Source: Candidatus Gastranaerophilales bacterium (GTDB lineage Bacteria > Cyanobacteriota > Vampirovibrionia > Gastranaerophilales > Gastranaerophilaceae). Taken from it: DNA of 64,000 nucleotides. The DNA lies in assembly GCA_944325635.1 (NCBI GenBank), contig CALVBD010000003.1, positions 1 through 64,000 on the forward strand. The letters run 5' to 3'. The translations under genes and the position numbers were made by a program. Below are positions 1-64,000 of this stretch, piece after piece. The notes beneath the pieces are model-generated. The model was not told the DNA's origin. It ran no database searches and worked only from the letters and a program-made list of their open reading frames with translations. Every line of letters begins with the position of its first letter. Position 1 is the stretch's first letter.

Positions 1-317
1 CTTGACGATGCTGCTACTGGTGCAAAATCATCCTGCCAATGCGACAGGTAACTTACCGTATACATTCCGTCTGCCTGCGCTATTAACGCTGTTATCTGGT
101 TCGTTAAGGCCCCATCTTCAAATGTATATACTGTCTTGGTATATTCATCTACTGACGGTGGTACCGGTACTGTCATTCCCAAAAGGTCGTTGTAATAGTT
201 GGCAGACTGGTTCGACAGAGATGTTCTCTGTTGGTTCACCTGTTGACCTTCGTATTCAACGTTCGTCTTCCGAGCCGTTAAACCCAAAAATCTTGCTTGT
301 GATGCTGCCATTCCCAT
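1..317 (-). CDS. Conserved hypothetical protein, C-terminal part cut by window edge
   Basis: An open minus-strand frame runs from an ATG at 315-317 to base 1 with no stop, about 105 codons. It begins MGMAASQARFLGLTARKTN and continues with Gln/Asn-rich sequence (EYEGQQVNQQRT). A good ribosome-binding site, AGGAAAGG, lies about 10 nt upstream at 328-335. The plus-strand frame over the same bases (2-319) has no such signals and is a shadow. I do not recognise a domain. The 'AASQARFLGLTARK' opening followed by Q/N-rich helices is reminiscent of small cytoplasmic or surface-assembly proteins of this bacterial group, but I assign no function. The true length is unknown because the end lies outside the window. 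Confidence 0.75.
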   Translation of the reverse strand, partial: MGMAASQARFLGLTARKTNVEYEGQQVNQQRTSLSNQSANYYNDLLGMTVPVPPSVDEYTKTVYTFEDGALTNQITALIAQADGMYTVSYLSHWQDDFAPVAASS

Positions 318-443
318 GACGTTCGACCTTTCCTTTCTTAGTTCATCACTTTGTACTTACACATGAGATTACGACAACCATGGGAAAAAACTTTAAGTTT
401 TGCTTCAATCATGTTAAGAAATTGTAACATGTTGCAAATGCAA

Positions 444-920
444 CTAAGAGCTAAAACGTGGTGAAAGATAGGCCAATATTGCACCTCCGACCTCTTCATT
501 CGGGTCAAAACATGTCGGCTGCGGGTTTAGAGAATTTCTGATTAACATGGCAACCAGCGGTCCAAAAGCATCAGGAATTTGTGTTTTTCTGTAAATTCCT
601 GCCAGAAAGGTCTGGATATTCGGCGAATTTGTCATATTAAAGCGGGAGAGAATCGGATACATTTTATCAACGCCTTTTGTTCCGTTATCAATCATTCTGT
701 CAACAATATAAAGGGTTTCTGTTATTTGAGCTTCGTCGTTTGAACGTGCCAGAACTCCCGACAAATAAGGAAGCGCGAGTTCTTTACGTTTTACAAAAAA
801 ATCAACCTTATTCCGGTTAAACAGACAGTAATTTCTTTGCGGTGTCGGCATTTGAACACATTTATTATTATATGGTTGCGGACAAGGACGCGGACTATTT
901 ACAATATTATTAATATACAT
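444..920 (-). CDS. Conserved hypothetical protein, helical
   Basis: 158 aa. The first 40 residues are rich in Pro, Asn and Cys (PRPCPQPYNNKC). The rest is predicted helical with regularly spaced Leu/Ile (YLSGVLARSNDEAQITETLY), as in short HEAT-like or TPR-like scaffolds. There is no signal peptide or membrane span. Only 17 nt separate it from the upstream 495-aa gene at 938-2425 on the same strand, so the two are probably co-transcribed with the gene at 2415-3113. The frame is clean and its composition matches the neighbours. I do not recognise a family. Confidence 0.75.
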   Translation of the reverse strand: MYINNIVNSPRPCPQPYNNKCVQMPTPQRNYCLFNRNKVDFFVKRKELALPYLSGVLARSNDEAQITETLYIVDRMIDNGTKGVDKMYPILSRFNMTNSPNIQTFLAGIYRKTQIPDAFGPLVAMLIRNSLNPQPTCFDPNEEVGGAILAYLSPRFSS

Positions 921-937
921 CTAATCCGTCCCCCTTT

Positions 938-2425
938 TTATGAATATACAAACGGCGGACCGTTTTTGATTTCCAGTAATATATTATCAGCCATAATTTT
1001 CAATTCTTCTTTAGGCTTACCCTGTGCTACCTGCCAGTAGAATTCATCAATAAGCGGCTGGATTGCGGCATCTTTTTTGGATTTAAAATTGCGGAGTTCG
1101 GTTGCAACAAGCCGCTGCTGGAGATTAATTTCTGTTTCCGCGTTTAGTTTTTTCACCTGAACTTCTTTTATGGCATCACCTACGAGTTTTCCGCCGTAAC
1201 TTATTGCGGTAAGTCCTGTTATACCGAAAAATAACTGTTTAAAAGATTTGTTATCCGTATCAAGAAGGTAATTATACAAATGCGCGCGATAATCGTTCAC
1301 GTGTGAATAGAAGGTCGTTTTGTCGGTACCGTCGCCGCCCATTGCTTCATTTACCTTAGCGGTTGCTTTCAGGGCTTCAAGCGTAAAATCTTTTTTGGTA
1401 TTTTCATCCCACCTCAAAGCGCTTATAGCATCTTCTATTTCTTTTTTGCTTGAATCCGCCTCGTGGAATAGGGTTTTCAGGGTAATCTTGTCGTGCTCGA
1501 TAGTTTGCGGCGTAGAGGTTTTAACTATTTCATCAATAGATTTTTTAGCGCCTTTTACAAACTTTGCAATTTCTTTTTTGCCTGCGTTAAGATTTTTCAT
1601 GGATAAATACCCGAGACCTACAATTGAGGCAAGGGTTCCGGCACCAAGAAGAAAATATTTCAGGTTGCTTTCACTCTCGGTGCTGCCGGAGGCATTACCA
1701 TGCCCGAACGTTATACCGCCGAATGTTTTACTAACCTTAGAAGGATCTGACGGTTTTGCATTTGAGACAAATCTGTTTAATTCTTTAGCTTTTTCAGAAA
1801 GCATACTTCTTATAATCTGGATTTTGCCGCCAAAGGATTGGGTTTCTATTGAAATTAGTCTTTCTTGAAGATTTTTCTGGATATCGGCTTCTTTTTTCTT
1901 AACCCAGACTTCTTTGTAACCGTCAAAGAATGTTTTTCCCATAAAAGCCATTGCAGTAAGCGCAAGGACTCCGCTGCCGGCAAGGATTGTCTTTGGAGTC
2001 GGGTTATGAATCATTCTGTAGATTGCCTGATGCGTTTCCTCATTTATGGCAACGTTACGTGTTGTAGAGGGCAGACGATCGAGTTTGCTTGTAGAGCTGT
2101 TAATTTTTGCGCTGCGTCTGACAAATGCCGTAAAAATCGCGATTATCCCCATAACAGTTATTGCCGCGGCACTTATCGGCACAATACTCTTTTCTTTCGG
2201 GGGTTCATACTGCGTCAACTGCACCGGCATTTTCACATTGTCGGAAATTACAAGCGAATCCCTTGTATCATCAAGGTTAAGCTCCGTTTTTGTGCCGTCT
2301 TTTATAAAATTATTCACAAGAACACCTTCTTTAGTGTCCGAATTATTCTTTTTCTGCTGGCGGGTAAGATTTCGCTGCTGTCGGAGTGTTTCCCCGTCAT
2401 GGAATTGTGTTACGCTAATTGTCAT
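938..2425 (-). CDS. Membrane protein with an internally duplicated TM-plus-helix unit
   Basis: 495 aa. The N-terminal 80 residues are polar. Four hydrophobic segments follow, near residues 82-103, 147-166, 262-281 and 403-420. The second and fourth are each followed by a similar amphipathic helix: YKEVWVKKKEADIQKNLQER and IKEVQVKKLNAETEINLQQR, both continuing into L-x-x-x-E. The protein therefore looks like two copies of a module (TM, K-E-V-x-V-K-K, E-x-x-I/E-N-L-Q-x-R) with a linker between. Its start overlaps the end of the 232-aa gene by 11 nt, which implies translational coupling. Function unknown; a membrane-anchored scaffold is the most one can infer. No catalytic motif is visible. Confidence 0.75.
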   Translation of the reverse strand: MTISVTQFHDGETLRQQRNLTRQQKKNNSDTKEGVLVNNFIKDGTKTELNLDDTRDSLVISDNVKMPVQLTQYEPPKEKSIVPISAAAITVMGIIAIFTAFVRRSAKINSSTSKLDRLPSTTRNVAINEETHQAIYRMIHNPTPKTILAGSGVLALTAMAFMGKTFFDGYKEVWVKKKEADIQKNLQERLISIETQSFGGKIQIIRSMLSEKAKELNRFVSNAKPSDPSKVSKTFGGITFGHGNASGSTESESNLKYFLLGAGTLASIVGLGYLSMKNLNAGKKEIAKFVKGAKKSIDEIVKTSTPQTIEHDKITLKTLFHEADSSKKEIEDAISALRWDENTKKDFTLEALKATAKVNEAMGGDGTDKTTFYSHVNDYRAHLYNYLLDTDNKSFKQLFFGITGLTAISYGGKLVGDAIKEVQVKKLNAETEINLQQRLVATELRNFKSKKDAAIQPLIDEFYWQVAQGKPKEELKIMADNILLEIKNGPPFVYS

Positions 2426-3113
2426 CTAAATCCTTTTCGTCTTCGCTTGTAAGCTTTTTATATAAATCATGAATAAATGTTTTTAATTCAAAAGCCTTTT
2501 TGGTTTCATCAATTTGTTTTTCGTCATCGTCCGCGTTTTGCGGGTTAAAAATAGAAAAGATGGATTTTACCTTTTTCTTTATTTCATTTGTAACTTCGGA
2601 AAGTTTCTTTGCGATTGCAGTTTTGACTTCTCCGTAGACTGCTGCAAGTTTATCAGATATATCTGCAATTTTTTGCCCCAGAGTCTGAATAGCATTTGAG
2701 ATTGCGGCAGGAATACTCCTTAACACATTAACCGCACCGCCTATCACTGTGTTAAGGACAAAGTTAACAGGTTTTGCAATAACTGCCGGAGTATTTGCGG
2801 AGAAAAACTGCGTTACGGCAGCCATTCTCTCTGACGCCTTTGCCATTGCGTTTTGAAAAGCAACAGCCTGCTGTGCAAAATTCTGTGCGTCTTGCTCGCG
2901 GGCAAGTTTCGCATTTTGCTGTGCTTTTAAAAACGCGCCGATTGCCGCGCATTCATTCCAGCTCATTTCTCCGGGTTTGGCGGAAAAATCGGCTTTTCTC
3001 ATACCGCCTCCGCCACCCATACCGTTACAGATAGGACAAGCCCCGAGCGGAAGTCCGTGAGGACAAGTTCCGACTCCCCGTGCGCTATTTGCCTGTACGG
3101 CTGCAAATGACAT
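2415..3113 (-). CDS. Hypothetical protein with N-terminal CPHG...CPIC motif
   Basis: 232 aa. Residues 17-30 read TCPHGLPLGACPIC, a C-P-x-G-x6-C-P-x-C knuckle that could bind zinc, followed by a GGGGG linker. The middle (about 60-110) is Ala/Gln-rich helix. Residues about 120-190 are a long amphipathic helix region (KIADISDKLAAVYGEVKTAI), and the C-terminus is acidic and basic by turns (DDDEKQIDE, TSEDEKDLDDN). The start is fixed by a GGAGGA ribosome-binding site 7 nt upstream, which sits inside a folded leader (see 3114-3240). It is the first gene of a likely three-gene operon running left to 444. No known enzymatic domain. Confidence 0.75.
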   Translation of the reverse strand: MSFAAVQANSARGVGTCPHGLPLGACPICNGMGGGGGMRKADFSAKPGEMSWNECAAIGAFLKAQQNAKLAREQDAQNFAQQAVAFQNAMAKASERMAAVTQFFSANTPAVIAKPVNFVLNTVIGGAVNVLRSIPAAISNAIQTLGQKIADISDKLAAVYGEVKTAIAKKLSEVTNEIKKKVKSIFSIFNPQNADDDEKQIDETKKAFELKTFIHDLYKKLTSEDEKDLDDN

Positions 3114-3240
3114 GAAAAAATCCTCCAGCTTTTTGCTATAGAGGACTCAAAGAATTTATGTACATTTCCGGACTGCACGCGGAAAATGTATTTTCCTTGA
3201 GTGTTCCGGCTTTTACGGCTGCGGCAGCAGCTGGAGATAT
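3114..3240 (-). promoter_or_regulatory. Folded 5' leader that pairs with the ribosome-binding site
   Basis: Directly before the start at 3113, the DNA contains nested inverted repeats. The outer arms are 3123-3130 (ctccagct) with 3229-3236 (agctggag). A middle stem is formed by 3145-3150 (actcaa) with 3197-3202 (ttgagt). An inner stem is formed by about 3162-3170 (acatttccg) with 3180-3189 (cggaaaatgt, one bulged A). The ribosome-binding site (tcctcc on the plus strand, 3121-3126) overlaps the outer stem, so folding would hide part of it. This looks like a cis-regulatory RNA of about 115 nt. I cannot match it to a known riboswitch class. Confidence 0.5.
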
Positions 3241-3586
3241 TCACTCCATTTCCTCTTACAGAAAAATTCTAAAATAAACAATTTTCTCATGCAAATACAT
3301 GTTAAATTAATTTAACAGCAGGTAGTTTTTTTAAGCATATTAGTTGGGCAGGTATGCCCAACCTACAAACCTCGTCTGCTTCCTTTGTATTCCTCAAGGG
3401 GAGAGGGGCTGTGACGTCATTGCGAGGCGTTAGCCGAAGCAATCCAGCCTTTTTTAAGTGAATAGTGAGTGGTGAGTAGTGAATGGTTCAACAAAAATTA
3501 GTCACTTCACCCTTCTCTTAATTGCACTTAAGGTCTTAAGGTCCTATCGTCTTTTTCACTCAGTACCCTAACGCCTTAGAAACTTT
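3241..3586. repeat. Gene-free stretch with dispersed palindromic repeats
   Basis: No gene seen. 3301-3316 is a perfect 16-bp palindrome (gttaaattaatttaac). 3343-3362 is a hairpin, GTTGGGCA-ggta-TGCCCAAC (module R4). 3381-3412 resembles the reverse of module R5/R3. 3413-3456 is module R1 (cattgcgag...gcaatccagcc). 3457-3492 is module R2, degenerate heptamers of the type GTGAATA/GTGAGTG. The same modules recur near 7.5, 24.5, 28, 37 and 39.5 kb. Confidence 0.75.
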
Positions 3587-4720
3587 TTATTTTATATATT
3601 CCCTTACAAAATCCGAAATTGCGTATGCCTCAACGGTTCCGACAACAATTTCAAAATCGTCGCCGGCTTTATGAATTTCTTCTTCTAATTCCTCTTTCAT
3701 GTGTGCGAGAAGCCCGGGGATAATAATTTTCCTGTTTTTAACTTTGTTTGCAAAATCCCATTTTTTAAGAATTTTCGCGACCATCTGTGCGGTGAATTTT
3801 TCAGCAGACCACGCGGTCAAAACGCTCATCCCGTCAGCAGGTGTCACAATTAAATATGACGGAACATTCAAACTTTCAAGTTCATTTGCCACTGCAAAAA
3901 ACGTCAGTGCAAAGTTCGTTGTCATAAATATTATTGAATTTTCATCAGGGTTGTTAAATTCATATATTTTAGCCTCTACCTGCAGAGGTTTTTGCGGATC
4001 CGTAAAAATATTCTGCCTCAATGTCATCAGGGTTGAAATCAAAGCTTCATCAAATTTATCAAAAATAAGCATATTTGCGTATTTACAGATATAAAACGCC
4101 GCTCTGGCACACAAATCTCCGCCTTCCCCGTGCATAATAACACACACAGGCTTTGCATACTTTTCGTCTTTTTCTTTGATTGCTTTTGTCCTGATTTCAA
4201 TGAGCTTTTCGCGTGTGGATTTAAAATCTTTATCCTCTAATACCTCAACCGGAAGCGCTTTAAATTCATCATAAGAAATGATATTCAAACCTTCCGTCAG
4301 GTCGTTTGGCACTGCACCTTTCAGAATCACAAGGTCAATTTTCATTGTTTCATTGACCCTTGTAATCTCAAAATCACGCACACGTTTCAGTTTTTCCTGC
4401 CAGCCTTTTAGTTCTGTATCAATTAAAATTGCAATTGCGGTTTTATTTACAAAAGTTTTTTCGTGGCGGTAGAGAACGTTTTCCCCGCCTATTTTTAAAC
4501 CGTTAATTTCAACAGTATTTTGCGGCTGTTTGCTGTTCTGTGCAAAAAATTCTTTCAAATCCTCAGGTGCATAAGGACAGTTTGAAATTTCAACCTGTTT
4601 TTTTGCAAGTTTCAGGGCAAACGCCATACAGGTCGGACATCCGCATTTTTTGCAGTTGGAATTTTCTGCCTTTTTGGCCGCAGGTAAGTATTTGAAAATT
4701 TGCAATCCGGAAAGTTCCAT
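3587..4720 (-). CDS. acsC: Corrinoid iron-sulfur protein large subunit (AcsC / CdhE-like)
   Basis: 377 aa. In the Wood-Ljungdahl pathway this subunit carries the methyl group on its cobamide between methyl-H4folate and acetyl-CoA synthase. The N-terminus matches the family: SGLQIFKYLP, then the 4Fe-4S motif with Cys23, Cys26, Cys31 and Cys48 (CKKCGCPTC...CPYAPED). The C-terminal third holds the corrinoid-binding region, with TNFALTFFAV, the signature SVLTAWSAEKF, and RKIIIPGLLA. Family members are usually about 440-450 aa, so roughly 70 residues are missing from the central barrel. The start overlaps the acsD stop (TAATG). No acsA/acsB is in the window, so its role may be methyl transfer other than acetyl-CoA synthesis. 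Confidence 0.9.
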   Translation of the reverse strand: MELSGLQIFKYLPAAKKAENSNCKKCGCPTCMAFALKLAKKQVEISNCPYAPEDLKEFFAQNSKQPQNTVEINGLKIGGENVLYRHEKTFVNKTAIAILIDTELKGWQEKLKRVRDFEITRVNETMKIDLVILKGAVPNDLTEGLNIISYDEFKALPVEVLEDKDFKSTREKLIEIRTKAIKEKDEKYAKPVCVIMHGEGGDLCARAAFYICKYANMLIFDKFDEALISTLMTLRQNIFTDPQKPLQVEAKIYEFNNPDENSIIFMTTNFALTFFAVANELESLNVPSYLIVTPADGMSVLTAWSAEKFTAQMVAKILKKWDFANKVKNRKIIIPGLLAHMKEELEEEIHKAGDDFEIVVGTVEAYAISDFVREYIK

Positions 4721-5559
4721 TAGTTAAAAAGTCCTTTCATAATTCCGACACTATGAGGGTTATTCAGCACTATTATATTAGCGCCCGCGGCAGCAACGGC
4801 ACCGGCAGAGGCAATCTCAAACATCTCAGCCCGCTCTTTTAAATTTCCCCAGCTTGAGGAATAATTATCCGACTTAGCCTCTTTGGTTTTTAAAGATTCT
4901 TCCGTCACAAAACTGATTAGCGGCATATCGAGGTAATCATCCCCCTTAAATCCTTCCAGTTTAACCTTTTCCATAATACTGTAACCGTATTCAAGCCCGT
5001 AGCCCAGCCCTCCGATATCAGTATCAATTAAAATTTTATCAAGCGGCTGCCCGAGGTCGGATGATAAAATATTCAGTTCTTTTGCAAGGTTAATATCAAT
5101 CGGACTTCTCAATACGATAATGTGTCCGCCGGCAGCAACAGACGGCACAATTGATTTATAGGTATTTTCATTTGCAAAAGCAACTATAGACTGACGGTCG
5201 AGAACTTTAGTCAGCGCCGGCAGAAGTTCGCTGTCAATTGAATCATTGTTTACCCCTCTTACCATAAGAGGCTTTTTTATTTCAGGTAAAAGGCTTTTTA
5301 AAACCGTACAGGCATCTTCAACCTCTGAAACATCACTGATATTAAACTTCAGCCCAAGGATATCACAGTCCGTTTCCTGTGCCATTTGAATAAGTTTCAA
5401 TCTGTCGAAAGTTTTATAAAAATCTTTTACAATTTGAAAATTCTCTTCCGGATTGAAAATTGAAACTTCAAGGCAAAAAAACGGCTTGAACTGCAGCGAA
5501 CTTTCTCCGCCGATATGAAGACTTTGTAATTCTACCGTTCTTATACTATGCTCGCTCAC
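4720..5559 (-). CDS. acsD: Corrinoid iron-sulfur protein small subunit (AcsD / CdhD-like)
   Basis: 279 aa, a TIM-barrel partner of AcsC; together they form the methyl-carrying CFeSP heterodimer. Visible family features are the N-terminal [19 protein letters not shown], the barrel strand [10 protein letters not shown], the [18 protein letters not shown] region, [18 protein letters not shown], and the C-terminal [10 protein letters not shown]. It is slightly shorter than typical family members (about 310-320 aa). It starts at GTG (5557-5559) inside the end of ftsH (14-nt overlap) and its stop overlaps the acsC start by one base, so ftsH-acsD-acsC should be translated in a coupled way. The ftsH linkage is unusual for this gene. 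Confidence 0.9.
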
Positions 5560-7426
5560 TTCTTACTTTGTCCATTAATTCTACAAATTCTTTTTCATCA
5601 AGAGTTTCTCTATCGAGAAGTTCTTTAGAGATAACTTCAAGCATATCACGGTTTTTGGTGAGAAGTTCTTTTGCCATTTCATAGCGTTCATCAACGATTT
5701 TCTTAACTTCTTTATCAATTTCAGCAGCAACTTCTTCCGAGAAATCGCGTCTCATACCGAAATCACGACCCATAAAGATGTGCTGTTCATCTTTGCCGTA
5801 GGCCATGTTGCCCATTTTTTCGCTCATACCGTATTTGGTAACCATATTGCGTGCAAGTGCCGTAACTTTTTCAAGGTCGTTGCTTGCGCCTGTTGTAATG
5901 GAATCTTTACCGTAAACGATTTCTTCCGCAACTCTTCCCCCAAGAATCATTGTGATATTATCCAAAATCTGGGATTTTTTCATTGTGAGATGGTCTTTTT
6001 CAGGAAGAGTCATCGTAATACCGAGGGCCATTCCGCGCGGAATTATTGAAACCTTATGCAAAGGATCTGTGTTTTTTAATAATTTAGCCAGAAGAGCGTG
6101 TCCGACTTCGTGGTAGGCAGTATTTTCTTTTTCTTCATCAGAAATAATTCTGCTTTTCTTTTCAGGTCCTGCCATAACCTTATCAATTGCTTCTTCCAGG
6201 TTATCCATAGTAATTGTTTTCTGATCGTGGCGCGCCGCAAGAAGTGCCGCTTCGTTTAATAAGTTCTGCAAATCTGCGCCGGTAAATCCTGGCGTACGTT
6301 TTGCAAGAATTTTCAATTCAACTTCTTTATCAAGCGGTTTATTTTTTGCATGAACCTGTAAAATCTGTTCACGGCCTAAGATATCAGGTTTATTGATAAC
6401 AATTTGTCTGTCAAAACGACCCGGTCTTAAAAGTGCGTTATCCAAAATGTCAGGTCTATTTGTTGCGGCAATTACGATAATATTTGTATTTTCGTCAAAT
6501 CCGTCCATTTCAACAAGAAGCTGGTTAAGGGTCTGTTCTCTTTCATCGTGGCCGCCGCCCATGCCGGCACCACGCTGACGCCCGACCGCATCAATTTCAT
6601 CAATAAAAATAATACAAGGCTGATGTTTTTTCGCCTGATCAAACAAATCTCTAACACGGCTTGCACCGACACCGACAAACATTTCAACGAAATCGGAACC
6701 GCTTATAGAAAAGAACGGAACACCTGCTTCGCCTGCAACAGCTTTAGCCATCAAGGTTTTACCTGTCCCCGGAGGCCCAACAAGAAGAACTCCTTTCGGA
6801 ATTTTTGCCCCGAGTTTAATATATTTGTCGCCGTTTTTCAAAAAGTCTACGATTTCTTCTAATTCCTGTTTTTCCTCATCAATACCGGCAACATCCTTGA
6901 ATGTAGTTTTTACTTTATTATCAAGAAGCATTTTGGCTTTGCTTTTGCCAAATGACATAGCCTGCGAACCGCCTGCTTGAATACTTTTTGCCATTACAAC
7001 AAGGAAAACTATGAATAAAAGAGGAAGAAGCAGTGTCCCGAGAAGTGCCATTACCTGTGAGGATTCACTCGGCTTTTTAACCTCAATCTGGACATTTGCA
7101 TCTTCAAGCTTTGTCATTAAATTTGAATCTTTCGGAGTCAAAACTTTATACTGAACGAGAGGAGCCTTTTTCTCAACTCCGAACGGATTTGGCTCTGTTT
7201 GCTTTTGAGCCTGTTCTGCTTTCGGTTGATTTTTCGGTATTGCAATTAGAAAATCATCAGCCTTTTCAACTTTTGAAAATTCTCCGCTTTCAAGTTTCTG
7301 GATAAAATCAGAGTAAGACAATTCCGACGTACTGGTCGCAGGCCCTGACATAAATACTGATGAAACAAACACCATAATGATGATTGCCAGAACTATATAC
7401 ATACCTGCTGATTGATTTTTATTCAT
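5546..7426 (-). CDS. ftsH: ATP-dependent zinc metalloprotease FtsH
   Basis: 626 aa, inner-membrane AAA+ protease that extracts and degrades membrane and short-lived proteins as a hexamer. Two membrane spans lie at about 9-27 and 125-146, enclosing a periplasmic domain. The AAA module has Walker A GPPGTGKT (217-224), Walker B IIFIDEID (to 279), and the second region of homology [20 protein letters not shown] (321-340). The M41 zinc site is HEVGH (439-443). Length and domain order are normal. A GAGAGGG ribosome-binding site precedes the ATG. It is first in an overlapping operon with acsD and acsC. Confidence 0.98.
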
Positions 7427-7439
7427 TATTTCCCTCTCT

Positions 7440-7926
7440 TATAAATTTTGCTCACAACCATTATAACCTAAAAAAGAGAAATTTCAATTTGTAAAAGGAT
7501 TTATGTCAGAGAGATAATTTAAGATAATAAGACTTTCCCCTTGTAAATGGGAGTAAGTGGGATTGGCAGCATGTCATTGCGAGCGTTAGCGAAGCAATCC
7601 AGCCTTTTTTAATGTGAAGAGTGAATGGTGAAGGGTTCAACAATAATTAGTTTCATCACGCTTCAAACATCACTCTTCACGTTTCCAAAAAGCTGGATTC
7701 TTTCGGGCTTCGCCCTCAGAATGACACAACATTTTCCTTAGGAACTTTTTACCGCCACCTTATACTATCCCTCTCCCGCAGGGAGAGGGAAGAAAACGAA
7801 AACCCTCCGTTGCTTACGCACGACCTCCCTTTACAAGGGAGGTAATAACTAATCATTGTTGAACTACTCACCACTCACCATTCACTTAATTGCAACTCAT
7901 TTTTTGCTAAACTATTCAGGCAATTT
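7440..7926. repeat. Gene-free stretch with dispersed repeat modules
   Basis: No gene seen. 7573-7612 is module R1 (cattgcgagcgttagcgaagcaatccagcc). 7613-7655 is module R2 heptamers. 7686-7732 is an R1 variant (aagctggattctttcgggcttcgccctcagaatgac). 7765-7846 is module R3, with paired ccctctccc/gggagaggg and cctccctt/aagggagg arms. 7848-7900 is R2 in the opposite direction. The final 20 nt lead into the end of the next minus-strand gene. Confidence 0.75.
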
Positions 7927-8610
7927 CTACTCTTCTGTCAAACAAACCGCCGATATGCTGTTGAATTTTCTGTAGTAGTCAACAAAATAGTGAGTATATG
8001 AAGGGAAAAAACACCTGCCGGAGGCGCTTACCCCGATGTTGCCGTACTCGTAATTTGACCAAAGGCAGAAATTATCTTCCTTTAATCCTAATAGATTAAC
8101 AACATCAGATTTATATTTCAAATTTTCAACGGAATTATGTTCTCCTATATACGGCTCCCCAACATAAAAGGCACTTGCAATAAGCCCTAATTCTTCCATT
8201 GACGGGAGATTTTTGACCCCTCCGCACTTACTGACCGCACCTGCCCAGTAATCTACAGGATAATAACAATTTTTTATACCTAACTTTGCTTTTTGTCTTT
8301 CACACTGTGCCATCGTTAGTGGTTTCGGTGTGAAAGGTGCCGTAAAACATTTTTTATTTCCGAGCCTTATTACACACCTGCCGCCAAGCGGTGCCGCACT
8401 GATTACAACCTCATTTCGCTTTAATTTTTTAGGCTTATTTTTTATATCAAACTCAAAAAGAGTTTCTTCTGAATGCGCAGTGATTTTTGTAAGCTTATAT
8501 TTGACGGTTTCGCCTGTTGCGACCTTAGTGCCCGAATGTAAAGCCAGTCCCCATAAAACTAACCCCACAGCCAAAATTCCAAAAATAAATCCGATTATTC
8601 CTGATTTCAC
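7927..8610 (-). CDS. Membrane-anchored protein with a DUF1566/Lcl-like C-terminal domain
   Basis: 227 aa. One N-terminal membrane anchor (about 4-25, IIGFIFGILAVGLVLWGLAL) is followed by an extracytoplasmic region with eight cysteines. The C-terminal half has the pattern seen in DUF1566/Lcl-like or FISUMP-type surface domains: KNLPSMEELGLIASAFY, then FCLWSNYEYG, then ISAVCL. It resembles the globular tails of the prepilin-like proteins in this window but lacks the FTLAEV segment. The start is supported by AGGAGAG a few nt upstream. The lpxA gene diverges from it. Exact function unknown. Confidence 0.65.
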   Translation of the reverse strand: MKSGIIGFIFGILAVGLVLWGLALHSGTKVATGETVKYKLTKITAHSEETLFEFDIKNKPKKLKRNEVVISAAPLGGRCVIRLGNKKCFTAPFTPKPLTMAQCERQKAKLGIKNCYYPVDYWAGAVSKCGGVKNLPSMEELGLIASAFYVGEPYIGEHNSVENLKYKSDVVNLLGLKEDNFCLWSNYEYGNIGVSASGRCFFPSYTHYFVDYYRKFNSISAVCLTEE

Positions 8611-8684
8611 TAATCTCTCCTTTGCTATAAATTATATATAAATTAAAAAACTTTTCAACTTTAAATTAAAATTATATTAAAAAT

Positions 8685-8713
8685 TTGAGCAGGAAGCAGG
8701 TTTGTAATATAAT
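8685..8713 (+). promoter_or_regulatory. Probable sigma-70-type promoter of lpxA
   Basis: TTGAGC at 8685-8690 and TATAAT at 8708-8713 are separated by 17 nt. The ATG of lpxA lies 36 nt downstream, after the ribosome-binding site GAGAGG. Confidence 0.6.
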
Positions 8714-8748
8714 TAAACTAACGGAAACAGAGAAAAGAGAGGTAATTT

Positions 8749-9558
8749 ATGATAGACAAAACAGCCGTAATCCATCCGTCGGCACAAATTGCAGATGATG
8801 CAATCATCGGACCTTATGTAGTTATCGGAGAAAATGTTAAAATAGGAAGCAAAACAAGAGTAATTGCAAATGCATATATTGAATATGCTGAAATCGGCGA
8901 AAGATGTACAATTTCTCCGTTTGCCACAATCGGCTCCGAGCCGCAGGATTTAGGTTATAAAGGCGAACCGACAAAAGTCGTTATAGGCGATGATACAATT
9001 ATTAAAGAAAACGTCACAATCCACCGCGGTGCTGCCTGCGGCGATTTTACAACAAGAATAGGCAACAAATGTCTTTTAATGGTGGGTTCTCACGTTGCTC
9101 ATAACTGTGTTCTTGCCGATCAGGTTATTTTAGCAAACCTCGTAACACTGGGCGGCCACGTTCATGTAGGCTTCGGCGCTTTTGTCGGCGGAATGAGCGT
9201 ATTCCATCAGAATATCCGAATAGGCGATATGGCTATCATAAGCGGATTTTCAGCTTCCCGCCAGGATATTCTTCCATACTCCAAGGGTGAAGGCAGACCT
9301 CCTGTTCCGCGCGGATTAAATGTAGTAGCAATGAAACGCAGAGGGGTTCCGCAGGAAATAAGAACTGCAACAAATGAAGCCTTCAAACTCTTGATTTCGG
9401 AAGAATACAACACAACTCAGGCTATTGAAAAAATTAAAGCTGAAATTCCGATGAACGAATACATTGAAAAAATGATTGATTTTATAAAGACTTCAAAACG
9501 CGGAGTGCTTCTCAAATCACACAAATCAGGTCACGAATCACTCGAAAGTGAAGAATAA
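8749..9558 (+). CDS. lpxA: Acyl-ACP--UDP-N-acetylglucosamine O-acyltransferase LpxA
   Basis: 269 aa, first committed enzyme of lipid A synthesis: it moves a 3-hydroxyacyl chain from ACP to the 3-OH of UDP-GlcNAc. Left-handed beta-helix hexapeptide repeats fill residues 1-185 (VIHPSAQIADDAIIGPYVVI). Family landmarks are IGSEPQDLGYKG (61-72), IHRG (91-94), and GSHVAHNC (113-120) with His118 as the likely catalytic base. The C-terminal helical domain follows. Length is normal for the family. Other lipid A genes are not adjacent; lptB and lptF/G occur at 51.5-53.4 kb. The gene implies an LPS outer membrane. Confidence 0.97.
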   Translation: MIDKTAVIHPSAQIADDAIIGPYVVIGENVKIGSKTRVIANAYIEYAEIGERCTISPFATIGSEPQDLGYKGEPTKVVIGDDTIIKENVTIHRGAACGDFTTRIGNKCLLMVGSHVAHNCVLADQVILANLVTLGGHVHVGFGAFVGGMSVFHQNIRIGDMAIISGFSASRQDILPYSKGEGRPPVPRGLNVVAMKRRGVPQEIRTATNEAFKLLISEEYNTTQAIEKIKAEIPMNEYIEKMIDFIKTSKRGVLLKSHKSGHESLESEE

Positions 9559-9572
9559 TACATAGAGAAATC

Positions 9573-9739
9573 AACATGTAAAGTAAAAAGTTGCCTCAAC
9601 GAAATGAGCAGCAGCTGTTCAGCGAAACTTTTTCAAGGCAAGTGCTGTCTGAGCGTCAGCGAGTTCACTTGCCATAGGTTGAGCTGATTACAAGCTGCTA
9701 GCGAATGCAGTTAACGGTCAACTTTTTATTTTACATGTT
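9573..9739. repeat. 167-bp element with 21-bp terminal inverted repeats (MITE-like)
   Basis: The ends 9573-9593 and 9719-9739 are inverted copies differing at one of 21 positions (aacatgtaaagtaaaaagttg against caactttttattttacatgtt). Inside are further inverted pairs: ggcaagtg (around 9639) with cacttgcc (around 9666), cctcaac with ggttgag, and gcagc with gctgc. No ORF is present. The right end abuts TATAAT (9739-9744), which could serve as the -10 box of the downstream aminopeptidase gene. No clear target-site duplication is visible. Confidence 0.65.
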
Positions 9740-9765
9740 ATAATAGAGTTAAGGGAGGAGCAAAA

Positions 9766-10923
9766 ATGAAAACAATCTGGGATAAATACGCAGAAGTTCT
9801 TGTTGACTATTCTGTTGACGTTCAAAAAGGCGATCTTGTCCAAATCAGAGGAACAAGCGTCTACACAAAAGATTTGGTAAAAGCTGTTTATAAAAGAGTT
9901 CTTGAACGCGGCGGTCATCCTCTGGTCAGAACTTCCATCGAAGATTTGTCCGATACTTTTATAAAATTAGCAAGCGACGAACAACTGGATTACGTTGACC
10001 CGATTACAAAACTTGAATACGAAAAAGTCGATAAATTCATCTCAATCGGCGGTCCTATGAATACAAAAACAATGGCGCACGCTGATATGAAAAAACTTGC
10101 CCGCCGCGGCAAAGCAACAAAAGCTTTATCGGAACTTTTGATGAAACGTTCTGCAGAAGGAAGTGCAAAATGGGTTATCGCTGATGTTCCGACTCACGCT
10201 CTTGCGCAGGAAGCAAAAATGTCTTTTGATGAGTATTCGGAATTTCTTTTCAAATCCTGCTATCTGGATTTGGACGATCCTGTTGCAAAATTAAAAGAAC
10301 TTGATGAAAAACAAACCAAATGGGCAAATTATTTGAACAACGTGAAAAAACTTCATATAGTCGGAGAAAAGACCGATATAACCTTTGGTGTAGAAGGCAG
10401 AAAATGGATTAGCTGTTCGGGATTAAACAACTATCCTGACGGAGAAGTTTTCACATCCCCTGTGGAAGATGATATTAACGGCGAAATCTATTTTGACTTC
10501 CCGCAAATCTACCGCGGAAACGAAGCGCAGGGAGTTCTCCTCACAATTGAAAACGGAAAAATTATAAAAGCAACTGCTGAAAAAGGGGAAGAATTTTTAA
10601 ACGCAATGCTTGATATGGATGAAGGTTCCAGATATATAGGCGAGATTGCAATCGGCACCAATGATGAAATTCAAGAGATTACCGGAAACATTCTTTTTGA
10701 TGAAAAAATCGGCGGAGCAATCCACATGGCAGCAGGTGCTTCATACCCTGAAACCGGCGGTAAAAATGTTTCGGGGCTTCACTGGGATTTGATTAAAAAT
10801 ATGAAGCCGACCACTCATCCGGCCTCCGGCAGCTCTCCTCTGCAAGGCGCGAAGGAAAATACCGGCGGCAAAATTTACGCCGACGGTGTGTTGATTTATG
10901 AAAACGGAAAAATGATTATATAA
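9766..10923 (+). CDS. Aminopeptidase, peptidase family M29 (AmpS/PepS-like)
   Basis: 385 aa, a dinuclear-metal aminopeptidase of the thermophilic AmpT / staphylococcal AmpS type that removes N-terminal residues from peptides in the cytoplasm. Supporting features are the N-terminal YAEVLVDYSVDVQKGDLVQI fold, the SGLNNYPDGEVFTSPVEDDI metal-binding stretch (about 219-238), GEIAIGTNDEI, and the C-terminal HMAAGASYPETGGKN and LHWDLI segments typical of M29. Length is slightly below the usual 400-415 aa. A GGGAGGAG ribosome-binding site precedes ATG and a strong terminator follows directly. Confidence 0.88.
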   Translation: MKTIWDKYAEVLVDYSVDVQKGDLVQIRGTSVYTKDLVKAVYKRVLERGGHPLVRTSIEDLSDTFIKLASDEQLDYVDPITKLEYEKVDKFISIGGPMNTKTMAHADMKKLARRGKATKALSELLMKRSAEGSAKWVIADVPTHALAQEAKMSFDEYSEFLFKSCYLDLDDPVAKLKELDEKQTKWANYLNNVKKLHIVGEKTDITFGVEGRKWISCSGLNNYPDGEVFTSPVEDDINGEIYFDFPQIYRGNEAQGVLLTIENGKIIKATAEKGEEFLNAMLDMDEGSRYIGEIAIGTNDEIQEITGNILFDEKIGGAIHMAAGASYPETGGKNVSGLHWDLIKNMKPTTHPASGSSPLQGAKENTGGKIYADGVLIYENGKMII

Positions 10924-10952
10924 AAAGCGGGATTTATAAATCCCGCTTTTTT
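10922..10952. terminator. Bidirectional intrinsic terminator
   Basis: A perfect hairpin, AAAAAGCGGGATTTA with its complement ending in TTTTTT, sits between the convergent aminopeptidase gene and prepilin A. It can work for both strands. Confidence 0.9.
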
Positions 10953-11755
10953 AGTAAGCAATTTTACCTTCTGCAAGCACCTTTGCCGTACAGGTAGTTC
11001 CGCTGAATTGTGTAGTGCTTTGTGGATTACAGTAATCATTACTGTAAGTTCCTGCCGGAATAAGTCCTTTATTAGTCAGTACAAACGCAAAAATGTCGCG
11101 TCCTACAGTATTAGGTCTTTTGTCACCGTTTGCATCTACCCAGAAAACATAAGCTGATTTGTTATAATTTACACCAAACATGTTAGTCACATAACTGGAA
11201 CCGTGATCATCAATAGATATATTAGTACCGTCTACAAGTTTAAATATAAAAATCCCATCTCCTATTCCTGTTGAATCTCGTCCCACATTTGCGCCTCCGA
11301 GATTTTTGGTAATACCCTTATGCCAGCAGCCTGCGGTATCTTCGCATTCCTTCAAAACTTTTAATTCTGGCTTTATGGCATTGTATACATTTTTCATATT
11401 AGCAGGAGTACCTCCTTCTTCAGGATTTCCGTCCGAAATATCAATGTTCCATGTTTCAAAAAAACCGAGTTTAACCTGTGATTTGACTAATGCCTGTGCG
11501 AGTATGGAGTAATTTTTCTTTAAACTTGCAATAATTGCGGCATCGTTTTGTTTTTGTATAAGTGTCGGAAGTGTTAGTGCCGCAACAATTCCGATAATTC
11601 CTAATGTAATTAAAACCTCTGCTAATGTAAAAGCGTTCCCAATGAATAAAGATTTTTCAAAAATCTTGCACTTTTTATTTTGTATATTGTCGTGACAGAG
11701 CTGTGATTTAGGCTGCCCCCCCCCCCGTAAATCCAGTCATAGCAACAGTTTTCAT
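10951..11755 (-). CDS. Prepilin-like protein A, out of frame across an 11-nt G tract
   Basis: The ATG at 11753-11755 follows a strong AGGAGG and encodes MKTVAMTGFT then Gly codons from a G tract (11716-11726). With 11 G the frame stops at once (TAA). With 10 or 13 G it would read through a 20-30 residue linker into GNAFTLAEVLITLGIIGIVAA, the type IV prepilin/pseudopilin N-terminus, and a globular tail ending ...AEGKIAY. The tail contains DANGDKRPNTVGRDIFAF, a motif shared with the other prepilins here. No ATG, GTG or TTG lies in the pilin frame between the tract and FTLAEV; the first in-frame Met is at 11395-11397, beyond the pilin helix. The linker holds a small hairpin (AAGATTTTT/AAAAATCTT). 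Confidence 0.7.
11716..11726 (-). repeat. 11-bp poly-G tract in prepilin A leader
   Basis: Eleven consecutive C on the plus strand. Length 10 or 13 joins leader and pilin frames; 11 does not. It is the candidate switch for gene 10951-11755. Confidence 0.85.
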
Positions 11756-11812
11756 ACTTTTATCCTCCTTTTATTTATATTATAAATTATTTCGAAGGAA
11801 ATTTCAACATAT

Positions 11813-11839
11813 AAAAAAACGGGATTATAAATCCCGTTT
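11813..11839 (-). terminator. Intrinsic terminator of the 51-aa gene
   Basis: On the minus strand AAACGGGATT-TAT-AATCCCG is followed by seven T. It lies just after the stop of the small gene at 11842-11997 and upstream of prepilin A. Confidence 0.8.
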
Positions 11840-11841
11840 CC

Positions 11842-11997
11842 TTATGCAAGTCCTAAAACTTTTTTATACCACGTAAATGTTTCCAGCTCAATTCCGTTAA
11901 AGGTTGTTTTCATGCATTGCTTTTTCAAATACTTTTCAAACTCATCATTAAATTTTGATTTAGCTTTCCTTGTTTCAGTTTTTGTCATTGTTTCCAT
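11842..11997 (-). CDS. Small basic hypothetical protein, 51 aa
   Basis: The start at 11997 is chosen because AAAGGAGAAGG lies directly upstream; a longer frame begins at 12036 without such a site. The product METMTKTETRKAKSKFNDEF... is Lys/Glu-rich and ends WYKKVLGLA. It has its own terminator, so it is probably a real monocistronic gene. No recognised domain. It lies between prepilin A and acsE (divergent). Confidence 0.6.
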   Translation of the reverse strand: METMTKTETRKAKSKFNDEFEKYLKKQCMKTTFNGIELETFTWYKKVLGLA

Positions 11998-12157
11998 AGA
12001 ACCTTCTCCTTTTGTTTCCATTAGTTTAAATATCATTTACACCCCTGTTTAATGTTGTTATTATAACGTGTGATAGAAAATTTTACTACTACCTAAAAGA
12101 ATTAGTTTTTTGTTTTAACTCTCAGGGATTAGGTTTCAGGCGTTAATTTTTGTAAAT

Positions 12158-12187
12158 TTTACACTTTCTCAAGTTTTATGGTATATT
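12158..12187 (+). promoter_or_regulatory. Possible leaderless promoter of acsE
   Basis: TTTACA (12158-12163), an 18-nt spacer, and TATATT (12182-12187) stand 6 nt before the ATG at 12194. There is no Shine-Dalgarno sequence, so transcription could begin at the start codon. Confidence 0.45.
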
Positions 12188-12193
12188 TTAAAT

Positions 12194-13114
12194 ATGATTT
12201 TAATAGGTGAAAATATTCATATAATTTCAAAATCCGTAAGAGAAGCACTGGAATGCAGAAATGATGATTTTATTAAAGGTTTAATCGACATTCAAAGCAA
12301 TATGGATTATGCGGATTTAAATGTCGGACCCGCGAGAGGAAAACTTGAAGGGATTTTGCCCTGGCTCTGCGAACTTGTTGAAGGAAATTCAAAATTGAAA
12401 ATCTCGTTTGATACAACAAATTCAGATGAGATGGAACGCGGGCTTCGGGTTTGTAAAAATACAGAGAATGCATTTTTAAACAGTACGGGAAAAGATGAGC
12501 CGCGGCTTGGAAATATGACCGATATGGCAGCGGAATACGGGTGCAATTTAATAGCCCTCACTATGGGAAAAGAAACAGGTATTCCGAAAACCGCAGATGG
12601 TCGATTGGAAATTGCGTTTGAAATTTATGAAAAATGTTTGGAAAAAGGTATAGATGCTTCCAAAATATATTTTGACCCGCTAATTTTACCTGTCAGTGTC
12701 GAGCAATCTCAGGCAATGGAAGCTATTAATACAATAAAGATGATTAAAGAAAGTTTTGACCCTCCTGTGAATACGGTCGTCGGATTATCAAATATATCTA
12801 ACGGTTCACCAAAGGAATTAAGACCTTTAATAAACCGTGTTTTTGCAGTACTAGCTTACGGTGCAGGACTTGACGCAGCAATCATTGATGCAAAAGATTT
12901 TGAACTTGTCAGAATTATGAAAATGCTTTCAGAAAACAATCCGCAAAATTCAACTGATGAATTATACATAAAACTATCAGAAATGATAAGAGATTTTTCC
13001 GATACTGACTCGATAGATTATGATAAAAATGACGAAACACAATCCCGCATAATCAAGACAGCTAATATACTTACAGGCAAAAAAATATATTCCCACAGCT
13101 TTACACAAATATGA
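12194..13114 (+). CDS. acsE: Methyltetrahydrofolate:corrinoid/iron-sulfur protein methyltransferase (AcsE)
   Basis: 306 aa, pterin-binding TIM barrel that moves the N5-methyl group of methyl-H4folate onto the cobalt of the CFeSP. Pterin-site motifs are in the expected order: ISFDTTN (Asp73), FLNSTGKD (Asn96), YFDPLILPVS (Asp161) and VVGLSNISNG (Asn200). These correspond to Asp75, Asn96, Asp160 and Asn199 of the Moorella enzyme. The C-terminus is longer than the roughly 262 aa of that enzyme by about 40 residues. It is 7.5 kb from acsC/acsD, its expected partners, and no other Wood-Ljungdahl gene lies near it. Possibly leaderless. Confidence 0.9.
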   Translation: MILIGENIHIISKSVREALECRNDDFIKGLIDIQSNMDYADLNVGPARGKLEGILPWLCELVEGNSKLKISFDTTNSDEMERGLRVCKNTENAFLNSTGKDEPRLGNMTDMAAEYGCNLIALTMGKETGIPKTADGRLEIAFEIYEKCLEKGIDASKIYFDPLILPVSVEQSQAMEAINTIKMIKESFDPPVNTVVGLSNISNGSPKELRPLINRVFAVLAYGAGLDAAIIDAKDFELVRIMKMLSENNPQNSTDELYIKLSEMIRDFSDTDSIDYDKNDETQSRIIKTANILTGKKIYSHSFTQI

Positions 13115-13156
13115 TTTTTTGCTAATATACTGTTAAAAGTATAGGGGGAATTAATC

Positions 13157-15217
13157 ATTAATAAACGTTTAATTTTATCGGCATTATTACTTTGTTCAAC
13201 TGTTTTACCAAACTATGCGGCAATGACGCCTCAGGCAAATATGCTCTACCAGCAGGCCTGCACTCTTGAATATCAAAAAGATTTGCAAGGCGCTGTTAAT
13301 AAGATATTAGAGGCTATTAAAATTGCCGGGGATGACCCTATGCTTTATACCAAACTTGCCGGAATTTATACGGATATGGATAAGTTTGACGAAGCTATAG
13401 CCGCTTATGAAAAAGTTGTAAAACTCCGTCCTAATGATGCATTCGTTTATATAAGTTTAGGAAATATTTACGAAACCCAAGGCAAATACACAGAAGCACT
13501 CGGGGCTTACAAAAGCGCACTGCAGATTTTTCCTGAATATAAATTCAACTATCTCAATATTGCAAATGTTCAATATCAACTAAAAGATTATAAAAGCGCT
13601 ATAGAAAATTACAATATGTTTTTAGGCACTTACTCGCAGCACGCGGAAGCCCGTAAAAATCTTGCAGCAACATATCTTGCAAATAATAATCCGGATAAAG
13701 CCGCTGCTGAATATGAAATTTTATACCAGAAAAATCCTCAAGGTTTTGATGATTATTATAACTATGGAACAGCGCTTTTTGAAACAAAAAATTATGAGCA
13801 GGCTGCAGTAATGCTTGAAAAAGCCATAGAACGCGATAACGAAAACACTTCTGCACATGTAAGCCTTGCGCTTTCTTACCAGGAATTAGAAAAAAATGAC
13901 CTTGCTCTTGCCCAGTATGAAGTAATTTTTAAACAAAAACCAAATCTTCAATCTCTGAGATTTGATTATGCAAACCTGCTTGCTGATATGGAGAAAAACA
14001 CTGAAGCAATTGAGCAATATAAAAAATATCTTACAAGTTTCCCTAATGATGGCAGAGCTTACAAAAACATGGGGATTGTCTATAAACGCACCAAAAATTA
14101 TAAGCTTGCAATAGAAAATTACGAAAAAGCCATCACTCTGAATACAAGTGATGCTGATATGAAAAAGGATCTTGCGGGATGTTATCACATGCTAAAAGAT
14201 TATCCGAATGCTATTAAATATTACGATGAAGTTCTTGCCGTTGACAAAGATAATTATGATGTAAAAGTAAACAAAGCAATTGCCCTCCATGCAATGAAAA
14301 AATACGACGATGCAATTGCCTTATACAATGATTTATTAACAGTCAAAAGCAGTGACGTCGTAGAAAATAATTTGACAGAAGCACTCGTTTCCCAAGGAAA
14401 TGAAGATTTAAATCTTCACAACTACTCAAAAGCAACTGAAGAATTTATTAAAGCAATTTCCCGCGGAACAAAAGACAGTGCTGCATACTTCGGACTCGCT
14501 AAAGCCTATCGCGCCTGCAAAATTAATGATAAAGCCACAGAATATTATGAAAAAGCGATTGCCATGGATCCCGAAAAAACAATTTACAGTGAAGAATATG
14601 CAGAATTTATAGCAGAAACATCCGCACCGGCCAAGACAACTACTATAAACGAAACATCGTCAGCTGAACCTGAAATTCTTCCGGCTGTCACAATAAAAGA
14701 TGAAGCTGCTGAAAAAGCTCAGCAGCAACAAGCGGAAACCGCGGAAAAAGAAAAAATCGCAAAAAGCAAAGAATTTATAACGCTTGCTGATGAAAATTAC
14801 AAAGCAAAACAGTATGAGGCTTCAATAAAAAATTACAAAGAAGCTCTTGCATTAAATCCTTCTGATGAAGTAACACTTTTAAAAATCGGAAATATCTATA
14901 AACTTCAGGATGATGAACAAAATGCCTTAGATTTTTACAAAAAAGCAATCTTTGTAAACCCTTCATATACGGACGGTTGGTTCAATTTAGGGCTTGTTTA
15001 CGCTTCACAAAAAAATGTTGCAGAAAGCAAAAAATGTTTTGAAGAAGTAATTAAAATTGACCCGCAATACGCCTATGCATACTATGCGCTCGGACTTGCT
15101 TACGAAACAGAAAAAAATAACGCTGAAGCAGTTAAAAATTACAACCTGTTTTTGAAATATACAAAAGATCAGGATGCAATTCAAGATGTCCAAAATAAAC
15201 TTAAAAAATTACAATAA
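13157..15217 (+). CDS. Exported tetratricopeptide-repeat protein with an apparent AUU start
   Basis: From 13157 the frame encodes NKRLILSALLLCSTVLPNYAA, a good signal peptide, but its only plausible start is ATT at 13157-13159, 8 nt after GGGGG. The frame is closed by TAG at 13142 and has no ATG, GTG or TTG before the ATG at 13223, which would lose the signal. About 12 TPR units follow (e.g. AIAAYEKVVKLRPNDAFVYI, AIENYEKAITLNTSDADMKK). A charged Ala/Gln/Glu linker (about 485-530) separates them from three more TPRs at the C-terminus. A periplasmic scaffold role is likely. The stop overlaps the next gene (TAATG). Confidence 0.85.
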   Translation: MNKRLILSALLLCSTVLPNYAAMTPQANMLYQQACTLEYQKDLQGAVNKILEAIKIAGDDPMLYTKLAGIYTDMDKFDEAIAAYEKVVKLRPNDAFVYISLGNIYETQGKYTEALGAYKSALQIFPEYKFNYLNIANVQYQLKDYKSAIENYNMFLGTYSQHAEARKNLAATYLANNNPDKAAAEYEILYQKNPQGFDDYYNYGTALFETKNYEQAAVMLEKAIERDNENTSAHVSLALSYQELEKNDLALAQYEVIFKQKPNLQSLRFDYANLLADMEKNTEAIEQYKKYLTSFPNDGRAYKNMGIVYKRTKNYKLAIENYEKAITLNTSDADMKKDLAGCYHMLKDYPNAIKYYDEVLAVDKDNYDVKVNKAIALHAMKKYDDAIALYNDLLTVKSSDVVENNLTEALVSQGNEDLNLHNYSKATEEFIKAISRGTKDSAAYFGLAKAYRACKINDKATEYYEKAIAMDPEKTIYSEEYAEFIAETSAPAKTTTINETSSAEPEILPAVTIKDEAAEKAQQQQAETAEKEKIAKSKEFITLADENYKAKQYEASIKNYKEALALNPSDEVTLLKIGNIYKLQDDEQNALDFYKKAIFVNPSYTDGWFNLGLVYASQKNVAESKKCFEEVIKIDPQYAYAYYALGLAYETEKNNAEAVKNYNLFLKYTKDQDAIQDVQNKLKKLQ

Positions 15218-15633
15218 TGAAAAAATTTATCTTACTTTTTACAGCCTTAATAACTTTATTTACAACAACCGCATGTATAGATATGGGCGACAAGCCTGCA
15301 ATCCTCTTTAACAAAAACCCGATTACAAAAGAAAACGTAATGGATTATTCTTCCGTGTTCAAACCGAATGTCCGTATTTACTATCTTATCTTAATGCCGA
15401 AGAAAGTTCATTCAAGATATATTTACATCCAAATAATTAAAAAAGATAATGATATGGAACGCCTCGGGTATAAACTATACTGGGCAAATACAGTCAGATT
15501 AAAGGATGAAGAAGTATACTATTATGACGACTATATAGTAATAGGTCAGCCCGGAGCCTATGTTATGAAAGTTTATTCAAAAGACCGTCCGACAGAACCT
15601 TTGACTATGGCTCAGTTTTTTGTACGGGAATAA
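15217..15633 (+). CDS. Small lipoprotein, hypothetical
   Basis: 138 aa. A type II signal peptide, MKKFILLFTALITLFTTTAC, puts the lipobox Cys at position 20. The mature part is Tyr-rich beta-like sequence (IYYLILMPKKVHSRYIYIQI, VYYYDDYIVIGQPGAYVMKV). It starts on the stop codon of the exported TPR gene, so the two are translated together and may act together in the periplasm. No known domain. Confidence 0.8.
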   Translation: MKKFILLFTALITLFTTTACIDMGDKPAILFNKNPITKENVMDYSSVFKPNVRIYYLILMPKKVHSRYIYIQIIKKDNDMERLGYKLYWANTVRLKDEEVYYYDDYIVIGQPGAYVMKVYSKDRPTEPLTMAQFFVRE

Positions 15634-15654
15634 AATTTCTGCTTTAATAAATTC

Positions 15655-15732
15655 TTTTGGGTGTATTTGTTTTCGAAACGATAGCGAGAGCATATGCGGA
15701 AGAGTGTTGAGAAAATAAACATACGCCCAAAA
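15655..15732. repeat. 78-bp hairpin element, copy 1 of a conserved-core family
   Basis: Outer arms (ttttgggtgtatttg and caaacatacgcccaaaa type) enclose the core TTTTCGAAACGATAGCG...GCGGAAGAGTGTTGAGAAAAT. The same core occurs at 35373-35451 with unrelated arms. A 12-bp direct repeat, ATAAATTCTTTT, flanks it at 15647-15658 and 15738-15749, as a target-site duplication would. No coding potential. Confidence 0.65.
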
Positions 15733-15810
15733 TTTTTATAAATTCTTTTCTTATGGAAGGCTTCTTTTATAATGGTCCTGCGCGCAAGAGAGAGTAGAAT
15801 TTTTACATGA

Positions 15811-15844
15811 AAAAAGCCTCCTGTTATATGAAGGAGACTTTTTT
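15811..15844. terminator. Terminator after the GGGtGRT gene (minus), possibly bidirectional
   Basis: Arms AGCCTCCT and AGGAGACT (one mismatch) are flanked by A and T runs, 23 nt past the stop of the minus-strand gene. Confidence 0.7.
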
Positions 15845-15866
15845 ATTAATTTTTACTGGTACCTGC

Positions 15867-16871
15867 TTACTTAGCAAGAGCGCCTGCTACTGCTACTGCA
15901 ACAGCAACGGTTGCACCAACCATAGGGTTATTACCCATACCTATAATACCCATCATTTCTACGTGTGCAGGAACTGATGATGAACCTGCAAACTGAGCAT
16001 CACCGTGCATTCTGCCCATAGTATCAGTCATACCGTATGACGCAGGCCCTGCTGCTACGTTATCAGGGTGAAGTGTTCTTCCTGTTCCACCGCCTGATGC
16101 TACAGAGAAGTATTTTCTTCCGTTTTCCCAGCACCATTTTTTATAAGTACCGGCTACAGGGTGTTGGAAACGTGTAGGGTTAGTTGAGTTACCTGTAATA
16201 GAAACATCAACACCTTCATGAATCATGATAGCAACACCTTCTGATACATCATCTGCACCGTAGCATTTAACTTTTGCTCTTTCACCATCTGAGAACGGCT
16301 GTTCTTTAACGATTTTTAATTCGCCTGTTTTATAGTTGTACTGTGTTTCAACAGAAGTAAAGCCGTTAATTCTTGAGATAATGTATGCAGCGTCTTTACC
16401 AAGACCGTTCAAGATTACTCTCAAAGGTTCTTTTCTAACTTTGTTAGCATTTCTTGCAATACCGATAGCACCTTCAGCAGCAGCGAAAGATTCGTGACCG
16501 GCTAAGAAACAGAAACATTTTGTTTCTTCTCTCAAAAGCATAGCGCCTAAGTTACCGTGACCTAAGCCAACTTTTCTTGTATCACCAACTGAACCCGGAA
16601 CACAAAATGCCTGCAAGCCTTCACCAATTAAGCTTGCGGCTTCTGCTGCATCTTTAGCACCTTTTTTAATTGCAATTGCAGCACCTAATGTATATGCCCA
16701 AACAGCATTTTCAAATGCGATAGGCTGAATTCCTTTAACGATTTCTTCAACATTAACACCTTTAGAATCGCATAAAGCTTTAGCGTCTTCTAAAGATTTG
16801 AAACCGTACTCAGGCAAAACTTTATTTAATTTAGCCTGACGTCTGTCTTGTCCTTCAAATTTTACTGTCAT
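15867..16871 (-). CDS. GGGtGRT family protein
   Basis: 334 aa, matching the uncharacterised GGGtGRT family named after the motif GGGTGRT, seen here in VASGGGTGRTLHPDNVAAGP. Other conserved stretches are VGLGHGNLGAMLLREETKCF, FLAGHESFAAAEGAIGIARN, and the glycine-rich tail MGIIGMGNNPMVGATVAVAV. It has no signal peptide. In anaerobes the family is typically found beside a NifU-like scaffold, as here (17008-17712, same strand, 136 nt apart). A link to iron-sulfur metabolism is an inference from this pairing. Codon choice looks like that of a highly expressed gene. Confidence 0.88.
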   Translation of the reverse strand: MTVKFEGQDRRQAKLNKVLPEYGFKSLEDAKALCDSKGVNVEEIVKGIQPIAFENAVWAYTLGAAIAIKKGAKDAAEAASLIGEGLQAFCVPGSVGDTRKVGLGHGNLGAMLLREETKCFCFLAGHESFAAAEGAIGIARNANKVRKEPLRVILNGLGKDAAYIISRINGFTSVETQYNYKTGELKIVKEQPFSDGERAKVKCYGADDVSEGVAIMIHEGVDVSITGNSTNPTRFQHPVAGTYKKWCWENGRKYFSVASGGGTGRTLHPDNVAAGPASYGMTDTMGRMHGDAQFAGSSSVPAHVEMMGIIGMGNNPMVGATVAVAVAVAGALAK

Positions 16872-16937
16872 TTTATTTTCCTCTTAATTTGTTACTTGTT
16901 TTTATTCATGCTACCCAAATTGATTTTTATAAAATTG

Positions 16938-17004
16938 GGTACATAGAGGTTTACCCCTCACCCGGGACTTCATCCCACCCTCTCCCTCAAGGGGCGAGGG
17001 TAAA
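16938..17004. repeat. R3-type palindromic repeat between co-directional genes
   Basis: 'cccctcacccgggacttcatcccaccctctccctcaaggggcgaggg' type sequence, nearly the same as at 37388-37435. It separates the NifU-like and GGGtGRT genes. Confidence 0.65.
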
Positions 17005-17007
17005 TAA

Positions 17008-17712
17008 CTATTCTACTCTCGGGTCAATTTTTTTCACAGCATCAGCAAATCTGCCGTAAGTACCTGTGAATTTTTCAAGAGCTTCTTTAGGATCCATGCC
17101 TTTTTTAACAGCTTCCATGAATTTACCTAAGTGAACAAACTTGTAACCGATAATTTCATCATTTTTATCCAATCCGAGTTCAAGAACGTAACCTTCAGCA
17201 ACTTCAAGGTATCTAGGACCTTTTTGTTTAGTTGAGAAAATAGTACCGACCTGAGATCTAAGACCTTTTCCTAAATCTTCAAGACCTGCGCCTACAGGAA
17301 GTCCGCCTTCAGAGAAAGCTGTTTGAGTACGTCCGTAAACGATTTGCAAGAATAATTCTCTCATAGCAACGTTGATAGCGTCACATACAAGGTCTGTGTT
17401 TAAAGCTTCAAGAATTGTTTTGCCAGGAAGGATTTCAGCAGCCATAGCAGCAGAGTGAGTCATACCTGAGCAGCCGAGAGTTTCCACAAGGGCTTCCTGA
17501 ATAATACCGTTTTTAACATTCAATGTTAATTTACAAGTACCTTGCTGAGGTGCACAGCATCCACAGCCGTGAGTCAAACCTGAAATATCTTTAATTTCTT
17601 TAGATTTTGTCCATTCTCCTTCCTGAGGGATAGGAGCAGGTTCACCTTTTACACCGCGTTTTACGCAGCACATTTCTTCTACTTCTTTTGTAATTTGTAT
17701 ACGATCCAACAT
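17008..17712 (-). CDS. NifU-like iron-sulfur cluster scaffold protein
   Basis: 234 aa. Cys-rich N-terminal half: EEMCCVKRG, THGCGCCAPQQGTCKL and VETLGCSGMTHSAAMAAEIL, the last resembling the NifU/IscU motif around a cluster-binding Cys. The C-terminal half is less typical (VGAGLEDLGKGLRSQVGTIF). It differs from classical IscU in length and extra cysteines, and corresponds to the 'iron-sulfur assembly scaffold' proteins encoded next to GGGtGRT proteins. It is probably transcribed with that gene. Partner proteins (cysteine desulfurase) are not in the window. Confidence 0.8.
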   Translation of the reverse strand: MLDRIQITKEVEEMCCVKRGVKGEPAPIPQEGEWTKSKEIKDISGLTHGCGCCAPQQGTCKLTLNVKNGIIQEALVETLGCSGMTHSAAMAAEILPGKTILEALNTDLVCDAINVAMRELFLQIVYGRTQTAFSEGGLPVGAGLEDLGKGLRSQVGTIFSTKQKGPRYLEVAEGYVLELGLDKNDEIIGYKFVHLGKFMEAVKKGMDPKEALEKFTGTYGRFADAVKKIDPRVE

Positions 17713-17789
17713 TTTCTATACTCCCTTCGGTTATATACAAGTAAATTGTATCTGCTGAAAGCGCGATGTCAAGGTTATATAAGGCAATG

Positions 17790-18710
17790 CTACGCATTTT
17801 CGGCATTTATCTTTTTAAAAGTTTTTATATCCTGGGACACACGAAATTCTTTGGCAAGTGATTTTAATTTTTCAAGGCGAGCCTGTTTAGGTTCATCATA
17901 CAATTCCCGAATCTTAGCTTTTGCAAAATCATATTCTTTCATTTCTTCAGGAAACAAATCTCTTAATGTTAGTTCAGAATTTTTAAAAAATAACTTTTCA
18001 TTAAAATCCAGCTCAAATTCATATTTCTGTTTTTCGGAATACATTTTTTTGAACTCTTCAAATGTTGTAAAATCTTTTTTTATTAGTTCTGCGGCATCAG
18101 ATAAATCCATAAGAAATCTGCTTTTAAAAGATTCTTCCTCTTCAGGATGAATTTTGCTGATTAAAACATTGTTTAAAAGTTCAATCTTTTTGTCAGCAAT
18201 ATCATGCAGCTCCGAGTTCTTTTCATTTTTAAGAGTTTTTAATAATTTTTTGCGAATTTTTCTCAGTTCAAGCCAATCGCTGTCTACGGATAAATTTTGT
18301 AATTTGTTTTTAACTGAACCTGAGACATTGTTGAGTGTATTACGATATTTTTGAATTTCGTCATTATCTGCATCAAAATTGAAAGTTTTCAAAATTTCAT
18401 TTTTTTTGTTGAGATAATCTGTTTTTATTTTTGCTTTTAATTCCAATAAATTTATTGTGGGATCAGAAACTGCCGGAGGAATATTTTTTCTTCCTTTAGC
18501 AGTCCTGTAAATTCCGATAGACGCAATCCCTGCGGCAGCGAGCGCACCTAAACCTATCCATATTTTCTCTGTAATTTGCCTTTTATGTTTATCTGCATCT
18601 TTATTTTCCGCTACAGAATTTTTGGACGCCAAAGATTGCTCCGCACTTTTTGGCGGAGATATAAAATATCTATGATTTTGTGATGCAGAATTTATTGGAA
18701 AGTCTATCAT
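17790..18710 (-). CDS. Single-pass membrane protein with long helical tail, hypothetical
   Basis: About 306 aa from Met at 18710 (a frame extends to 18731; neither start has a clear ribosome-binding site). After a short polar N-terminus (MIDFPINSASQNHRYF) comes one membrane span near residues 48-67 (IWIGLGALAAAGIASIGIYR). The remaining 230 residues are charged, Lys/Glu/Leu-rich helices likely to form coiled coils. No known family. The layout (short amphipathic N-terminus, one TM, long helical domain) recurs in other hypotheticals here such as 938-2425. Confidence 0.7.
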   Translation of the reverse strand: MIDFPINSASQNHRYFISPPKSAEQSLASKNSVAENKDADKHKRQITEKIWIGLGALAAAGIASIGIYRTAKGRKNIPPAVSDPTINLLELKAKIKTDYLNKKNEILKTFNFDADNDEIQKYRNTLNNVSGSVKNKLQNLSVDSDWLELRKIRKKLLKTLKNEKNSELHDIADKKIELLNNVLISKIHPEEEESFKSRFLMDLSDAAELIKKDFTTFEEFKKMYSEKQKYEFELDFNEKLFFKNSELTLRDLFPEEMKEYDFAKAKIRELYDEPKQARLEKLKSLAKEFRVSQDIKTFKKINAENA

Positions 18711-18746
18711 TTGCATGTAAATAAAATACAAACAGTATCTTTTTTG

Positions 18747-20300
18747 CTATTTTAGCTCAAATCCGTCAATTTGCATTACCTGAACTTCTCCTGCCATCAT
18801 ATCTACCTTAATTTTACCTCTTTCAGTTACAGGAGAACTCTCCATTACTATAGGAACAACATCAAGCTCTTGGCTAAATCGCGGAACATATACCTTTCCC
18901 TGCTCTGTTGAGCGGAAATTTATATTTCCTATGACAATAACAGTACTTTTATTCCCTGAAATTGCATATGCAAAAATATACGGATTATTTGTTTTAAGCG
19001 GTTTGAAACGTCCGGCAGCATAAAGTCCGTTTACATACTTTTTAAATTCATTTGCTCTGCGGAATTCATTCAGTAATATCAAATCATTACCACCCGGTTT
19101 CGCAGAAAAGTTAAAGATATCGATTTTGCCTCTGTGAACAAAGTAAAAATCATCGTCAGTATAAGTTTTCGCTGCTTTTTTATTTGCCCAGAAATAAACA
19201 TACTTATCACCTGTATCAAAACCGTCGAGAAAATAAGCATTTACAGGAAGTGTAGCATTCAGCCACATTATCATTTTACTGTATTTAGGACCGTTAACAA
19301 GAATAGGACTTAATTCGTCATGAGTTGTAAAACTGCCTATCACACTTTTCGGTTCTGAAAATTTATTTTCAAGATTGTAATCAAGGTTTACCTGATTCAT
19401 TAAATCTTTAGCGGTTTTCCAATTCTTCATGTTAAAGTAGCTTCCGTAATATCCGTCAAAACCGGCTTCCAGAAGTTTATCATACGGAGTATAGACGGTA
19501 TATTCAGAAACTGCATCTTTCCAGGAATTTGAAGATTCTGCAAGCCAGAGAATTTGCGGATCCCGCTGTCTAGAATAATCAATAAGTTCTTTCCAGAATT
19601 TTGCAGGCTTGCTGTGTGCGACATCAGCTCTTATTCCGTCAACACCCAAATCCATCATATAATCGACAAATTCCCTATAAACATTAAAAACATCCCGATT
19701 TATAACGGTTTCGGTTCCGCTGTTAAAAAGCCTTACATCAGTCCAATCTGCAGGAATTACAGGCTGTCCGGATTTATCTTTGATAAAAAGCTCAGGGCGT
19801 TGCAAATAAAAATCATAAGAGCCGCATGCAGGCAAATCAACAATTACGGCAATACCATGCTCGTGAGCTTCATTAATAAACTTTCTGGCCTGCTCTTCAA
19901 TTGTCAAAATTGTTTTATCGCTTTTCAGCTGAGGATTGAGAGAATTAAAACCTGCAGCAGAATATAAAGATCCAGCTGTGCCTAACGCTTTTGTTTTTCC
20001 AACAGGAGTTATCGGCAACAGATGAACTGCTGTAATGCTATTTGCCTGCAGTTCGTCTAATCTTGCTATGGCATTTAAAAAAGTTCCGCTCTCTTCACCT
20101 TCGTCAAAATCAATCACACCGTTTTTATTTGTATCTTGAGCATTAAAATTTCTAAGGTTCACAGCATAAATAGTTGTTGCGTGGTTTTGAAAATTTGTCC
20201 GGAGATTATTCACCCATGCCTCTTTTGCAAAACCTTGCCCTGAAAACAGAAACAATACCGCTGCCGTAACCAAAAACTTTTTCATGTCCATATTTCTCAT
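18747..20300 (-). CDS. Exported alpha-amylase-family glycoside hydrolase (GH13)
   Basis: 517 aa with a signal peptide (KKFLVTAAVLFLFSGQGFAK), so it acts outside the cytoplasm. The TIM barrel keeps the GH13 landmarks: HLLPITPVG (region I side), GVDGIRADVAH with the nucleophile Asp, LWLAES with the acid/base Glu, and SFTTHDE with the third acidic residue. A dockerin/EF-hand-like loop, DTNKNGVIDFDEGE, lies near residues 55-68 and probably binds calcium. The C-terminal beta domain ends VQVMQIDGFELK. Substrate (starch-like glucan or a transglycosylation reaction) cannot be told. The start is ambiguous among Met1, Met4 and Met6. Confidence 0.85.
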   Translation of the reverse strand: MRNMDMKKFLVTAAVLFLFSGQGFAKEAWVNNLRTNFQNHATTIYAVNLRNFNAQDTNKNGVIDFDEGEESGTFLNAIARLDELQANSITAVHLLPITPVGKTKALGTAGSLYSAAGFNSLNPQLKSDKTILTIEEQARKFINEAHEHGIAVIVDLPACGSYDFYLQRPELFIKDKSGQPVIPADWTDVRLFNSGTETVINRDVFNVYREFVDYMMDLGVDGIRADVAHSKPAKFWKELIDYSRQRDPQILWLAESSNSWKDAVSEYTVYTPYDKLLEAGFDGYYGSYFNMKNWKTAKDLMNQVNLDYNLENKFSEPKSVIGSFTTHDELSPILVNGPKYSKMIMWLNATLPVNAYFLDGFDTGDKYVYFWANKKAAKTYTDDDFYFVHRGKIDIFNFSAKPGGNDLILLNEFRRANEFKKYVNGLYAAGRFKPLKTNNPYIFAYAISGNKSTVIVIGNINFRSTEQGKVYVPRFSQELDVVPIVMESSPVTERGKIKVDMMAGEVQVMQIDGFELK

Positions 20301-20384
20301 ATCCCCTATTCAACTAAAAACATGCTAACAGATATCATGAATTTTTGCAAATTATAACTGAAAATTTTAATAAATATAAAAATA

Positions 20385-20413
20385 TTGTCATAATAATTTA
20401 TTTCCTCTATAAT
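20385..20413 (+). promoter_or_regulatory. Sigma-70-type promoter of glyA
   Basis: TTGTCA (20385-20390), 17-nt spacer, TATAAT (20408-20413), 26 nt before the glyA start. Confidence 0.7.
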
Positions 20414-20439
20414 TTTTTTGAGGGAAATGTGAGGTGAAC

Positions 20440-21681
20440 ATGAATTTAGAACATATAAAAAAAGTTGATCCTGCTGTAGCTGAACAGATTGAATTGGAAC
20501 TGAAAAGACAACAGGAAACAATAGAACTGATTGCGAGTGAAAATATTACGTCGCAGGCTGTAATGGAAGCTGCAGGAAGTGTTTTGACAAACAAATATGC
20601 AGAAGGAAAACCTCACAAAAGATTTTATAATGGCTGCGAACATGTCGATGTGATTGAAGAAATTGCACAAAAACGTGCCTGTGAACTTTTCGGCATGGAT
20701 CATGCAAATGTTCAGCCTCATAGCGGTGCTCAAGCAAATATGGCAGTATTTATGTATTGTTTGAAACCCGGAGATAGAGTGCTCGGAATGGATTTATCAA
20801 ATGGCGGACACCTCTCCCACGGCTCGCCTGTCAATTTTTCAGGTTTATACTTTGATGTAAAAAGTTACGGAGTTGACGAAAATGGGAATATTGACTACGA
20901 CGATGTGAGAAAAAAAGCACTTGAACATAAACCAAAACTCATCATCTGCGGCGCAAGCAATTATTCAAAAATAATAGATTTTAAAAAGTTCCGTGAAATT
21001 GCAGACGAAGTTGGGGCATATCTTTTAGCTGATATCGCACATATTGCAGGTCTTGTTGTAACAGGACTTCATCCGTCGCCTGCTCCTTATGCCGATTTTG
21101 TCACAACAACAACCCACAAATCCTTAAGAGGACCTAGAGGCGGAATTACAATGTGCAAAGCAGAACATGCAGCATGGATTGATAAAGCTATCTTCCCGGG
21201 AATGCAGGGAGGTCCTTTAGAACATATTATCGCGGCAAAGGCTGTTGCACTTCTTGAAGCTTCTAAACCTGAATTCAAAGAATACGCAAAGCAAATTATT
21301 AAAAATGCAAAAGCTCTTGCTCAGGGACTTATGGATGAAGGTATGGACATTGTTGGCGGTATGACTGAAAACCACCTTATGACGCTTGATTTGAGAAAAA
21401 CCGGCAAAACCGGTAAAGATATGGCAAATGTCTTAGAAAAAGTCGGGATTACGGCAAACAAAAATACAGTTCCAAATGATCCGCAGAGTCCTTTCGTCAC
21501 ATCAGGTATACGTCTAGGGACTCCGGCCGTTACAACAAGAGGTTTTAAAGAAGATGATATGATTGAAGTTGCAAAAATTATTGCATCTGCAATCTTTTCG
21601 TCGGATAATGAACAGGGATTGCAAAACCTTAGAGAACGTTCTCTAAAACTTTGCAGAAAATATCCGCTTTACGCAGATTAA
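20440..21681 (+). CDS. glyA: Serine hydroxymethyltransferase
   Basis: 413 aa PLP enzyme that converts serine and tetrahydrofolate to glycine and methylene-H4folate, the main C1 entry point. Landmarks are [10 protein letters not shown] (29-38), [19 protein letters not shown] (91-100), [11 protein letters not shown], and the PLP site [14 protein letters not shown] with Lys227. Length is normal. The ATG at 20440 is chosen over the GTG at 20434 because GTGAGG lies 5-6 nt before it. The wecA-like gene follows within 20 nt. glyA supplies the folate pool used by acsE. Confidence 0.97.
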
Positions 21682-21698
21682 TAAAGGAAAAATCAGGG

Positions 21699-22736
21699 AT
21701 GATTATTAAATTAACGCATGCTCATATTATCGGGACAATTATTGCATACATTTTCGGTGTATTTCTTGTTCCTCTGGTAATAAATTTTTCTAAAAAAGAA
21801 GGACTTGTAGATTTACCCAATGAAAGAAAAATTCATACAACCCCGATATCAAGAATAGGAGGCGTTGCAATCTGGACAAGTACAATGCTGACATTTTTAT
21901 GTCTGGTATTTTTAAGCTACTATCCTTACGGAAGCCTTTTATCGGGAATATTACTCGGAAGCTCTTTAATGTTCCTTCTCGGGCTTGTTGATGATATTTA
22001 TAATCTTGATGCCAAATTTAAGCTATTTATACAAATATCAATTGCAACATTAGTATATCTTTTAGGTGTACAAATCAATACGGTACCGTTTTTTGGCGGC
22101 ATGGATTTAGGATTATGGTCATATCCGATTACAATTCTCTGGATTGTCGGGATAAGCAATGCCCTCAATTTTATAGACGGAGTTGACGGGCTTGCAGGAT
22201 CTGTTACAACTGTAAACGCAATTACTCTTGCTATTATTGCCGTTGCAATGACTCCTCCAAATCCTATTATTGCACTTGTAGGTTTTATTCTTGCAGGTTC
22301 AATGCTGGCATTTTTAACATATAATTTCAACCCTGCAAAAATCTTTATGGGAGACAGCGGAGCATTATTCTCCGGATTTTTGCTGGCAACCATCTCCATC
22401 ACAGGCGTTATGAAAGCTGCAACATTTGCAATCCTTCTGCCGTTTGTAGTGTTAGCAGTTCCGATTATAGATATTACCTATTCTTTTTTACGCAGAATTT
22501 CAAAAGGTAAATCACCGTTCGTTGCAGATGCAGAACACATTCACCACAAATTACTGCATGCCGGTTTCTCGCAGAAAAAAACTGTAGTAATCCTAACGTC
22601 AGTGGCTATTATTGCAGGAGCACTTGCGTCTCTACTTATGGGCGAAAGTACTATTAAACACTATTTTACATATATTATAACCATTGTTGTAGTAATGTTG
22701 TTACTAAACTTCATCAAGGTATTGACAAAAAAATAA
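21699..22736 (+). CDS. wecA: Undecaprenyl-phosphate sugar-1-phosphate transferase (WecA/TagO family)
   Basis: 345 aa integral membrane enzyme that transfers a HexNAc-1-phosphate from UDP-sugar to undecaprenyl phosphate, starting a surface polysaccharide. About ten membrane spans are visible. Family motifs are GLVDDIYNLDAKFKL (the DD pair), NALNFIDGVDGLAG (N-x3-D-G-x-D-G), KIFMGDSGALFSGFLLA, and the cytoplasmic loop HIHHKLLHAGFSQKK (HIHH). The ATG at 21699 with AAAGGAA upstream is preferred to an upstream in-frame Met at 21651. Co-transcribed with glyA. The precise sugar cannot be deduced. Confidence 0.9.
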   Translation: MIIKLTHAHIIGTIIAYIFGVFLVPLVINFSKKEGLVDLPNERKIHTTPISRIGGVAIWTSTMLTFLCLVFLSYYPYGSLLSGILLGSSLMFLLGLVDDIYNLDAKFKLFIQISIATLVYLLGVQINTVPFFGGMDLGLWSYPITILWIVGISNALNFIDGVDGLAGSVTTVNAITLAIIAVAMTPPNPIIALVGFILAGSMLAFLTYNFNPAKIFMGDSGALFSGFLLATISITGVMKAATFAILLPFVVLAVPIIDITYSFLRRISKGKSPFVADAEHIHHKLLHAGFSQKKTVVILTSVAIIAGALASLLMGESTIKHYFTYIITIVVVMLLLNFIKVLTKK

Positions 22737-22921
22737 GGTCATGTTATCATACTTGATGGATTTGATTACTCAGTTTTAGGTAGTTAATTTATTTAGGATA
22801 ATTATTTAAAATATTTAAGTGCAAATTCACCTATAGACACTTCGATTGAGACTTTCTCAAAAAGTCTTAATGAGCAGGTGTATGTTTACGAGGTACTTAG
22901 TTAAGTAAGGGTTTATTAACT

Positions 22922-23455
22922 ATGAAAGCACAAGCAGTTGATTCAAACAACAGTAATTTTTCAACAATAGTAAAAGCAACCGCAATAGGCGGCGCTGCAG
23001 GTTATCTGGGTAAATTATGGTATCCTTTGACTTCTGACGAAATGGATGAAGAATTTAAAGGCGCTATGGAAATTATTAAAAAAGAATCCAAAAAAGCTAA
23101 ACATAAAGCTATTGAGGATATAAGAAAAATTCCTCAAAAAACGCTTGCACAGGATACTTTTATAAAAATTGTGGACTCCAATAACGCATTGAAAGCAGCA
23201 AATCCTAAAGCAAATACGGCCAAAAATACATTCAAAATCCTTGCAAAAGCAGGTTTAAATGAAGCTGATTCTATTCAGTTTAAAAATATAATTTCGGCAG
23301 TTCAGGCAAGAGCTCATCACTTCAACAAAGCTTGCGCTGATGCTTATAAAGATGTAGTAAAGGCTAAACGTTCAACACCGTGGTTCATTGCAGCCGGCGC
23401 TGTAGTTGGTTTTATCGGAGGTGTAGGACACAACATTTTAAAATCAGACGTATAA
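22922..23455 (+). CDS. Hypothetical protein with two hydrophobic segments
   Basis: 177 aa. A glycine-rich weak hydrophobic stretch (IVKATAIGGAAGYLGKLWY) near 16-34 and a C-terminal span (WFIAAGAVVGFIGGVGHNIL, about 152-171) flank a Lys-rich helical centre (KKESKKAKHKAIEDIRKI). No known family. The 185-bp upstream gap contains a small hairpin (gactttctcaaaaagtc, near 22848) and nothing else I can identify. A plausible terminator follows. Confidence 0.7.
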   Translation: MKAQAVDSNNSNFSTIVKATAIGGAAGYLGKLWYPLTSDEMDEEFKGAMEIIKKESKKAKHKAIEDIRKIPQKTLAQDTFIKIVDSNNALKAANPKANTAKNTFKILAKAGLNEADSIQFKNIISAVQARAHHFNKACADAYKDVVKAKRSTPWFIAAGAVVGFIGGVGHNILKSDV

Positions 23456-23481
23456 TTTGCATTAATTATTTTCTGAAATTC

Positions 23482-23518
23482 AAGAGGCATTCATTCCCAC
23501 CGAGTGCTTCTTTTTTTA
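23482..23518 (+). terminator. Probable intrinsic terminator
   Basis: Arms GAGGCATTC and GAGTGCTTC pair with two G-U pairs and are followed by a run of T, 27 nt after the 177-aa gene. Confidence 0.55.
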
Positions 23519-23612
23519 TTGTGGAAATGACAAAGCGAACCGAGTTTCCGGAATAATGCCTTTATTTATTGTGCCTTACACGTTTTACTGTGATTAAAGT
23601 CTGGTCTATTCA

Positions 23613-24371
23613 CTATTGTAAAAACATCTTAGAACGTTCTTTTTTAATCTTTGCAATAGTTTCAGGATAATTCACACCGATTAAATCACCCACGGATTTG
23701 TATAATTTCAAAATCGAGTGTTCAATATTTTTATGATTCATAGAAACCATATCGCACGCCATTTCCTCATTTGAGAGGGCAAGCCGCGTCATATCGCGGA
23801 AACCGCTTGATGCCATCTCCAGCGCAAGTGGATTATCGCTTGCGGCAAGAAAAAGCGCCTGAGCTATTACCATAGGCATGTGTGAAATCATAGCAGCAGC
23901 CTCGTCATGTTTTTCGGGAGTTGTAATAAGAGGTTCCGCACCAAGAACTTTTATTATGGAAATAAGCCTGTCACTTTCTCCAAATATAGGTGTCACAACC
24001 CATTTAGCCCCCTTAAAAAGCCCCTCAAAAGAATTTTCAAACCCTTTATGCTCGGTCCCTGCCATAGGATGCGACGGTACAAATTTATAAGGACGTTTCT
24101 TTTCACAGACAAATTCCTTCAAACTACAAACATCTGTAACTACCGTTTCCGGCGGCAAAACATTTTCCAATTCATCCAGAATTTTCAATGTTTTATTCAT
24201 TGCAGAACATATAAAAACAATATCTCTGTCTTTCAAAACTTCATAGTTTTTATAAATTTCCTCTCCGCTCTGGGAATTTGAAACAGCAATAACATCATAT
24301 CCGAGACGTTTCAAATCTTTAAAAATTGACCCGCCAATTAACCCCAAACCGATTACACCTATTTTTTCCAT
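23613..24371 (-). CDS. tyrA: Prephenate/arogenate dehydrogenase
   Basis: 252 aa from the ATG at 24371, chosen because GGAGGG lies 7 nt upstream; a longer frame to 24437 lacks this. The NAD(P)-binding Rossmann start is KIGVIGLGLIGGSIFKDLK. Family motifs continue with DVCSLKEFV, PSHPMAGTEHKGFENS (substrate site His) and AAMISHMPMVIAQAL. It catalyses oxidative decarboxylation of prephenate (or arogenate) towards tyrosine. Length is a little short but complete. No other aromatic-amino-acid gene is adjacent. Confidence 0.92.
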   Translation of the reverse strand: MEKIGVIGLGLIGGSIFKDLKRLGYDVIAVSNSQSGEEIYKNYEVLKDRDIVFICSAMNKTLKILDELENVLPPETVVTDVCSLKEFVCEKKRPYKFVPSHPMAGTEHKGFENSFEGLFKGAKWVVTPIFGESDRLISIIKVLGAEPLITTPEKHDEAAAMISHMPMVIAQALFLAASDNPLALEMASSGFRDMTRLALSNEEMACDMVSMNHKNIEHSILKLYKSVGDLIGVNYPETIAKIKKERSKMFLQ

Positions 24372-24437
24372 AACAAGACCCTCCGTTATACATATTATAC
24401 AAGATTTAGGAGAAAAAGCCAATGTATCAGCCCCCAT

Positions 24438-24605
24438 ACTAGCACTCAGCAGAAGTATCTTAGTTGGGCAGGTATGAACACCGACATAGCCTGACTTTTT
24501 GCCTCCCTTTCTAAGGGAGGTGGCGCGCTAGCGACGGTGGGTTTTGCTCGTACATATCCTCTCTTTACCCTCACCCCTACCCCTCTCCCACTGGGAGAGG
24601 GGATT
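24438..24605. repeat. Dispersed repeat modules between tyrA and prepilin B
   Basis: 24462-24480 is a partial R4 (ttagttgggcaggtatg). 24501-24545 is R3 (cctccctttctaagggaggtggcgcgctagcgacggtgggtttt). 24567-24602 is R3 (ccctcacccctacccctctcccactgggagagggg). No gene. Confidence 0.7.
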
Positions 24606-24613
24606 AGTAGTTG

Positions 24614-25371
24614 CTACCACGGATAATCGTCTTTAAACTGCCAGCCGTCATATACAAATACTGCAAAACATGGATTAGGTACGCCATCTCCATAGGTAAA
24701 TCTTTTACATAAATCCAAGGCTTCTGCCCTTGTTTCTGCATCCTTGATTGTAAATAATCTTGGTATCGCAAGATGCTTTTGGCGCTCCCAATATAATTCA
24801 GCAACATCAAAAACATCTTTACCAAGTACATTCGGCGGCTTTTCACAATTTAAATCAGCCATTAATACTACAAACTGATTGTTGGACCATAGCTTTATAC
24901 AGATACCTTCTACACTATTAATTCTAGTTTGATTAACAGCATGTGTTGTATCCTTCATATTTGTATCACTGCCGTTTAAATTAGTAATCTTATACTTACC
25001 AATAGTATTCTTGACATTTTTAGACATTTTCAAGTATCGTGCGTAATATCTATCATAAAAAGTATTAACATCTATTTCTTGCAGCAAAATACCATCCTCA
25101 GCACTTGTTATCGGATAATCCCAGTATTCTGAAGGACCATAATCATTTTCGGCACGAAGCGTTGCATTTGTTAATAATGAATATATCTTCTTTAATTTTG
25201 TAATTGTAACAGCTTTTTGATATTTATTGATTACCGTTGGCAGTGTCATCGCTGCCACGATCCCTATTATACCCAGTGTAATCAAAACTTCAGCAAGCGT
25301 AAACCCCCGTCTATTACCGGCAGAAGGACAGCCCCCCCCCCCGTAAATTCAGTCATATCAAGCGTTTTTAT
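24614..25371 (-). CDS. Prepilin-like protein B, out of frame across an 11-nt G tract, ATA at the expected start
   Basis: The shared leader cassette is present (AAAACGCTTGATATGACTGA type) but the codon that is ATG in copies A, C and D is ATA here (25369-25371), 7 nt after GAGG. The next in-frame ATG is at 25354-25356. After 11 G the frame runs to a TGA inside the FTLAEV codons. With 9 or 12 G it would read CPSAGNRRGFTLAEVLITLG and then the 220-aa pilin, ending WQFKDDYPW. The tail has DLNCEKPPNVLGKDVFDV, the motif shared by all prepilins here. The pilin frame itself is intact. It may be a silent copy. Confidence 0.65.
25332..25342 (-). repeat. 11-bp poly-G tract in prepilin B leader
   Basis: Eleven C on the plus strand. 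Lengths 9 or 12 would join the leader and pilin frames. Confidence 0.85.
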
Positions 25372-25424
25372 ATTTTCACCTCTATAAATTGTTTATATAT
25401 TTTATTATAACATATTTCATATAC

Positions 25425-25458
25425 AAAAAAAAGCCCCCGATTTCCCGGGAGCTTTTTT
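25425..25458. terminator. Terminator of fusA
   Basis: AAGCCCCCGA and CGGGAGCTT arms with flanking A and T runs, just past the fusA stop on the minus strand. Confidence 0.85.
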
Positions 25459-25471
25459 ATTTTGTATTGAA

Positions 25472-27565
25472 TTAGTCTTTTGCAGATACTCCGGACTTTT
25501 CAATAATTTCTTTTTCAATATTCGGAGGAACCTGTTCATAGTGATCAAATTCCATAGAGAATGTACCACGACCCTGAGTATTACTTCTCAAGTCAGTAGC
25601 GTAACCGAACATATTTGCAAGCGGAACTATCGCTCTGATAATAACGTTTCCGGTATTACCCTGAGGTTCCTGTCCTTCAATACGTCCACGTCTTCTTGAA
25701 ATGTCGCCGATAATTGTTCCGGTAAATTCATCAGGAATTTCGATTTCAACTTTCATCATCGGTTCAAGAATACAAGGCTGAGCTTTGCGGCAGCCTTCTT
25801 TGATTGCCATAGAACCAGCAATTTTGAACGCCATTTCAGAAGAGTCGACTTCGTGGTAAGAACCATCGTAAAGTTCAACCTTAACGTCAATCATCGGGAA
25901 TCCTGCTAAGATACCGCCTTCAAGAGCTTCTTCCATACCTTTTCTTGCAGGTTCGATGTATTCTCTAGGAATAGCACCGCCGACGATTTTGTTTTCAAAG
26001 ACAAATCCTGCATTTTCTTCTGCCGGAGAAATCTTAACTTTAACGTGCCCGTACTGACCTTTACCACCTGACTGACGAATAAATTTAGAATCCTGATCAG
26101 CTGTACCTCTAATGGTTTCACGGTATGCAACCTGAGGTTTACCGATGTTAGCTTCAACTTTGAATTCTCTCAACATACGGTCAACAATAATGTCGAGGTG
26201 AAGTTCGCCCATACCGGAAATGATGGTCTGACCTGTTTCTGTATCAGATTTAACGCGGAAAGACGGATCTTCTTCTGCGAGTTTTTGAAGTGCAATACCC
26301 ATTTTATCCTGGTCGGCTTTTGTTTTCGGCTCAATTGCAACCGAGATAACCGGTTCAGGGAATGTCATTCTTTCTAAGATAATAGGTGCTTTTTCATCAC
26401 AGAGAGTGTCGCCTGTAGTTGTATCTTTCAAACCAACTGCAGCACAGATGTCGCCTGCGTAAACTTCCTGTTCTTCAAGTCTTTGGTCTGCATACATACG
26501 AACCAATCTTGCGATACGTTCTTTTTTACCGTTTGTTGCGTTAAGAACGTAAGAACCGGATGTGATTACACCTGAATAAACTCTTAAGAAGGTTAAACGA
26601 CCTACGTAAGGGTCTGTCATAACTTTGAAAGCAAGAGCTGAGAACGGTTCTGAATCAGATGAATGTCTTTGAGTTTTAGTTCCGTCTTCAAGTTCACCTT
26701 CAATAGCTTTTACGTCAACAGGTGACGGCATATAGTAAACAACGTTATCAAGAAGAAGCTGAACACCTTTGTTTTTGAAAGCAGTTCCGCAGCAAACCGG
26801 AACAATTTTGTTTTCGCAAACAGCTTTTCTTAAGCCTGCTCTCAATTCATCAACCGTAATTGATTCAGGATCTTCAAAGAATTTTTCCATCAAAGTGTCA
26901 TCTTCGGAAGCAATAGCTTCAACCATTGCATCTCTGTATTCTTTAGCTTTATCTGCCAATTCAGCAGGAATAGCTTCTTCTCTGATATCTGTACCCAAAT
27001 CGTTTGTATAGATTTCGGCTTTCATAGTCATAAGATCGATAAGACCTGTGAATTTATCTTCAGCGCCGATAGGAAGCTGAATAGGAACAGCATTAGCGCC
27101 TAATCTTGTTTTAATCTGGTCAACTACTCTATAGAAGTCTGCGCCTGTTCTATCCATTTTGTTAACGAAAACCATACGCGGAACTTCGTATCTGTTAGCC
27201 TGTCTCCAAACAGTTTCTGATTGGGACTGAACACCGCCTACAGCACAGAATACTGCAACAACACCATCTAATACACGCAAAGAACGTTCAACTTCAATAG
27301 TAAAGTCAACGTGCCCCGGAGTATCAATAATGTTAATCTGGTGTCCTTTCCATTCAGCGGTAACTGCAGCTGATTGAATTGTGATACCTCTTTCACGTTC
27401 CTGTTCCATAAAGTCGGTTACGGCAGCACCGTCGTGAACTTCACCGATTTTATGGGTTTTACCTGTGTAGAACAAGATACGCTCAGTAGTAGTGGTTTTA
27501 CCTGCATCGATGTGAGCGGCAATACCAATGTTTCTGATTTTTTCTAATGGAGTTTTTCTTGCCAT
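25472..27565 (-). CDS. fusA: Elongation factor G
   Basis: 697 aa GTPase that drives ribosomal translocation. G1 AHIDAGKTT (17-25), switch region [11 protein letters not shown]3 DTPGHVDF, and G4 NKMD are all present, followed by domains II-V, including domain [20 protein letters not shown] and the C-terminal [20 protein letters not shown]. Full length and standard. It stands alone, not in an str operon with rpsL/rpsG/tuf, which are absent from the neighbourhood. It has its own terminator and diverges from the glutaredoxin gene. Confidence 0.98.
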
Positions 27566-27718
27566 TTTGTTTTTCCTTTTTTATATAATTGTGTACTTCT
27601 GCTATTTACATTTAGCCTCATTAAAATTATCGCATAAACAAGTTTATTTTCAACAAAATACATTAAGTTCTTTAAGTTTTTGTAGTATAATCAAAAAGTG
27701 CATAGAGAAGGAGTTTTT

Positions 27719-27979
27719 ATGAATAAAATTGAGATATACACAACTGAACTTTGTCCTTTTTGCGTTAAAGCGAAAAAACTTTTAAAAATGCTAAAACTTG
27801 ATTACATTGAACACAACGTGGAAGATTCTTTTGATGAAATGTGTGATGAAATAGGCAAAAGATTTAACCGTTCAATATCAACCGTGCCGCAGATAATCAT
27901 CAACGACAAATATGTCGGAGGATATACCGATTTAGAGGCATTGTATAAATCAGGAGAACTTGAAAATTATTTAAAGTGA
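27719..27979 (+). CDS. grxC: Glutaredoxin (GrxC-like)
   Basis: 86 aa thioredoxin-fold dithiol reductant. Active site CPFC near residues 11-14, cis-Pro loop STVPQIIIN, and the glutathione-contact motif GGYTDLEAL are typical of class I glutaredoxins. Start chosen at 27719, with AGAAGGAG upstream, rather than the Met at 27698. It could accept electrons from glutathione or directly from a thioredoxin reductase; no reductase is nearby. Confidence 0.9.
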   Translation: MNKIEIYTTELCPFCVKAKKLLKMLKLDYIEHNVEDSFDEMCDEIGKRFNRSISTVPQIIINDKYVGGYTDLEALYKSGELENYLK

Positions 27980-28642
27980 GAAGTGAATAGTGAGTAGTGA
28001 ATGGTTCAACAATAATAAATCTTATCACTATTCACTACTCACTTTTTACTTCACTACCGCTTGCAATGACGTTTTTGAAAATCTTCTCTTACACCGTTGA
28101 CGTCATTCCGGGGGACTGTCGGTTGGGCATACCTGCCCAACAATAATCCACGGAATCTCTTTGTCGTTGCACGCGGCGGTTATGCGATTCCGTACCGCCC
28201 CCTCACCCTGCCCCTCTCCCATAGGGAGAGGGAGGGAAAGACTCAATACAGGAAAAATTGTCGGTTGGGTATATCTACTAAACTAAGTACCAGCAGGGCG
28301 GGTGAGGGGACTTGGAACCCTACGGCGCTGCGCGTCACCTCACTTTTCAAAGGAGGTTTTGATTTCACCCTCGCCCCTTGAGTGATAGAAAATAAGTAAA
28401 TTTTTCATCTTTTAAACTGCTTTATATTGAACCACTCACTACTCACCACTCACCATTCACGTTTTTACTTTGCTTCGCTCGCATTCTTATGCCTGAACCA
28501 AAAGAACGCCTCCCCGATAAACTCAAGGAGGCATATGATAACCTACACTACTTACCGCAGCATGAGCTGCTTCACCTTTTAACAAATTGAGGAATTACTA
28601 AAAATAAAACTTTTCGTTGTATCTGAAAATTAGTCTTGATTA
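27980..28642. repeat. 660-bp gene-free stretch of repeat modules
   Basis: 27978-28055 holds R2 heptamers in both directions, forming a large imperfect foldback around 'ggttcaacaataataaat'. 28122-28143 is R4 (gttgggcatacctgcccaac). 28195-28235 and 28285-28380 are R3-like. 28425-28465 is R2. 28507-28533 is a hairpin (gcctcc...ggaggc). The 94-codon frame at 28097-28381 is made of these modules and is not a gene. Confidence 0.7.
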
Positions 28643-29782
28643 TTATTTAGCTTTTACTTTTTCATAAAGAGCTTTTAAGGTTGACTGGATTGCGTCGCTG
28701 TCACTCCAGCCAAGCCAGTTGGATTTTGCAGCACGTCTTGCAGCTGCAAGTTCTGTATCAACATTAATTCCGTTTTTCAGAGCTCTTAATTCAAGTGCAT
28801 TGATGAGAATTGTTGCAATTTCTTCCTTCTGCCCGAATTCACATTCATCCATCAAGGTTTCAATAAATCCGTCCTCATCATCTTTATAGGCACCCTGTTG
28901 ACCGTAAGTCTTATCCCATTGATCCCAGAGTTCTACAACATTATCAGCATTTACAAACGCTTCAAGAACTGTTTTCATTCCCTGTTCACCGTCGTAATCA
29001 GTGCCCGGACCGTCAATAGCTTTATCCAGCATCAGACAGACCTGATTCAACTGGTATTTTTTTGCTGCTTCTTCATCAGATAAAGTCGGTTCTGTCGGTT
29101 CTGTTGCATCAGTAGCGCCAGTTGCCTCTGTTGCATTAGTTGCTTCTGTAGGACTTGTAGGTGAAGTTGCACCTGTTGCTTCCGTAGGTTCTGTTGGGGA
29201 AGTTGCTTCAGTTGCTTCAGGCAGACTCTTTGCAATTTCTGTTGCTTTATTCGTTAATTCCAAGAGTTCCCCGAGAATTGCTTCCAATTCTTCTTTTGTT
29301 TTATTTAGTTCTTGAGTTTGTGCCTTTTTAGAAAGTTGATTAAATTTTTCTTCAAGCTTTTCTATTTGTTTCTTAATATTTTCAAGCTCTTGTTTTTTGT
29401 CAGCAGGCAAGTCTTTTTTTGCAAGCAATGTTTCTACGGTTTGTTTTAAATTATTAATATTACCGCTTGCTGTTTGGAGAGAACCCTGGAGTTTTAACTG
29501 TTCACCAAGCTGGTATCCCTGTTGATAAGCATTATTAATCGCTTGCTGATTCATAGTATCAGTAGCAGTAAACGGCATAATAGGCTGAGATGTATAAGCA
29601 AGATTATAATTTGCCCAGAATACAGGGTTCATTGCATTTTGTGCCATATATGCAATCTGCGGAGGAACATCCATATCCTGATAATTAAATTGAATTTGAT
29701 TGCCGTAGTTCGAAGTCCAAGACCAAGGCTTGAGAAAATTAAACGCAACCATATTCGGTATATTTGTTACCCCGTTAAACAT
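28643..29782 (-). CDS. Large hypothetical protein with coiled coil, PTEAT-rich linker and a DGPGTD motif domain
   Basis: 379 aa in three parts. Residues 1-95 are Asn/Gln/aromatic-rich (WTSNYGNQIQFNYQDMDVP). Residues about 105-185 are strong coiled coil (ELENIKKQIEKLEEKFNQLS). Residues about 190-240 are a low-complexity linker of Glu, Ala, Thr, Pro and Ser in units such as PTEAT and ATGATS. The C-terminal part is helical and contains DKAIDGPGTDYDGEQ followed by helices, loosely like the G-x-G-T-D loop of annexin repeats. That similarity is weak. There is no signal peptide. Likely a structural or surface-associated protein. Confidence 0.75.
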   Translation of the reverse strand: MFNGVTNIPNMVAFNFLKPWSWTSNYGNQIQFNYQDMDVPPQIAYMAQNAMNPVFWANYNLAYTSQPIMPFTATDTMNQQAINNAYQQGYQLGEQLKLQGSLQTASGNINNLKQTVETLLAKKDLPADKKQELENIKKQIEKLEEKFNQLSKKAQTQELNKTKEELEAILGELLELTNKATEIAKSLPEATEATSPTEPTEATGATSPTSPTEATNATEATGATDATEPTEPTLSDEEAAKKYQLNQVCLMLDKAIDGPGTDYDGEQGMKTVLEAFVNADNVVELWDQWDKTYGQQGAYKDDEDGFIETLMDECEFGQKEEIATILINALELRALKNGINVDTELAAARRAAKSNWLGWSDSDAIQSTLKALYEKVKAK

Positions 29783-29911
29783 AATCCCTTTTTAAATCTC
29801 CTGAATTATTTTTTTTAATCCCCTGTATATATATAAAGAATTTTACGCAGTAAAAATTGCATGATTAAAATTAAAATGCTTAACATTTGTTACAATTTGG
29901 ATAATTATTCG

Positions 29912-30565
29912 TTAAAAATTACTCAAAACATTGATTATATCGTGTTTTGAAAGATTCGGGTCAATTTCTTTAATTGAGGTTATACTATCAGTTGAAACTT
30001 TTTCGTGAAAAATTTTCTCCAGGAGTTCCCTATTATAATCATACAGTATTGAACCGTGCTGGAGAATATATCCTTCTTTTCTGCACTGGGCGGAACCTAT
30101 AAGTTTTTTCCCTTTGTAACAAAGATCAGCTCCTGTGGATATAAGCATACAGTAATCAAATTTTGTATTAACGGATTTCGAACCTCCAAAATCCAATTCA
30201 ATCCCGAGTTTTGCAAACCTATCAATTAAAATTTGTGAAATTTCCATATATGATTTTGTAACATTTTCACCGTGTTTCAGATAAGAAACAGGACAGATGA
30301 AACTGTAAGTAATTTCGTCATCATGAAGCAGAGCACGACCTCCGGTAAGCCTTTTAACCACATCTATATTAGTATCTTTCAGAAACTTTTTATCTATAAA
30401 AGAATCTTGCTGGTTTCTGCCCAGCGAAATGCAGGCAGGACGCCAACCATAGAGTCTGAATATCGGATAATCGAGTTTTTTTGAAATTGCAAAATCCAGT
30501 AAATCGCTGTCTTTTTGCATATTTTCTTTCCCTGTCAAAATTTCATAGGGAATAAATTTAATCAT
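29912..30565 (-). CDS. Lipoyl/octanoyl transferase of the LplA/LipM family
   Basis: 217 aa from the ATG at 30565; the longer frame to 30664 runs back through the upstream gene. Family motifs are RLYGWRPACISLGRNQ (28-43), VKRLTGGRALLHDDEITYSF, and the lysine motif KGKKLIGSAQCRKEGYILQH, ending QHGSI. A Cys in KFDYCMLIS, ahead of the lysine motif, sits where LipM has its catalytic Cys, so octanoyl-ACP:protein transfer is as likely as lipoate ligation. The start overlaps the upstream exported-protein gene by 8 nt. No lipA or dehydrogenase gene is adjacent. Confidence 0.85.
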   Translation of the reverse strand: MIKFIPYEILTGKENMQKDSDLLDFAISKKLDYPIFRLYGWRPACISLGRNQQDSFIDKKFLKDTNIDVVKRLTGGRALLHDDEITYSFICPVSYLKHGENVTKSYMEISQILIDRFAKLGIELDFGGSKSVNTKFDYCMLISTGADLCYKGKKLIGSAQCRKEGYILQHGSILYDYNRELLEKIFHEKVSTDSITSIKEIDPNLSKHDIINVLSNF

Positions 30566-31448
30566 TTTTCTTATCTCTTTCCGCAAGAGCTTTTTCAAAC
30601 TGGGTAAACACATCATTACCGACGAACTGTTCGAGTGCAGCACGTTTTGAATTAAAATTTGCACGGGCTTTATTTAAATCGTCTATTGCTGTCCTATAGT
30701 ATGCGTCTGTAATTAAAATTACCTCTCTTGACTGTTCCTGCGCGTTATCGTAATTTTTCTTGCGTTGTTCCGCAACTTTTACGAGTAAATCAACCATCTT
30801 TTTGGCTGTCATATAGTCGTAATAAAGGTTTACCGTGTTTTGCTGCAAATCTTCAATTTTTCGGATAAGAATAATCATATCAGCGTCTGTAACTTTCGTA
30901 TATTTATAATTCAGAGCTTTTGTATCCTGAGCAAATATACTCAACACACTGCTGCCCAGAATTGAACCCGTTGCAAGCATAGGATTCCCCATACCTGCAC
31001 CCACGAGGGTCGACATACTCGCGATATTCATAAGAACTTTTTTTACAGATTTTTCATCAGGTTTATTTTCATCAGGATTTGCAAGTTTATAGAGTGCAAA
31101 ACTTATAGTATCGCTTTTAGAAGCCGCACCTTGCCACAAAAGTGATAAATCTCCCATCATATCTTCTTCTTCTAGTTCCAACTCCTTGGAAATTTCAAGG
31201 GACATTTTTTTAATGCTCAAATCTGCATAAGTTAATTCACCCGTATCAATATTTTCGATATCGGTTTTAACTTCTTTTTTCTCTATATTTTGCTTTACCT
31301 CCACGTAAGGATTTTCCGGAGTGTCTGTAAGCCCGACACGATACGCCGGCGGTTTCGGCCCCTGCAATTCCAAATCATCCAAAGTAATTGACAGAGCCGG
31401 GATTATAGTAAAACTTAGAACAAGTGACAACGCCATGAACTTTTTCAT
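30558..31448 (-). CDS. Exported helical protein, tandem paralogue 1 (TolC-like hairpin?)
   Basis: 296 aa with a signal peptide (MKKFMALSLVLSFTIIPALS). The mature protein has an LLWQGAASKSDTISFALYKL box, a glycine/alanine segment (MSTLVGAGMGNPMLATGSIL), then a long helical hairpin (IRKIEDLQQNTVNLYYDYMT through AYYRTAIDDLNKARANFNSK). The second helix pair is of the type seen in TolC-family outer-membrane efflux proteins, but the protein is much shorter. It is a paralogue of the next gene, which it overlaps by 4 nt (ATGA). Probably periplasmic or outer-membrane associated. Confidence 0.75.
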   Translation of the reverse strand: MKKFMALSLVLSFTIIPALSITLDDLELQGPKPPAYRVGLTDTPENPYVEVKQNIEKKEVKTDIENIDTGELTYADLSIKKMSLEISKELELEEEDMMGDLSLLWQGAASKSDTISFALYKLANPDENKPDEKSVKKVLMNIASMSTLVGAGMGNPMLATGSILGSSVLSIFAQDTKALNYKYTKVTDADMIILIRKIEDLQQNTVNLYYDYMTAKKMVDLLVKVAEQRKKNYDNAQEQSREVILITDAYYRTAIDDLNKARANFNSKRAALEQFVGNDVFTQFEKALAERDKKND

Positions 31449-32260
31449 TGTTTGTCACCTCCCTTAAAAAGAGTGGTATTATAGTTATACTGATACATAT
31501 TCAAGCCCTCAACAACTTTTTTACCTGCAAGCCGCTGAAGTTCAATGTGATATTTTTTGGCAAGCTGCAAATAATAAAATTCCTCAAGCGCCATATTATC
31601 GTATAGTGATGAAGAAATAGTTATTTCAAGCAAATCATCTCTATCGAGGGCATTCGTATAATTTTTATTATAAAGCAGAAGCTTAGAACGGGTTTCCTTT
31701 AACTGTGAAAGCGCTCCCTTATAATTGTAATATGCATTAATAATTTTATCCTGCAAATTTTCTATCAACCCTGCAAGTTCAATCAATTCCGTATCGGTAA
31801 TAGGAACTTCTGTCGGCAGATTTTTTTTGTTAATAAGATTTTGCGCAAGACGACCTGCCGCAAATGCGCTGCTTTGTACTAAATAATCCGCTCCCATCAT
31901 AGACGGAGCAAAAGAAGCGCCCGCAACAAGTGCAGACAATGTTTTTGACATAAGAGAAGAATGTATTCTTCTCTGGCTTTCCGGAGTTGCCAGTTTTTTC
32001 AGCGCAAATTCAATAACCTGATTATTTTCAACAGTACCTTTCCAGAGTTTTTCGATATCTTCAAGGTCTTTTTCTTTCTGCATCTTGACAAGTTCCTGCA
32101 TGACCTGTGTGTCATTCAGAATTAAAGAACTTTTCATCTTAACGTCTTTTTTCGGAAGTTCAATTTTTTCGGGCTGCACACCGTCAAGGGAAACCTCATC
32201 GGATTCCGCAAATACACACATCCCGCATATCATAACCATGAATATAAAAAGCCATCTCAT
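31445..32260 (-). CDS. Exported helical protein, tandem paralogue 2
   Basis: 271 aa from the ATG at 32260, which gives a clean signal peptide (MRWLFIFMVMICGMCVFAES); a TTG at 32296 would add 12 residues. It matches its downstream neighbour box by box: EKLWKGTVENNQVIEFALKK against LLWQGAASKSDTISFALYKL, SALVAGASFAPSMMGADY against STLVGAGMGNPML, and ELAGLIENLQDKIINAYYNY against ILIRKIEDLQQNTVNLYYDY. Tandem duplication followed by divergence is evident. The pair may form a complex. Function unknown. Confidence 0.75.
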   Translation of the reverse strand: MRWLFIFMVMICGMCVFAESDEVSLDGVQPEKIELPKKDVKMKSSLILNDTQVMQELVKMQKEKDLEDIEKLWKGTVENNQVIEFALKKLATPESQRRIHSSLMSKTLSALVAGASFAPSMMGADYLVQSSAFAAGRLAQNLINKKNLPTEVPITDTELIELAGLIENLQDKIINAYYNYKGALSQLKETRSKLLLYNKNYTNALDRDDLLEITISSSLYDNMALEEFYYLQLAKKYHIELQRLAGKKVVEGLNMYQYNYNTTLFKGGDKQ

Positions 32261-32376
32261 ATCAAAGTTATACCATAAGCAAAATAATAAATCCAACGAT
32301 TGATATGCTTATAAATCCTTGGATTGTTCTACGGAACAATAAAAAAAAGTAGAATTAAGATGTAAAGCGAGGATAA

Positions 32377-33111
32377 ATGGCAACAAAACCGATACAATAC
32401 AATAAAACCAGTAAACATGCAGAAATAGATTTCTGTAAGGTTGCAGATATCTTAAGACAGAAAAATTCTTATCAGGAAGCAGTTTCGCATTATCTTAATG
32501 CGATTTTGATTAACCGTGATGACGAAAACTCTTACTACGGCCTCGGCTTATGCTATAAAGCATTAGAAAATTACACAAAAGCCATAAAATATCTTGAAAA
32601 AGCAACCGAGATTAAATCTGATTTTTATGAAGCGTTTTACGAACTCGGACTCTGCCACCTGGCAGAAGGCATCCCTTGCGGTGCAATTAAAAGTTTTGTT
32701 CAGGCTATTCAGATTAACCCTGAAAAGCCTGATGCGATTTTACATCTCGGTATGGCACATGAAATGTGTGACGAAGCAGATATGGCGTTAATGATTTACC
32801 AGAAACTTATTGAAAATTCGCCTAAATATATAAAAGCCTACGAGAAAAAAGCCGACCTGCTTGTAAAACTTCACGATTACAAAGAAGCAAGCCTGCTTTA
32901 TAATAAAATAATTAAACTCAACCCCGAGTTTTACAGAGCCTATCTTGGTATAGGAACGTGTTTTGACAAACTGGGGAAAAGAATTGAGGCGCAGAGGTAT
33001 TACAGAAAATTTCTTCTGAAAAAGCCTAATTCGCATAAAGCCCCTGTTGTCAAAGCACGGCTTGAAAAATTGAAAACTCTTGCAAAAAACAATCCGTTTA
33101 ATATTATTTAA
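32377..33111 (+). CDS. Cytoplasmic TPR protein
   Basis: 244 aa, six tetratricopeptide repeats from residue 16 onward (e.g. AIKYLEKATEIKSDFYEAFY, AIKSFVQAIQINPEKPDAIL, ASLLYNKIIKLNPEFYRAYL). No signal peptide. The C-terminus is basic (KARLEKLKTLAKNNPFNII). GCGAGGA precedes the ATG. It stands divergent from the exported pair and convergent with prepilin C, whose stop lies 2 nt from its own. A protein-protein interaction role is all that can be said. Confidence 0.85.
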   Translation: MATKPIQYNKTSKHAEIDFCKVADILRQKNSYQEAVSHYLNAILINRDDENSYYGLGLCYKALENYTKAIKYLEKATEIKSDFYEAFYELGLCHLAEGIPCGAIKSFVQAIQINPEKPDAILHLGMAHEMCDEADMALMIYQKLIENSPKYIKAYEKKADLLVKLHDYKEASLLYNKIIKLNPEFYRAYLGIGTCFDKLGKRIEAQRYYRKFLLKKPNSHKAPVVKARLEKLKTLAKNNPFNII

Positions 33112-33113
33112 AT

Positions 33114-34050
33114 TTACTTATATATTTCATAAAGCATTTGAGAGGTTGAAACGCCGCCTTTGTCAGTAATCTGGCAGCCTCCTGGTTGAAGTTTTAATGC
33201 ACCGCTTTTATGTTTGTAAACCATAAACGGGAACAAATCATACCCCCACTTGTTAGGTCTTTTCATTCCATTGACATCAAGAGCAAAAAGTTTATCTGAG
33301 TACCATAAAATTATAGTCCCGTCTACAAGATCCCAAACTTCTCTATCGTTATGTATAGGAGATTCCCTCCAGCCTGAATAGCCTGATGTTGCAACATTTG
33401 CTGCATAATCATCATCCGTATCATTTGATTCTTTATAGATAGTGTCATTCCCTTTATATTCAGGAATACAACCCTGTTCCAGAGCATTCCCCTCGCAAAT
33501 CTTTGCAATCTTATAAGTCTTCTTTAATGTCTTTTTTAATATTGCACAATCCGAAGTTTGATTTGTCGGATTAACATATTCACCGTATTTAATACAATTT
33601 CCCTGCTCATCTCTTTCCAAACACGGTGCCCCATAATTATCCCAGCCATAATAGCACTGAGGAGGAAATCCTAATACTGCCTCTGCCATTTTATAGGCGT
33701 TTGAGGCTGTATTATATGATTTTTTAAATTGTTCTTTTATAACCTGTTTTTGATAGTTTTGAACAAGCGCGGGCAAAGTCATTGCCGCAACAATTCCAAT
33801 AATGCCTAATGTAATTAATACCTCAGCTAATGTAAAACCGAATTTTGGGTAGTGCGCCGCGTCACATTCTGCCGAACAAAATGATTGAGTATCATTTTGT
33901 GAGAGGCCAGACCCAGCACGTCTGGTCGAGCCAGACGTTACTCCGGCCCCGTTCCCGCCATCTGCGGGGCGAGCCCCAATAATTCGGGCCAATAGCTTTA
34001 AACTACCAAGCCCCCCACCCCGTAAATCCAGTCATATCAACAGTTTTCAT
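33114..34050 (-). CDS. Prepilin-like protein C, leader out of frame across an interrupted G tract
   Basis: ATG at 34048-34050, 7-8 nt after GGAGGA, encodes MKTVDMTGFT followed by the tract GGGGTGGGGGG (11 nt, 34011-34021). As read, the frame ends at TAG after TGWGAW. With 10 or 13 nt it would continue LGSLKLLARIIGARPADGG... through a palindromic linker to YPKFGFTLAEVLITLGIIG. The pilin frame is open up to a TTG at 33992, which could start translation without the leader, but no ribosome-binding site precedes it. The tail has LDVNGMKRPNKWGYDLFPF. The linker (33841-34005) is nearly the same as in prepilin D plus a 39-bp in-frame addition. Confidence 0.7.
33829..34021 (-). repeat. Palindromic linker and G tract of prepilin C
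   Basis: Tract ccccccacccc at 34011-34021. 33911-34005 matches 41205-41299 of prepilin D with about two mismatches. Inverted pairs inside include cccgaattattgggg-type arms, ccccgc...gcgggg arms and gtctgg...ccagac. A hairpin acaaaatgat/atcattttgt (33877-33899) is present only in this copy. Confidence 0.75.
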
Positions 34051-34101
34051 ACTTTTATCCTCCATTTATATTTATTATTATAACGAATTTTCTAAAAATT
34101 T

Positions 34102-35337
34102 TCAATCCCTTAGGTATTTTCTTCCGACAAGTTCATCGGGCAAAAACTGCTGTTCGATATCGGGAGCATCGTGTGAATATACGTAACCTATACCGAACCC
34201 GTATTTTTTCGCGTCTTTATAATGCGCGTCTCTCAAATGCATAGGCGGCGCAAAATCTTTGCCGCTTTCAATATCAGATAAAGCTTCATCAATTGCACAA
34301 GCCGCTTCGTTTGATTTCGGAGCGCGGGCAACGTATATTACAGCCTGCGCAAGCGGAATTCTGCCCTCCGGAAGCCCTAACAGCTCCACAGCCTTATAAG
34401 CACTAACCGCAACATTTAAAGCGTTCGGATCAGCATTCCCGACATCCTCTGCCGCACAAACTATTAAGCGTCTTGCAATAAACCTCGGATCTTCACCAGC
34501 CGCAATCATTTTGGCAAGATAATAAACAGCCGCATCCGCATCTGAGCCGCGCAAACTCTTCTGAAAAGCCGAAGCACAATCGTAATGCTCCTGCTGCGAA
34601 TAACGAGTATTTCGCTTCTGGCAAATTTCTTCAATAATTCTGACCGTAAGATTACGTCTGCCGTCAATCAAATCACTTGCAAAATACGCATTTTCCACAA
34701 CGTTAAGTGCATATCGTGCGTCCCCGCGAGCAAGATTTACTATAAAATCCAGCACCCCGCCCTCGCAGTCCATCGGAATATAATGTTTTGCAAGATACGA
34801 AAAACCGCGCATAATAATCTTTTGCATACTCTCATCATCAATGGAATTCAATCGTACAACCTGAACCCTTGACAAAAGTGCCGGCACAACCTGAAAAGAA
34901 GGATTTTCAGTAGTAGAACCTATTAAAAATAAAGTTCCGTTCTCCAGATGAGGAAGAAGTGCGTCCTGCTGGGTCTTTGAATAACGATGAATTTCATCAA
35001 TAAAAAGAATAGTCTTAGTTCCGCTCCTGAGCGCCATTTTTGCGTTCTCAACAGCATCTTTAATATCCTTAACACCTGACGTCACAGCGGAAATTTCAAT
35101 AAAATTCGCATTGGTTTTGGTTGCAATCAGCCGCGCAAGCGTCGTTTTTCCACACCCCGGAGTTCCCCAGAAAATCATAGAAAACAGCCTGTTTGTTTTT
35201 AAAAGATTTAAAATAGGACTGTTTGGCGACACAACATTGCTCTGCCCCAAAAATTCCTCAATTGTTTTTGGTCTTAAAAGTTCCGCCAGCGGAATCTGCT
35301 TATTTTGATTTTCCAGTTCCGTAAAAAGATTATTCAT
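34102..35337 (-). CDS. rarA: Replication-associated recombination protein RarA (MgsA)
   Basis: 411 aa AAA+ ATPase of the clamp-loader-like family that acts at stalled replication forks. LRPKTIEEFLGQ (21-32), Walker A GTPGCGKT (58-65), Walker B FIDEIHRYS (112-120), sensor GSTTENPSFQV and the arginine-finger region ALLSRVQV are all present. The C-terminal tetramerisation/MgsA domain has KSLRGSDADAAVYYLAKMIA, GEDPRFIARR and PPMHLRDAHYK. Length is slightly below the usual 430-450 aa but complete. It diverges from the solute-binding lipoprotein gene. Confidence 0.96.
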   Translation of the reverse strand: MNNLFTELENQNKQIPLAELLRPKTIEEFLGQSNVVSPNSPILNLLKTNRLFSMIFWGTPGCGKTTLARLIATKTNANFIEISAVTSGVKDIKDAVENAKMALRSGTKTILFIDEIHRYSKTQQDALLPHLENGTLFLIGSTTENPSFQVVPALLSRVQVVRLNSIDDESMQKIIMRGFSYLAKHYIPMDCEGGVLDFIVNLARGDARYALNVVENAYFASDLIDGRRNLTVRIIEEICQKRNTRYSQQEHYDCASAFQKSLRGSDADAAVYYLAKMIAAGEDPRFIARRLIVCAAEDVGNADPNALNVAVSAYKAVELLGLPEGRIPLAQAVIYVARAPKSNEAACAIDEALSDIESGKDFAPPMHLRDAHYKDAKKYGFGIGYVYSHDAPDIEQQFLPDELVGRKYLRD

Positions 35338-35372
35338 AGTATAATTGTAGCATTAAAGAACATTAATTCAAA

Positions 35373-35451
35373 CGGAGTAACAATTTTTATTTTCGAGGCG
35401 ATAGCGTGAGCAGGGCGGAAGCGTGTCCGAGAAAATAAAATTATTACTCCG
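35373..35451. repeat. 79-bp hairpin element, copy 2 of a conserved-core family
   Basis: Arms cggagtaacaattttta and taaaattattactccg enclose TTTTCGAGGCGATAGCG...GCGGAAGCGTGTCCGAGAAAAT. Compared with the copy at 15655, AA/TT in the inner stem has changed to GG/CC, which keeps pairing. It lies between divergent rarA and the solute-binding protein gene. Confidence 0.65.
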
Positions 35452-35468
35452 GTAAAAGAGGGCTTAAA

Positions 35469-36686
35469 ATGAAAAAAATTATCTCTGCTCTGATTATCCT
35501 TATAATTTCACTCTGTGCCATTTATTGCGCACCTAAAAAAGAAACAAACAAAAACGAAGTAATCGTCTGGACTCTACAGATGAGCGATTTTTCAGATTAT
35601 ATGAACGGGGTCATAAAAGATTTTGAAAAAGAAAATCCGGAAATTAAAATCAAATGGATTGACGTACCTTTCTCTGAAGGTGAAAAAAGAACCCTGGCTT
35701 CAGTCTTGAGCGACAACCCACCGGATTTGATTAACCTTAACCCTGATTTCACGGCAACTCTGGCCCAGAAAGGTGCATTGTCCGAAATCGATAAAAATAA
35801 AACGATTCAATTTAATCAAGGAATTCTAAAATCACTTGAATACAACGGCAAACTCTATTCAATCCCGTGGTACGCAACATCAGCAGTCACAATTTATAAT
35901 AAAAATTTGATAGAAAAAGCAGGCGTAAAAGTTCCAAAAACTTATGAAGAAATAGGCGAAATTGCACCTTTAATAAAACAAAAAACAGGCACTTATGTAT
36001 TTCTGCCAAACATCACGGAAAATGATACAATGCTCAAAATTCTAAACAAATACGGCGTAAATTCCGCAGATACAATAACTTCCAACACATCAGTACAAGT
36101 ATTTGAATTTTTCAAAACACTATACGCCAAAGACCTCATTCCGAAAGAATCCGTCACCCAAACCCACCGTGAGGCTTTGGAAAAATATATGTCAGGAAAT
36201 ATCGTGCTTTTTCAGGCAGGCGCAAATTTTCTCACAATGATTAAAGAAAATGCACCTTCAATCTATAAAGTTACGGATGTTGCGCCTCAAATTACAGGCA
36301 AACTCGGACAAAACGACTTTTCACTGATGAATTTTATAATCCCTTTGAAAGCTAAACATAAAGATGAAGCCCTCAAGTTTGCGCTCTTTTTAACAAACGA
36401 ACAAAACCAGCTGAAAATCGCAAAACTTACCAATGTAATCGCAACAAATAATAAAGCACTGCAGGATGATTTTTATACAAAATATGATGAAAGCGACTTA
36501 ATGGCGAAAGCCCGTATTATCAGTGCGCGACAGCTTGACAGAGTCGAACCGGTATTTCAATCTTCCAGAAACCAGAAAGATATTAACAATCTAATTAATA
36601 CAGCAGTCCAACAGGTTCTTTTAAACAAAGCCGATACTAAAACAATCCTTGAGAAAACCGCCAAAAACTGGGGAATGATAAAGTGA
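35469..36686 (+). CDS. Extracellular solute-binding lipoprotein (ABC transporter, family 1)
   Basis: 405 aa. Lipobox SLCAIYC with Cys20. The mature protein follows the family 1 carbohydrate-binding pattern: VIVWTLQMSDFSDYMNGVIK, FEKENPEIKIKWIDVPF, PPDLINLNP, YNGKLYSIPWYATSAVTIYN, and FQAGANFLTMI. It would bind a sugar or similar solute in the periplasm for an ABC importer. No permease or ATPase gene is adjacent, so its partners are encoded elsewhere. It is followed by nearly 1 kb of repeats. Confidence 0.88.
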   Translation: MKKIISALIILIISLCAIYCAPKKETNKNEVIVWTLQMSDFSDYMNGVIKDFEKENPEIKIKWIDVPFSEGEKRTLASVLSDNPPDLINLNPDFTATLAQKGALSEIDKNKTIQFNQGILKSLEYNGKLYSIPWYATSAVTIYNKNLIEKAGVKVPKTYEEIGEIAPLIKQKTGTYVFLPNITENDTMLKILNKYGVNSADTITSNTSVQVFEFFKTLYAKDLIPKESVTQTHREALEKYMSGNIVLFQAGANFLTMIKENAPSIYKVTDVAPQITGKLGQNDFSLMNFIIPLKAKHKDEALKFALFLTNEQNQLKIAKLTNVIATNNKALQDDFYTKYDESDLMAKARIISARQLDRVEPVFQSSRNQKDINNLINTAVQQVLLNKADTKTILEKTAKNWGMIK

Positions 36687-37655
36687 AGCGTGAGATAGTA
36701 AACAACACTTATTATTGTTGAACACTTCACCCTTCACTCATCACGTGTTAAAAGGCTGGATTGCTTCGTCGCTTTGCTCCTCGCAATGACTTTTTTACCC
36801 CTCTCCCCAGTGCGGGATACAAAGGGAGCAGACGAGGTAACGAGTCTTGCGACCCTGTATGCCTTGTGCTGAGGGTGGCACGTAAGTGCCGGGTGAGGGG
36901 GGTATTAGAGAAAAACCTCCGGCGCTAACGCGCCACCTCCCTGATAAAGGGAGGCAAAAAGACTAGTCGGTTTGGCATAACTGCCAACTAAGATACTCAT
37001 TATTGTTGAACTCTTCACACTTCACACTTCACTTTTAAAAAGGCTGGATTGCTTCGGCTAAAGCCTCGCAATGACTTTTTTACTCCTCTCCCCAGTGCGG
37101 GATACAAAGGGAGCAGACGAGGTAACGAGTCTTGCGACCCTGTATGCCTTGTGCTGAGGGTGGCACGTAAGTGCCAGAGGGTTTTCATGCGAGCGTGTGC
37201 GCTAGCACGATAGCGAGCATATAAGGTTGAAGGCTCCGCCTTCAACTACTTCCGTTTGATCCCGCGGCGCGCAGCGACGCTGGAAACTTTTGCGTGTTTT
37301 TCTTTTTCGGTTCACTTTTTCTTTTTGCATCGCCAAAAAAGAAAAAGTGAACATACTGAAAAAGTGATAAGCTTCTATTTGTAATATTACCCCTCACCCG
37401 GGACTTCGTCCCACCCTCTCCCGCAAGGGGAGAGGGTATATAATTTATACCTCCCTTGTAAATGGATGTGGACTAGTCGGTTGGGCATACCTGCCCAACT
37501 AAGATACTCATTATTGTTGAACTCTTCACACTTCACTTTTAAAAAAGCAGGGCGAAGGAATTTAACTCAATAAAAAAGTATCATTAATCAAAAACATAAG
37601 GATTATGAGGATACGTTTTTTGAAAAATGATACTTTTTACTCTGCTAAATTAAGC
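36687..37655. repeat. Gene-free 970-bp block of ordered repeat modules
   Basis: Modules in order: R2 36690-36742, R1 36746-36790, R5 36792-36901, R3 36903-36960, R4 36965-36992, R2 36995-37032, R1 37036-37080, R5 37081-37175, a small hairpin gttgaaggctccgccttcaac near 37213-37233, a strong hairpin ttcactttttctttttgc...aaaaagaaaaagtgaa about 37311-37351, R3 37385-37440, R4 37475-37500, R2 37503-37545. At 37573-37638 a 13-bp perfect inverted repeat (aaaaagtatcatt/aatgatacttttt) with a nested stem may terminate the next minus-strand gene. The short frames here are not genes. Confidence 0.75.
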
Positions 37656-38189
37656 CTAGCAGAAAAATCTATTCGTCTGGAATACGCTGAAACCTGAGCC
37701 GAAATAAGGAGTTGCAAGCGTTGACGGCATAGCAACACCGTTCAGCATGCCGCCGAGCACACCCGGACTTGTAAATGTCGGACCGCCCATAAATCCGCCT
37801 CCGAACATGCCCATTCCGCAGCATCCGCCCATTGGCATCGGCGGTGGAGCACAACAGCCGCCTCCAAAGAAGCCTCCACCCCAACTCCAAGGCGATGTCA
37901 CCGCATTAAATACAGATGCACCCAAAAGCCCGTTCATACCCTTTATATTGGCTTCCTCTGATCCGTATCCTGCCATATTGTTTATTAGAAAACCTAAGTT
38001 GGAGCCGGTTGTCTTGCGCATATCATACGCGACTTCGTTTCTTACAGCACCGTTTAAGACATTCAAGCCAAAGTTCATTATTGATGTACCTGTATCAGCG
38101 CCCTTTTGTTTATCCTCAACTGCGCCTATGGTACTTCCTAAAATATTATTGACCTGACTTAGTGTGTAATTTAACTTTGGAATATCCAT
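37656..38189 (-). CDS. Hypothetical protein with Gly/Cys/Pro-rich C-terminal half
   Basis: 177 aa. N-terminal half is ordinary (KLNYTLSQVNNILGSTIGAV). Residues 104-140 are dominated by glycine with paired cysteines and prolines: GGGFFGGGCCAPPPMPMGGC, then CGMGMFGGGFMGG. The C-terminus ends FQTNRFFC. No signal peptide is evident. A flexible, possibly metal-binding or cross-linked tail is suggested. The motif CC-x-PPP-x-P recalls other low-complexity proteins of this group but has no known function. Confidence 0.7.
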   Translation of the reverse strand: MDIPKLNYTLSQVNNILGSTIGAVEDKQKGADTGTSIMNFGLNVLNGAVRNEVAYDMRKTTGSNLGFLINNMAGYGSEEANIKGMNGLLGASVFNAVTSPWSWGGGFFGGGCCAPPPMPMGGCCGMGMFGGGFMGGPTFTSPGVLGGMLNGVAMPSTLATPYFGSGFSVFQTNRFFC

Positions 38190-38363
38190 AATACATCTCT
38201 CGAATTATATATTGTATATATATAAAAAATTTCTCTTTAAAATAATTGCCATGATTTTGAACAAATATTAAGATATATTACAAAATAAATAAAAAGATTA
38301 AAGTTTTGCACTCCCCCGTCCGATATAAAAAACATAAGGAAATTATAAAGGGATATATTACTA

Positions 38364-38867
38364 ATGGCATTAAGTGTTTCACAAAATTATTACAATCTTG
38401 GCATAGACAAAGCTACATTAAATCAGGTTTCTCAAGAAATTCTGAAACGCGCAGCAGAAAAAAACAGTCAATATAAAACTGCTGGCAATTACAATTTCTT
38501 CCAGCCTAGAGACCTTGGTATTGACCTTTATAACAACAAAATTGATACAAATATGCAAAAACAAATCGCTCTTAATAATTCAGGACTTCAAATCCAATTG
38601 AGTCAGGAAGCGATGAATGCAATTTATACATTGAACACAAAAGCAGCACAAAACGTTCAGAAAAACGTTGAAGGTAAAATGACAATTGCAGTAAACGAAA
38701 TCACTGTTCAAGAACAGAAAAATCCAACACCAAAATTCAACAGTCTCATCAGCCTTGCTGCAAACAAAGATAAAAACGGTTCTAATCCGTTCTACCACGG
38801 TGAATTGTTGATGAACAACAGTAAAAAAGAAGAAAAACAGGACGATAAACAAACAATATTTGCTTAA
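38364..38867 (+). CDS. Hypothetical protein, Asn/Gln-rich
   Basis: 167 aa, MALSVSQNYYNLGIDKATLNQ at the start, soluble, rich in Asn, Gln and Lys, with a charged C-terminus (KKEEKQDDKQTIFA). No domain recognised. Its stop overlaps that of the convergent gene at 38864-39253 by 4 nt. The 175-bp gap before it contains two AT-rich stretches and no repeat module. Confidence 0.65.
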   Translation: MALSVSQNYYNLGIDKATLNQVSQEILKRAAEKNSQYKTAGNYNFFQPRDLGIDLYNNKIDTNMQKQIALNNSGLQIQLSQEAMNAIYTLNTKAAQNVQKNVEGKMTIAVNEITVQEQKNPTPKFNSLISLAANKDKNGSNPFYHGELLMNNSKKEEKQDDKQTIFA

Positions 38868-39253
38868 TCAACTATATCGTCTACAGGTTCATCATCATCA
38901 CTTAAAACATTTACAGATTCTTCGATATTAGCTTCCCCGTGTTTACTTTTACTAATATCGTTTTTTCTTTTTTGGGAGTTTTTCTCCATCTCTAATTTTT
39001 TGGCATTGATAACATTAGCAACATTCATCATGGCAAGAGAATTCAAAGTAGCACGAAGGACTGCACTTCTGTCCATATAGCGTTCATGCCCTTCTTGAAA
39101 CTCTTCTTCTTCTTTTTTCTGCTGGGCAAAATATTCACCGCCCTGCCCCATTTTATCATCCTGGGTTCTTGCGGCAGTACCGGATATATCACCGCTTTTA
39201 AAATTAAAAGCGCCGCCAATCCCGAAATACCCTGCTGACCTGTTATCGACCAT
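38864..39253 (-). CDS. Hypothetical protein, Glu/Lys-rich
   Basis: 129 aa. Polar N-terminus (MVDNRSAGYFGIGGAFNFKS), an acidic helix (FAQQKKEEEEFQEGHERYMD), a short Ala/Met/Asn helix (LRATLNSLAMMNVANVINAK) and an acidic end (LSDDDEPVDDIVD). No recognised domain. It converges with the 167-aa gene. Confidence 0.6.
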   Translation of the reverse strand: MVDNRSAGYFGIGGAFNFKSGDISGTAARTQDDKMGQGGEYFAQQKKEEEEFQEGHERYMDRSAVLRATLNSLAMMNVANVINAKKLEMEKNSQKRKNDISKSKHGEANIEESVNVLSDDDEPVDDIVD

Positions 39254-40106
39254 AATCTTTATCCTCTACACTACTTTAGAAAAACACACTTTTGCATTTT
39301 TCTCATCATTCACGTGTTTACTAGAGTATAACTAATTCAATGATATATTAACTCATCCAAATAAATTATTTTGCTACTATGTTAATAAATATTTACATCT
39401 AATCTATTGCTGCCGCGTTTCAGCCGCTCATCTCAGTTTAAAAATGAATGGGGATGCGTGAATAGGGCTTTTCCACCCTCTCCCGTTGGGAGAGGGTGGG
39501 CACGTAGTGCAGGGTGAGGGGGTATAAGTGAGAAGTGAATGGTGAATAGTGAAGAGTTCTCTTTTATTTCCTCTCCATTAGAGGGGGATACTTAATCCAC
39601 TCTCCACTTGCGGGATACAAAGGGCACAGACGAGGCATCGAGTCTTGCGACCCTATATGCGTCGTGCTTGAGGGACTGAGGTTTTCTTTTTCCCTCTCCC
39701 TACAGGAGAGGGGCAGGGAGAGGGGGCGGGAATTAAGTGAGAAGGGAGGAGAGGCTAGAAAACCCACCGGCGCATACGCGCCACATCCCTTACAAAGGGA
39801 GGCAAAAAGACTGGTCGGTTTGGCACATCTGCCCAACTAAGATACTTACTATTGTTGAACTCTTCACACTTCACTTTTTACCCATCACGTGGTAAAAGGC
39901 TGGATTGCTTCGTCGCTTTGCTCCTCGCAATGACTTTTTTTACCCCTCTCCCCAGTGCGGGATACAAAGGGAGCAGACGAGGTAACGAGTCTTGCGACCC
40001 TGTATGCCTTGTGCTGAGGGTGGCACGTAGTGCCGGGTGAGGGGTATTAGAGAAAACCCTCCGGCGTTTACACACCACTTCCCTTAAAATGATTGGCATA
40101 ATACAC
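39254..40106. repeat. Gene-free block of repeat modules before rpmB
   Basis: 39254-39470 shows no repeat. 39473-39525 R3; 39527-39560 R2; 39600-39672 a diverged R5 (gcgggatacaaagggcacagacgaggcatcgag type); 39690-39735 and 39760-39802 R3; 39815-39842 R4; 39845-39892 R2; 39893-39940 R1; 39941-40043 R5; 40050-40090 R3. The stretch 39893-40043 is almost identical to 36746-36895. Open frames here are repeat shadows. Confidence 0.75.
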
Positions 40107-40139
40107 AAAAAAGGAATCTGAATAAACAGATTCCTTTTA
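40107..40139 (-). terminator. Terminator of rpmB
   Basis: AAAAGGAATCTG-aataaa-CAGATTCCTTTT hairpin with T run on the minus strand, about 30 nt after the rpmB stop. Confidence 0.85.
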
Positions 40140-40170
40140 AAAAGATTTAACAAAAAGTCGGTCAAAATTT

Positions 40171-40359
40171 CTACGCTTTTTGAACTTTGCCTGCTTTTAA
40201 GCAAGAAGTACAAACTCTGATTTTTTTAGCTGTACCGTTAACAACTGCTTTAACAGTTTGGAGGTTAGGTTCTTGCGTATGAACGATTTGTTTATGCGAA
40301 AAAGTTAATTTCGCTGCTTTAATCGGCTTTTTGCCGCAAATTTCACATTGTTTAGACAT
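40171..40359 (-). CDS. rpmB: 50S ribosomal protein L28
   Basis: 62 aa. MSKQCEICGKKP at the N-terminus, then KLTFSHKQIVHTQEPNLQTV and RVCTSCLKAGKVQKA. Both CxxC pairs (Cys5/8 and Cys50/53) of the zinc-binding form of L28 are present. Length is normal for bacterial L28. It is a single gene with its own terminator; rpmG is not adjacent. Confidence 0.95.
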   Translation of the reverse strand: MSKQCEICGKKPIKAAKLTFSHKQIVHTQEPNLQTVKAVVNGTAKKIRVCTSCLKAGKVQKA

Positions 40360-40458
40360 AATAATTCTTCCTTTTCTAGCTAGTTGCGTAATCTCATCAT
40401 ATCTGAAAAATTACAAAAATCAAGTGACATGTTAAATTTCATTAATCAATTAACACAC

Positions 40459-41344
40459 CTAACACTTTGTCTTACCGTTCCAAGAGAGATTATTGCAGTG
40501 TAGATAATCCATATTTTCATTGTAGATTACCCAGGCAGTACAACCGTAACCATATCCTGCACCTGATGAATTAACCTTGCAGTTTTCTTCAAAAGGACGA
40601 TAGGTTTCGACAGAAGTACCAAACGGAATGATTCCGGTCTTTGTAAAATAAAATACAAAAATATCTTTTCCAATGGTATTCGGCTCCTTTGAGCCAGTTA
40701 AATCAACAAAAAATTCCCCGCACACATTCTTTAAAGCACCGCTGCCATAATTTGTAGTACATGCTGAACTGTATATCCAGGCACCTGAGATTAGAGTGCC
40801 GTCTGCGAGTATCATTCTGGTATTAGCTTTTGAACCGTTCCATGTACCGTTCAATGCATATACCATCCATTCCCGAGCATCACAATCTTCATCATAATAA
40901 CAGTGTTTAATGACCTTTAAATAAGGAGTAATGTTTATCAAAAAAGGATCTTTCCCGCTTTGACTTTCTGAATTCAGCTGAAATCCCCAATTTTCCGGAC
41001 TGCCGTTGTCTTTTATAGCATTCATATAGGCTTGAGAAATAATGGAATAAATTTTCTTCAATTTTGTAACAGTAACTTTTTCCTGTTGTTTTTGGATTAT
41101 CGTCGGCAAAGTCATAGCAGCCACAATTCCGATAATACCAAGGGTAATTAAGACCTCTGCCAATGTAAAACCGAATTTTGGGTAGTGCGCCGTGTCACGA
41201 AGTGACCCAGCACGTCTGGTCGAGCCGGACGTTACTCCGGCCCCGTTCCCGCCATCTGCGGGGCGGGCCCCAATAATTCGGGCCAATAGCTTTAAACTAG
41301 ATTGCCCCCCCCCCCGCAAATTCAGTCATAGCAATACTTTTCAT
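40459..41344 (-). CDS. Prepilin-like protein D, leader out of frame across an 11-nt G tract
   Basis: ATG at 41342-41344 follows AGGAGG and encodes MKSIAMTEFA plus Gly codons from eleven G (41305-41315). The leader frame then stops at TAG. With 10 or 13 G it would read QSSLKLLARIIGARPADGG..., the same palindromic linker as prepilin C, then YPKFGFTLAEVLITLGIIG. The pilin frame is open back to a TTG at 41319 overlapping the tract, without a ribosome-binding site. The 240-aa tail has several Cys and the shared VDLTGSKEPNTIGKDIFVF motif, and is otherwise unlike C. This suggests shared leaders joined to different pilin bodies. Confidence 0.7.
41173..41315 (-). repeat. Palindromic linker and poly-G tract of prepilin D
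   Basis: Eleven C at 41305-41315. 41205-41299 is the near-identical counterpart of 33911-34005. At the point where C carries 45 nt, D has only gaagtg, making a gtcac-ga-agtgac palindrome; the difference is 39 nt, or 13 codons. Confidence 0.75.
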
Positions 41345-41413
41345 ATTTTCCTCCTTATTTATTCCGACAGATATACCTATTTAATTATAAACTATTTTCT
41401 TAAAGTTTTCAAT

Positions 41414-41983
41414 CTAAGAAATTTTTCTTGCAAACGACAGACCTGCAGGCAAGTCCAAAACCGTATGCAGGTAATCCGGATGAGAATTAATCGCGTCAAT
41501 ATAGGTCTGAACTTTTTCCCTGTGGGATAAAACATTATCACAGGTGTATATTCCGCCTACTTTCAAATGCGGATGTATCAGTTTAAAATATTCTACAGAC
41601 TCACGTTTATTTGCATCCACAAATGCAAAATCTATCTTAAAATCTTCAGGCAATGCACGTAAAACATCGCATGCCTCTCCCGGACGAATTGTCACAATAT
41701 CAGAGGTTCCGCATTTTTCAAAGTTTGCACGCGCAATTGAATATCGTTTTTCATAAAATTCAATTGTATCAAGAGTTCCTCCATTGGCTTTCAATGCTTT
41801 TGAAAGCCAGATTCCGGAATATCCGTTAGAAGTTCCGACTTCCAATCCGCATTTTAATCCTTCGTTTTTTATAAGGTTATACAAAAACAAAGCTGTCGGA
41901 CGTGATATATTCCAAAAATCACGCTGTGTCTTTTCCAGCTCTATCAGTGTTTCACGCGTTATGTTATCAAAATCGGTTATCAT
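41414..41983 (-). CDS. Class I SAM-dependent O-methyltransferase (family 3-like)
   Basis: 189 aa. Fold and motifs of the caffeoyl-CoA/catechol O-methyltransferase type: LEVGTSNGYSGIWLSKAL (motif I, about 47-64), DTIEFYEKRYSIARANFEK (acidic residue after beta-2), IDFAFVDANKRESVEYF (D-A-N/K metal site region), and GGIYTCDNVL. Its start overlaps the stop of the beta-propeller gene by 4 nt. Substrate unknown. Last gene of the grpE-dnaJ-propeller series. Confidence 0.85.
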   Translation of the reverse strand: MITDFDNITRETLIELEKTQRDFWNISRPTALFLYNLIKNEGLKCGLEVGTSNGYSGIWLSKALKANGGTLDTIEFYEKRYSIARANFEKCGTSDIVTIRPGEACDVLRALPEDFKIDFAFVDANKRESVEYFKLIHPHLKVGGIYTCDNVLSHREKVQTYIDAINSHPDYLHTVLDLPAGLSFARKIS

Positions 41984-43416
41984 TTTCCTATTTTCTTAAT
42001 TTTGTTTGCAACCACAATAGAGCTTACTGGAGTAGCAATAGGGTTGCTCGCTATAACTGTTTTTGTATCAAGGTTTAGTATAATATATTTGCCGGCCTTA
42101 GCATCAGAAATAAGCGCCAGATTGGTGCCGTCTATTTTATTTATTCGGGTTGAAAATCCATCCGTCGGCAACACAATTGTATCTGTTAACTTATCTCTTT
42201 CGGTATCTACGACTTCGATTGTATTTTCACTAGCGCCGAGGATAAACAGATTATTCCCGTAAACAAGCATATCTACAGGTTTTTCACTGACAGAATTCTC
42301 AGACATAAGCCCGAGGGTTGCATAATCGACAATTGCAAGACGGCTTTTAGTACGGCTTGTTATATAAACTTTTCCGTTTACGTATGCAATTTTGGAAACA
42401 TTAGGGAATTTGCCTATCTCTTTAAGCAAATATTCATTATCCAGTTCTACTGCCCAGATTGTGTTGGTTTGTTTATCGTTATAGAAGATCTTTTTACCGT
42501 CATCACTCAGGATGATTTTTTCGCACATCCCGTTTAGTTTAATCTGCCTTTTAAGCGTCATCGTTTCAAGACTCAAAACATATATACTTGAATCGGAAGG
42601 GCTTGAAATATAGGCTATTTTATTTTTGTAATCCATTATAATTTCATCCGGCTGAGACTTCAGTTCTACTTGTCTGATAACCTTATCGTCAGCAAGTGAA
42701 ATTATATCAACGGCTTTTTTACCGTAAGATGTAACAAGCAAAAACATATCATCATAACCTTTAATCATAATCGGGATATAATTTTGCTGTAACGCGTATT
42801 CAGGAATTTTTTTCTCCGGATTAACCACCTGAATATTTTTAGAAAAACTTGTTGAAACATACAAAATCTTATTTTTTAATTCAGGGATTTTTGCAAGAGA
42901 ATTAATCGTGTTGTCACTCACGGTTTTAGGTTGAACTATCGGTGTCGTAACGATGGAATCCTTTGATGTCGGGATTTCAAGATTTCCTATAATACTCTTT
43001 AAATTCTGAGGTATACTCAAATTTGCCGGAACAAGCATATCCTGCGGGAGCAGACCGGTTCTGACTTCTACCGGTACATCTGAAAGTTTGGCAAGACTCT
43101 TGTTGCCCTTTGAATCCACTATAACTTTCATAAGAACATAGTCATTACTAAAAATAACGACATCTGGTTTCTGTGATAATTTTTTACCGGCAGGATAACT
43201 CGATTTAATCTTAAACTCGCCCTGCGCATCAAATTTTGACGGGATTAACGGAAGGTAAATTGTTCCGTCAGGGAGAATTATCACGCCGTCAAAGCGGAAG
43301 TTAGCTTTAGGGAAATCTTTTGTAATGCTGTTTTTAATTTCAACGGGCAAAATTGTTGCATTAACTGAAATTGACGTCATAGCAGCAATTGCCAGTGCAA
43401 TTATTAATTTACGCAT
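41980..43416 (-). CDS. Exported beta-propeller protein (YncE/40-residue YVTN-like)
   Basis: 478 aa with a signal peptide ([20 protein letters not shown]). After an N-terminal domain of about 170 residues, blades follow the YVTN/YncE pattern: KILYVSTSFSKNIQVVNPEK, KIAYISSPSDSSIYVLSLET, KVYITSRTKSRLAIVDYATL, NLFILGASENTIEVVDTERD, TNLALISDAKAGKYIILNLD. Such propellers usually bind partners at the cell surface. Start and stop overlap its neighbours (TAATG with dnaJ, ATGA with the methyltransferase), so chaperone and propeller are co-translated, which is an odd pairing. Confidence 0.85.
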   Translation of the reverse strand: MRKLIIALAIAAMTSISVNATILPVEIKNSITKDFPKANFRFDGVIILPDGTIYLPLIPSKFDAQGEFKIKSSYPAGKKLSQKPDVVIFSNDYVLMKVIVDSKGNKSLAKLSDVPVEVRTGLLPQDMLVPANLSIPQNLKSIIGNLEIPTSKDSIVTTPIVQPKTVSDNTINSLAKIPELKNKILYVSTSFSKNIQVVNPEKKIPEYALQQNYIPIMIKGYDDMFLLVTSYGKKAVDIISLADDKVIRQVELKSQPDEIIMDYKNKIAYISSPSDSSIYVLSLETMTLKRQIKLNGMCEKIILSDDGKKIFYNDKQTNTIWAVELDNEYLLKEIGKFPNVSKIAYVNGKVYITSRTKSRLAIVDYATLGLMSENSVSEKPVDMLVYGNNLFILGASENTIEVVDTERDKLTDTIVLPTDGFSTRINKIDGTNLALISDAKAGKYIILNLDTKTVIASNPIATPVSSIVVANKIKKIGK

Positions 43417-44543
43417 TATTGAAATACTCCTTTTACTTTATCCATCAAAGATTCTTGAGGCTTCTTGCCTGATTTTAACTCATAAAGCTGTTTATACAAG
43501 TTACGCTCTGCATCACTCATCTGGGTCGGAATTTTAACAGTCACAACAAGAATATGATCGCCTCTCTGAGAAGGTCTTGACAGAATAGGTATTCCGGCAT
43601 TTTTAATTTTAATTGTATTACCGTTTTGAATTCCTGCATGAACTTGAATTTTTTGTTCTCCGTCAAGAGTTTTTACAATAATTTCATCTCCCAATGCGGC
43701 CTGAGCTGGAGAAATTTCCAATTTTGTATAAACATCGACCCCGTCTCGGGTGAAGTATTCTGAAGGTTTTACATGCAGAACCACATACAAATCTCCTGCT
43801 CTGCCGCCGTTTGTACCGGCATCACCTTCGCCGGAGACACGAATTTTAGAATGGTTATCAACACCTGCTGGAATTTTAATTTCAATTTTCTTTTCTTTTT
43901 CAATTTTTCCGTAACCCTTGCAGGCTTTGCATGGATTGGAAATTTTTTGACCTGTTCCGTGACAGTCAGGACAAGGACTTATTTGAGTAAACGCACCAAG
44001 CGGAGTTCTGGCAACGGTCTGTACCTGTCCTGAACCTCCGCATGTAGGACATACAATTGGTTTTGAGCCCTTTTCTGCACCGGTACCTTTACATTCAGGA
44101 CAGAGTTCCAGATGATCAAATTTTATTTCCTTATTTACGCCAAAAACGGCTTCTTCAAATGATATTTCAACGTCCGCTCTAATATCATCACCGGGCTGCG
44201 GCGCGTTAGGATCAGGCCTGCCTCCGCCAAAACCGAAACCGCCAAAGCCGCCGAAAAATGTATTAAAAATATCATTTAAATCGCCAAATCCTGCTTCGAA
44301 CGGTCCGTTGGTATTAAATCCGGCATTTTTAAGCCCGTCTTCGCCGTAGCGGTCATAAGTCGCGCGCTTATTATCATCCATAAGAGTTTCATAAGCTTTT
44401 CCAAGTTCTTTAAACTTTTCTTCGGCATCAGGGGCTTTGTTTACATCAGGGTGTAATGTACGTGCTTTCCTGCGGAAAGCAGATTTTATCTCATCTTTGG
44501 ACGCGCTCTTCTCTACGCCCAGTATTTCATAGTAATCGCTCAT
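43416..44543 (-). CDS. dnaJ: Chaperone protein DnaJ
   Basis: 375 aa. J domain with HPD at 31-33, Gly/Phe-rich linker ([17 protein letters not shown]), four CxxCxGxG zinc motifs ([32 protein letters not shown]) and C-terminal substrate-binding domains. It stimulates the DnaK ATPase and delivers unfolded clients. grpE lies 31 nt upstream; dnaK and hrcA are not in the window. Length and order are standard. Confidence 0.98.
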
Positions 44544-44574
44544 TTATTTTTCCATCTTCCTCAAGTCTTATATG

Positions 44575-45156
44575 CTAATCTGCCGCCGCAACATTTACTA
44601 ACGCAGGACGGAGAACTTTATCTCCTATTTTATATCCTTTTTGAAGCACTGAAATAACCGTATTTTCAGGGTGGTCCTCGGTCGGTGTTCTCATAACTGC
44701 CTCATGAAGATTCGGGTCAAACTCTTTATTTTCAGCATCAATCATCTCAAGCCCCAGCTTTGTCAATGTTTCAAGGGTCTGCTTATGAACAAGATTAAAG
44801 CTGTCTTTTACTTTTTGACAATCTTCTACATTTTCAAGCGCCTTTTCACCGCGCTCAAAATTATCAAGTACTTCAATCATTTTTTTCATCGTATTTTCAA
44901 GACCGAACTTCAAAAGATTTTCTCTTTCCTGTTCCTGTCTTTTTCTAAAGTTATCAAAATCAGCAGCAAGCCTTAAATACTGATTATTCAGCTTGTCATA
45001 ATCTTCTTTTAATTTATCAAACTCACTGTTTATTTCATCAGATTCAGTTTTAATTTCTTCAGGCTTATCAGTTTCTTCAGCCTTTTCTGTTGTTTCCTTA
45101 ACTTCTTCTTCCTCGTGATGTTTTTTAAATGGATTATTACTGTGTTTATGTGACAT
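44575..45156 (-). CDS. grpE: Nucleotide exchange factor GrpE
   Basis: 193 aa. A charged, disordered N-terminus (EEEEVKETTEKAEETDKPEE) leads into the long dimer helix (LKEDYDKLNNQYLRLAADFD, then NFRKRQEQERENLLKFGLEN) and the C-terminal beta domain with EAVMRTPTEDHPENTVISVL and GYKIGDKVLRPALVNVA. It releases ADP from DnaK. First gene of grpE-dnaJ-propeller-methyltransferase. No CIRCE-like inverted repeat was found in the 234-bp gap upstream (45157-45390), which otherwise holds only AT-rich sequence. Confidence 0.96.
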   Translation of the reverse strand: MSHKHSNNPFKKHHEEEEVKETTEKAEETDKPEEIKTESDEINSEFDKLKEDYDKLNNQYLRLAADFDNFRKRQEQERENLLKFGLENTMKKMIEVLDNFERGEKALENVEDCQKVKDSFNLVHKQTLETLTKLGLEMIDAENKEFDPNLHEAVMRTPTEDHPENTVISVLQKGYKIGDKVLRPALVNVAAAD

Positions 45157-45390
45157 TTCTCTACCTCTTACACTAATTATAATATACTATTTATTATAAG
45201 TTATCAAAGTAAAGAAACAAGGAAAATTTATTATTTTTTAATAATTTATGGAGTGTAAAAAAACAATATAAAATACTTTGTTTTACAAATTCAATTCTTT
45301 ACATTATTTAACTTATTTACACCTGATTAATCTGGTTGTATTATTATGTAAGTAGATGATTAGATAAATTAAATATTTCCGGAGAGAAAA

Positions 45391-46710
45391 TTGACACAAA
45401 AATATTACATTAAAGGCGGAACCCCGTTAAAAGGAGAAGTTTCAATAGGCGGTGCAAAAAATTCTGTTTTAAAATTAATGGCCGCTGCACTATTAGCTAA
45501 AGGTGAAACTAAAATATACAATGTACCTGATTTGACTGACGTTGAAATTATGCTGAGTGTCATTGAACAACTCGGAGCAAAAACAACTTATAATAAAACT
45601 GAAAAATCAGTAACAATTGATGCGACAAACCTCACCAGCGTCACTGCAAAATATGAACTTGTAAGCAAAATGAGAGCATCATTTATAGTACTGGGCGCAC
45701 TTGTTTCAAGATGCCGCGAAGCAATAGTCGCGCTTCCGGGCGGATGTGCAATCGGCGAAAGACGAGTTGATTTTCATATAAAAGGTCTTGAAGCTCTCGG
45801 TGCTAAAATCAAAATCGAAAACGGCTATGTCCATGCCAAAGTGCCTAAACTTGTAGGTACTGATATTTATCTCGATATACCTTCCGTTGGTGCGACTGAA
45901 AATTTAATGCTTGCAGCTACTCTTGCAGAAGGTTCTACAAGAATTCAAAATGCAGCGCAAGAGCCTGAAATTGTTGATCTTGCAAACTTTTTAAATTCTC
46001 TTGGCGCAGACATCAACGGTGCAGGAACTTCGGAAATTATTATTAACGGTGTAAAACAGGAAAACTTACACCCTATTGAATATACAACAATTCCTGACAG
46101 AATTGAAGCCGGGACATTCATGACGGCAATTATTGCGACAAAAGGCAAAGCCATTATAAGAAATGTTTTCCCTGCACATTTAACTTTCTTTACGGATAAG
46201 TTACTCAAAATGGGTGCAAACATTAAGCTTCTTGAACCGAACGCGCTTGAAGTAAGCTGTAAAAACAGATTAAATTCCATAAATTTTGTTACCCAGCCAT
46301 ATCCGGGATTTCCGACAGATTTACAATCCATGGCAATGACATTATTATCAACCGCAAACGGTGTCGGCATAATTACTGAAAGCCTTTACGAAAACAGATT
46401 TATGCAGGTTCCTGAACTCAGAAGAATGGGCGCCGATATTCACCAGGACAGAAACCATGCGATTATTAAAGGCGTAAAAAAACTCACAGGTGCAACATTA
46501 GCCGCAAGTGACCTTAGAGCAGGGGCTTCCCTGGTTGTTGCCGCACTTATGGCTGAAGGAAATTCCGTCATTGAAAACTTACATCATATAGATAGAGGAT
46601 ACGAAAATTTCGAAACTAAGCTAAGATTGTTAGGAGGTAAGATTGAAAGGAGAGAGGATTCTCCTATAATCAACCCGACGGAGGGAATACACAATGAGTC
46701 CTACTTATAA
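45391..46710 (+). CDS. murA: UDP-N-acetylglucosamine 1-carboxyvinyltransferase
   Basis: 439 aa, first committed step of peptidoglycan synthesis (PEP + UDP-GlcNAc). KNSVLKLMAA with the conserved Lys/Asn pair (23-24), MRASFIVLGALVSR, PGGCAIGERRVD with the PEP-binding Cys119 (target of fosfomycin), and TTIPDRIEAGTFM, FPTDLQSMAM, and DLRAGASLVVAALMAEG are all present. TTG start at 45391 after GGAGAG. It overlaps the small RWYD gene by 17 nt. Confidence 0.97.
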   Translation: MTQKYYIKGGTPLKGEVSIGGAKNSVLKLMAAALLAKGETKIYNVPDLTDVEIMLSVIEQLGAKTTYNKTEKSVTIDATNLTSVTAKYELVSKMRASFIVLGALVSRCREAIVALPGGCAIGERRVDFHIKGLEALGAKIKIENGYVHAKVPKLVGTDIYLDIPSVGATENLMLAATLAEGSTRIQNAAQEPEIVDLANFLNSLGADINGAGTSEIIINGVKQENLHPIEYTTIPDRIEAGTFMTAIIATKGKAIIRNVFPAHLTFFTDKLLKMGANIKLLEPNALEVSCKNRLNSINFVTQPYPGFPTDLQSMAMTLLSTANGVGIITESLYENRFMQVPELRRMGADIHQDRNHAIIKGVKKLTGATLAASDLRAGASLVVAALMAEGNSVIENLHHIDRGYENFETKLRLLGGKIERREDSPIINPTEGIHNESYL

Positions 46711-47032
46711 GCGTTGGTACGATCACGATCCGCTATTACTAGAAGTTATCGAACTGTTAAAAAATTATCAAACTGAACTGCATGCTCAGGCTGAAATTTT
46801 CTTGAAAAAAATTGAAGAAAAAGTTTCCAAAGAAACAGTTGATAAATTTTATGCAATGGTAAAGCCTGTGAATGCGAATAATCGCTGGTATGATAAGGAT
46901 CCTGTTATTTCCAGAACGGTTGAAATTTTAAGGATTGTTCCTCCAGAAGCTCAAAAAATCTGCGCACAGAATTTTATAAGAACGTTAAAAGAAATGGGCA
47001 TTGAATACGAAAGCCCGAATGGAAACAGTTAA
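46694..47032 (+). CDS. RWYD-repeat protein 1, hypothetical
   Basis: 112 aa with two similar units: KRWYDHDPLLLEVIELLKNY (6-25) and NRWYDKDPVISRTVEILRIV (about 63-82), each followed by an Ala/Gln helix (HAQAEIFLKKIEEKV, EAQKICAQNFIRTLKEMG). The same R-W-Y-D-x-D-P unit occurs twice in the gene at 48919-49296. It begins inside murA (17-nt overlap), so expression is tied to cell-wall synthesis, and ends at a terminator. Function unknown; no signal peptide. Confidence 0.8.
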   Translation: MSPTYKRWYDHDPLLLEVIELLKNYQTELHAQAEIFLKKIEEKVSKETVDKFYAMVKPVNANNRWYDKDPVISRTVEILRIVPPEAQKICAQNFIRTLKEMGIEYESPNGNS

Positions 47033-47062
47033 AAACTCTCTTTTAAATTAAAGAGAGTTTTT
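47031..47062 (+). terminator. Terminator of murA-RWYD operon
   Basis: AAAACTCTCTTT-taaatt-AAAGAGAGTTTTTT immediately after the stop. Confidence 0.9.
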
Positions 47063-47084
47063 TATTTATCAACAATTTAAATGA

Positions 47085-47112
47085 TTGATTTCTGTATCAA
47101 AAACATTAAAAT
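47085..47112 (+). promoter_or_regulatory. Probable leaderless promoter of the 47119 gene
   Basis: TTGATT (47085-47090), 16-nt spacer, TAAAAT (47107-47112), then 6 nt to the ATG. No Shine-Dalgarno sequence. Confidence 0.5.
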
Positions 47113-47118
47113 TATTGT

Positions 47119-47682
47119 ATGAGAAGGTGGATTATATTATTAGCATTATTGGTCTGCTCTTTGCCGTCAATTGCAAAAGATGTGGATTATGAGCAGGTGT
47201 ATCGGGATTTAGAGGTTCCGACTCATAAATACGTCCATGATATCGACCCCGGAGAATATTATGATACAAAGACCTCTACCTGGTCTCCATACCCGCTTTT
47301 GAGACTCTTAGCACCTTTATATTTCAAAACAATAGTTGTCGAGCCCGGATATTATCTTTTAACCCCGAGAGAACACAAAGGGAATTGGTACATGCTCTTT
47401 AAAGAGGCAGGACGAATAAAATATATTGTCCCGATTTATGATAGAGAAATAGTTCCGGAATTTTTCTATGATGAAAACCTACCGAAACCAAAACTTTCAC
47501 CTACACAAAAAATGCACCTCGGCATGCTTGATTTTATCGGGAAATTTGTTCCGAGTGCAAAAAGAAAACCTACACCGCAGACGTATCTTGAACTAACTGA
47601 TTTGGATAATAATTTTATATCCATGGTCGTTTACTGGGGGAATTACAGATATTACACGATATTCAGGACAACACCTATGTAA
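47119..47682 (+). CDS. Exported hypothetical protein
   Basis: 187 aa with a signal peptide (MRRWIILLALLVCSLPSIAK). The mature part is rich in Tyr and Pro (HDIDPGEYYDTKTSTWSPYP, LLAPLYFKTIVVEPGYYLLT) and probably beta-structured, ending NYRYYTIFRTTPM. No known domain. It resembles in composition the lipoprotein at 15217-15633 but is not obviously homologous. Confidence 0.75.
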   Translation: MRRWIILLALLVCSLPSIAKDVDYEQVYRDLEVPTHKYVHDIDPGEYYDTKTSTWSPYPLLRLLAPLYFKTIVVEPGYYLLTPREHKGNWYMLFKEAGRIKYIVPIYDREIVPEFFYDENLPKPKLSPTQKMHLGMLDFIGKFVPSAKRKPTPQTYLELTDLDNNFISMVVYWGNYRYYTIFRTTPM

Positions 47683-47738
47683 AAAAAATCCGCCCTTATT
47701 CGGACGGTAAATCACACATAAATAATATTTAATTTAAT

Positions 47739-48440
47739 TTATTTTGTTCCAATTATAGCGTAATTAATATAACCATGCTTACTTGGAGCAGAATAACAAA
47801 CCTTTAAGTTTTTAAATCCGGCCTTTTCGCATAAAAATTGTAATGATTCCATTACGATAGGTTTTACATGAGTTAAATCCGAGTAAAAATTTTGCAGATT
47901 TTTTATATTGCGGCAATTCAAGGTTTCCAACAGGATTATTCCACCTTCTTCAATGTGCTCGTAAGCAAGGTGGATAAATTCATAAAGATAGTCGAATGAT
48001 AGATGTTCTACAACTTCAATTGCAGAAATCCCCGAAAAAATTTCATCGGTATTTTTTAAATAAGTTACAGCATCATTCAATTCAACATCAAAATTTTTAT
48101 CCTTTAATAACTTATATTCAAGAGTGTTGATTTCTATACCTTTAACTTTTATCCCGTTTTTCTGCAAAATTTCAAGAAATTCACCGCGTCCGCAGCCTAT
48201 ATCAAGGAAACACTTTTGAGAATTTTGCGGAATAAATTGGATATAGCCGCTTTGTATTTTTGTAATTATGTCTTTGTCATAGAAACAATTTTCAAATAAA
48301 TAGTAATATAAATCTTTTTCAGAAAATTCTGAAAACCTATTTTTGGGAATTTCGGATTTTAAAATCGCTTTTTCATATAACGGCTCAAGATTTTTTACTT
48401 TTGAAAAAGGTTTAGTTTTTTGAATTAAATATTCCAGCAT
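47739..48440 (-). CDS. SAM-dependent methyltransferase (type 11/23)
   Basis: 233 aa from the Met at 48440; the frame extends to 48512 but the extra residues look unlike protein and GAGAGG lies ahead of 48440. Motif I CFLDIGCGRGEFLEILQKNG, then VKGIEINTLEYKLLKDKNFD, and motif IV region ISAIEVVEHLSFDYLYEFIH are typical. The length and the LDIGCGRGEF box resemble methyltransferases that act in polysaccharide modification. Substrate unknown. Confidence 0.8.
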   Translation of the reverse strand: MLEYLIQKTKPFSKVKNLEPLYEKAILKSEIPKNRFSEFSEKDLYYYLFENCFYDKDIITKIQSGYIQFIPQNSQKCFLDIGCGRGEFLEILQKNGIKVKGIEINTLEYKLLKDKNFDVELNDAVTYLKNTDEIFSGISAIEVVEHLSFDYLYEFIHLAYEHIEEGGIILLETLNCRNIKNLQNFYSDLTHVKPIVMESLQFLCEKAGFKNLKVCYSAPSKHGYINYAIIGTK

Positions 48441-48588
48441 ACAATGACAATTCCTCTCATTAAAAGTGTTATTTTGGTTCATTTTTAGCATTAAACAGGT
48501 AAATATTACCAAAATATTTGTATTTTGTCAATAAATACAAACTTTCAGGTATAACATTTTCTTTCTGTAAATTTTAAAATTTAAAATT

Positions 48589-48918
48589 ATGGTTGAAGAA
48601 AAAAACACATTAAAACTCTTCGGGAAACGCCTGAGAGAGTTAAGGGCTAAAAACAGAATTACACAGGAAAAACTTGCGGAAATGATTGGTGTTGAACAAC
48701 AGCAAATCTGCCGTATAGAAACAGGCGGCTGTTTCACGACAATTGATAATTTGAAAAAACTTTCAGTTGCCTTAAAGGTACCGATTGACGAACTTTTTAA
48801 CTTTTGCCATCAGAAAGAATCAGACGCCCTTCTGTCCGAGTTACAGGAACTCCTCAAAAAAGCGTCTGATGATCAGTTGAAATTAATTTACAGAATAGTT
48901 AACGATATTTTAAAATAA
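48589..48918 (+). CDS. XRE-family HTH transcriptional regulator 1
   Basis: 109 aa. Helix-turn-helix at about 11-65: FGKRLRELRAKNRITQEKLA, EMIGVEQQQICRIETGGCF, ending with VPIDELFNF. The C-terminal helix (LLSELQELLKKASDDQLKLI) may dimerise. TTGTCA (48525-48530) and TATAAC (48550-48555) with a 19-nt spacer may be its promoter. It stands divergent from the methyltransferase and convergent with RWYD protein 2. Likely regulated targets are unknown. Confidence 0.85.
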   Translation: MVEEKNTLKLFGKRLRELRAKNRITQEKLAEMIGVEQQQICRIETGGCFTTIDNLKKLSVALKVPIDELFNFCHQKESDALLSELQELLKKASDDQLKLIYRIVNDILK

Positions 48919-49296
48919 CTATTCTTCACTTTCTTCATCGTCTTTGTTTGTCTTGATTTTATCGACGACCATTTTTGCCATTTCTTTGGCGATAAGTCTC
49001 TGGGTCGGTTCAGGACAGTTCTGGAGCATGTTCATCGCTGTTCTGACAGTTGAATCAATATCGTACCAGCGGCCTTTTCTGTTTTCGTCAATTCCTGAAC
49101 CTACTGCATTGATAATATCTTCAACAGCTTCGTATTTTTCATCTTCGATGTTGTGTTCAATAATAATTTTAATCAAATTAAGCGCGATTTTAATCTGGGT
49201 TTCGTCATCGCTCTGCTCTAACGTTGCGATTGCCTGTGATAAAACCGGGTCTTTATCATACCAGCGGCGCTGTCTGTTGCTGTACTCTTCTTTCAT
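48919..49296 (-). CDS. RWYD-repeat protein 2, hypothetical
   Basis: 125 aa with two units: RRWYDKDPVLSQAIATLEQS (10-29) and GRWYDIDSTVRTAMNMLQNC (about 75-94), followed by EPTQRLIAKEMAKMVVDKI. Paralogue of the protein at 46694-47032, whose second unit is very similar (NRWYDKDPVISRTVEILRIV). AAGGAG precedes the ATG. It follows fixX by 23 nt on the same strand and is probably in the fixC-fixX operon. No known family; no export signal. Confidence 0.8.
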   Translation of the reverse strand: MKEEYSNRQRRWYDKDPVLSQAIATLEQSDDETQIKIALNLIKIIIEHNIEDEKYEAVEDIINAVGSGIDENRKGRWYDIDSTVRTAMNMLQNCPEPTQRLIAKEMAKMVVDKIKTNKDDEESEE

Positions 49297-49319
49297 AACT
49301 TTTTCTCCTTTATTCTCTT

Positions 49320-49595
49320 TTAACCGTTTTTAAATGTTACACCTTTTGTGCCTTTCGGGTAATTCCATTCAAGACATTTCTTTTCACACGCAATTCTGCA
49401 TGCCCCGCATTCAAGGCAGTTTTCAAATTTTATAAGCAGTTTTTGTTCATCTTCAAGCCATTCATAAACATTAGCCGGACAAACATAGGTGCAGATTTTC
49501 TTTTTGCAGGTTTTGCACTCTTCCTGATTTGGTTTCAGGTGAGAGTCCGTATCCGGTTCATATTTAATTTTTGACAATTTATCTTCTAAACTCAT
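49320..49595 (-). CDS. fixX: Ferredoxin-like protein FixX
   Basis: 91 aa. Cys-rich polyferredoxin: CKTCKKKICTYVCPANVYEW in the N-terminal half and ENCLECGACRIACEKKCLEW in the C-terminal half, ending NYPKGTKGV as in FixX. It carries electrons with FixC towards the quinone side of an electron-bifurcating or ETF system. Overlaps fixC by 4 nt. Confidence 0.9.
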   Translation of the reverse strand: MSLEDKLSKIKYEPDTDSHLKPNQEECKTCKKKICTYVCPANVYEWLEDEQKLLIKFENCLECGACRIACEKKCLEWNYPKGTKGVTFKNG

Positions 49596-50893
49596 TTAAC
49601 CAAAACACTCCATAATAATTTAATAACACTGAAACCGTCTTTAAACAATTCTTTTAAGCTTCTGCTTTTGATGAAATTTTTTATAAAATCCCGATAAAGT
49701 GTCCGTTTTGGAACGCTATTAACGGAGGTAAACATTTCAAAAAACATATTTATCCGTTCAAGATAGTATTTAAGGAAGGATTCTTTTCTAGTATGAATAA
49801 CATCCATCAAATCCCTGTAGGTTTTTAAATCTTTCATTACAAAAGATTTTTCAAGTGCTTCGGCGTAGCGGCTGAGGGATTTTTTGCTGAAATCTCCTTT
49901 TGATAATGCGACAACCGCGGCTTCTCCGGCAAGTTTTCCGCTAATCATGGCAAGATTTGTCCCTTCCCAGTGAAGGTTATTAACGAGCATTGCGGCATCT
50001 CCAGCAACCATAACCCCGTCTGATACAAGCGCCGGTATTTTCTTAAATCCGCCTTCCGGTATAAGGTGAGCCGAATATTCAAGAAGTTCGCCATCTTTTA
50101 TCAGAGGCGCAATCACAGGGTGCTCTTTCAATTTATCCAGAAGTTCATAAGGTTTTGTCTTATGTTCTTCGAATTCATCGAGAGTAACCCCGAGCCCTAT
50201 GCTCACGGATTCTTTATTTGTATAAATAAACCCTAGTCCGAGCATTCCGAGCATTGAACCGCCGAAAATTTCATAAATACAGCCTTCGTCATCATTCAGG
50301 TGAAATCTGTCATTTATTTTTTCTTTAGGGAGTTTGTAAACCTCCTTGACGCTTACGGCAACATCTTTTGGCTCAATATCGCCGCGAAGTCCTATTTGTT
50401 TTGCGAGGAGCGAATTTACGCCGTCTGCGAGAACAACAATATCAGCGTAATAATCTTCAAGTTCCGTCCTGACGCCGACAACTGCGCCGTCTTTTTGAAG
50501 GAGTTCTCTCACAACTGTTTCTTCAACAAGAATAACCCCTTCTTTTTTCGCTTCTTCCGCCATCCAGCGGTCGAATTTTCCGCGCATAACCGTGTAGCTT
50601 ACCGGAAGTTCGTGTTTATTCTGATAAGAAACAACCGTCCCGTCGTATTCGCCGAGGATTGCGTATTTGTGTTCGACGTTTTTTCTCTCTAGCGGCGCTG
50701 TTTTTTCAAAATCCGGGAAAACCTCACGTGTAGGCTGTGCGTAAATGGCGCCCCCGAAAACGTTTTTGCTTCCGGAGAATTTTCCGCGCTCAATAAGGAT
50801 AACCTTATGCCCCGAACGTGCAATTGTAACCGCGCAGGAAATCCCTGCAGGCCCTGCACCGACAACTATAACTTCTGTTTTATTTTCAGGCAT
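49592..50893 (-). CDS. fixC: FAD-dependent ETF:quinone oxidoreductase-like FixC
   Basis: 433 aa. N-terminal FAD Rossmann motif VIVVGAGPAGISCAVTIARS (9-28), then ERGKFSGSKNVFGGAIY typical of FixC/ETF-QO, VVLADGVNSLLAKQIGLRG, and VMVAGDAAMLVNNLHWEGTN (second FAD motif). The C-terminal region is helical and basic, without the TM-like insertion of mitochondrial ETF-QO. With FixX it should take electrons from FixAB, which are not encoded here. In FixABCX, electrons from NADH are split between quinone and ferredoxin. Confidence 0.92.
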   Translation of the reverse strand: MPENKTEVIVVGAGPAGISCAVTIARSGHKVILIERGKFSGSKNVFGGAIYAQPTREVFPDFEKTAPLERKNVEHKYAILGEYDGTVVSYQNKHELPVSYTVMRGKFDRWMAEEAKKEGVILVEETVVRELLQKDGAVVGVRTELEDYYADIVVLADGVNSLLAKQIGLRGDIEPKDVAVSVKEVYKLPKEKINDRFHLNDDEGCIYEIFGGSMLGMLGLGFIYTNKESVSIGLGVTLDEFEEHKTKPYELLDKLKEHPVIAPLIKDGELLEYSAHLIPEGGFKKIPALVSDGVMVAGDAAMLVNNLHWEGTNLAMISGKLAGEAAVVALSKGDFSKKSLSRYAEALEKSFVMKDLKTYRDLMDVIHTRKESFLKYYLERINMFFEMFTSVNSVPKRTLYRDFIKNFIKSRSLKELFKDGFSVIKLLWSVLVK

Positions 50894-50962
50894 AAAATTA
50901 TCCTCTTTTATTCACTACGCAGAACACGCACATTGTAATTATACACTAAATTTTGTTCATTG

Positions 50963-50968
50963 TAAAAT
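50963..50968 (+). promoter_or_regulatory. -10-like box 7 nt before rsmD start (leaderless?)
   Basis: TAAAAT at 50963-50968; ATG at 50976; no Shine-Dalgarno sequence and no convincing -35. Confidence 0.35.
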
Positions 50969-50975
50969 AGTTAAT

Positions 50976-51494
50976 ATGAATATCACAGCGGGTAAATTTA
51001 AAGGACAGAAGATTACGGCACCTGATGAGAAGATTACCCGTCCGACATTATCAAAAGTTCGGATGAGTATTTTTAACACACTTCAGGCAATGATTGATTT
51101 TGAAGGCGCGAGTTTTCTTGATATGTATGCAGGTTCAGGCATTATGGGATTGGAAGCACTCTCAAGAGGTTTTGCAAAAGCCGTTGCAATAGAAAAACAC
51201 CCTAAAGCCGCACAAATTATCAAAAATAATTACAGAAAGTTTTCACCTGCTCCGACCCTGCTTACCGGCGACAGCCTGAAAATTACACCGGCAATACAGG
51301 AAAAATTCGACGTAATCTACATTGACCCGCCGTATTTTTCAGGGATTTACGAACAGAGCCTCAAGGCAATAAAAGATATCACAGGCGGAATCGTAATTCT
51401 TGAACACGTTAATGAAGTTGAATTCACTGGCTATGAATTAATTAAGCAAAAAAAATACGGCAACAAATTTATAACATTTCTTTGTAAAGAATAA
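50976..51494 (+). CDS. rsmD: 16S rRNA (guanine(966)-N(2))-methyltransferase RsmD
   Basis: 172 aa from the ATG at 50976; the longer frame reaching back to 50745 runs through fixC on the other strand. MNITAGKFKGQKITAP, RPTLSKVRMSIFNTLQ, motif I FLDMYAGSGIMGLEALSRG, and the catalytic DPPY in VIYIDPPYFSGIY are diagnostic. It methylates G966 of 16S rRNA (E. coli numbering). LptB follows after 61 nt. Confidence 0.93.
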   Translation: MNITAGKFKGQKITAPDEKITRPTLSKVRMSIFNTLQAMIDFEGASFLDMYAGSGIMGLEALSRGFAKAVAIEKHPKAAQIIKNNYRKFSPAPTLLTGDSLKITPAIQEKFDVIYIDPPYFSGIYEQSLKAIKDITGGIVILEHVNEVEFTGYELIKQKKYGNKFITFLCKE

Positions 51495-51555
51495 GTTTTT
51501 AATTGCAAAGGGGATTTTTTTTAAGTAAAATTTTAGTATTAAAAAAGGGGAATGT

Positions 51556-52284
51556 ATGAGAAGAATTGAGGCTAAGAATCTAATAAAAATATACGGCGAC
51601 AGAAGCGTTGTAAATGATGTTTCTTTTCACGTTGATAAAGGCGAGGTTGTTTGTCTTTTGGGTCCGAACGGTGCCGGAAAAACTACAACGTTTTATATGG
51701 TTGTAGGTCTTGTTAAACCGAATAAAGGCCACATATACCTTGATAACCATGACATTTCCGCAATGCCGATGAATGAACGCGCTCAGTTAGGTATTGGTTA
51801 TCTGCCGCAAGAAGCCTCAATTTTCAGAAAACTAAGCGTTGAAGATAATATCAAACTCGTTCTTGAAATGAACCCGAAACTAACCGTCAATGAAAAACGC
51901 CGTAAGCTGGAAGAACTATTAACAGAATTCGGGGTATTAAGATTACGTTCATATCCTGCTGTAGCCCTCTCAGGAGGTGAAAGAAGAAGGGTTGAAATTG
52001 CACGCGCACTTGCGGCAAGTCCGGATTTTATGCTTCTGGATGAACCTTTTGCCGGCATTGACCCTATCGCAATCGGCGATATCAAAGATAATATCAGAAA
52101 AATCTCGGAAGAAAAGGGCTTAGGCGTTCTTATAACTGACCACAACCCGAAAGCAACCCTTTCGATTACAGACAGAGCCTACGTTATCTTTGACGGTAAA
52201 ATTAAAATTCAGGGCAGAAGCGAAGAAGTAGCAGTTGACCCTGTTGCTAAAGAATTCTACTTAGGAAAGGATTTCGAACTTTAA
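51556..52284 (+). CDS. lptB: LPS export ABC transporter ATP-binding protein LptB
   Basis: 242 aa. Walker A GPNGAGKT (36-43), Q-loop GYLPQEASIFRKLSVEDNI (diagnostic of LptB), ABC signature LSGGERRRVEIARAL, Walker B MLLDEPFAGIDP, and switch His in LITDHN. It powers extraction of LPS from the inner membrane. Its stop overlaps the permease start by one base (TAATG), confirming the assignment. Confidence 0.96.
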   Translation: MRRIEAKNLIKIYGDRSVVNDVSFHVDKGEVVCLLGPNGAGKTTTFYMVVGLVKPNKGHIYLDNHDISAMPMNERAQLGIGYLPQEASIFRKLSVEDNIKLVLEMNPKLTVNEKRRKLEELLTEFGVLRLRSYPAVALSGGERRRVEIARALAASPDFMLLDEPFAGIDPIAIGDIKDNIRKISEEKGLGVLITDHNPKATLSITDRAYVIFDGKIKIQGRSEEVAVDPVAKEFYLGKDFEL

Positions 52285-53396
52285 TGAAATTCCCTAAAAT
52301 TACAATCTACGACAGATATATTTTTAATCAGGTGCTTGTCACAACCCTTGTCGCGATTTTACTGTTTACGGTCGTATGGATTGCGCCTGAGATGCTTTTG
52401 AACACAATAAAGAAAACTCTAGAGGGTCAATATACAGTAAAAACAGCCTGCCTTGTACTCTTTTATGAACTGCCTAAAATCTTAGGAAAAGCATTTCCTG
52501 TCGGACTACTTCTCGGCACGCTTTTTACGTTTGATAAATTAAGCAAAGACTCCGAACTTACGATATTCAGAGCTGTCGGTATGTCTTTTCAACGTATTCT
52601 CGCACCGGTTCTTGTTTTAAGCTTTATCATTACAGGCTGCTGTTTTGTAACATGCGATAAACTCATCCCGATTTCCGCAAACCGTATAAACATGATTAAA
52701 GACCGCTATCCGTCAACACAATATATTTACACACAGAAAGCTGACGACGGAAGCCCGAAACTGGCAGTAATTATCTCACGCTTCAGAAAAGATATGATGA
52801 ATAATGTCATTGTTCTTGATTTTTCAAGCAAATATTATACAGACGTCCATCAGCTATCAAACATTTATTCAGCCAAAACCGGACAATATCTCGGAGATAA
52901 ATGGAGACTAAACGATATTACGCAATACCAGATAAACAACGACGGAATATTTACAAATATCAGACAACTAAAAACAATGGATATATTAAACGGTGAAGAC
53001 GCTAAAAATGCCTTTATCCTTATGACATATTCAACAAAAAAAGAACGCGAAATTACAAATGAAAATCTGCATAATTATATAAAACTTCTAAAAAAAGAAG
53101 GGCTTGATGAAGAATATAGATATATGCTGAATAAATATTTGCAAAGGTTTTTCCATCCGTTCGTATGTGTTTTATTAGCGATTATGGGAACTCTTCTCGG
53201 ATTCAGCAGACCGCGCGAACAGAGATTGGTCGGCTTTACTATAGCAATCGGATGTATCTTCTTGTATTATATAACTCTGCCATTCTTTGATCTTCTGGCA
53301 GAAAAAGGGGTTCTGCCGCCTTTAGTCACGGCAATATTCCCGCCGTTTGCATTTTTAATCGCAATTATATGTTTCTACAAGTCTAAGGATCTGTAA
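52284..53396 (+). CDS. LPS export permease, LptF/LptG family
   Basis: 370 aa. Three N-terminal and three C-terminal membrane spans flank a periplasmic beta-jellyroll of about 150 residues. IYDRYIFNQVLVTTLVAILL, KDSELTIFRAVGMSF (coupling helix that contacts LptB) and PFVCVLLAIMGTLLGFSRPR are typical of YjgP/YjgQ permeases. Only one permease gene is present; cyanobacteria-related bacteria often have a single LptF/G-type protein, so it may act as a homodimer. Followed at once by the NAGPA gene. Confidence 0.92.
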   Translation: MKFPKITIYDRYIFNQVLVTTLVAILLFTVVWIAPEMLLNTIKKTLEGQYTVKTACLVLFYELPKILGKAFPVGLLLGTLFTFDKLSKDSELTIFRAVGMSFQRILAPVLVLSFIITGCCFVTCDKLIPISANRINMIKDRYPSTQYIYTQKADDGSPKLAVIISRFRKDMMNNVIVLDFSSKYYTDVHQLSNIYSAKTGQYLGDKWRLNDITQYQINNDGIFTNIRQLKTMDILNGEDAKNAFILMTYSTKKEREITNENLHNYIKLLKKEGLDEEYRYMLNKYLQRFFHPFVCVLLAIMGTLLGFSRPREQRLVGFTIAIGCIFLYYITLPFFDLLAEKGVLPPLVTAIFPPFAFLIAIICFYKSKDL

Positions 53397-54197
53397 ATGA
53401 AAAAACTTCTTTTAATATTATTTGTTTGTATACTTTCAATGAATTTTGCTCTGGCAAAAGAAGATATTGATATAACTTATAATGACGGAATTTATCATAT
53501 TGTTTTGAAAGGTGAAAAAATAAAGAAAAAAATAAAAGTTTATGCATCACAATCTCTGATGACGAACGAAGAAGCCCATAAAGCATCAGGTGCCAAATTA
53601 ACCGTTAACGCCGGATTTTTCGACCCTGAAAACCAGAAGTCCGTATCATACGTAACAATGGACAGCCACACTTACGAAGATCCTATGCTTAACGAAAACC
53701 TTTATAAAAATACTTTCCTGCGTAAAAATCTTGATAAAATCCTAAACAGAACAGAATTCCGAATTGTGGAATGTGACAGAAAAGAATTTAAGTATGAAAT
53801 GGTACCGCACAATACCCCTGTGGACTTTGCTTGTGACGTAAAATATGCGGTTCAGGGAGGCCCCTTAATCCTTCCGCAGCTAAGGCTTGAAGAAGAATTG
53901 TTCCTCGTAAAAGACGGAGAAACAATTGTCAGAGAATCATCATCGGTTCTGCATAAAGTCGCAAGAACAGTTCTGGGATTGAAAGACGGAGAATTACATA
54001 TTTTAATAATCACAGATGAACACCCTATGGATATGTATGAGGTTCAGGATTTATGCAAAAAACTCGGTTTTGAACGCGCAATGGGGCTTGACGGCGGAAG
54101 CTCCACCTCTATGAATTATAAAAATAAATACAGCGTAATTTCAACAAAAGGCGACGGCGCGGGACGAGAGTTGAAATCATTTATTATGGTATTCTAG
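53397..54197 (+). CDS. Exported phosphodiester glycosidase family protein (NAGPA domain)
   Basis: 266 aa with a signal peptide (MKKLLLILFVCILSMNFALA). NAGPA/DUF2233 landmarks: AKLTVNAGFFDPENQK, KYAVQGGPLILPQ, VARTVLGLKDGELHILIITD, and the C-terminal AMGLDGGSSTSMNYKNKY. Such proteins cleave sugar phosphodiester links, for example in cell-surface polymers. It follows the LPS permease without a gap, suggesting an envelope role. It converges with a hypothetical gene, overlapping by 4 nt. Confidence 0.88.
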   Translation: MKKLLLILFVCILSMNFALAKEDIDITYNDGIYHIVLKGEKIKKKIKVYASQSLMTNEEAHKASGAKLTVNAGFFDPENQKSVSYVTMDSHTYEDPMLNENLYKNTFLRKNLDKILNRTEFRIVECDRKEFKYEMVPHNTPVDFACDVKYAVQGGPLILPQLRLEEELFLVKDGETIVRESSSVLHKVARTVLGLKDGELHILIITDEHPMDMYEVQDLCKKLGFERAMGLDGGSSTSMNYKNKYSVISTKGDGAGRELKSFIMVF

Positions 54198-54640
54198 CCT
54201 AAATATTTTAAAATTTCGTCAGTTAATATTTTATTAGCAGTACGCGCAAGTTTTATATTATTCTCATTACCAATCATGTTTTGAATTTTAACGAGTGTTT
54301 TGCCAATATAAGAAAATATAGGAAGAGTAGCGTCAGTATTCATTGGAATTCTACAAAAATTAAGATAAAAATTAATCCGCGGCGGAATTTTCAGACTATC
54401 ACCTTCTTCTTTCATTACCTGAATAAAAAAGGTATCAGGAATAACATCTTTTGTACAATTCCACTCGTAATATGCACCAGCTTTTTTTAAAGCGTTTTTA
54501 AATTCGGTTTTATCTTGCCCGGACATATCATCAAATATATCACCGTAAAAAGAATAAATATCCGCTTTTGTAAAAACATTAGGTTTGACCTTAGTATACC
54601 CTACACTTACATTATTGATACCTGTAAAATTTATATTCAT
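54194..54640 (-). CDS. Hypothetical protein beginning MNINFTG
   Basis: 148 aa, soluble, Asn/Lys/Phe-rich. N-terminus MNINFTGINNVSVGYTKVK resembles the INFKG opening of the 92-aa protein at 58968-59246. The rest is helical (FYGDIFDDMSGQDKTEFKNA, YIGKTLVKIQNMIGNENNIK). No known domain or export signal. Confidence 0.65.
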   Translation of the reverse strand: MNINFTGINNVSVGYTKVKPNVFTKADIYSFYGDIFDDMSGQDKTEFKNALKKAGAYYEWNCTKDVIPDTFFIQVMKEEGDSLKIPPRINFYLNFCRIPMNTDATLPIFSYIGKTLVKIQNMIGNENNIKLARTANKILTDEILKYLG

Positions 54641-54678
54641 ATTATCAATAAAACGTGTAAAAATTTTTTTTGCTATTA

Positions 54679-54708
54679 AAAAAGACCATCTTTTCAGATG
54701 GTCTTTTA
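54679..54708. terminator. Terminator between hypothetical gene region and SIMPL gene
   Basis: AAAAGACCATCT-ttttc-AGATGGTCTTTT, just past the SIMPL gene stop on the minus strand. Confidence 0.85.
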
Positions 54709-54727
54709 AATAATATCTTCAATCAAA

Positions 54728-55483
54728 CTATTTTACAAAGAAACTTGCATTCACATTTGCAAAAAGTTTAATCACACCGCTTTGAATAGGTGTTGAAGCT
54801 TCCGGTGCTGCAGCATCTGCAGAAGCGCCAAATGACATATTTTTAGCCATTAATCTATATTGAACCACATTGTTCTGATTCATACTGCAGCTTACATTCA
54901 TTGACTTTACGCCTGTGACGTATGATGAAGCATTTTTAGCAATGGCATCAGCTCTGTTTTTCGCTTTTTTAACGGCAACGCCAAGGAGTTCATCACACTG
55001 CTTATCGTAGTTTGAAACAGAAAAAGTTAAATTGTTAACATCTGTTGCACCGAGACTAATTGCTTTATCAATAATGTCTCCTGCTTTTTCAATACTTTTC
55101 GTATGAACAATTACGTTATTGGACACTTCATATTTATCGAAATTTCTCTTACTCCCTGAGTATGAATATACAGGAGTTGCCGAAAAATCGGCAGTTTTTA
55201 CATAATCTCCGTTTTGAGAATTTATCATGCCTTTTAAGGCAGTATAAACACTGTCAGAAATTTCTTTATTTTTTAACGTTGCTTTTTGTAACGACTTGTT
55301 ATCCTCCGTTCTGACTGCAATACTGATTTCCACAACATCAGGATTTAACTCGGTATTTGCAGATGTGGAAACTGAAACATAACCTTTTTCTTCAGTATTC
55401 ACAACGGTTGCTGCATTTACGTTTGTAGCAGCAACTCCTGCCGCCAAAGCCAAAAGAGTAACTCCAACAATAAGTTTTTTCAT
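54728..55483 (-). CDS. Exported SIMPL (DUF541) domain protein
   Basis: 251 aa with a signal peptide (KKLIVGVTLLALAAGVAATN, cleavage near NAA-T). The SIMPL pattern is visible: YVSVSTSANTELNPDVVEIS, FSATPVYSYSGSKRNFDKYE, SNNVIVHTKSIEKAGDIIDK, GATDVNNLTFSVSNYDKQCD and KKAKNRADAIAKNASSYVTG. These periplasmic proteins are linked to stress resistance and membrane integrity in other bacteria. It stands as a single transcription unit. Confidence 0.88.
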   Translation of the reverse strand: MKKLIVGVTLLALAAGVAATNVNAATVVNTEEKGYVSVSTSANTELNPDVVEISIAVRTEDNKSLQKATLKNKEISDSVYTALKGMINSQNGDYVKTADFSATPVYSYSGSKRNFDKYEVSNNVIVHTKSIEKAGDIIDKAISLGATDVNNLTFSVSNYDKQCDELLGVAVKKAKNRADAIAKNASSYVTGVKSMNVSCSMNQNNVVQYRLMAKNMSFGASADAAAPEASTPIQSGVIKLFANVNASFFVK

Positions 55484-55576
55484 AACTTCTCCTTTTTCTA
55501 AACTAACTCATTCATGTAAAACATATAACATTATAACGCTGTCAACACAGAAATGTTCATTTTTGAAATTCTCTGA

Positions 55577-55993
55577 CTATGAATGTTTTTCTGAAATATC
55601 TTTATTTTCAATATTTTCTTTAGTTTCTTTTTTCTCGGAATCTTCTTTTAGAATCATTGAATTCAATCTGCGAGCTTCCGCCTGAATTTTAATTCTTTCC
55701 ATAAGCATTCTCATTTCCGCTTCGCTCAGTTGTGCAGTTGTTCTAAAAGCAAGCATTTTTCTTTTTGAATTAATAATAAACACGGAAAGAGCAAAAGCCG
55801 CCCACAATAATAAACCTTGCCATAAAGAAATCAAAGGCATTGACAAATAATTAAAAGCAAAATGGTTCCATAAATATACAGCCACCTTAGCAGGGAAAAT
55901 TACAAATCCTGCACACAAGCATACAGCAATAAAAAGAACCATCACAAGTCCTTGTAAACCTTTTATTTCTATAATTTTAGCATTTTTCTTCAT
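55577..55993 (-). CDS. Small two-span membrane protein, hypothetical
   Basis: 138 aa. Two membrane spans (about 13-35, GLVMVLFIAVCLCAGFVIFP, and 55-73, LISLWQGLLLWAAFALSVFI) and a charged cytoplasmic tail rich in Lys and Glu (ERIKIQAEARRLNSMILKED). Only one base separates it from the stop of ligA, so the two are co-transcribed. No known family. Confidence 0.75.
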   Translation of the reverse strand: MKKNAKIIEIKGLQGLVMVLFIAVCLCAGFVIFPAKVAVYLWNHFAFNYLSMPLISLWQGLLLWAAFALSVFIINSKRKMLAFRTTAQLSEAEMRMLMERIKIQAEARRLNSMILKEDSEKKETKENIENKDISEKHS

Positions 55994-55994
55994 A

Positions 55995-58010
<2,016 letters not shown>

Positions 58011-58847
58011 TTACATAATCATTAAAAGTTCTCTGATAACCTTTGTAGCAACTGCTGTTGAAACACCGGAAGCATCGTAATCAGGAGCAAGTTCCACCAC
58101 ATCGGCACCAATTATATCAAAATCTTTCAAATAATCAAACCACCCCATCAGCTCATTAAACTGCATACCGCCGCTTTCAGGAGTTCCTGTTCCCGGCATA
58201 ACTGAAGGGTCAAGAACATCCAAATCAACCGTAATGAAGATTTTCTTACTTTTTACGCAGTCCAAATCCGAATAAATATAACAAAGAGTATTATTCTCCT
58301 TCATGAACTCAAATTCTTCTTTCATGCCGGAGCGAATACCGATTTGCTTAATATTCTGCGTACCTACTATTTTTGAGCAATGCCGGATAACGGCAGAATG
58401 GGACATTTCTTCGCCCAAATATTCTTCCCTTAAATCTGTATGAGCATCAAAGTGAACTATTACAAAATCATTATAAAACTTGGAAACAGCTTTGATTTCA
58501 GGGAGTGTAACCAGATGTTCTCCGCCTATTCCGAAAACTCGTTTTCCGTCTCTGTAAATATCTTCTACATTTTGTTCAATAACATCAAGAGATTTGTAAG
58601 TATTACCGAGCGGGAATTCTAAATCCCCGGCATCGTGGAAATTTACATCCTGCAAATGCTTATTAAAACGCGGAGAATAATCTTCCAACCCCCAGCTTGC
58701 AAGTCGGATTTGTTCAGGAGCAAACCTGGAACCTGAGCGGTAAGAAACCGTACCGTCAAACGGCATTCCGAGCATTACAATATCGGATGACTCGTAATCT
58801 TCATTCTGTCCAATCCAATTTCTGTCTAAAAACGGGCCTCTCAGCAT
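58011..58847 (-). CDS. speB: Agmatinase-like ureohydrolase
   Basis: 278 aa from the ATG at 58847, which has AAGGAG at good spacing; an ATG two codons earlier is too close to that site. Arginase-family manganese motifs: GGEHLVTLPE, FDAHTDLRE, ITVDLDVLDPSVMPGTGTPE. It hydrolyses agmatine to putrescine and urea. Length is slightly below typical. No arginine decarboxylase or spermidine synthase gene is nearby. Confidence 0.9.
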   Translation of the reverse strand: MLRGPFLDRNWIGQNEDYESSDIVMLGMPFDGTVSYRSGSRFAPEQIRLASWGLEDYSPRFNKHLQDVNFHDAGDLEFPLGNTYKSLDVIEQNVEDIYRDGKRVFGIGGEHLVTLPEIKAVSKFYNDFVIVHFDAHTDLREEYLGEEMSHSAVIRHCSKIVGTQNIKQIGIRSGMKEEFEFMKENNTLCYIYSDLDCVKSKKIFITVDLDVLDPSVMPGTGTPESGGMQFNELMGWFDYLKDFDIIGADVVELAPDYDASGVSTAVATKVIRELLMIM

Positions 58848-58967
58848 ACGCATTCTCCTTCTTTTTTCGATTTACATCCATTTTATCATAAAATTTACAT
58901 TATTAGCAATTTTTTTTACTTACACGTTTTAAATAAAATATGCGGGTCAAATTTTTGGAGGTAAATA

Positions 58968-59246
58968 ATGATTAAATCTGTTAATCCTATTAATTTTAAA
59001 GGAACAAACCTTGTTGCAAATGTTAAAGAGCAGCAGACTCAGGAGGCACCGGTGGCAGCAGAACAGCCACAGGCAAGCGGAAGCGAAGCAATGGCAAATT
59101 ATAATAAAGCTTCAATCCATCCGTCACAGCAAATAAAACCGCAAGTACAGGAAGCACCGGTTACTGAAACTAATAAAGAAACCACGCCTGCTGAAGTCAA
59201 AGAAAACGAAAAAGACGACGACAAAAAAGAAGAAAAAGACGATTAA
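58968..59246 (+). CDS. Small disordered hypothetical protein beginning with INFKG motif
   Basis: 92 aa. MIKSVNPINFKGTNLVANVK, then low-complexity Gln/Ala/Pro/Glu sequence, ending in KDDDKKEEKDD. GGAGG precedes ATG by 7 nt. Probably disordered. The N-terminal NxFxG motif recurs in the protein at 54194-54640, hinting at a short recognition signal. No function assigned. Confidence 0.65.
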   Translation: MIKSVNPINFKGTNLVANVKEQQTQEAPVAAEQPQASGSEAMANYNKASIHPSQQIKPQVQEAPVTETNKETTPAEVKENEKDDDKKEEKDD

Positions 59247-59255
59247 CCCGTGCAT

Positions 59256-59570
59256 TTACGAATTAAGCGCCGTATAAAATTTATAAAGAATTCTGGCAGT
59301 CTTTTCATCCTGTAAGGCTGCCATTAATTCCTTTTGTATATCCTTTAAAGGTTTAAAATGACCGAACAAATATAATTCGTAAACCTCTTTATCCAAAGCA
59401 TTCGCGATTTTTGCTATATTTTCGGGAGTAGGATAGTTTTTGCCGTTTTCTATACGGCTTATATTATTAGGTTCAATGCCGACAATCTCTGCAAGCATTT
59501 CCTGAGACATTCCTTTTTTTTTTCTTATTTCCTGAATTCTTTTACCTAATTTGGTTTTTATATCACTCAT
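59256..59570 (-). CDS. XRE-family HTH transcriptional regulator 2
   Basis: 104 aa. HTH at about 9-65: LGKRIQEIRKKKGMSQEMLA, EIVGIEPNNISRIENGKNYP, ending KEVYELYLF. C-terminal helices (IQKELMAALQDEKTARILYK). GGAGG precedes ATG. Same architecture as the regulator at 48589-48918, with which it shares the R-[LI]-x-E-[LI]-R, SRIE/CRIE and C-terminal helix layout. It diverges from prepilin E and may regulate it; that is only inferred from position. Confidence 0.85.
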   Translation of the reverse strand: MSDIKTKLGKRIQEIRKKKGMSQEMLAEIVGIEPNNISRIENGKNYPTPENIAKIANALDKEVYELYLFGHFKPLKDIQKELMAALQDEKTARILYKFYTALNS

Positions 59571-59638
59571 AAAACCTCCGGCTTTAATTATAAGAATTGC
59601 TGTATGATTTAAAAACCATTTATTGAGGCTAATTTATA

Positions 59639-59667
59639 TTGACAATTAGGCGTAGTAAATATAATAT
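59639..59667 (+). promoter_or_regulatory. Probable promoter of prepilin E
   Basis: TTGACA at 59639-59644, with TATAAT at 59660-59665 (15-nt spacer) or TAATAT at 59662-59667 (17-nt spacer). It lies in the gap shared with the divergent XRE regulator gene. Confidence 0.5.
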
Positions 59668-59701
59668 ATCTATATAATGAGTTGAATATATGGAGATAAT
59701 T

Positions 59702-60484
59702 ATGCTTACTAAAACAATAAATGATTATAGAAAGTTGAAATCCCAATTTCCCAAAGTGGGCAAAGCTGCAGCCTCCCTTGATAAGGGAGGTGGCACAGGT
59801 GTGCCAGAGGGTTTTTCACTACATTCTGCAGATAACCGCAAAGCAGCGTTTACACTTGCAGAAGTTCTTATCACCCTTGGAATAATCGGAATAGTGGCAG
59901 CAATGACACTGCCGACCCTTACGGCTAAAACAAGAAAAGCCGAAGCAACGGCCAGAATAAAAAAATTCTATTCTGCAATGCATCAGGCAATAATCATGTC
60001 GGAAATGAATAACGGTTCCTGCAAAGAATGGCAGTATGAAACACTCAATGATTATGAAAACCCAGATAGCAGCGGACAAAGTTACGAAATATCAGAAGCA
60101 TTTAATAAACAATATCTTATCCCTTACCTGAAAATAACAAGCTCTGAGGAAAGAGAATGGATTACATCTACAAACCAAAAACTAAAAGGCTACGCTCTAA
60201 CTTTTGCCGACGGCTCTGTGATGAATTCAAAAGTCGGCAGCTGCATAGATATATCATTTGATGTTAACGGAGATAAAAAACCAAACCAAAAAGGCTACAA
60301 CCAATTTATATTTTTAATCTGCAAAGGCAATCAAACAATAAGAAAACACTGTTTTACAACATACAAACCTGAAAATAATCGGGAAGATAATTTACAAAAT
60401 TGCAAAAGGAGCCCATATTATTGCAGTGCTTTATTAGAATGGGATAATTGGGAATTTAAAGATGATTATCCATATAAACTATAA
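59702..60484 (+). CDS. Prepilin-like protein E with repeat-derived leader, in frame
   Basis: 260 aa from the ATG at 59702, with GGAGAT upstream. Unlike copies A-D there is no G tract and the frame is whole. The unusually long leader (about 50 residues) includes ASLDKGGGTGVPEGFS, encoded by an R3-type palindromic repeat (59770-59815), before KAAFTLAEVLITLGIIG. The tail has FDVNGDKKPNQKGYNQFIF, the motif common to all prepilins here, and ends WEFKDDYPYKL, close to the end of prepilin B (WQFKDDYPW). Prepilin peptidase would cut before the Phe. Probably an exported minor pilin or pseudopilin. Confidence 0.85.
   Translation: MLTKTINDYRKLKSQFPKVGKAAASLDKGGGTGVPEGFSLHSADNRKAAFTLAEVLITLGIIGIVAAMTLPTLTAKTRKAEATARIKKFYSAMHQAIIMSEMNNGSCKEWQYETLNDYENPDSSGQSYEISEAFNKQYLIPYLKITSSEEREWITSTNQKLKGYALTFADGSVMNSKVGSCIDISFDVNGDKKPNQKGYNQFIFLICKGNQTIRKHCFTTYKPENNREDNLQNCKRSPYYCSALLEWDNWEFKDDYPYKL
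59770..59815 (+). repeat. R3-type palindrome inside prepilin E leader
   Basis: gcctcccttgataagggaggtggcacaggtgtgccagagggtttt-type sequence, matching intergenic copies at 24501-24545 and 36903-36960, read here in frame. Confidence 0.7.
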
Positions 60485-60533
60485 AATATCGAAAGCATAC
60501 CTAACTCAGGTCGTTAAGATTAATTTTTCGTGT

Positions 60534-60539
60534 TAAAAT
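60534..60539 (+). promoter_or_regulatory. -10-like box 6 nt before mfd start (leaderless?)
   Basis: TAAAAT at 60534-60539, ATG at 60546, no Shine-Dalgarno sequence; the -35 is unclear. Confidence 0.35.
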
Positions 60540-60545
60540 ATAGTT

Positions 60546-63500
60546 ATGTTCAGCATAGACTGTTTAAATACGAATGAGAATTATCAGCTTTTTAAAGATT
60601 ATGTAAAAGCGCGGATGTCGTTTGCCGTGACAGGGCTTGTGACAATTTTGAGAATGCTTCTTGTTGAGAAGGCTCACGAAATCTCCAAGAAAAAAATCCT
60701 CTTTATAACCTCAACCGAACAAAATGCGCTGCGTTATCAGAACGATTTTAAAAAGGCTTTTGGGGTTGAAACAAGTCTTTTGCCGTTTCAAAATATTTCG
60801 ATGTACGAAAGTGTTGACACAAATGTATATGACTATGCCGAACAGGTAAAAATTTTAAGAGAAAAACCCGATATTATAATTGCACCTGTAAAAACTCTGC
60901 TGGAAAAATTTCCGAAAGAGGAGTTTTACGAAAAAAACGCATTAAAAATTAAAGTCGGGGATGAAATTGATTTAAAAAAACTTTCCGAACAGCTTGTGGC
61001 ACTGGGGTACAAGCGCTCAACAATGGTTTCGGATATTGCGGAATTCAGTATAAGAGGGGACATCGCGGATGTATTTTCGCTCGACAAAAACCCCGTACGT
61101 ATTGAACTCTGGGGCGATGAAGTTGTGGATTTACGCTACTTTGATAACGAAACCCAAAAATCCGTTGAAAAAATAAAAGAAGTTGAAATTCTTCCGGTAT
61201 ATAAGTTTCTATGTTCCCCCTCATCCGCCTTACAGGCACCTTCTCCCGCCATTGGGGAGAAGGATATAAGTCCGAAAGAAATCAAAGATTTCAACCATCC
61301 CGTAAAGGGAGCATCATCCGCCACCCTTGAGGGGGAGGATGTCCGAAGGACAGGAGGGGGGTGCCCCAAAGAAATCAAAGAACAGGTCGAAGAAGAAGGG
61401 TATTTTGAAGGGATTGAGGTTTACCAGAATTATTTTAACCCTGAACTTGTAAGCGTTCTGGATTATTTTAAAGATTACACCGTAATCCTTGATGAGGCTC
61501 CGGAAGTTTATGCAAAGTTTGAATTTATGGACGAGAACTTCACCAAACAGTATCAGGAGAATTTAAAACTCGGATTGAATTATGAACTTGCTGGCTTAAA
61601 CCATTTAACATATCAGGAATTTATCCAGAAGCTTGCCTGTTTTGTCAAAATCGGGCTGAACAATTTTCTTGACGGCGAAATGGATGAAATTGTGGAATTC
61701 AACACCCAGCCGGTTAAGAGTTTTGCGGCAAATCTGGATGAGATAGCGGCGTTTATCAGGGAGAAAACTTCTTTTACCTGCAACGATTATAAATCCCCCC
61801 TGCCCCCCTTTACAAATGGGGTAGTGTCACGACCTTCCAATGACTCAAACGAGCGAGCAGAGGGTGAGGGGTTCCATAAGAAATATAGAATAATCATTGC
61901 AACGGATTATCCTGAACGAGTGAGAGAAATCCTCTCGGAGCGGGAAGTCTTTGCGGATATTGATTACACGGAAAGCATTGCCTGCCACGGCGGAATTTTA
62001 GAGGACTTTGAAACAATTATCCTTACCGACCGAGAACTTTTCAACAAACGCTCAAAAGAGGTTACCTCGACAAAACGTTCCTATTACAAAGAAAAACCTG
62101 AATTTATCGAAAGCATTAATGATATAAAAGAGGGGGAATATGTAGTCCACAGTATCCACGGTGTCGGGATTTATAAGGGGCTTACCCAGCAGGAAATCGA
62201 CGGGCAGCTTAAGGATTATCTTACAATTGAATACGCAAGCAAGGATAAACTTCACATTCCGGCAGAACAGATAAACCTTCTCTGCCGCTATAGAGGCTCC
62301 GGAAACATCAAGCCGAAACTTTCCAGAATGGGCGGCAAGGATTGGGAAAACACAAAAGCCCGCGTCAAAAAAGAAGTTGAACAGGTTGCTTACGATTTGT
62401 TACGGCTTTATGCAAGACGTAAAATGCAAAAAGGCATTCAGTTCCTTCCTGATACAACATGGCAGGTTGAGATGGAAGAAGCCTTTGAATACACGGAAAC
62501 TCCTGACCAGATGAAGGCGATAGTCGATGTCAAGGCGGATATGGAAAGCGAAAATCCTATGGATAGGCTAATCTGCGGGGATGTCGGTTTCGGCAAAACA
62601 GAAGTTGCAATGAGGGCAATCTTTAAGGCTGTCACCTCGGGGAAACAGGTTGCTGTTGTTGTTCCGACGACAATTCTTGCACTCCAGCACTACCAAACAA
62701 TGTCTGACCGCTTTAAGCCGTTCGGGGTTCACGTAGAACTTCTCTCCCGCTTCCGCACAAATAAAGAACAGAAAGAAACCGTTAAAAATCTTGCAACAGG
62801 CGCCTGTGACGTTGTTATCGGAACCCACCGACTTTTACAGGACGGAATTGTTTTTAAAGATTTAGGGCTTCTTGTAATAGATGAAGAGCACCGTTTCGGC
62901 GTCCGCCACAAGGAAAAATTAAAGCAGCTGCGTGAAAATATAGACATAATCACAATGTCTGCAACCCCTATTCCGCGAACGCTTTATATGTCTTTATCAG
63001 GCATAAAAGATATGTCCGTAATCAACACTCCGCCGAAAAACAGGCTTCCGATAAAAACATTCGTGGGCGTATGGAATGATAATATGGTTAAAAACGCCAT
63101 AGTCCATGAACTTGATAGAGAAGGGCAGGTTTTCTACCTCTATAACCGCGTTGAAACAATAGAAGAATTTAAAATGCAGCTTCAGCAGCTTGTGCCGAAT
63201 GCACGAATTGCAATCGGACACGGACAGATGGATGAAAAAGCGCTTGAACAGGTGATTGTTGATTTTGCCAACCATGAATATGACGTACTTCTGGCGACCA
63301 CGATTATCGAAAACGGAATCGACATCCCGAACGCCAATACAATGATAATCCACGATGCCGACCGCTTCGGGCTTGCACAGCTTTACCAGTTGAGAGGACG
63401 CGTCGGACGATCGCAAAGACAGGCATACTGCTACTGCTTCTACAAACGGCAGAAAGAAATGACCAAAGAAGCAGTCCAGAGATTAAAAGCCATAAAAGAA

Positions 63501-64000
63501 TTCACAACCCTCGGAAGCGGCTATCAGATAGCACTCAGGGACGTTGAAATCCGAGGAGTCGGAAATATTCTCGGCACAAAACAGCACGGTCATATGATTA
63601 ACGTCGGTTTTGACACATACTGCCAGTTATTAGAAGAAACCGTCCACGAAATTCAAGGGGAACATGTTGAAAAAGACGTCCAGACTATTGTCGATATAAA
63701 TGTTACCGCCTTCATCCCTGACGACTGGGTGGGTTCTGCCGAACAAAAAATGATTGAATATAAACGACTCGCGGATGTAAAAAATGATGTTGAACTGGAT
63801 TATATAACAGAAGAGTGGAAAGACCGCTTTGCCAAACCGCCTGAAAGCGTCGAAAACCTCATTAAATTAATCAGAATACGTCTTGCCGCAAGCGATGTGA
63901 AAATTGCCGCAATCCGCGAAACTTCCGAAAACATCAGAATTTATACTCCATATACCCAGCCTGAATGGAAGATTATTCAGCGGGAACTTCCGTCGGAAAT
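60546..64000 (+). CDS. mfd: Transcription-repair coupling factor Mfd with two in-frame repeat insertions, cut by window end
   Basis: An open frame of 1151 codons runs to the right edge. Mfd moves RNA polymerase stalled at lesions and recruits UvrA. The N-terminal UvrB-homology domain includes LLPFQNISMYE and IAEFSIRGDIADVFS. The RNA polymerase-interacting domain follows (GEYVVHSIHGVGIYKGL), then the helicase: Walker A GDVGFGKTE (about residue 678), DEEHRFGV, SATPIPRTL, TIIENGIDIPNANTMI, and QLRGRVGRS. Two segments, about residues 223-278 and 416-444, look foreign (Pro/Ser/Gly-rich, repeat-derived) and are absent from typical family members, yet keep the frame. The C-terminal D7 domain is incomplete here. 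Confidence 0.95.
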   Translation, partial: MFSIDCLNTNENYQLFKDYVKARMSFAVTGLVTILRMLLVEKAHEISKKKILFITSTEQNALRYQNDFKKAFGVETSLLPFQNISMYESVDTNVYDYAEQVKILREKPDIIIAPVKTLLEKFPKEEFYEKNALKIKVGDEIDLKKLSEQLVALGYKRSTMVSDIAEFSIRGDIADVFSLDKNPVRIELWGDEVVDLRYFDNETQKSVEKIKEVEILPVYKFLCSPSSALQAPSPAIGEKDISPKEIKDFNHPVKGASSATLEGEDVRRTGGGCPKEIKEQVEEEGYFEGIEVYQNYFNPELVSVLDYFKDYTVILDEAPEVYAKFEFMDENFTKQYQENLKLGLNYELAGLNHLTYQEFIQKLACFVKIGLNNFLDGEMDEIVEFNTQPVKSFAANLDEIAAFIREKTSFTCNDYKSPLPPFTNGVVSRPSNDSNERAEGEGFHKKYRIIIATDYPERVREILSEREVFADIDYTESIACHGGILEDFETIILTDRELFNKRSKEVTSTKRSYYKEKPEFIESINDIKEGEYVVHSIHGVGIYKGLTQQEIDGQLKDYLTIEYASKDKLHIPAEQINLLCRYRGSGNIKPKLSRMGGKDWENTKARVKKEVEQVAYDLLRLYARRKMQKGIQFLPDTTWQVEMEEAFEYTETPDQMKAIVDVKADMESENPMDRLICGDVGFGKTEVAMRAIFKAVTSGKQVAVVVPTTILALQHYQTMSDRFKPFGVHVELLSRFRTNKEQKETVKNLATGACDVVIGTHRLLQDGIVFKDLGLLVIDEEHRFGVRHKEKLKQLRENIDIITMSATPIPRTLYMSLSGIKDMSVINTPPKNRLPIKTFVGVWNDNMVKNAIVHELDREGQVFYLYNRVETIEEFKMQLQQLVPNARIAIGHGQMDEKALEQVIVDFANHEYDVLLATTIIENGIDIPNANTMIIHDADRFGLAQLYQLRGRVGRSQRQAYCYCFYKRQKEMTKEAVQRLKAIKEFTTLGSGYQIALRDVEIRGVGNILGTKQHGHMINVGFDTYCQLLEETVHEIQGEHVEKDVQTIVDINVTAFIPDDWVGSAEQKMIEYKRLADVKNDVELDYITEEWKDRFAKPPESVENLIKLIRIRLAASDVKIAAIRETSENIRIYTPYTQPEWKIIQRELPSE
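61213..61381 (+). repeat. Palindromic repeat insertion 1 within mfd
   Basis: Contains ccttctccc...ggggagaagg and cccttgagggggagg arms like the intergenic R3 modules. The sequence AAAGAAATCAAAGA is repeated directly at 61275-61288 and 61368-61381, 93 bp (31 codons) apart, so the second part looks like an insertion with target duplication. Confidence 0.7.
61791..61876 (+). repeat. Palindromic repeat insertion 2 within mfd
   Basis: tcccccctgcccccctttacaaatggggta...gcgagcagagggtgagggg resembles R3 modules and parts of R1/R5. It is read in frame as SPLPPFTNG...RAEGEG. Confidence 0.65.

Follow-up and report, generated by a model that had tools for sequence, protein, structure and literature searches.

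The poly-G runs in the leaders of many FTLAEV prepilin genes of a Gastranaerophilales bacterium are, with a probability that we put at about 0.8, slipped-strand contingency (phase-variation) cassettes. This reading comes from a 64,000-nucleotide stretch of DNA (the window), from the rest of its genome and from related genomes, and by the sequence features tested the poly-G prepilin genes would belong to the simple-sequence contingency loci. The proposed cassette would begin with a Shine-Dalgarno (SD) sequence and a start codon, with a run of 9-15 G some 20-100 nt further on; next would come stops for the wrong frames, in many cases a CUCC element complementary to the gene's own SD sequence (an anti-SD element), and finally the cleavage site [G/A]^FTLAEV. 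Gain or loss of a G shifts the start codon into or out of the prepilin frame, and in the majority of copies the two frames do not agree. Individual cells would switch each prepilin stochastically through slippage during replication, and the population would show changing subsets of a large repertoire, starting from a default-OFF state. Apart from the switch, the sequence of the leader would be free to vary because prepilin peptidase removes it.

Identity of the FTLAEV proteins

By cleavage motif and N-terminal helix, the FTLAEV proteins are predicted to be type IV prepilins, which may build pili, pseudopili or other filaments. In an alignment of 60 proteins, positions F1, T2, L3, A4, E5 and V6 of the class III cleavage motif [G/A]^FTLAEV were invariant, and a hydrophobic stretch was present. 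The structural model of one of the proteins encoded in the window, prepilin D (pLDDT 91), has a 53-residue N-terminal helix (residues 3-55) and a beta-rich head. Its five best structural matches with VIA-align were pilins or pilus-like proteins, including FimA (Z 4.7), PilE and PAK, all of them weak matches with Z below 5, and a Foldseek search against the PDB gave no significant match. With the mature parts of prepilins A-E as queries, the Pfam N_methyl profile scored 13-15.5 bits against a cut-off of 21.2; these queries began at F1, and the first profile positions were missing. Mature E matched DUF6613 just above the cut-off. The genome also encodes a prepilin peptidase (PF01478) and PilB-type ATPases (PF00437), both over cut-off.

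Poly-G leaders across the genome

In the genome that contains the window (G000; 2.0 Mb in 13 contigs), the motif FTLAEVLI occurs in 85 genes, and a variant of it, FTLSEV or FTLAET, in at least two others, about 87 in all. Among the 85 FTLAEVLI genes, 38 have a pure run of 8 to 15 G, mostly exactly G11, that lies 3' of a strong SD sequence with its start codon and 5' of the cleavage site; with two FTLSEV/FTLAET genes included, about 40 of the 87 prepilin genes have a leader G run. Counted across the genome, runs of 8 or more G number 56, and 40 of these are located 5' of prepilins. The typical poly-G leader reads AAAGGAGGATAAAAGT ATG AAAACTGTTGCTATGACTGGATTTAC GGGGGGGGGGG C. Gene callers misplace the starts of these genes or clip them, and TTG-start open reading frames such as 'MARIIGARP...' are out-of-phase read-throughs rather than true N-termini.

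An earlier note on this DNA had described prepilin leaders as unusually long. This holds for the poly-G prepilins, whose leaders have a median of about 29 residues (range 23-76), and does not hold for the tract-less prepilins, with a median of 5 (1-49). Leaders are long because of the tract module, with prepilin E as an exception. Support was found for the note's alternative suggestion, a separate role for the long leaders: they are long where there are a poly-G frame switch, conserved wrong-frame stops and an SD-complementary element.

Prepilins A to D of the window

The window contains four prepilin genes with an intact or altered tract, all on the reverse strand. G11 tracts, which the earlier note had not mentioned, are present in A, B and D; three such tracts in the window compare with none in 100 shuffles. 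In prepilin A (mature part from FTLAEV to the stop, 10951-11631), the ATG at 11753-11755 follows AAAAGGAGGATAAAAGT and the frame reads MKTVAMTGFTGGGAA before ending at TAA (11708-11710), and the G11 tract at 11716-11726 is out of frame (OFF). Prepilin D (mature part, 40459-41169, with the predicted pilin-like fold) has the same layout, with an ATG at 41342-41344 after AAGGAGGAAAAT, an OFF G11 tract at 41305-41315, and a frame that reads MKSIAMTEFAGGGAI and ends at TAG (41297-41299). Prepilin C (mature part, 33114-33836) has an interrupted tract, GGGGTGGGGGG, at 34011-34021 and is locked out of frame. In all three of these genes, the ATG frame misses FTLAEV and ends a few codons past the 11-base tract, and a TGA a short way 5' of the tract blocks the frame of FTLAEV. 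Prepilin B has its tract at 25332-25342 and an intact body (mature part, 24614-25303); it looks degenerate because ATA (25369-25371) stands where its paralogues have the ATG start. Within the window, A and D look switchable, C is locked out of frame, and B has lost its start codon.

A GC-rich insert in the leader of D (41171-41286, reverse strand) is common only to C (33838-33992), and no further copy was found in the genome, which indicates a duplicated leader and not a mobile family. The C and D leaders are 90% identical over 152 nt and the mature proteins 35% identical, which indicates that one prepilin gene received its leader from another by copying or exchange.

Reading frame and tract-length variation

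In the window's genome, the ATG frame was out of frame with FTLAEV in 35 of 37 scorable poly-G genes. We assembled a family-wide set of 236 poly-G prepilin genes from about 70 genomes or loci. Tract lengths in this set, taken from consensus assemblies in which short-read homopolymers may be off by one, were 9 (20 genes), 10 (88), 11 (92), 12 (26), 13 (7), 14 (1) and 15 (2). Only 39 of the 236 genes were in frame compared with one third expected, with a nominal p of 1e-8 that is indicative only, being uncorrected for kinship. The in-frame share was 18/41 in genome G042, 5/18 in G093, 2/15 in G022 and 1/18 in G090.

Tract length also varied between closely similar copies. We compared 22 pairs of copies that belong to the same genome and have flanks at least 92% identical; these are paralogues or assembled alleles and not isolates. 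Tract length differed in 12 of the pairs, some with a flip of frame. Two loci that are 99% identical across 121 flanking bases, L296 and L307, have G12 (OFF) and G11 (ON), respectively, and the tandem pair at L104 has G12 and G10. The shift needed to reach the prepilin frame was of opposite sign in different genomes: there was one base too many in G000 and one too few in G090 and G022. In G090, all 18 genes would come into frame at the same length class despite three flank-length combinations modulo 3, an outcome that none of 5000 permutations gave. Selection thus seems to maintain the distance, and the OFF genes seem to be in use. This permutation was informative in G000 and G090, and uninformative in G022, G042, G093 and DVIU, where flank lengths hardly vary. 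Missing mismatch repair was rejected as a cause, as MutS is present in the genome. The presence of MutS counts somewhat against the phase-variation reading, although tracts in MutS-proficient species still switch.

Two other accounts of the tracts have to be weighed against phase variation. The G run could be a site of ribosomal or transcriptional slippage, so that a fixed fraction of product is shifted and all of the genes are expressed at a low level. Tract lengths are clustered more tightly than free slippage would suggest (G11 in 28 of 37 genes in G000; G10 in 17 of 18 in G090), and this near-uniformity within genomes, nearly always one base from the in-frame length, speaks for such recoding; a G run might also pair with the 16S anti-SD and stall ribosomes. 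However, recoding would have to act in opposite directions in G000 and in G090 and G022, in-frame and out-of-frame copies coexist within G042 and G093, and near-identical copies differ in tract length. We therefore consider recoding unlikely as the main function of the tracts, although some slippage in transcription or translation may accompany DNA switching at a low level. The tracts do not fit the narrower category of a programmed frameshifting site, with one fixed direction of shift and no in-frame alleles: both directions occur, and 39/236 genes are in frame. The poly-G genes could instead be mostly dead OFF pseudogenes in decay, as the lost start codon of B, the interrupted and locked tract of C and a few truncated bodies might suggest. 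Against this, bodies of at least 150 amino acids are present in 34 of 38 poly-G prepilins, as many as among the others (39/47), and although flank lengths vary, the genes retain their stops in the wrong frames and a common in-frame length class. General decay is thus very improbable, more so than recoding.

Wrong-frame stops and an SD-complementary element

In 156 of 207 genes, each of the two wrong frames ran into a stop after the tract and before FTLAEV, compared with 49 ± 5 when the leaders were shuffled with the right frame kept open. These stops were located at a median of 10 nt past the tract. Many leaders also had CUCC, or an extended form of it, about 13 nt past the tract, and this element pairs with the gene's own SD sequence. 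SD:anti-SD stems of at least 6 bp were found in 34% of the poly-G leaders, compared with 4% of shuffled leaders, 16% of leaders swapped between genomes, and 3% of the genome's own 36 prepilins without a tract. The base adjoining the core covaries, GGAGC occurring with GCTCC and GGAGA with TCTCC: there was a match in 42 of 67 cases versus 20.8 ± 3.5 by permutation, and in 26 of 48 versus 13.0 ± 2.8 after within-genome repeats had been collapsed. The element occupies all three frames relative to the ON frame, and is thus not simply a conserved amino-acid motif. In folding calculations, the SD core had a mean probability of 0.26 of pairing with this part of the leader, compared with 0.08 when that part was shuffled. 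Pairing differed by lineage, being high in G093 (0.88) and no higher than the control in G022, and the poly-G leaders of G042 had no anti-SD element. The element is present in a minority of genes only, and clear SD pairing in folding is limited to some lineages.

These features point to how the OFF state might be tightened. In the OFF state, the ribosome would leave at a stop before the anti-SD element, which could fold back and close the SD sequence as a translational latch; in the ON state, translating ribosomes would keep the SD sequence open. We tentatively propose a two-layer switch, in which the poly-G frame switch, the conserved OFF stops and the anti-SD element turn a one-base slip into a tight translational latch, carried as a movable 5' module by about half of the ~87 prepilins and giving an uncultured gut lineage a default-OFF combinatorial pilus coat. 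This fuller proposal is considerably more doubtful than phase variation itself, and we regard it as having somewhat worse than even odds. Because of the SD/anti-SD element, the idea that an RNA latch acts on a DNA slippage switch can be tested directly.

Prepilin E and palindromes in leaders

Prepilin E (59690-60484, forward strand; FTLAEVLI at 59849) has no G tract. Its probable ATG is at 59702, after GGAG, giving a leader of 49 residues that is the longest among the prepilins without a tract and that contains an interspersed repeat, R3. This double-hairpin repeat (CCTCCCTTgATAAGGGAGG followed by TGGCACAGGTGTGCCA; 59771-59816, forward strand) lies in frame within the leader. The palindrome CCTCCCTTGATAAGGGAGG that the earlier note had seen in the E leader is indeed present, at 59772-59790 (0.02 chance matches expected from shuffled windows), and the second hairpin, TGGCACAGGTGTGCCA, follows directly. 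R3 is about 45 bp long and has 41 copies in the genome with 77-92% identity, E itself aside; palindromes related to it are found in the window at 7824, 24502, 36936 and 39784. By position, the copy in E is the only one of 41 in an FTLAEVLI leader, the others being elsewhere. We conclude that the palindrome in E got there incidentally, through insertion of an interspersed repeat that is common in the genome, and that E is an unswitched prepilin. Within E, R3 (59783-59803) brings AAGGGAGG to 10 nt before a GTG at 59801 that is in frame; if translation started at this GTG instead, as it might, the leader would have 16 residues.

The earlier note had proposed that leaders, being weakly constrained, are landing zones that collect mobile palindromes. 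The repeat in E agrees with this, as does an extra hairpin segment in C, which D is without. The 9-bp palindrome reported in the A leader is likewise real (AAGATTTTT/AAAAATCTT, 11649-11667, reverse strand), with a centre of 1 nt only. Of the nested palindromes described for C and D, the C hairpin (ACAAAATGAtactcaaTCATTTTGT) is real; the insert common to C and D is the duplicated leader, with no other copy in the genome. We surveyed inverted repeats in the 52 leaders that were long enough, using as controls length-matched random pieces from stretches of the same genome around the matches. Arms of at least 8 were found in 4 of the 52 leaders, compared with 3.0 ± 1.5 for the random pieces. The survey thus showed longer leaders in the poly-G class and no excess of inverted repeats, and by the note's own test the landing-zone idea fails. 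Three of the four leaders with inverted repeats happen to be in this window, which accounts for the pattern noticed there. Together with the single leader copy among 41 and the lack of further copies of the C/D insert, this leaves the landing-zone explanation with hardly any plausibility, the least of the explanations considered. As a known likeness, Rickettsia palindromic elements are palindromic repeats read in frame inside coding sequence; the repeat in the E leader resembles them and differs in being one case among 41 copies. A classification of R3 as a family inserted in many open reading frames was also considered for the prepilin leaders, the only frames surveyed, and 1 of 41 copies was in one.

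Elsewhere in the window, the segments at 36722-37540 and 39577-40101 are near-duplicated blocks 2.8 kb apart in which the interspersed intergenic repeat families D1, D4, D6, D7 and D10 are clustered.

Distribution and modularity of the cassette

Of the 146 genomes of the order, 38 had the poly-G prepilin arrangement, an undercount since the pattern limited the gap to 14-44 nt. All 38 belong to the same family as the window, in which the scan counted 9 of 40 genera, and there were no matches in 22 genomes of other families. A scan of named genomes gave at least 114 stretches with the arrangement; the matches listed include Gastranaerophilales, Melainabacteria, 'Cyanobacteria bacterium SIG30', Candidatus Scatousia, unspecific names, and one Fusobacterium sp. 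CAG:439. When prepilins were labelled for the tract on a tree of 73 from the window's genome, the label had to change 20 times; well-supported branches force at least 11 of these changes, and the mean for shuffled labels is 24.7. The tract thus behaves like a 5' module that is often gained, lost or exchanged. There also seems to be a strand bias among poly-G prepilin genes in some genomes (12 forward and 0 reverse in G079; 3 forward and 14 reverse in G090, counted by the orientation of the contigs as given).

Relation to known contingency loci

The kind of mechanism is known from Neisseria Opa and PilC and from Bifidobacterium pili. The Opa family has CTTCT repeats in the signal-peptide region (PMC5953494). 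Like the prepilins, it is a multigene surface family in which each copy is independently switched by a repeat tract in the leader-coding region; it differs in having pentamer repeats, up to ~12 genes and outer-membrane barrels as products, in contrast to poly-G, ~40 genes per genome, and type IV prepilins with a class III leader. Pathogenic Neisseria have on average 15-18 poly-G tracts per genome, and pilC is among the poly-G contingency genes (PMC5953494). It shares with the present genes an intragenic poly-G tract, ON/OFF switching by frame, and a part in type IV pilus biology. However, pilC is one or two adhesin/assembly genes, whereas here there are ~40 copies of pilin-like subunits, with wrong-frame stops and an SD-complementary element. 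In Bifidobacterium breve, experiments showed that slippage during replication, at a G tract inside the gene, governs expression of a sortase-dependent pilus (PMC9187656). That organism is also a gut commensal with a G-tract pilus switch, and differs in that two sortase pilus loci, of an unrelated pilus type, are involved. Homopolymeric tracts near 5' ends, mainly short poly-A/T, lead to early termination when out of frame (PMC2831843); they resemble the present tracts in being near the start, and the accessible portion of that paper describes no paired anti-SD.

A literature search for phase variation in Gastranaerophilales found none described, and a search joining slipped-strand mispairing, Shine-Dalgarno and leader peptides found none. 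Measured against the literature searched, four things appear to be new: the lineage, how many pilin-like genes are involved, the modularity of the leader, and the pairing of stops with an anti-SD element. If the phase-variation reading is correct, this 2-Mb genome, with ~40 switchable prepilins, would have one of the larger contingency repertoires made up of a single family. A gut relative of the cyanobacteria may then vary its displayed pilus proteins by random slippage, and a varied surface would be the reason why gut Gastranaerophilales-type genomes keep many FTLAEV proteins.

G tracts in other genes and double cleavage motifs

Tracts of G10-G17 were also found in non-prepilin genes of the same genome: L225 (C1:691937), L228 (C5:55723), L220 (C1:29971 and 30947) and L221 (G17, C1:99926). 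These comprise RgpF-like and Stealth-like surface-sugar genes, one tandem pair, and one signal-peptide protein. The RgpF-like rhamnan synthesis protein has its own ATG-G11 leader, and the Stealth-type phosphotransferase has G12. Surface-sugar genes are typical contingency genes, and the non-prepilin genes with G10-G17 are probably further phase-variable genes.

Among the leaders without a G tract, those of L022, L050 and L068 contain, 5' of the true FTLAEV, a second FTLAE followed by a near-identical DATH(A/V)DM(F/S)KGSRKSA. The arrangement looks like the product of recombination at FTLAE between the 5' ends of two prepilin genes. A similar double motif is present in L072.
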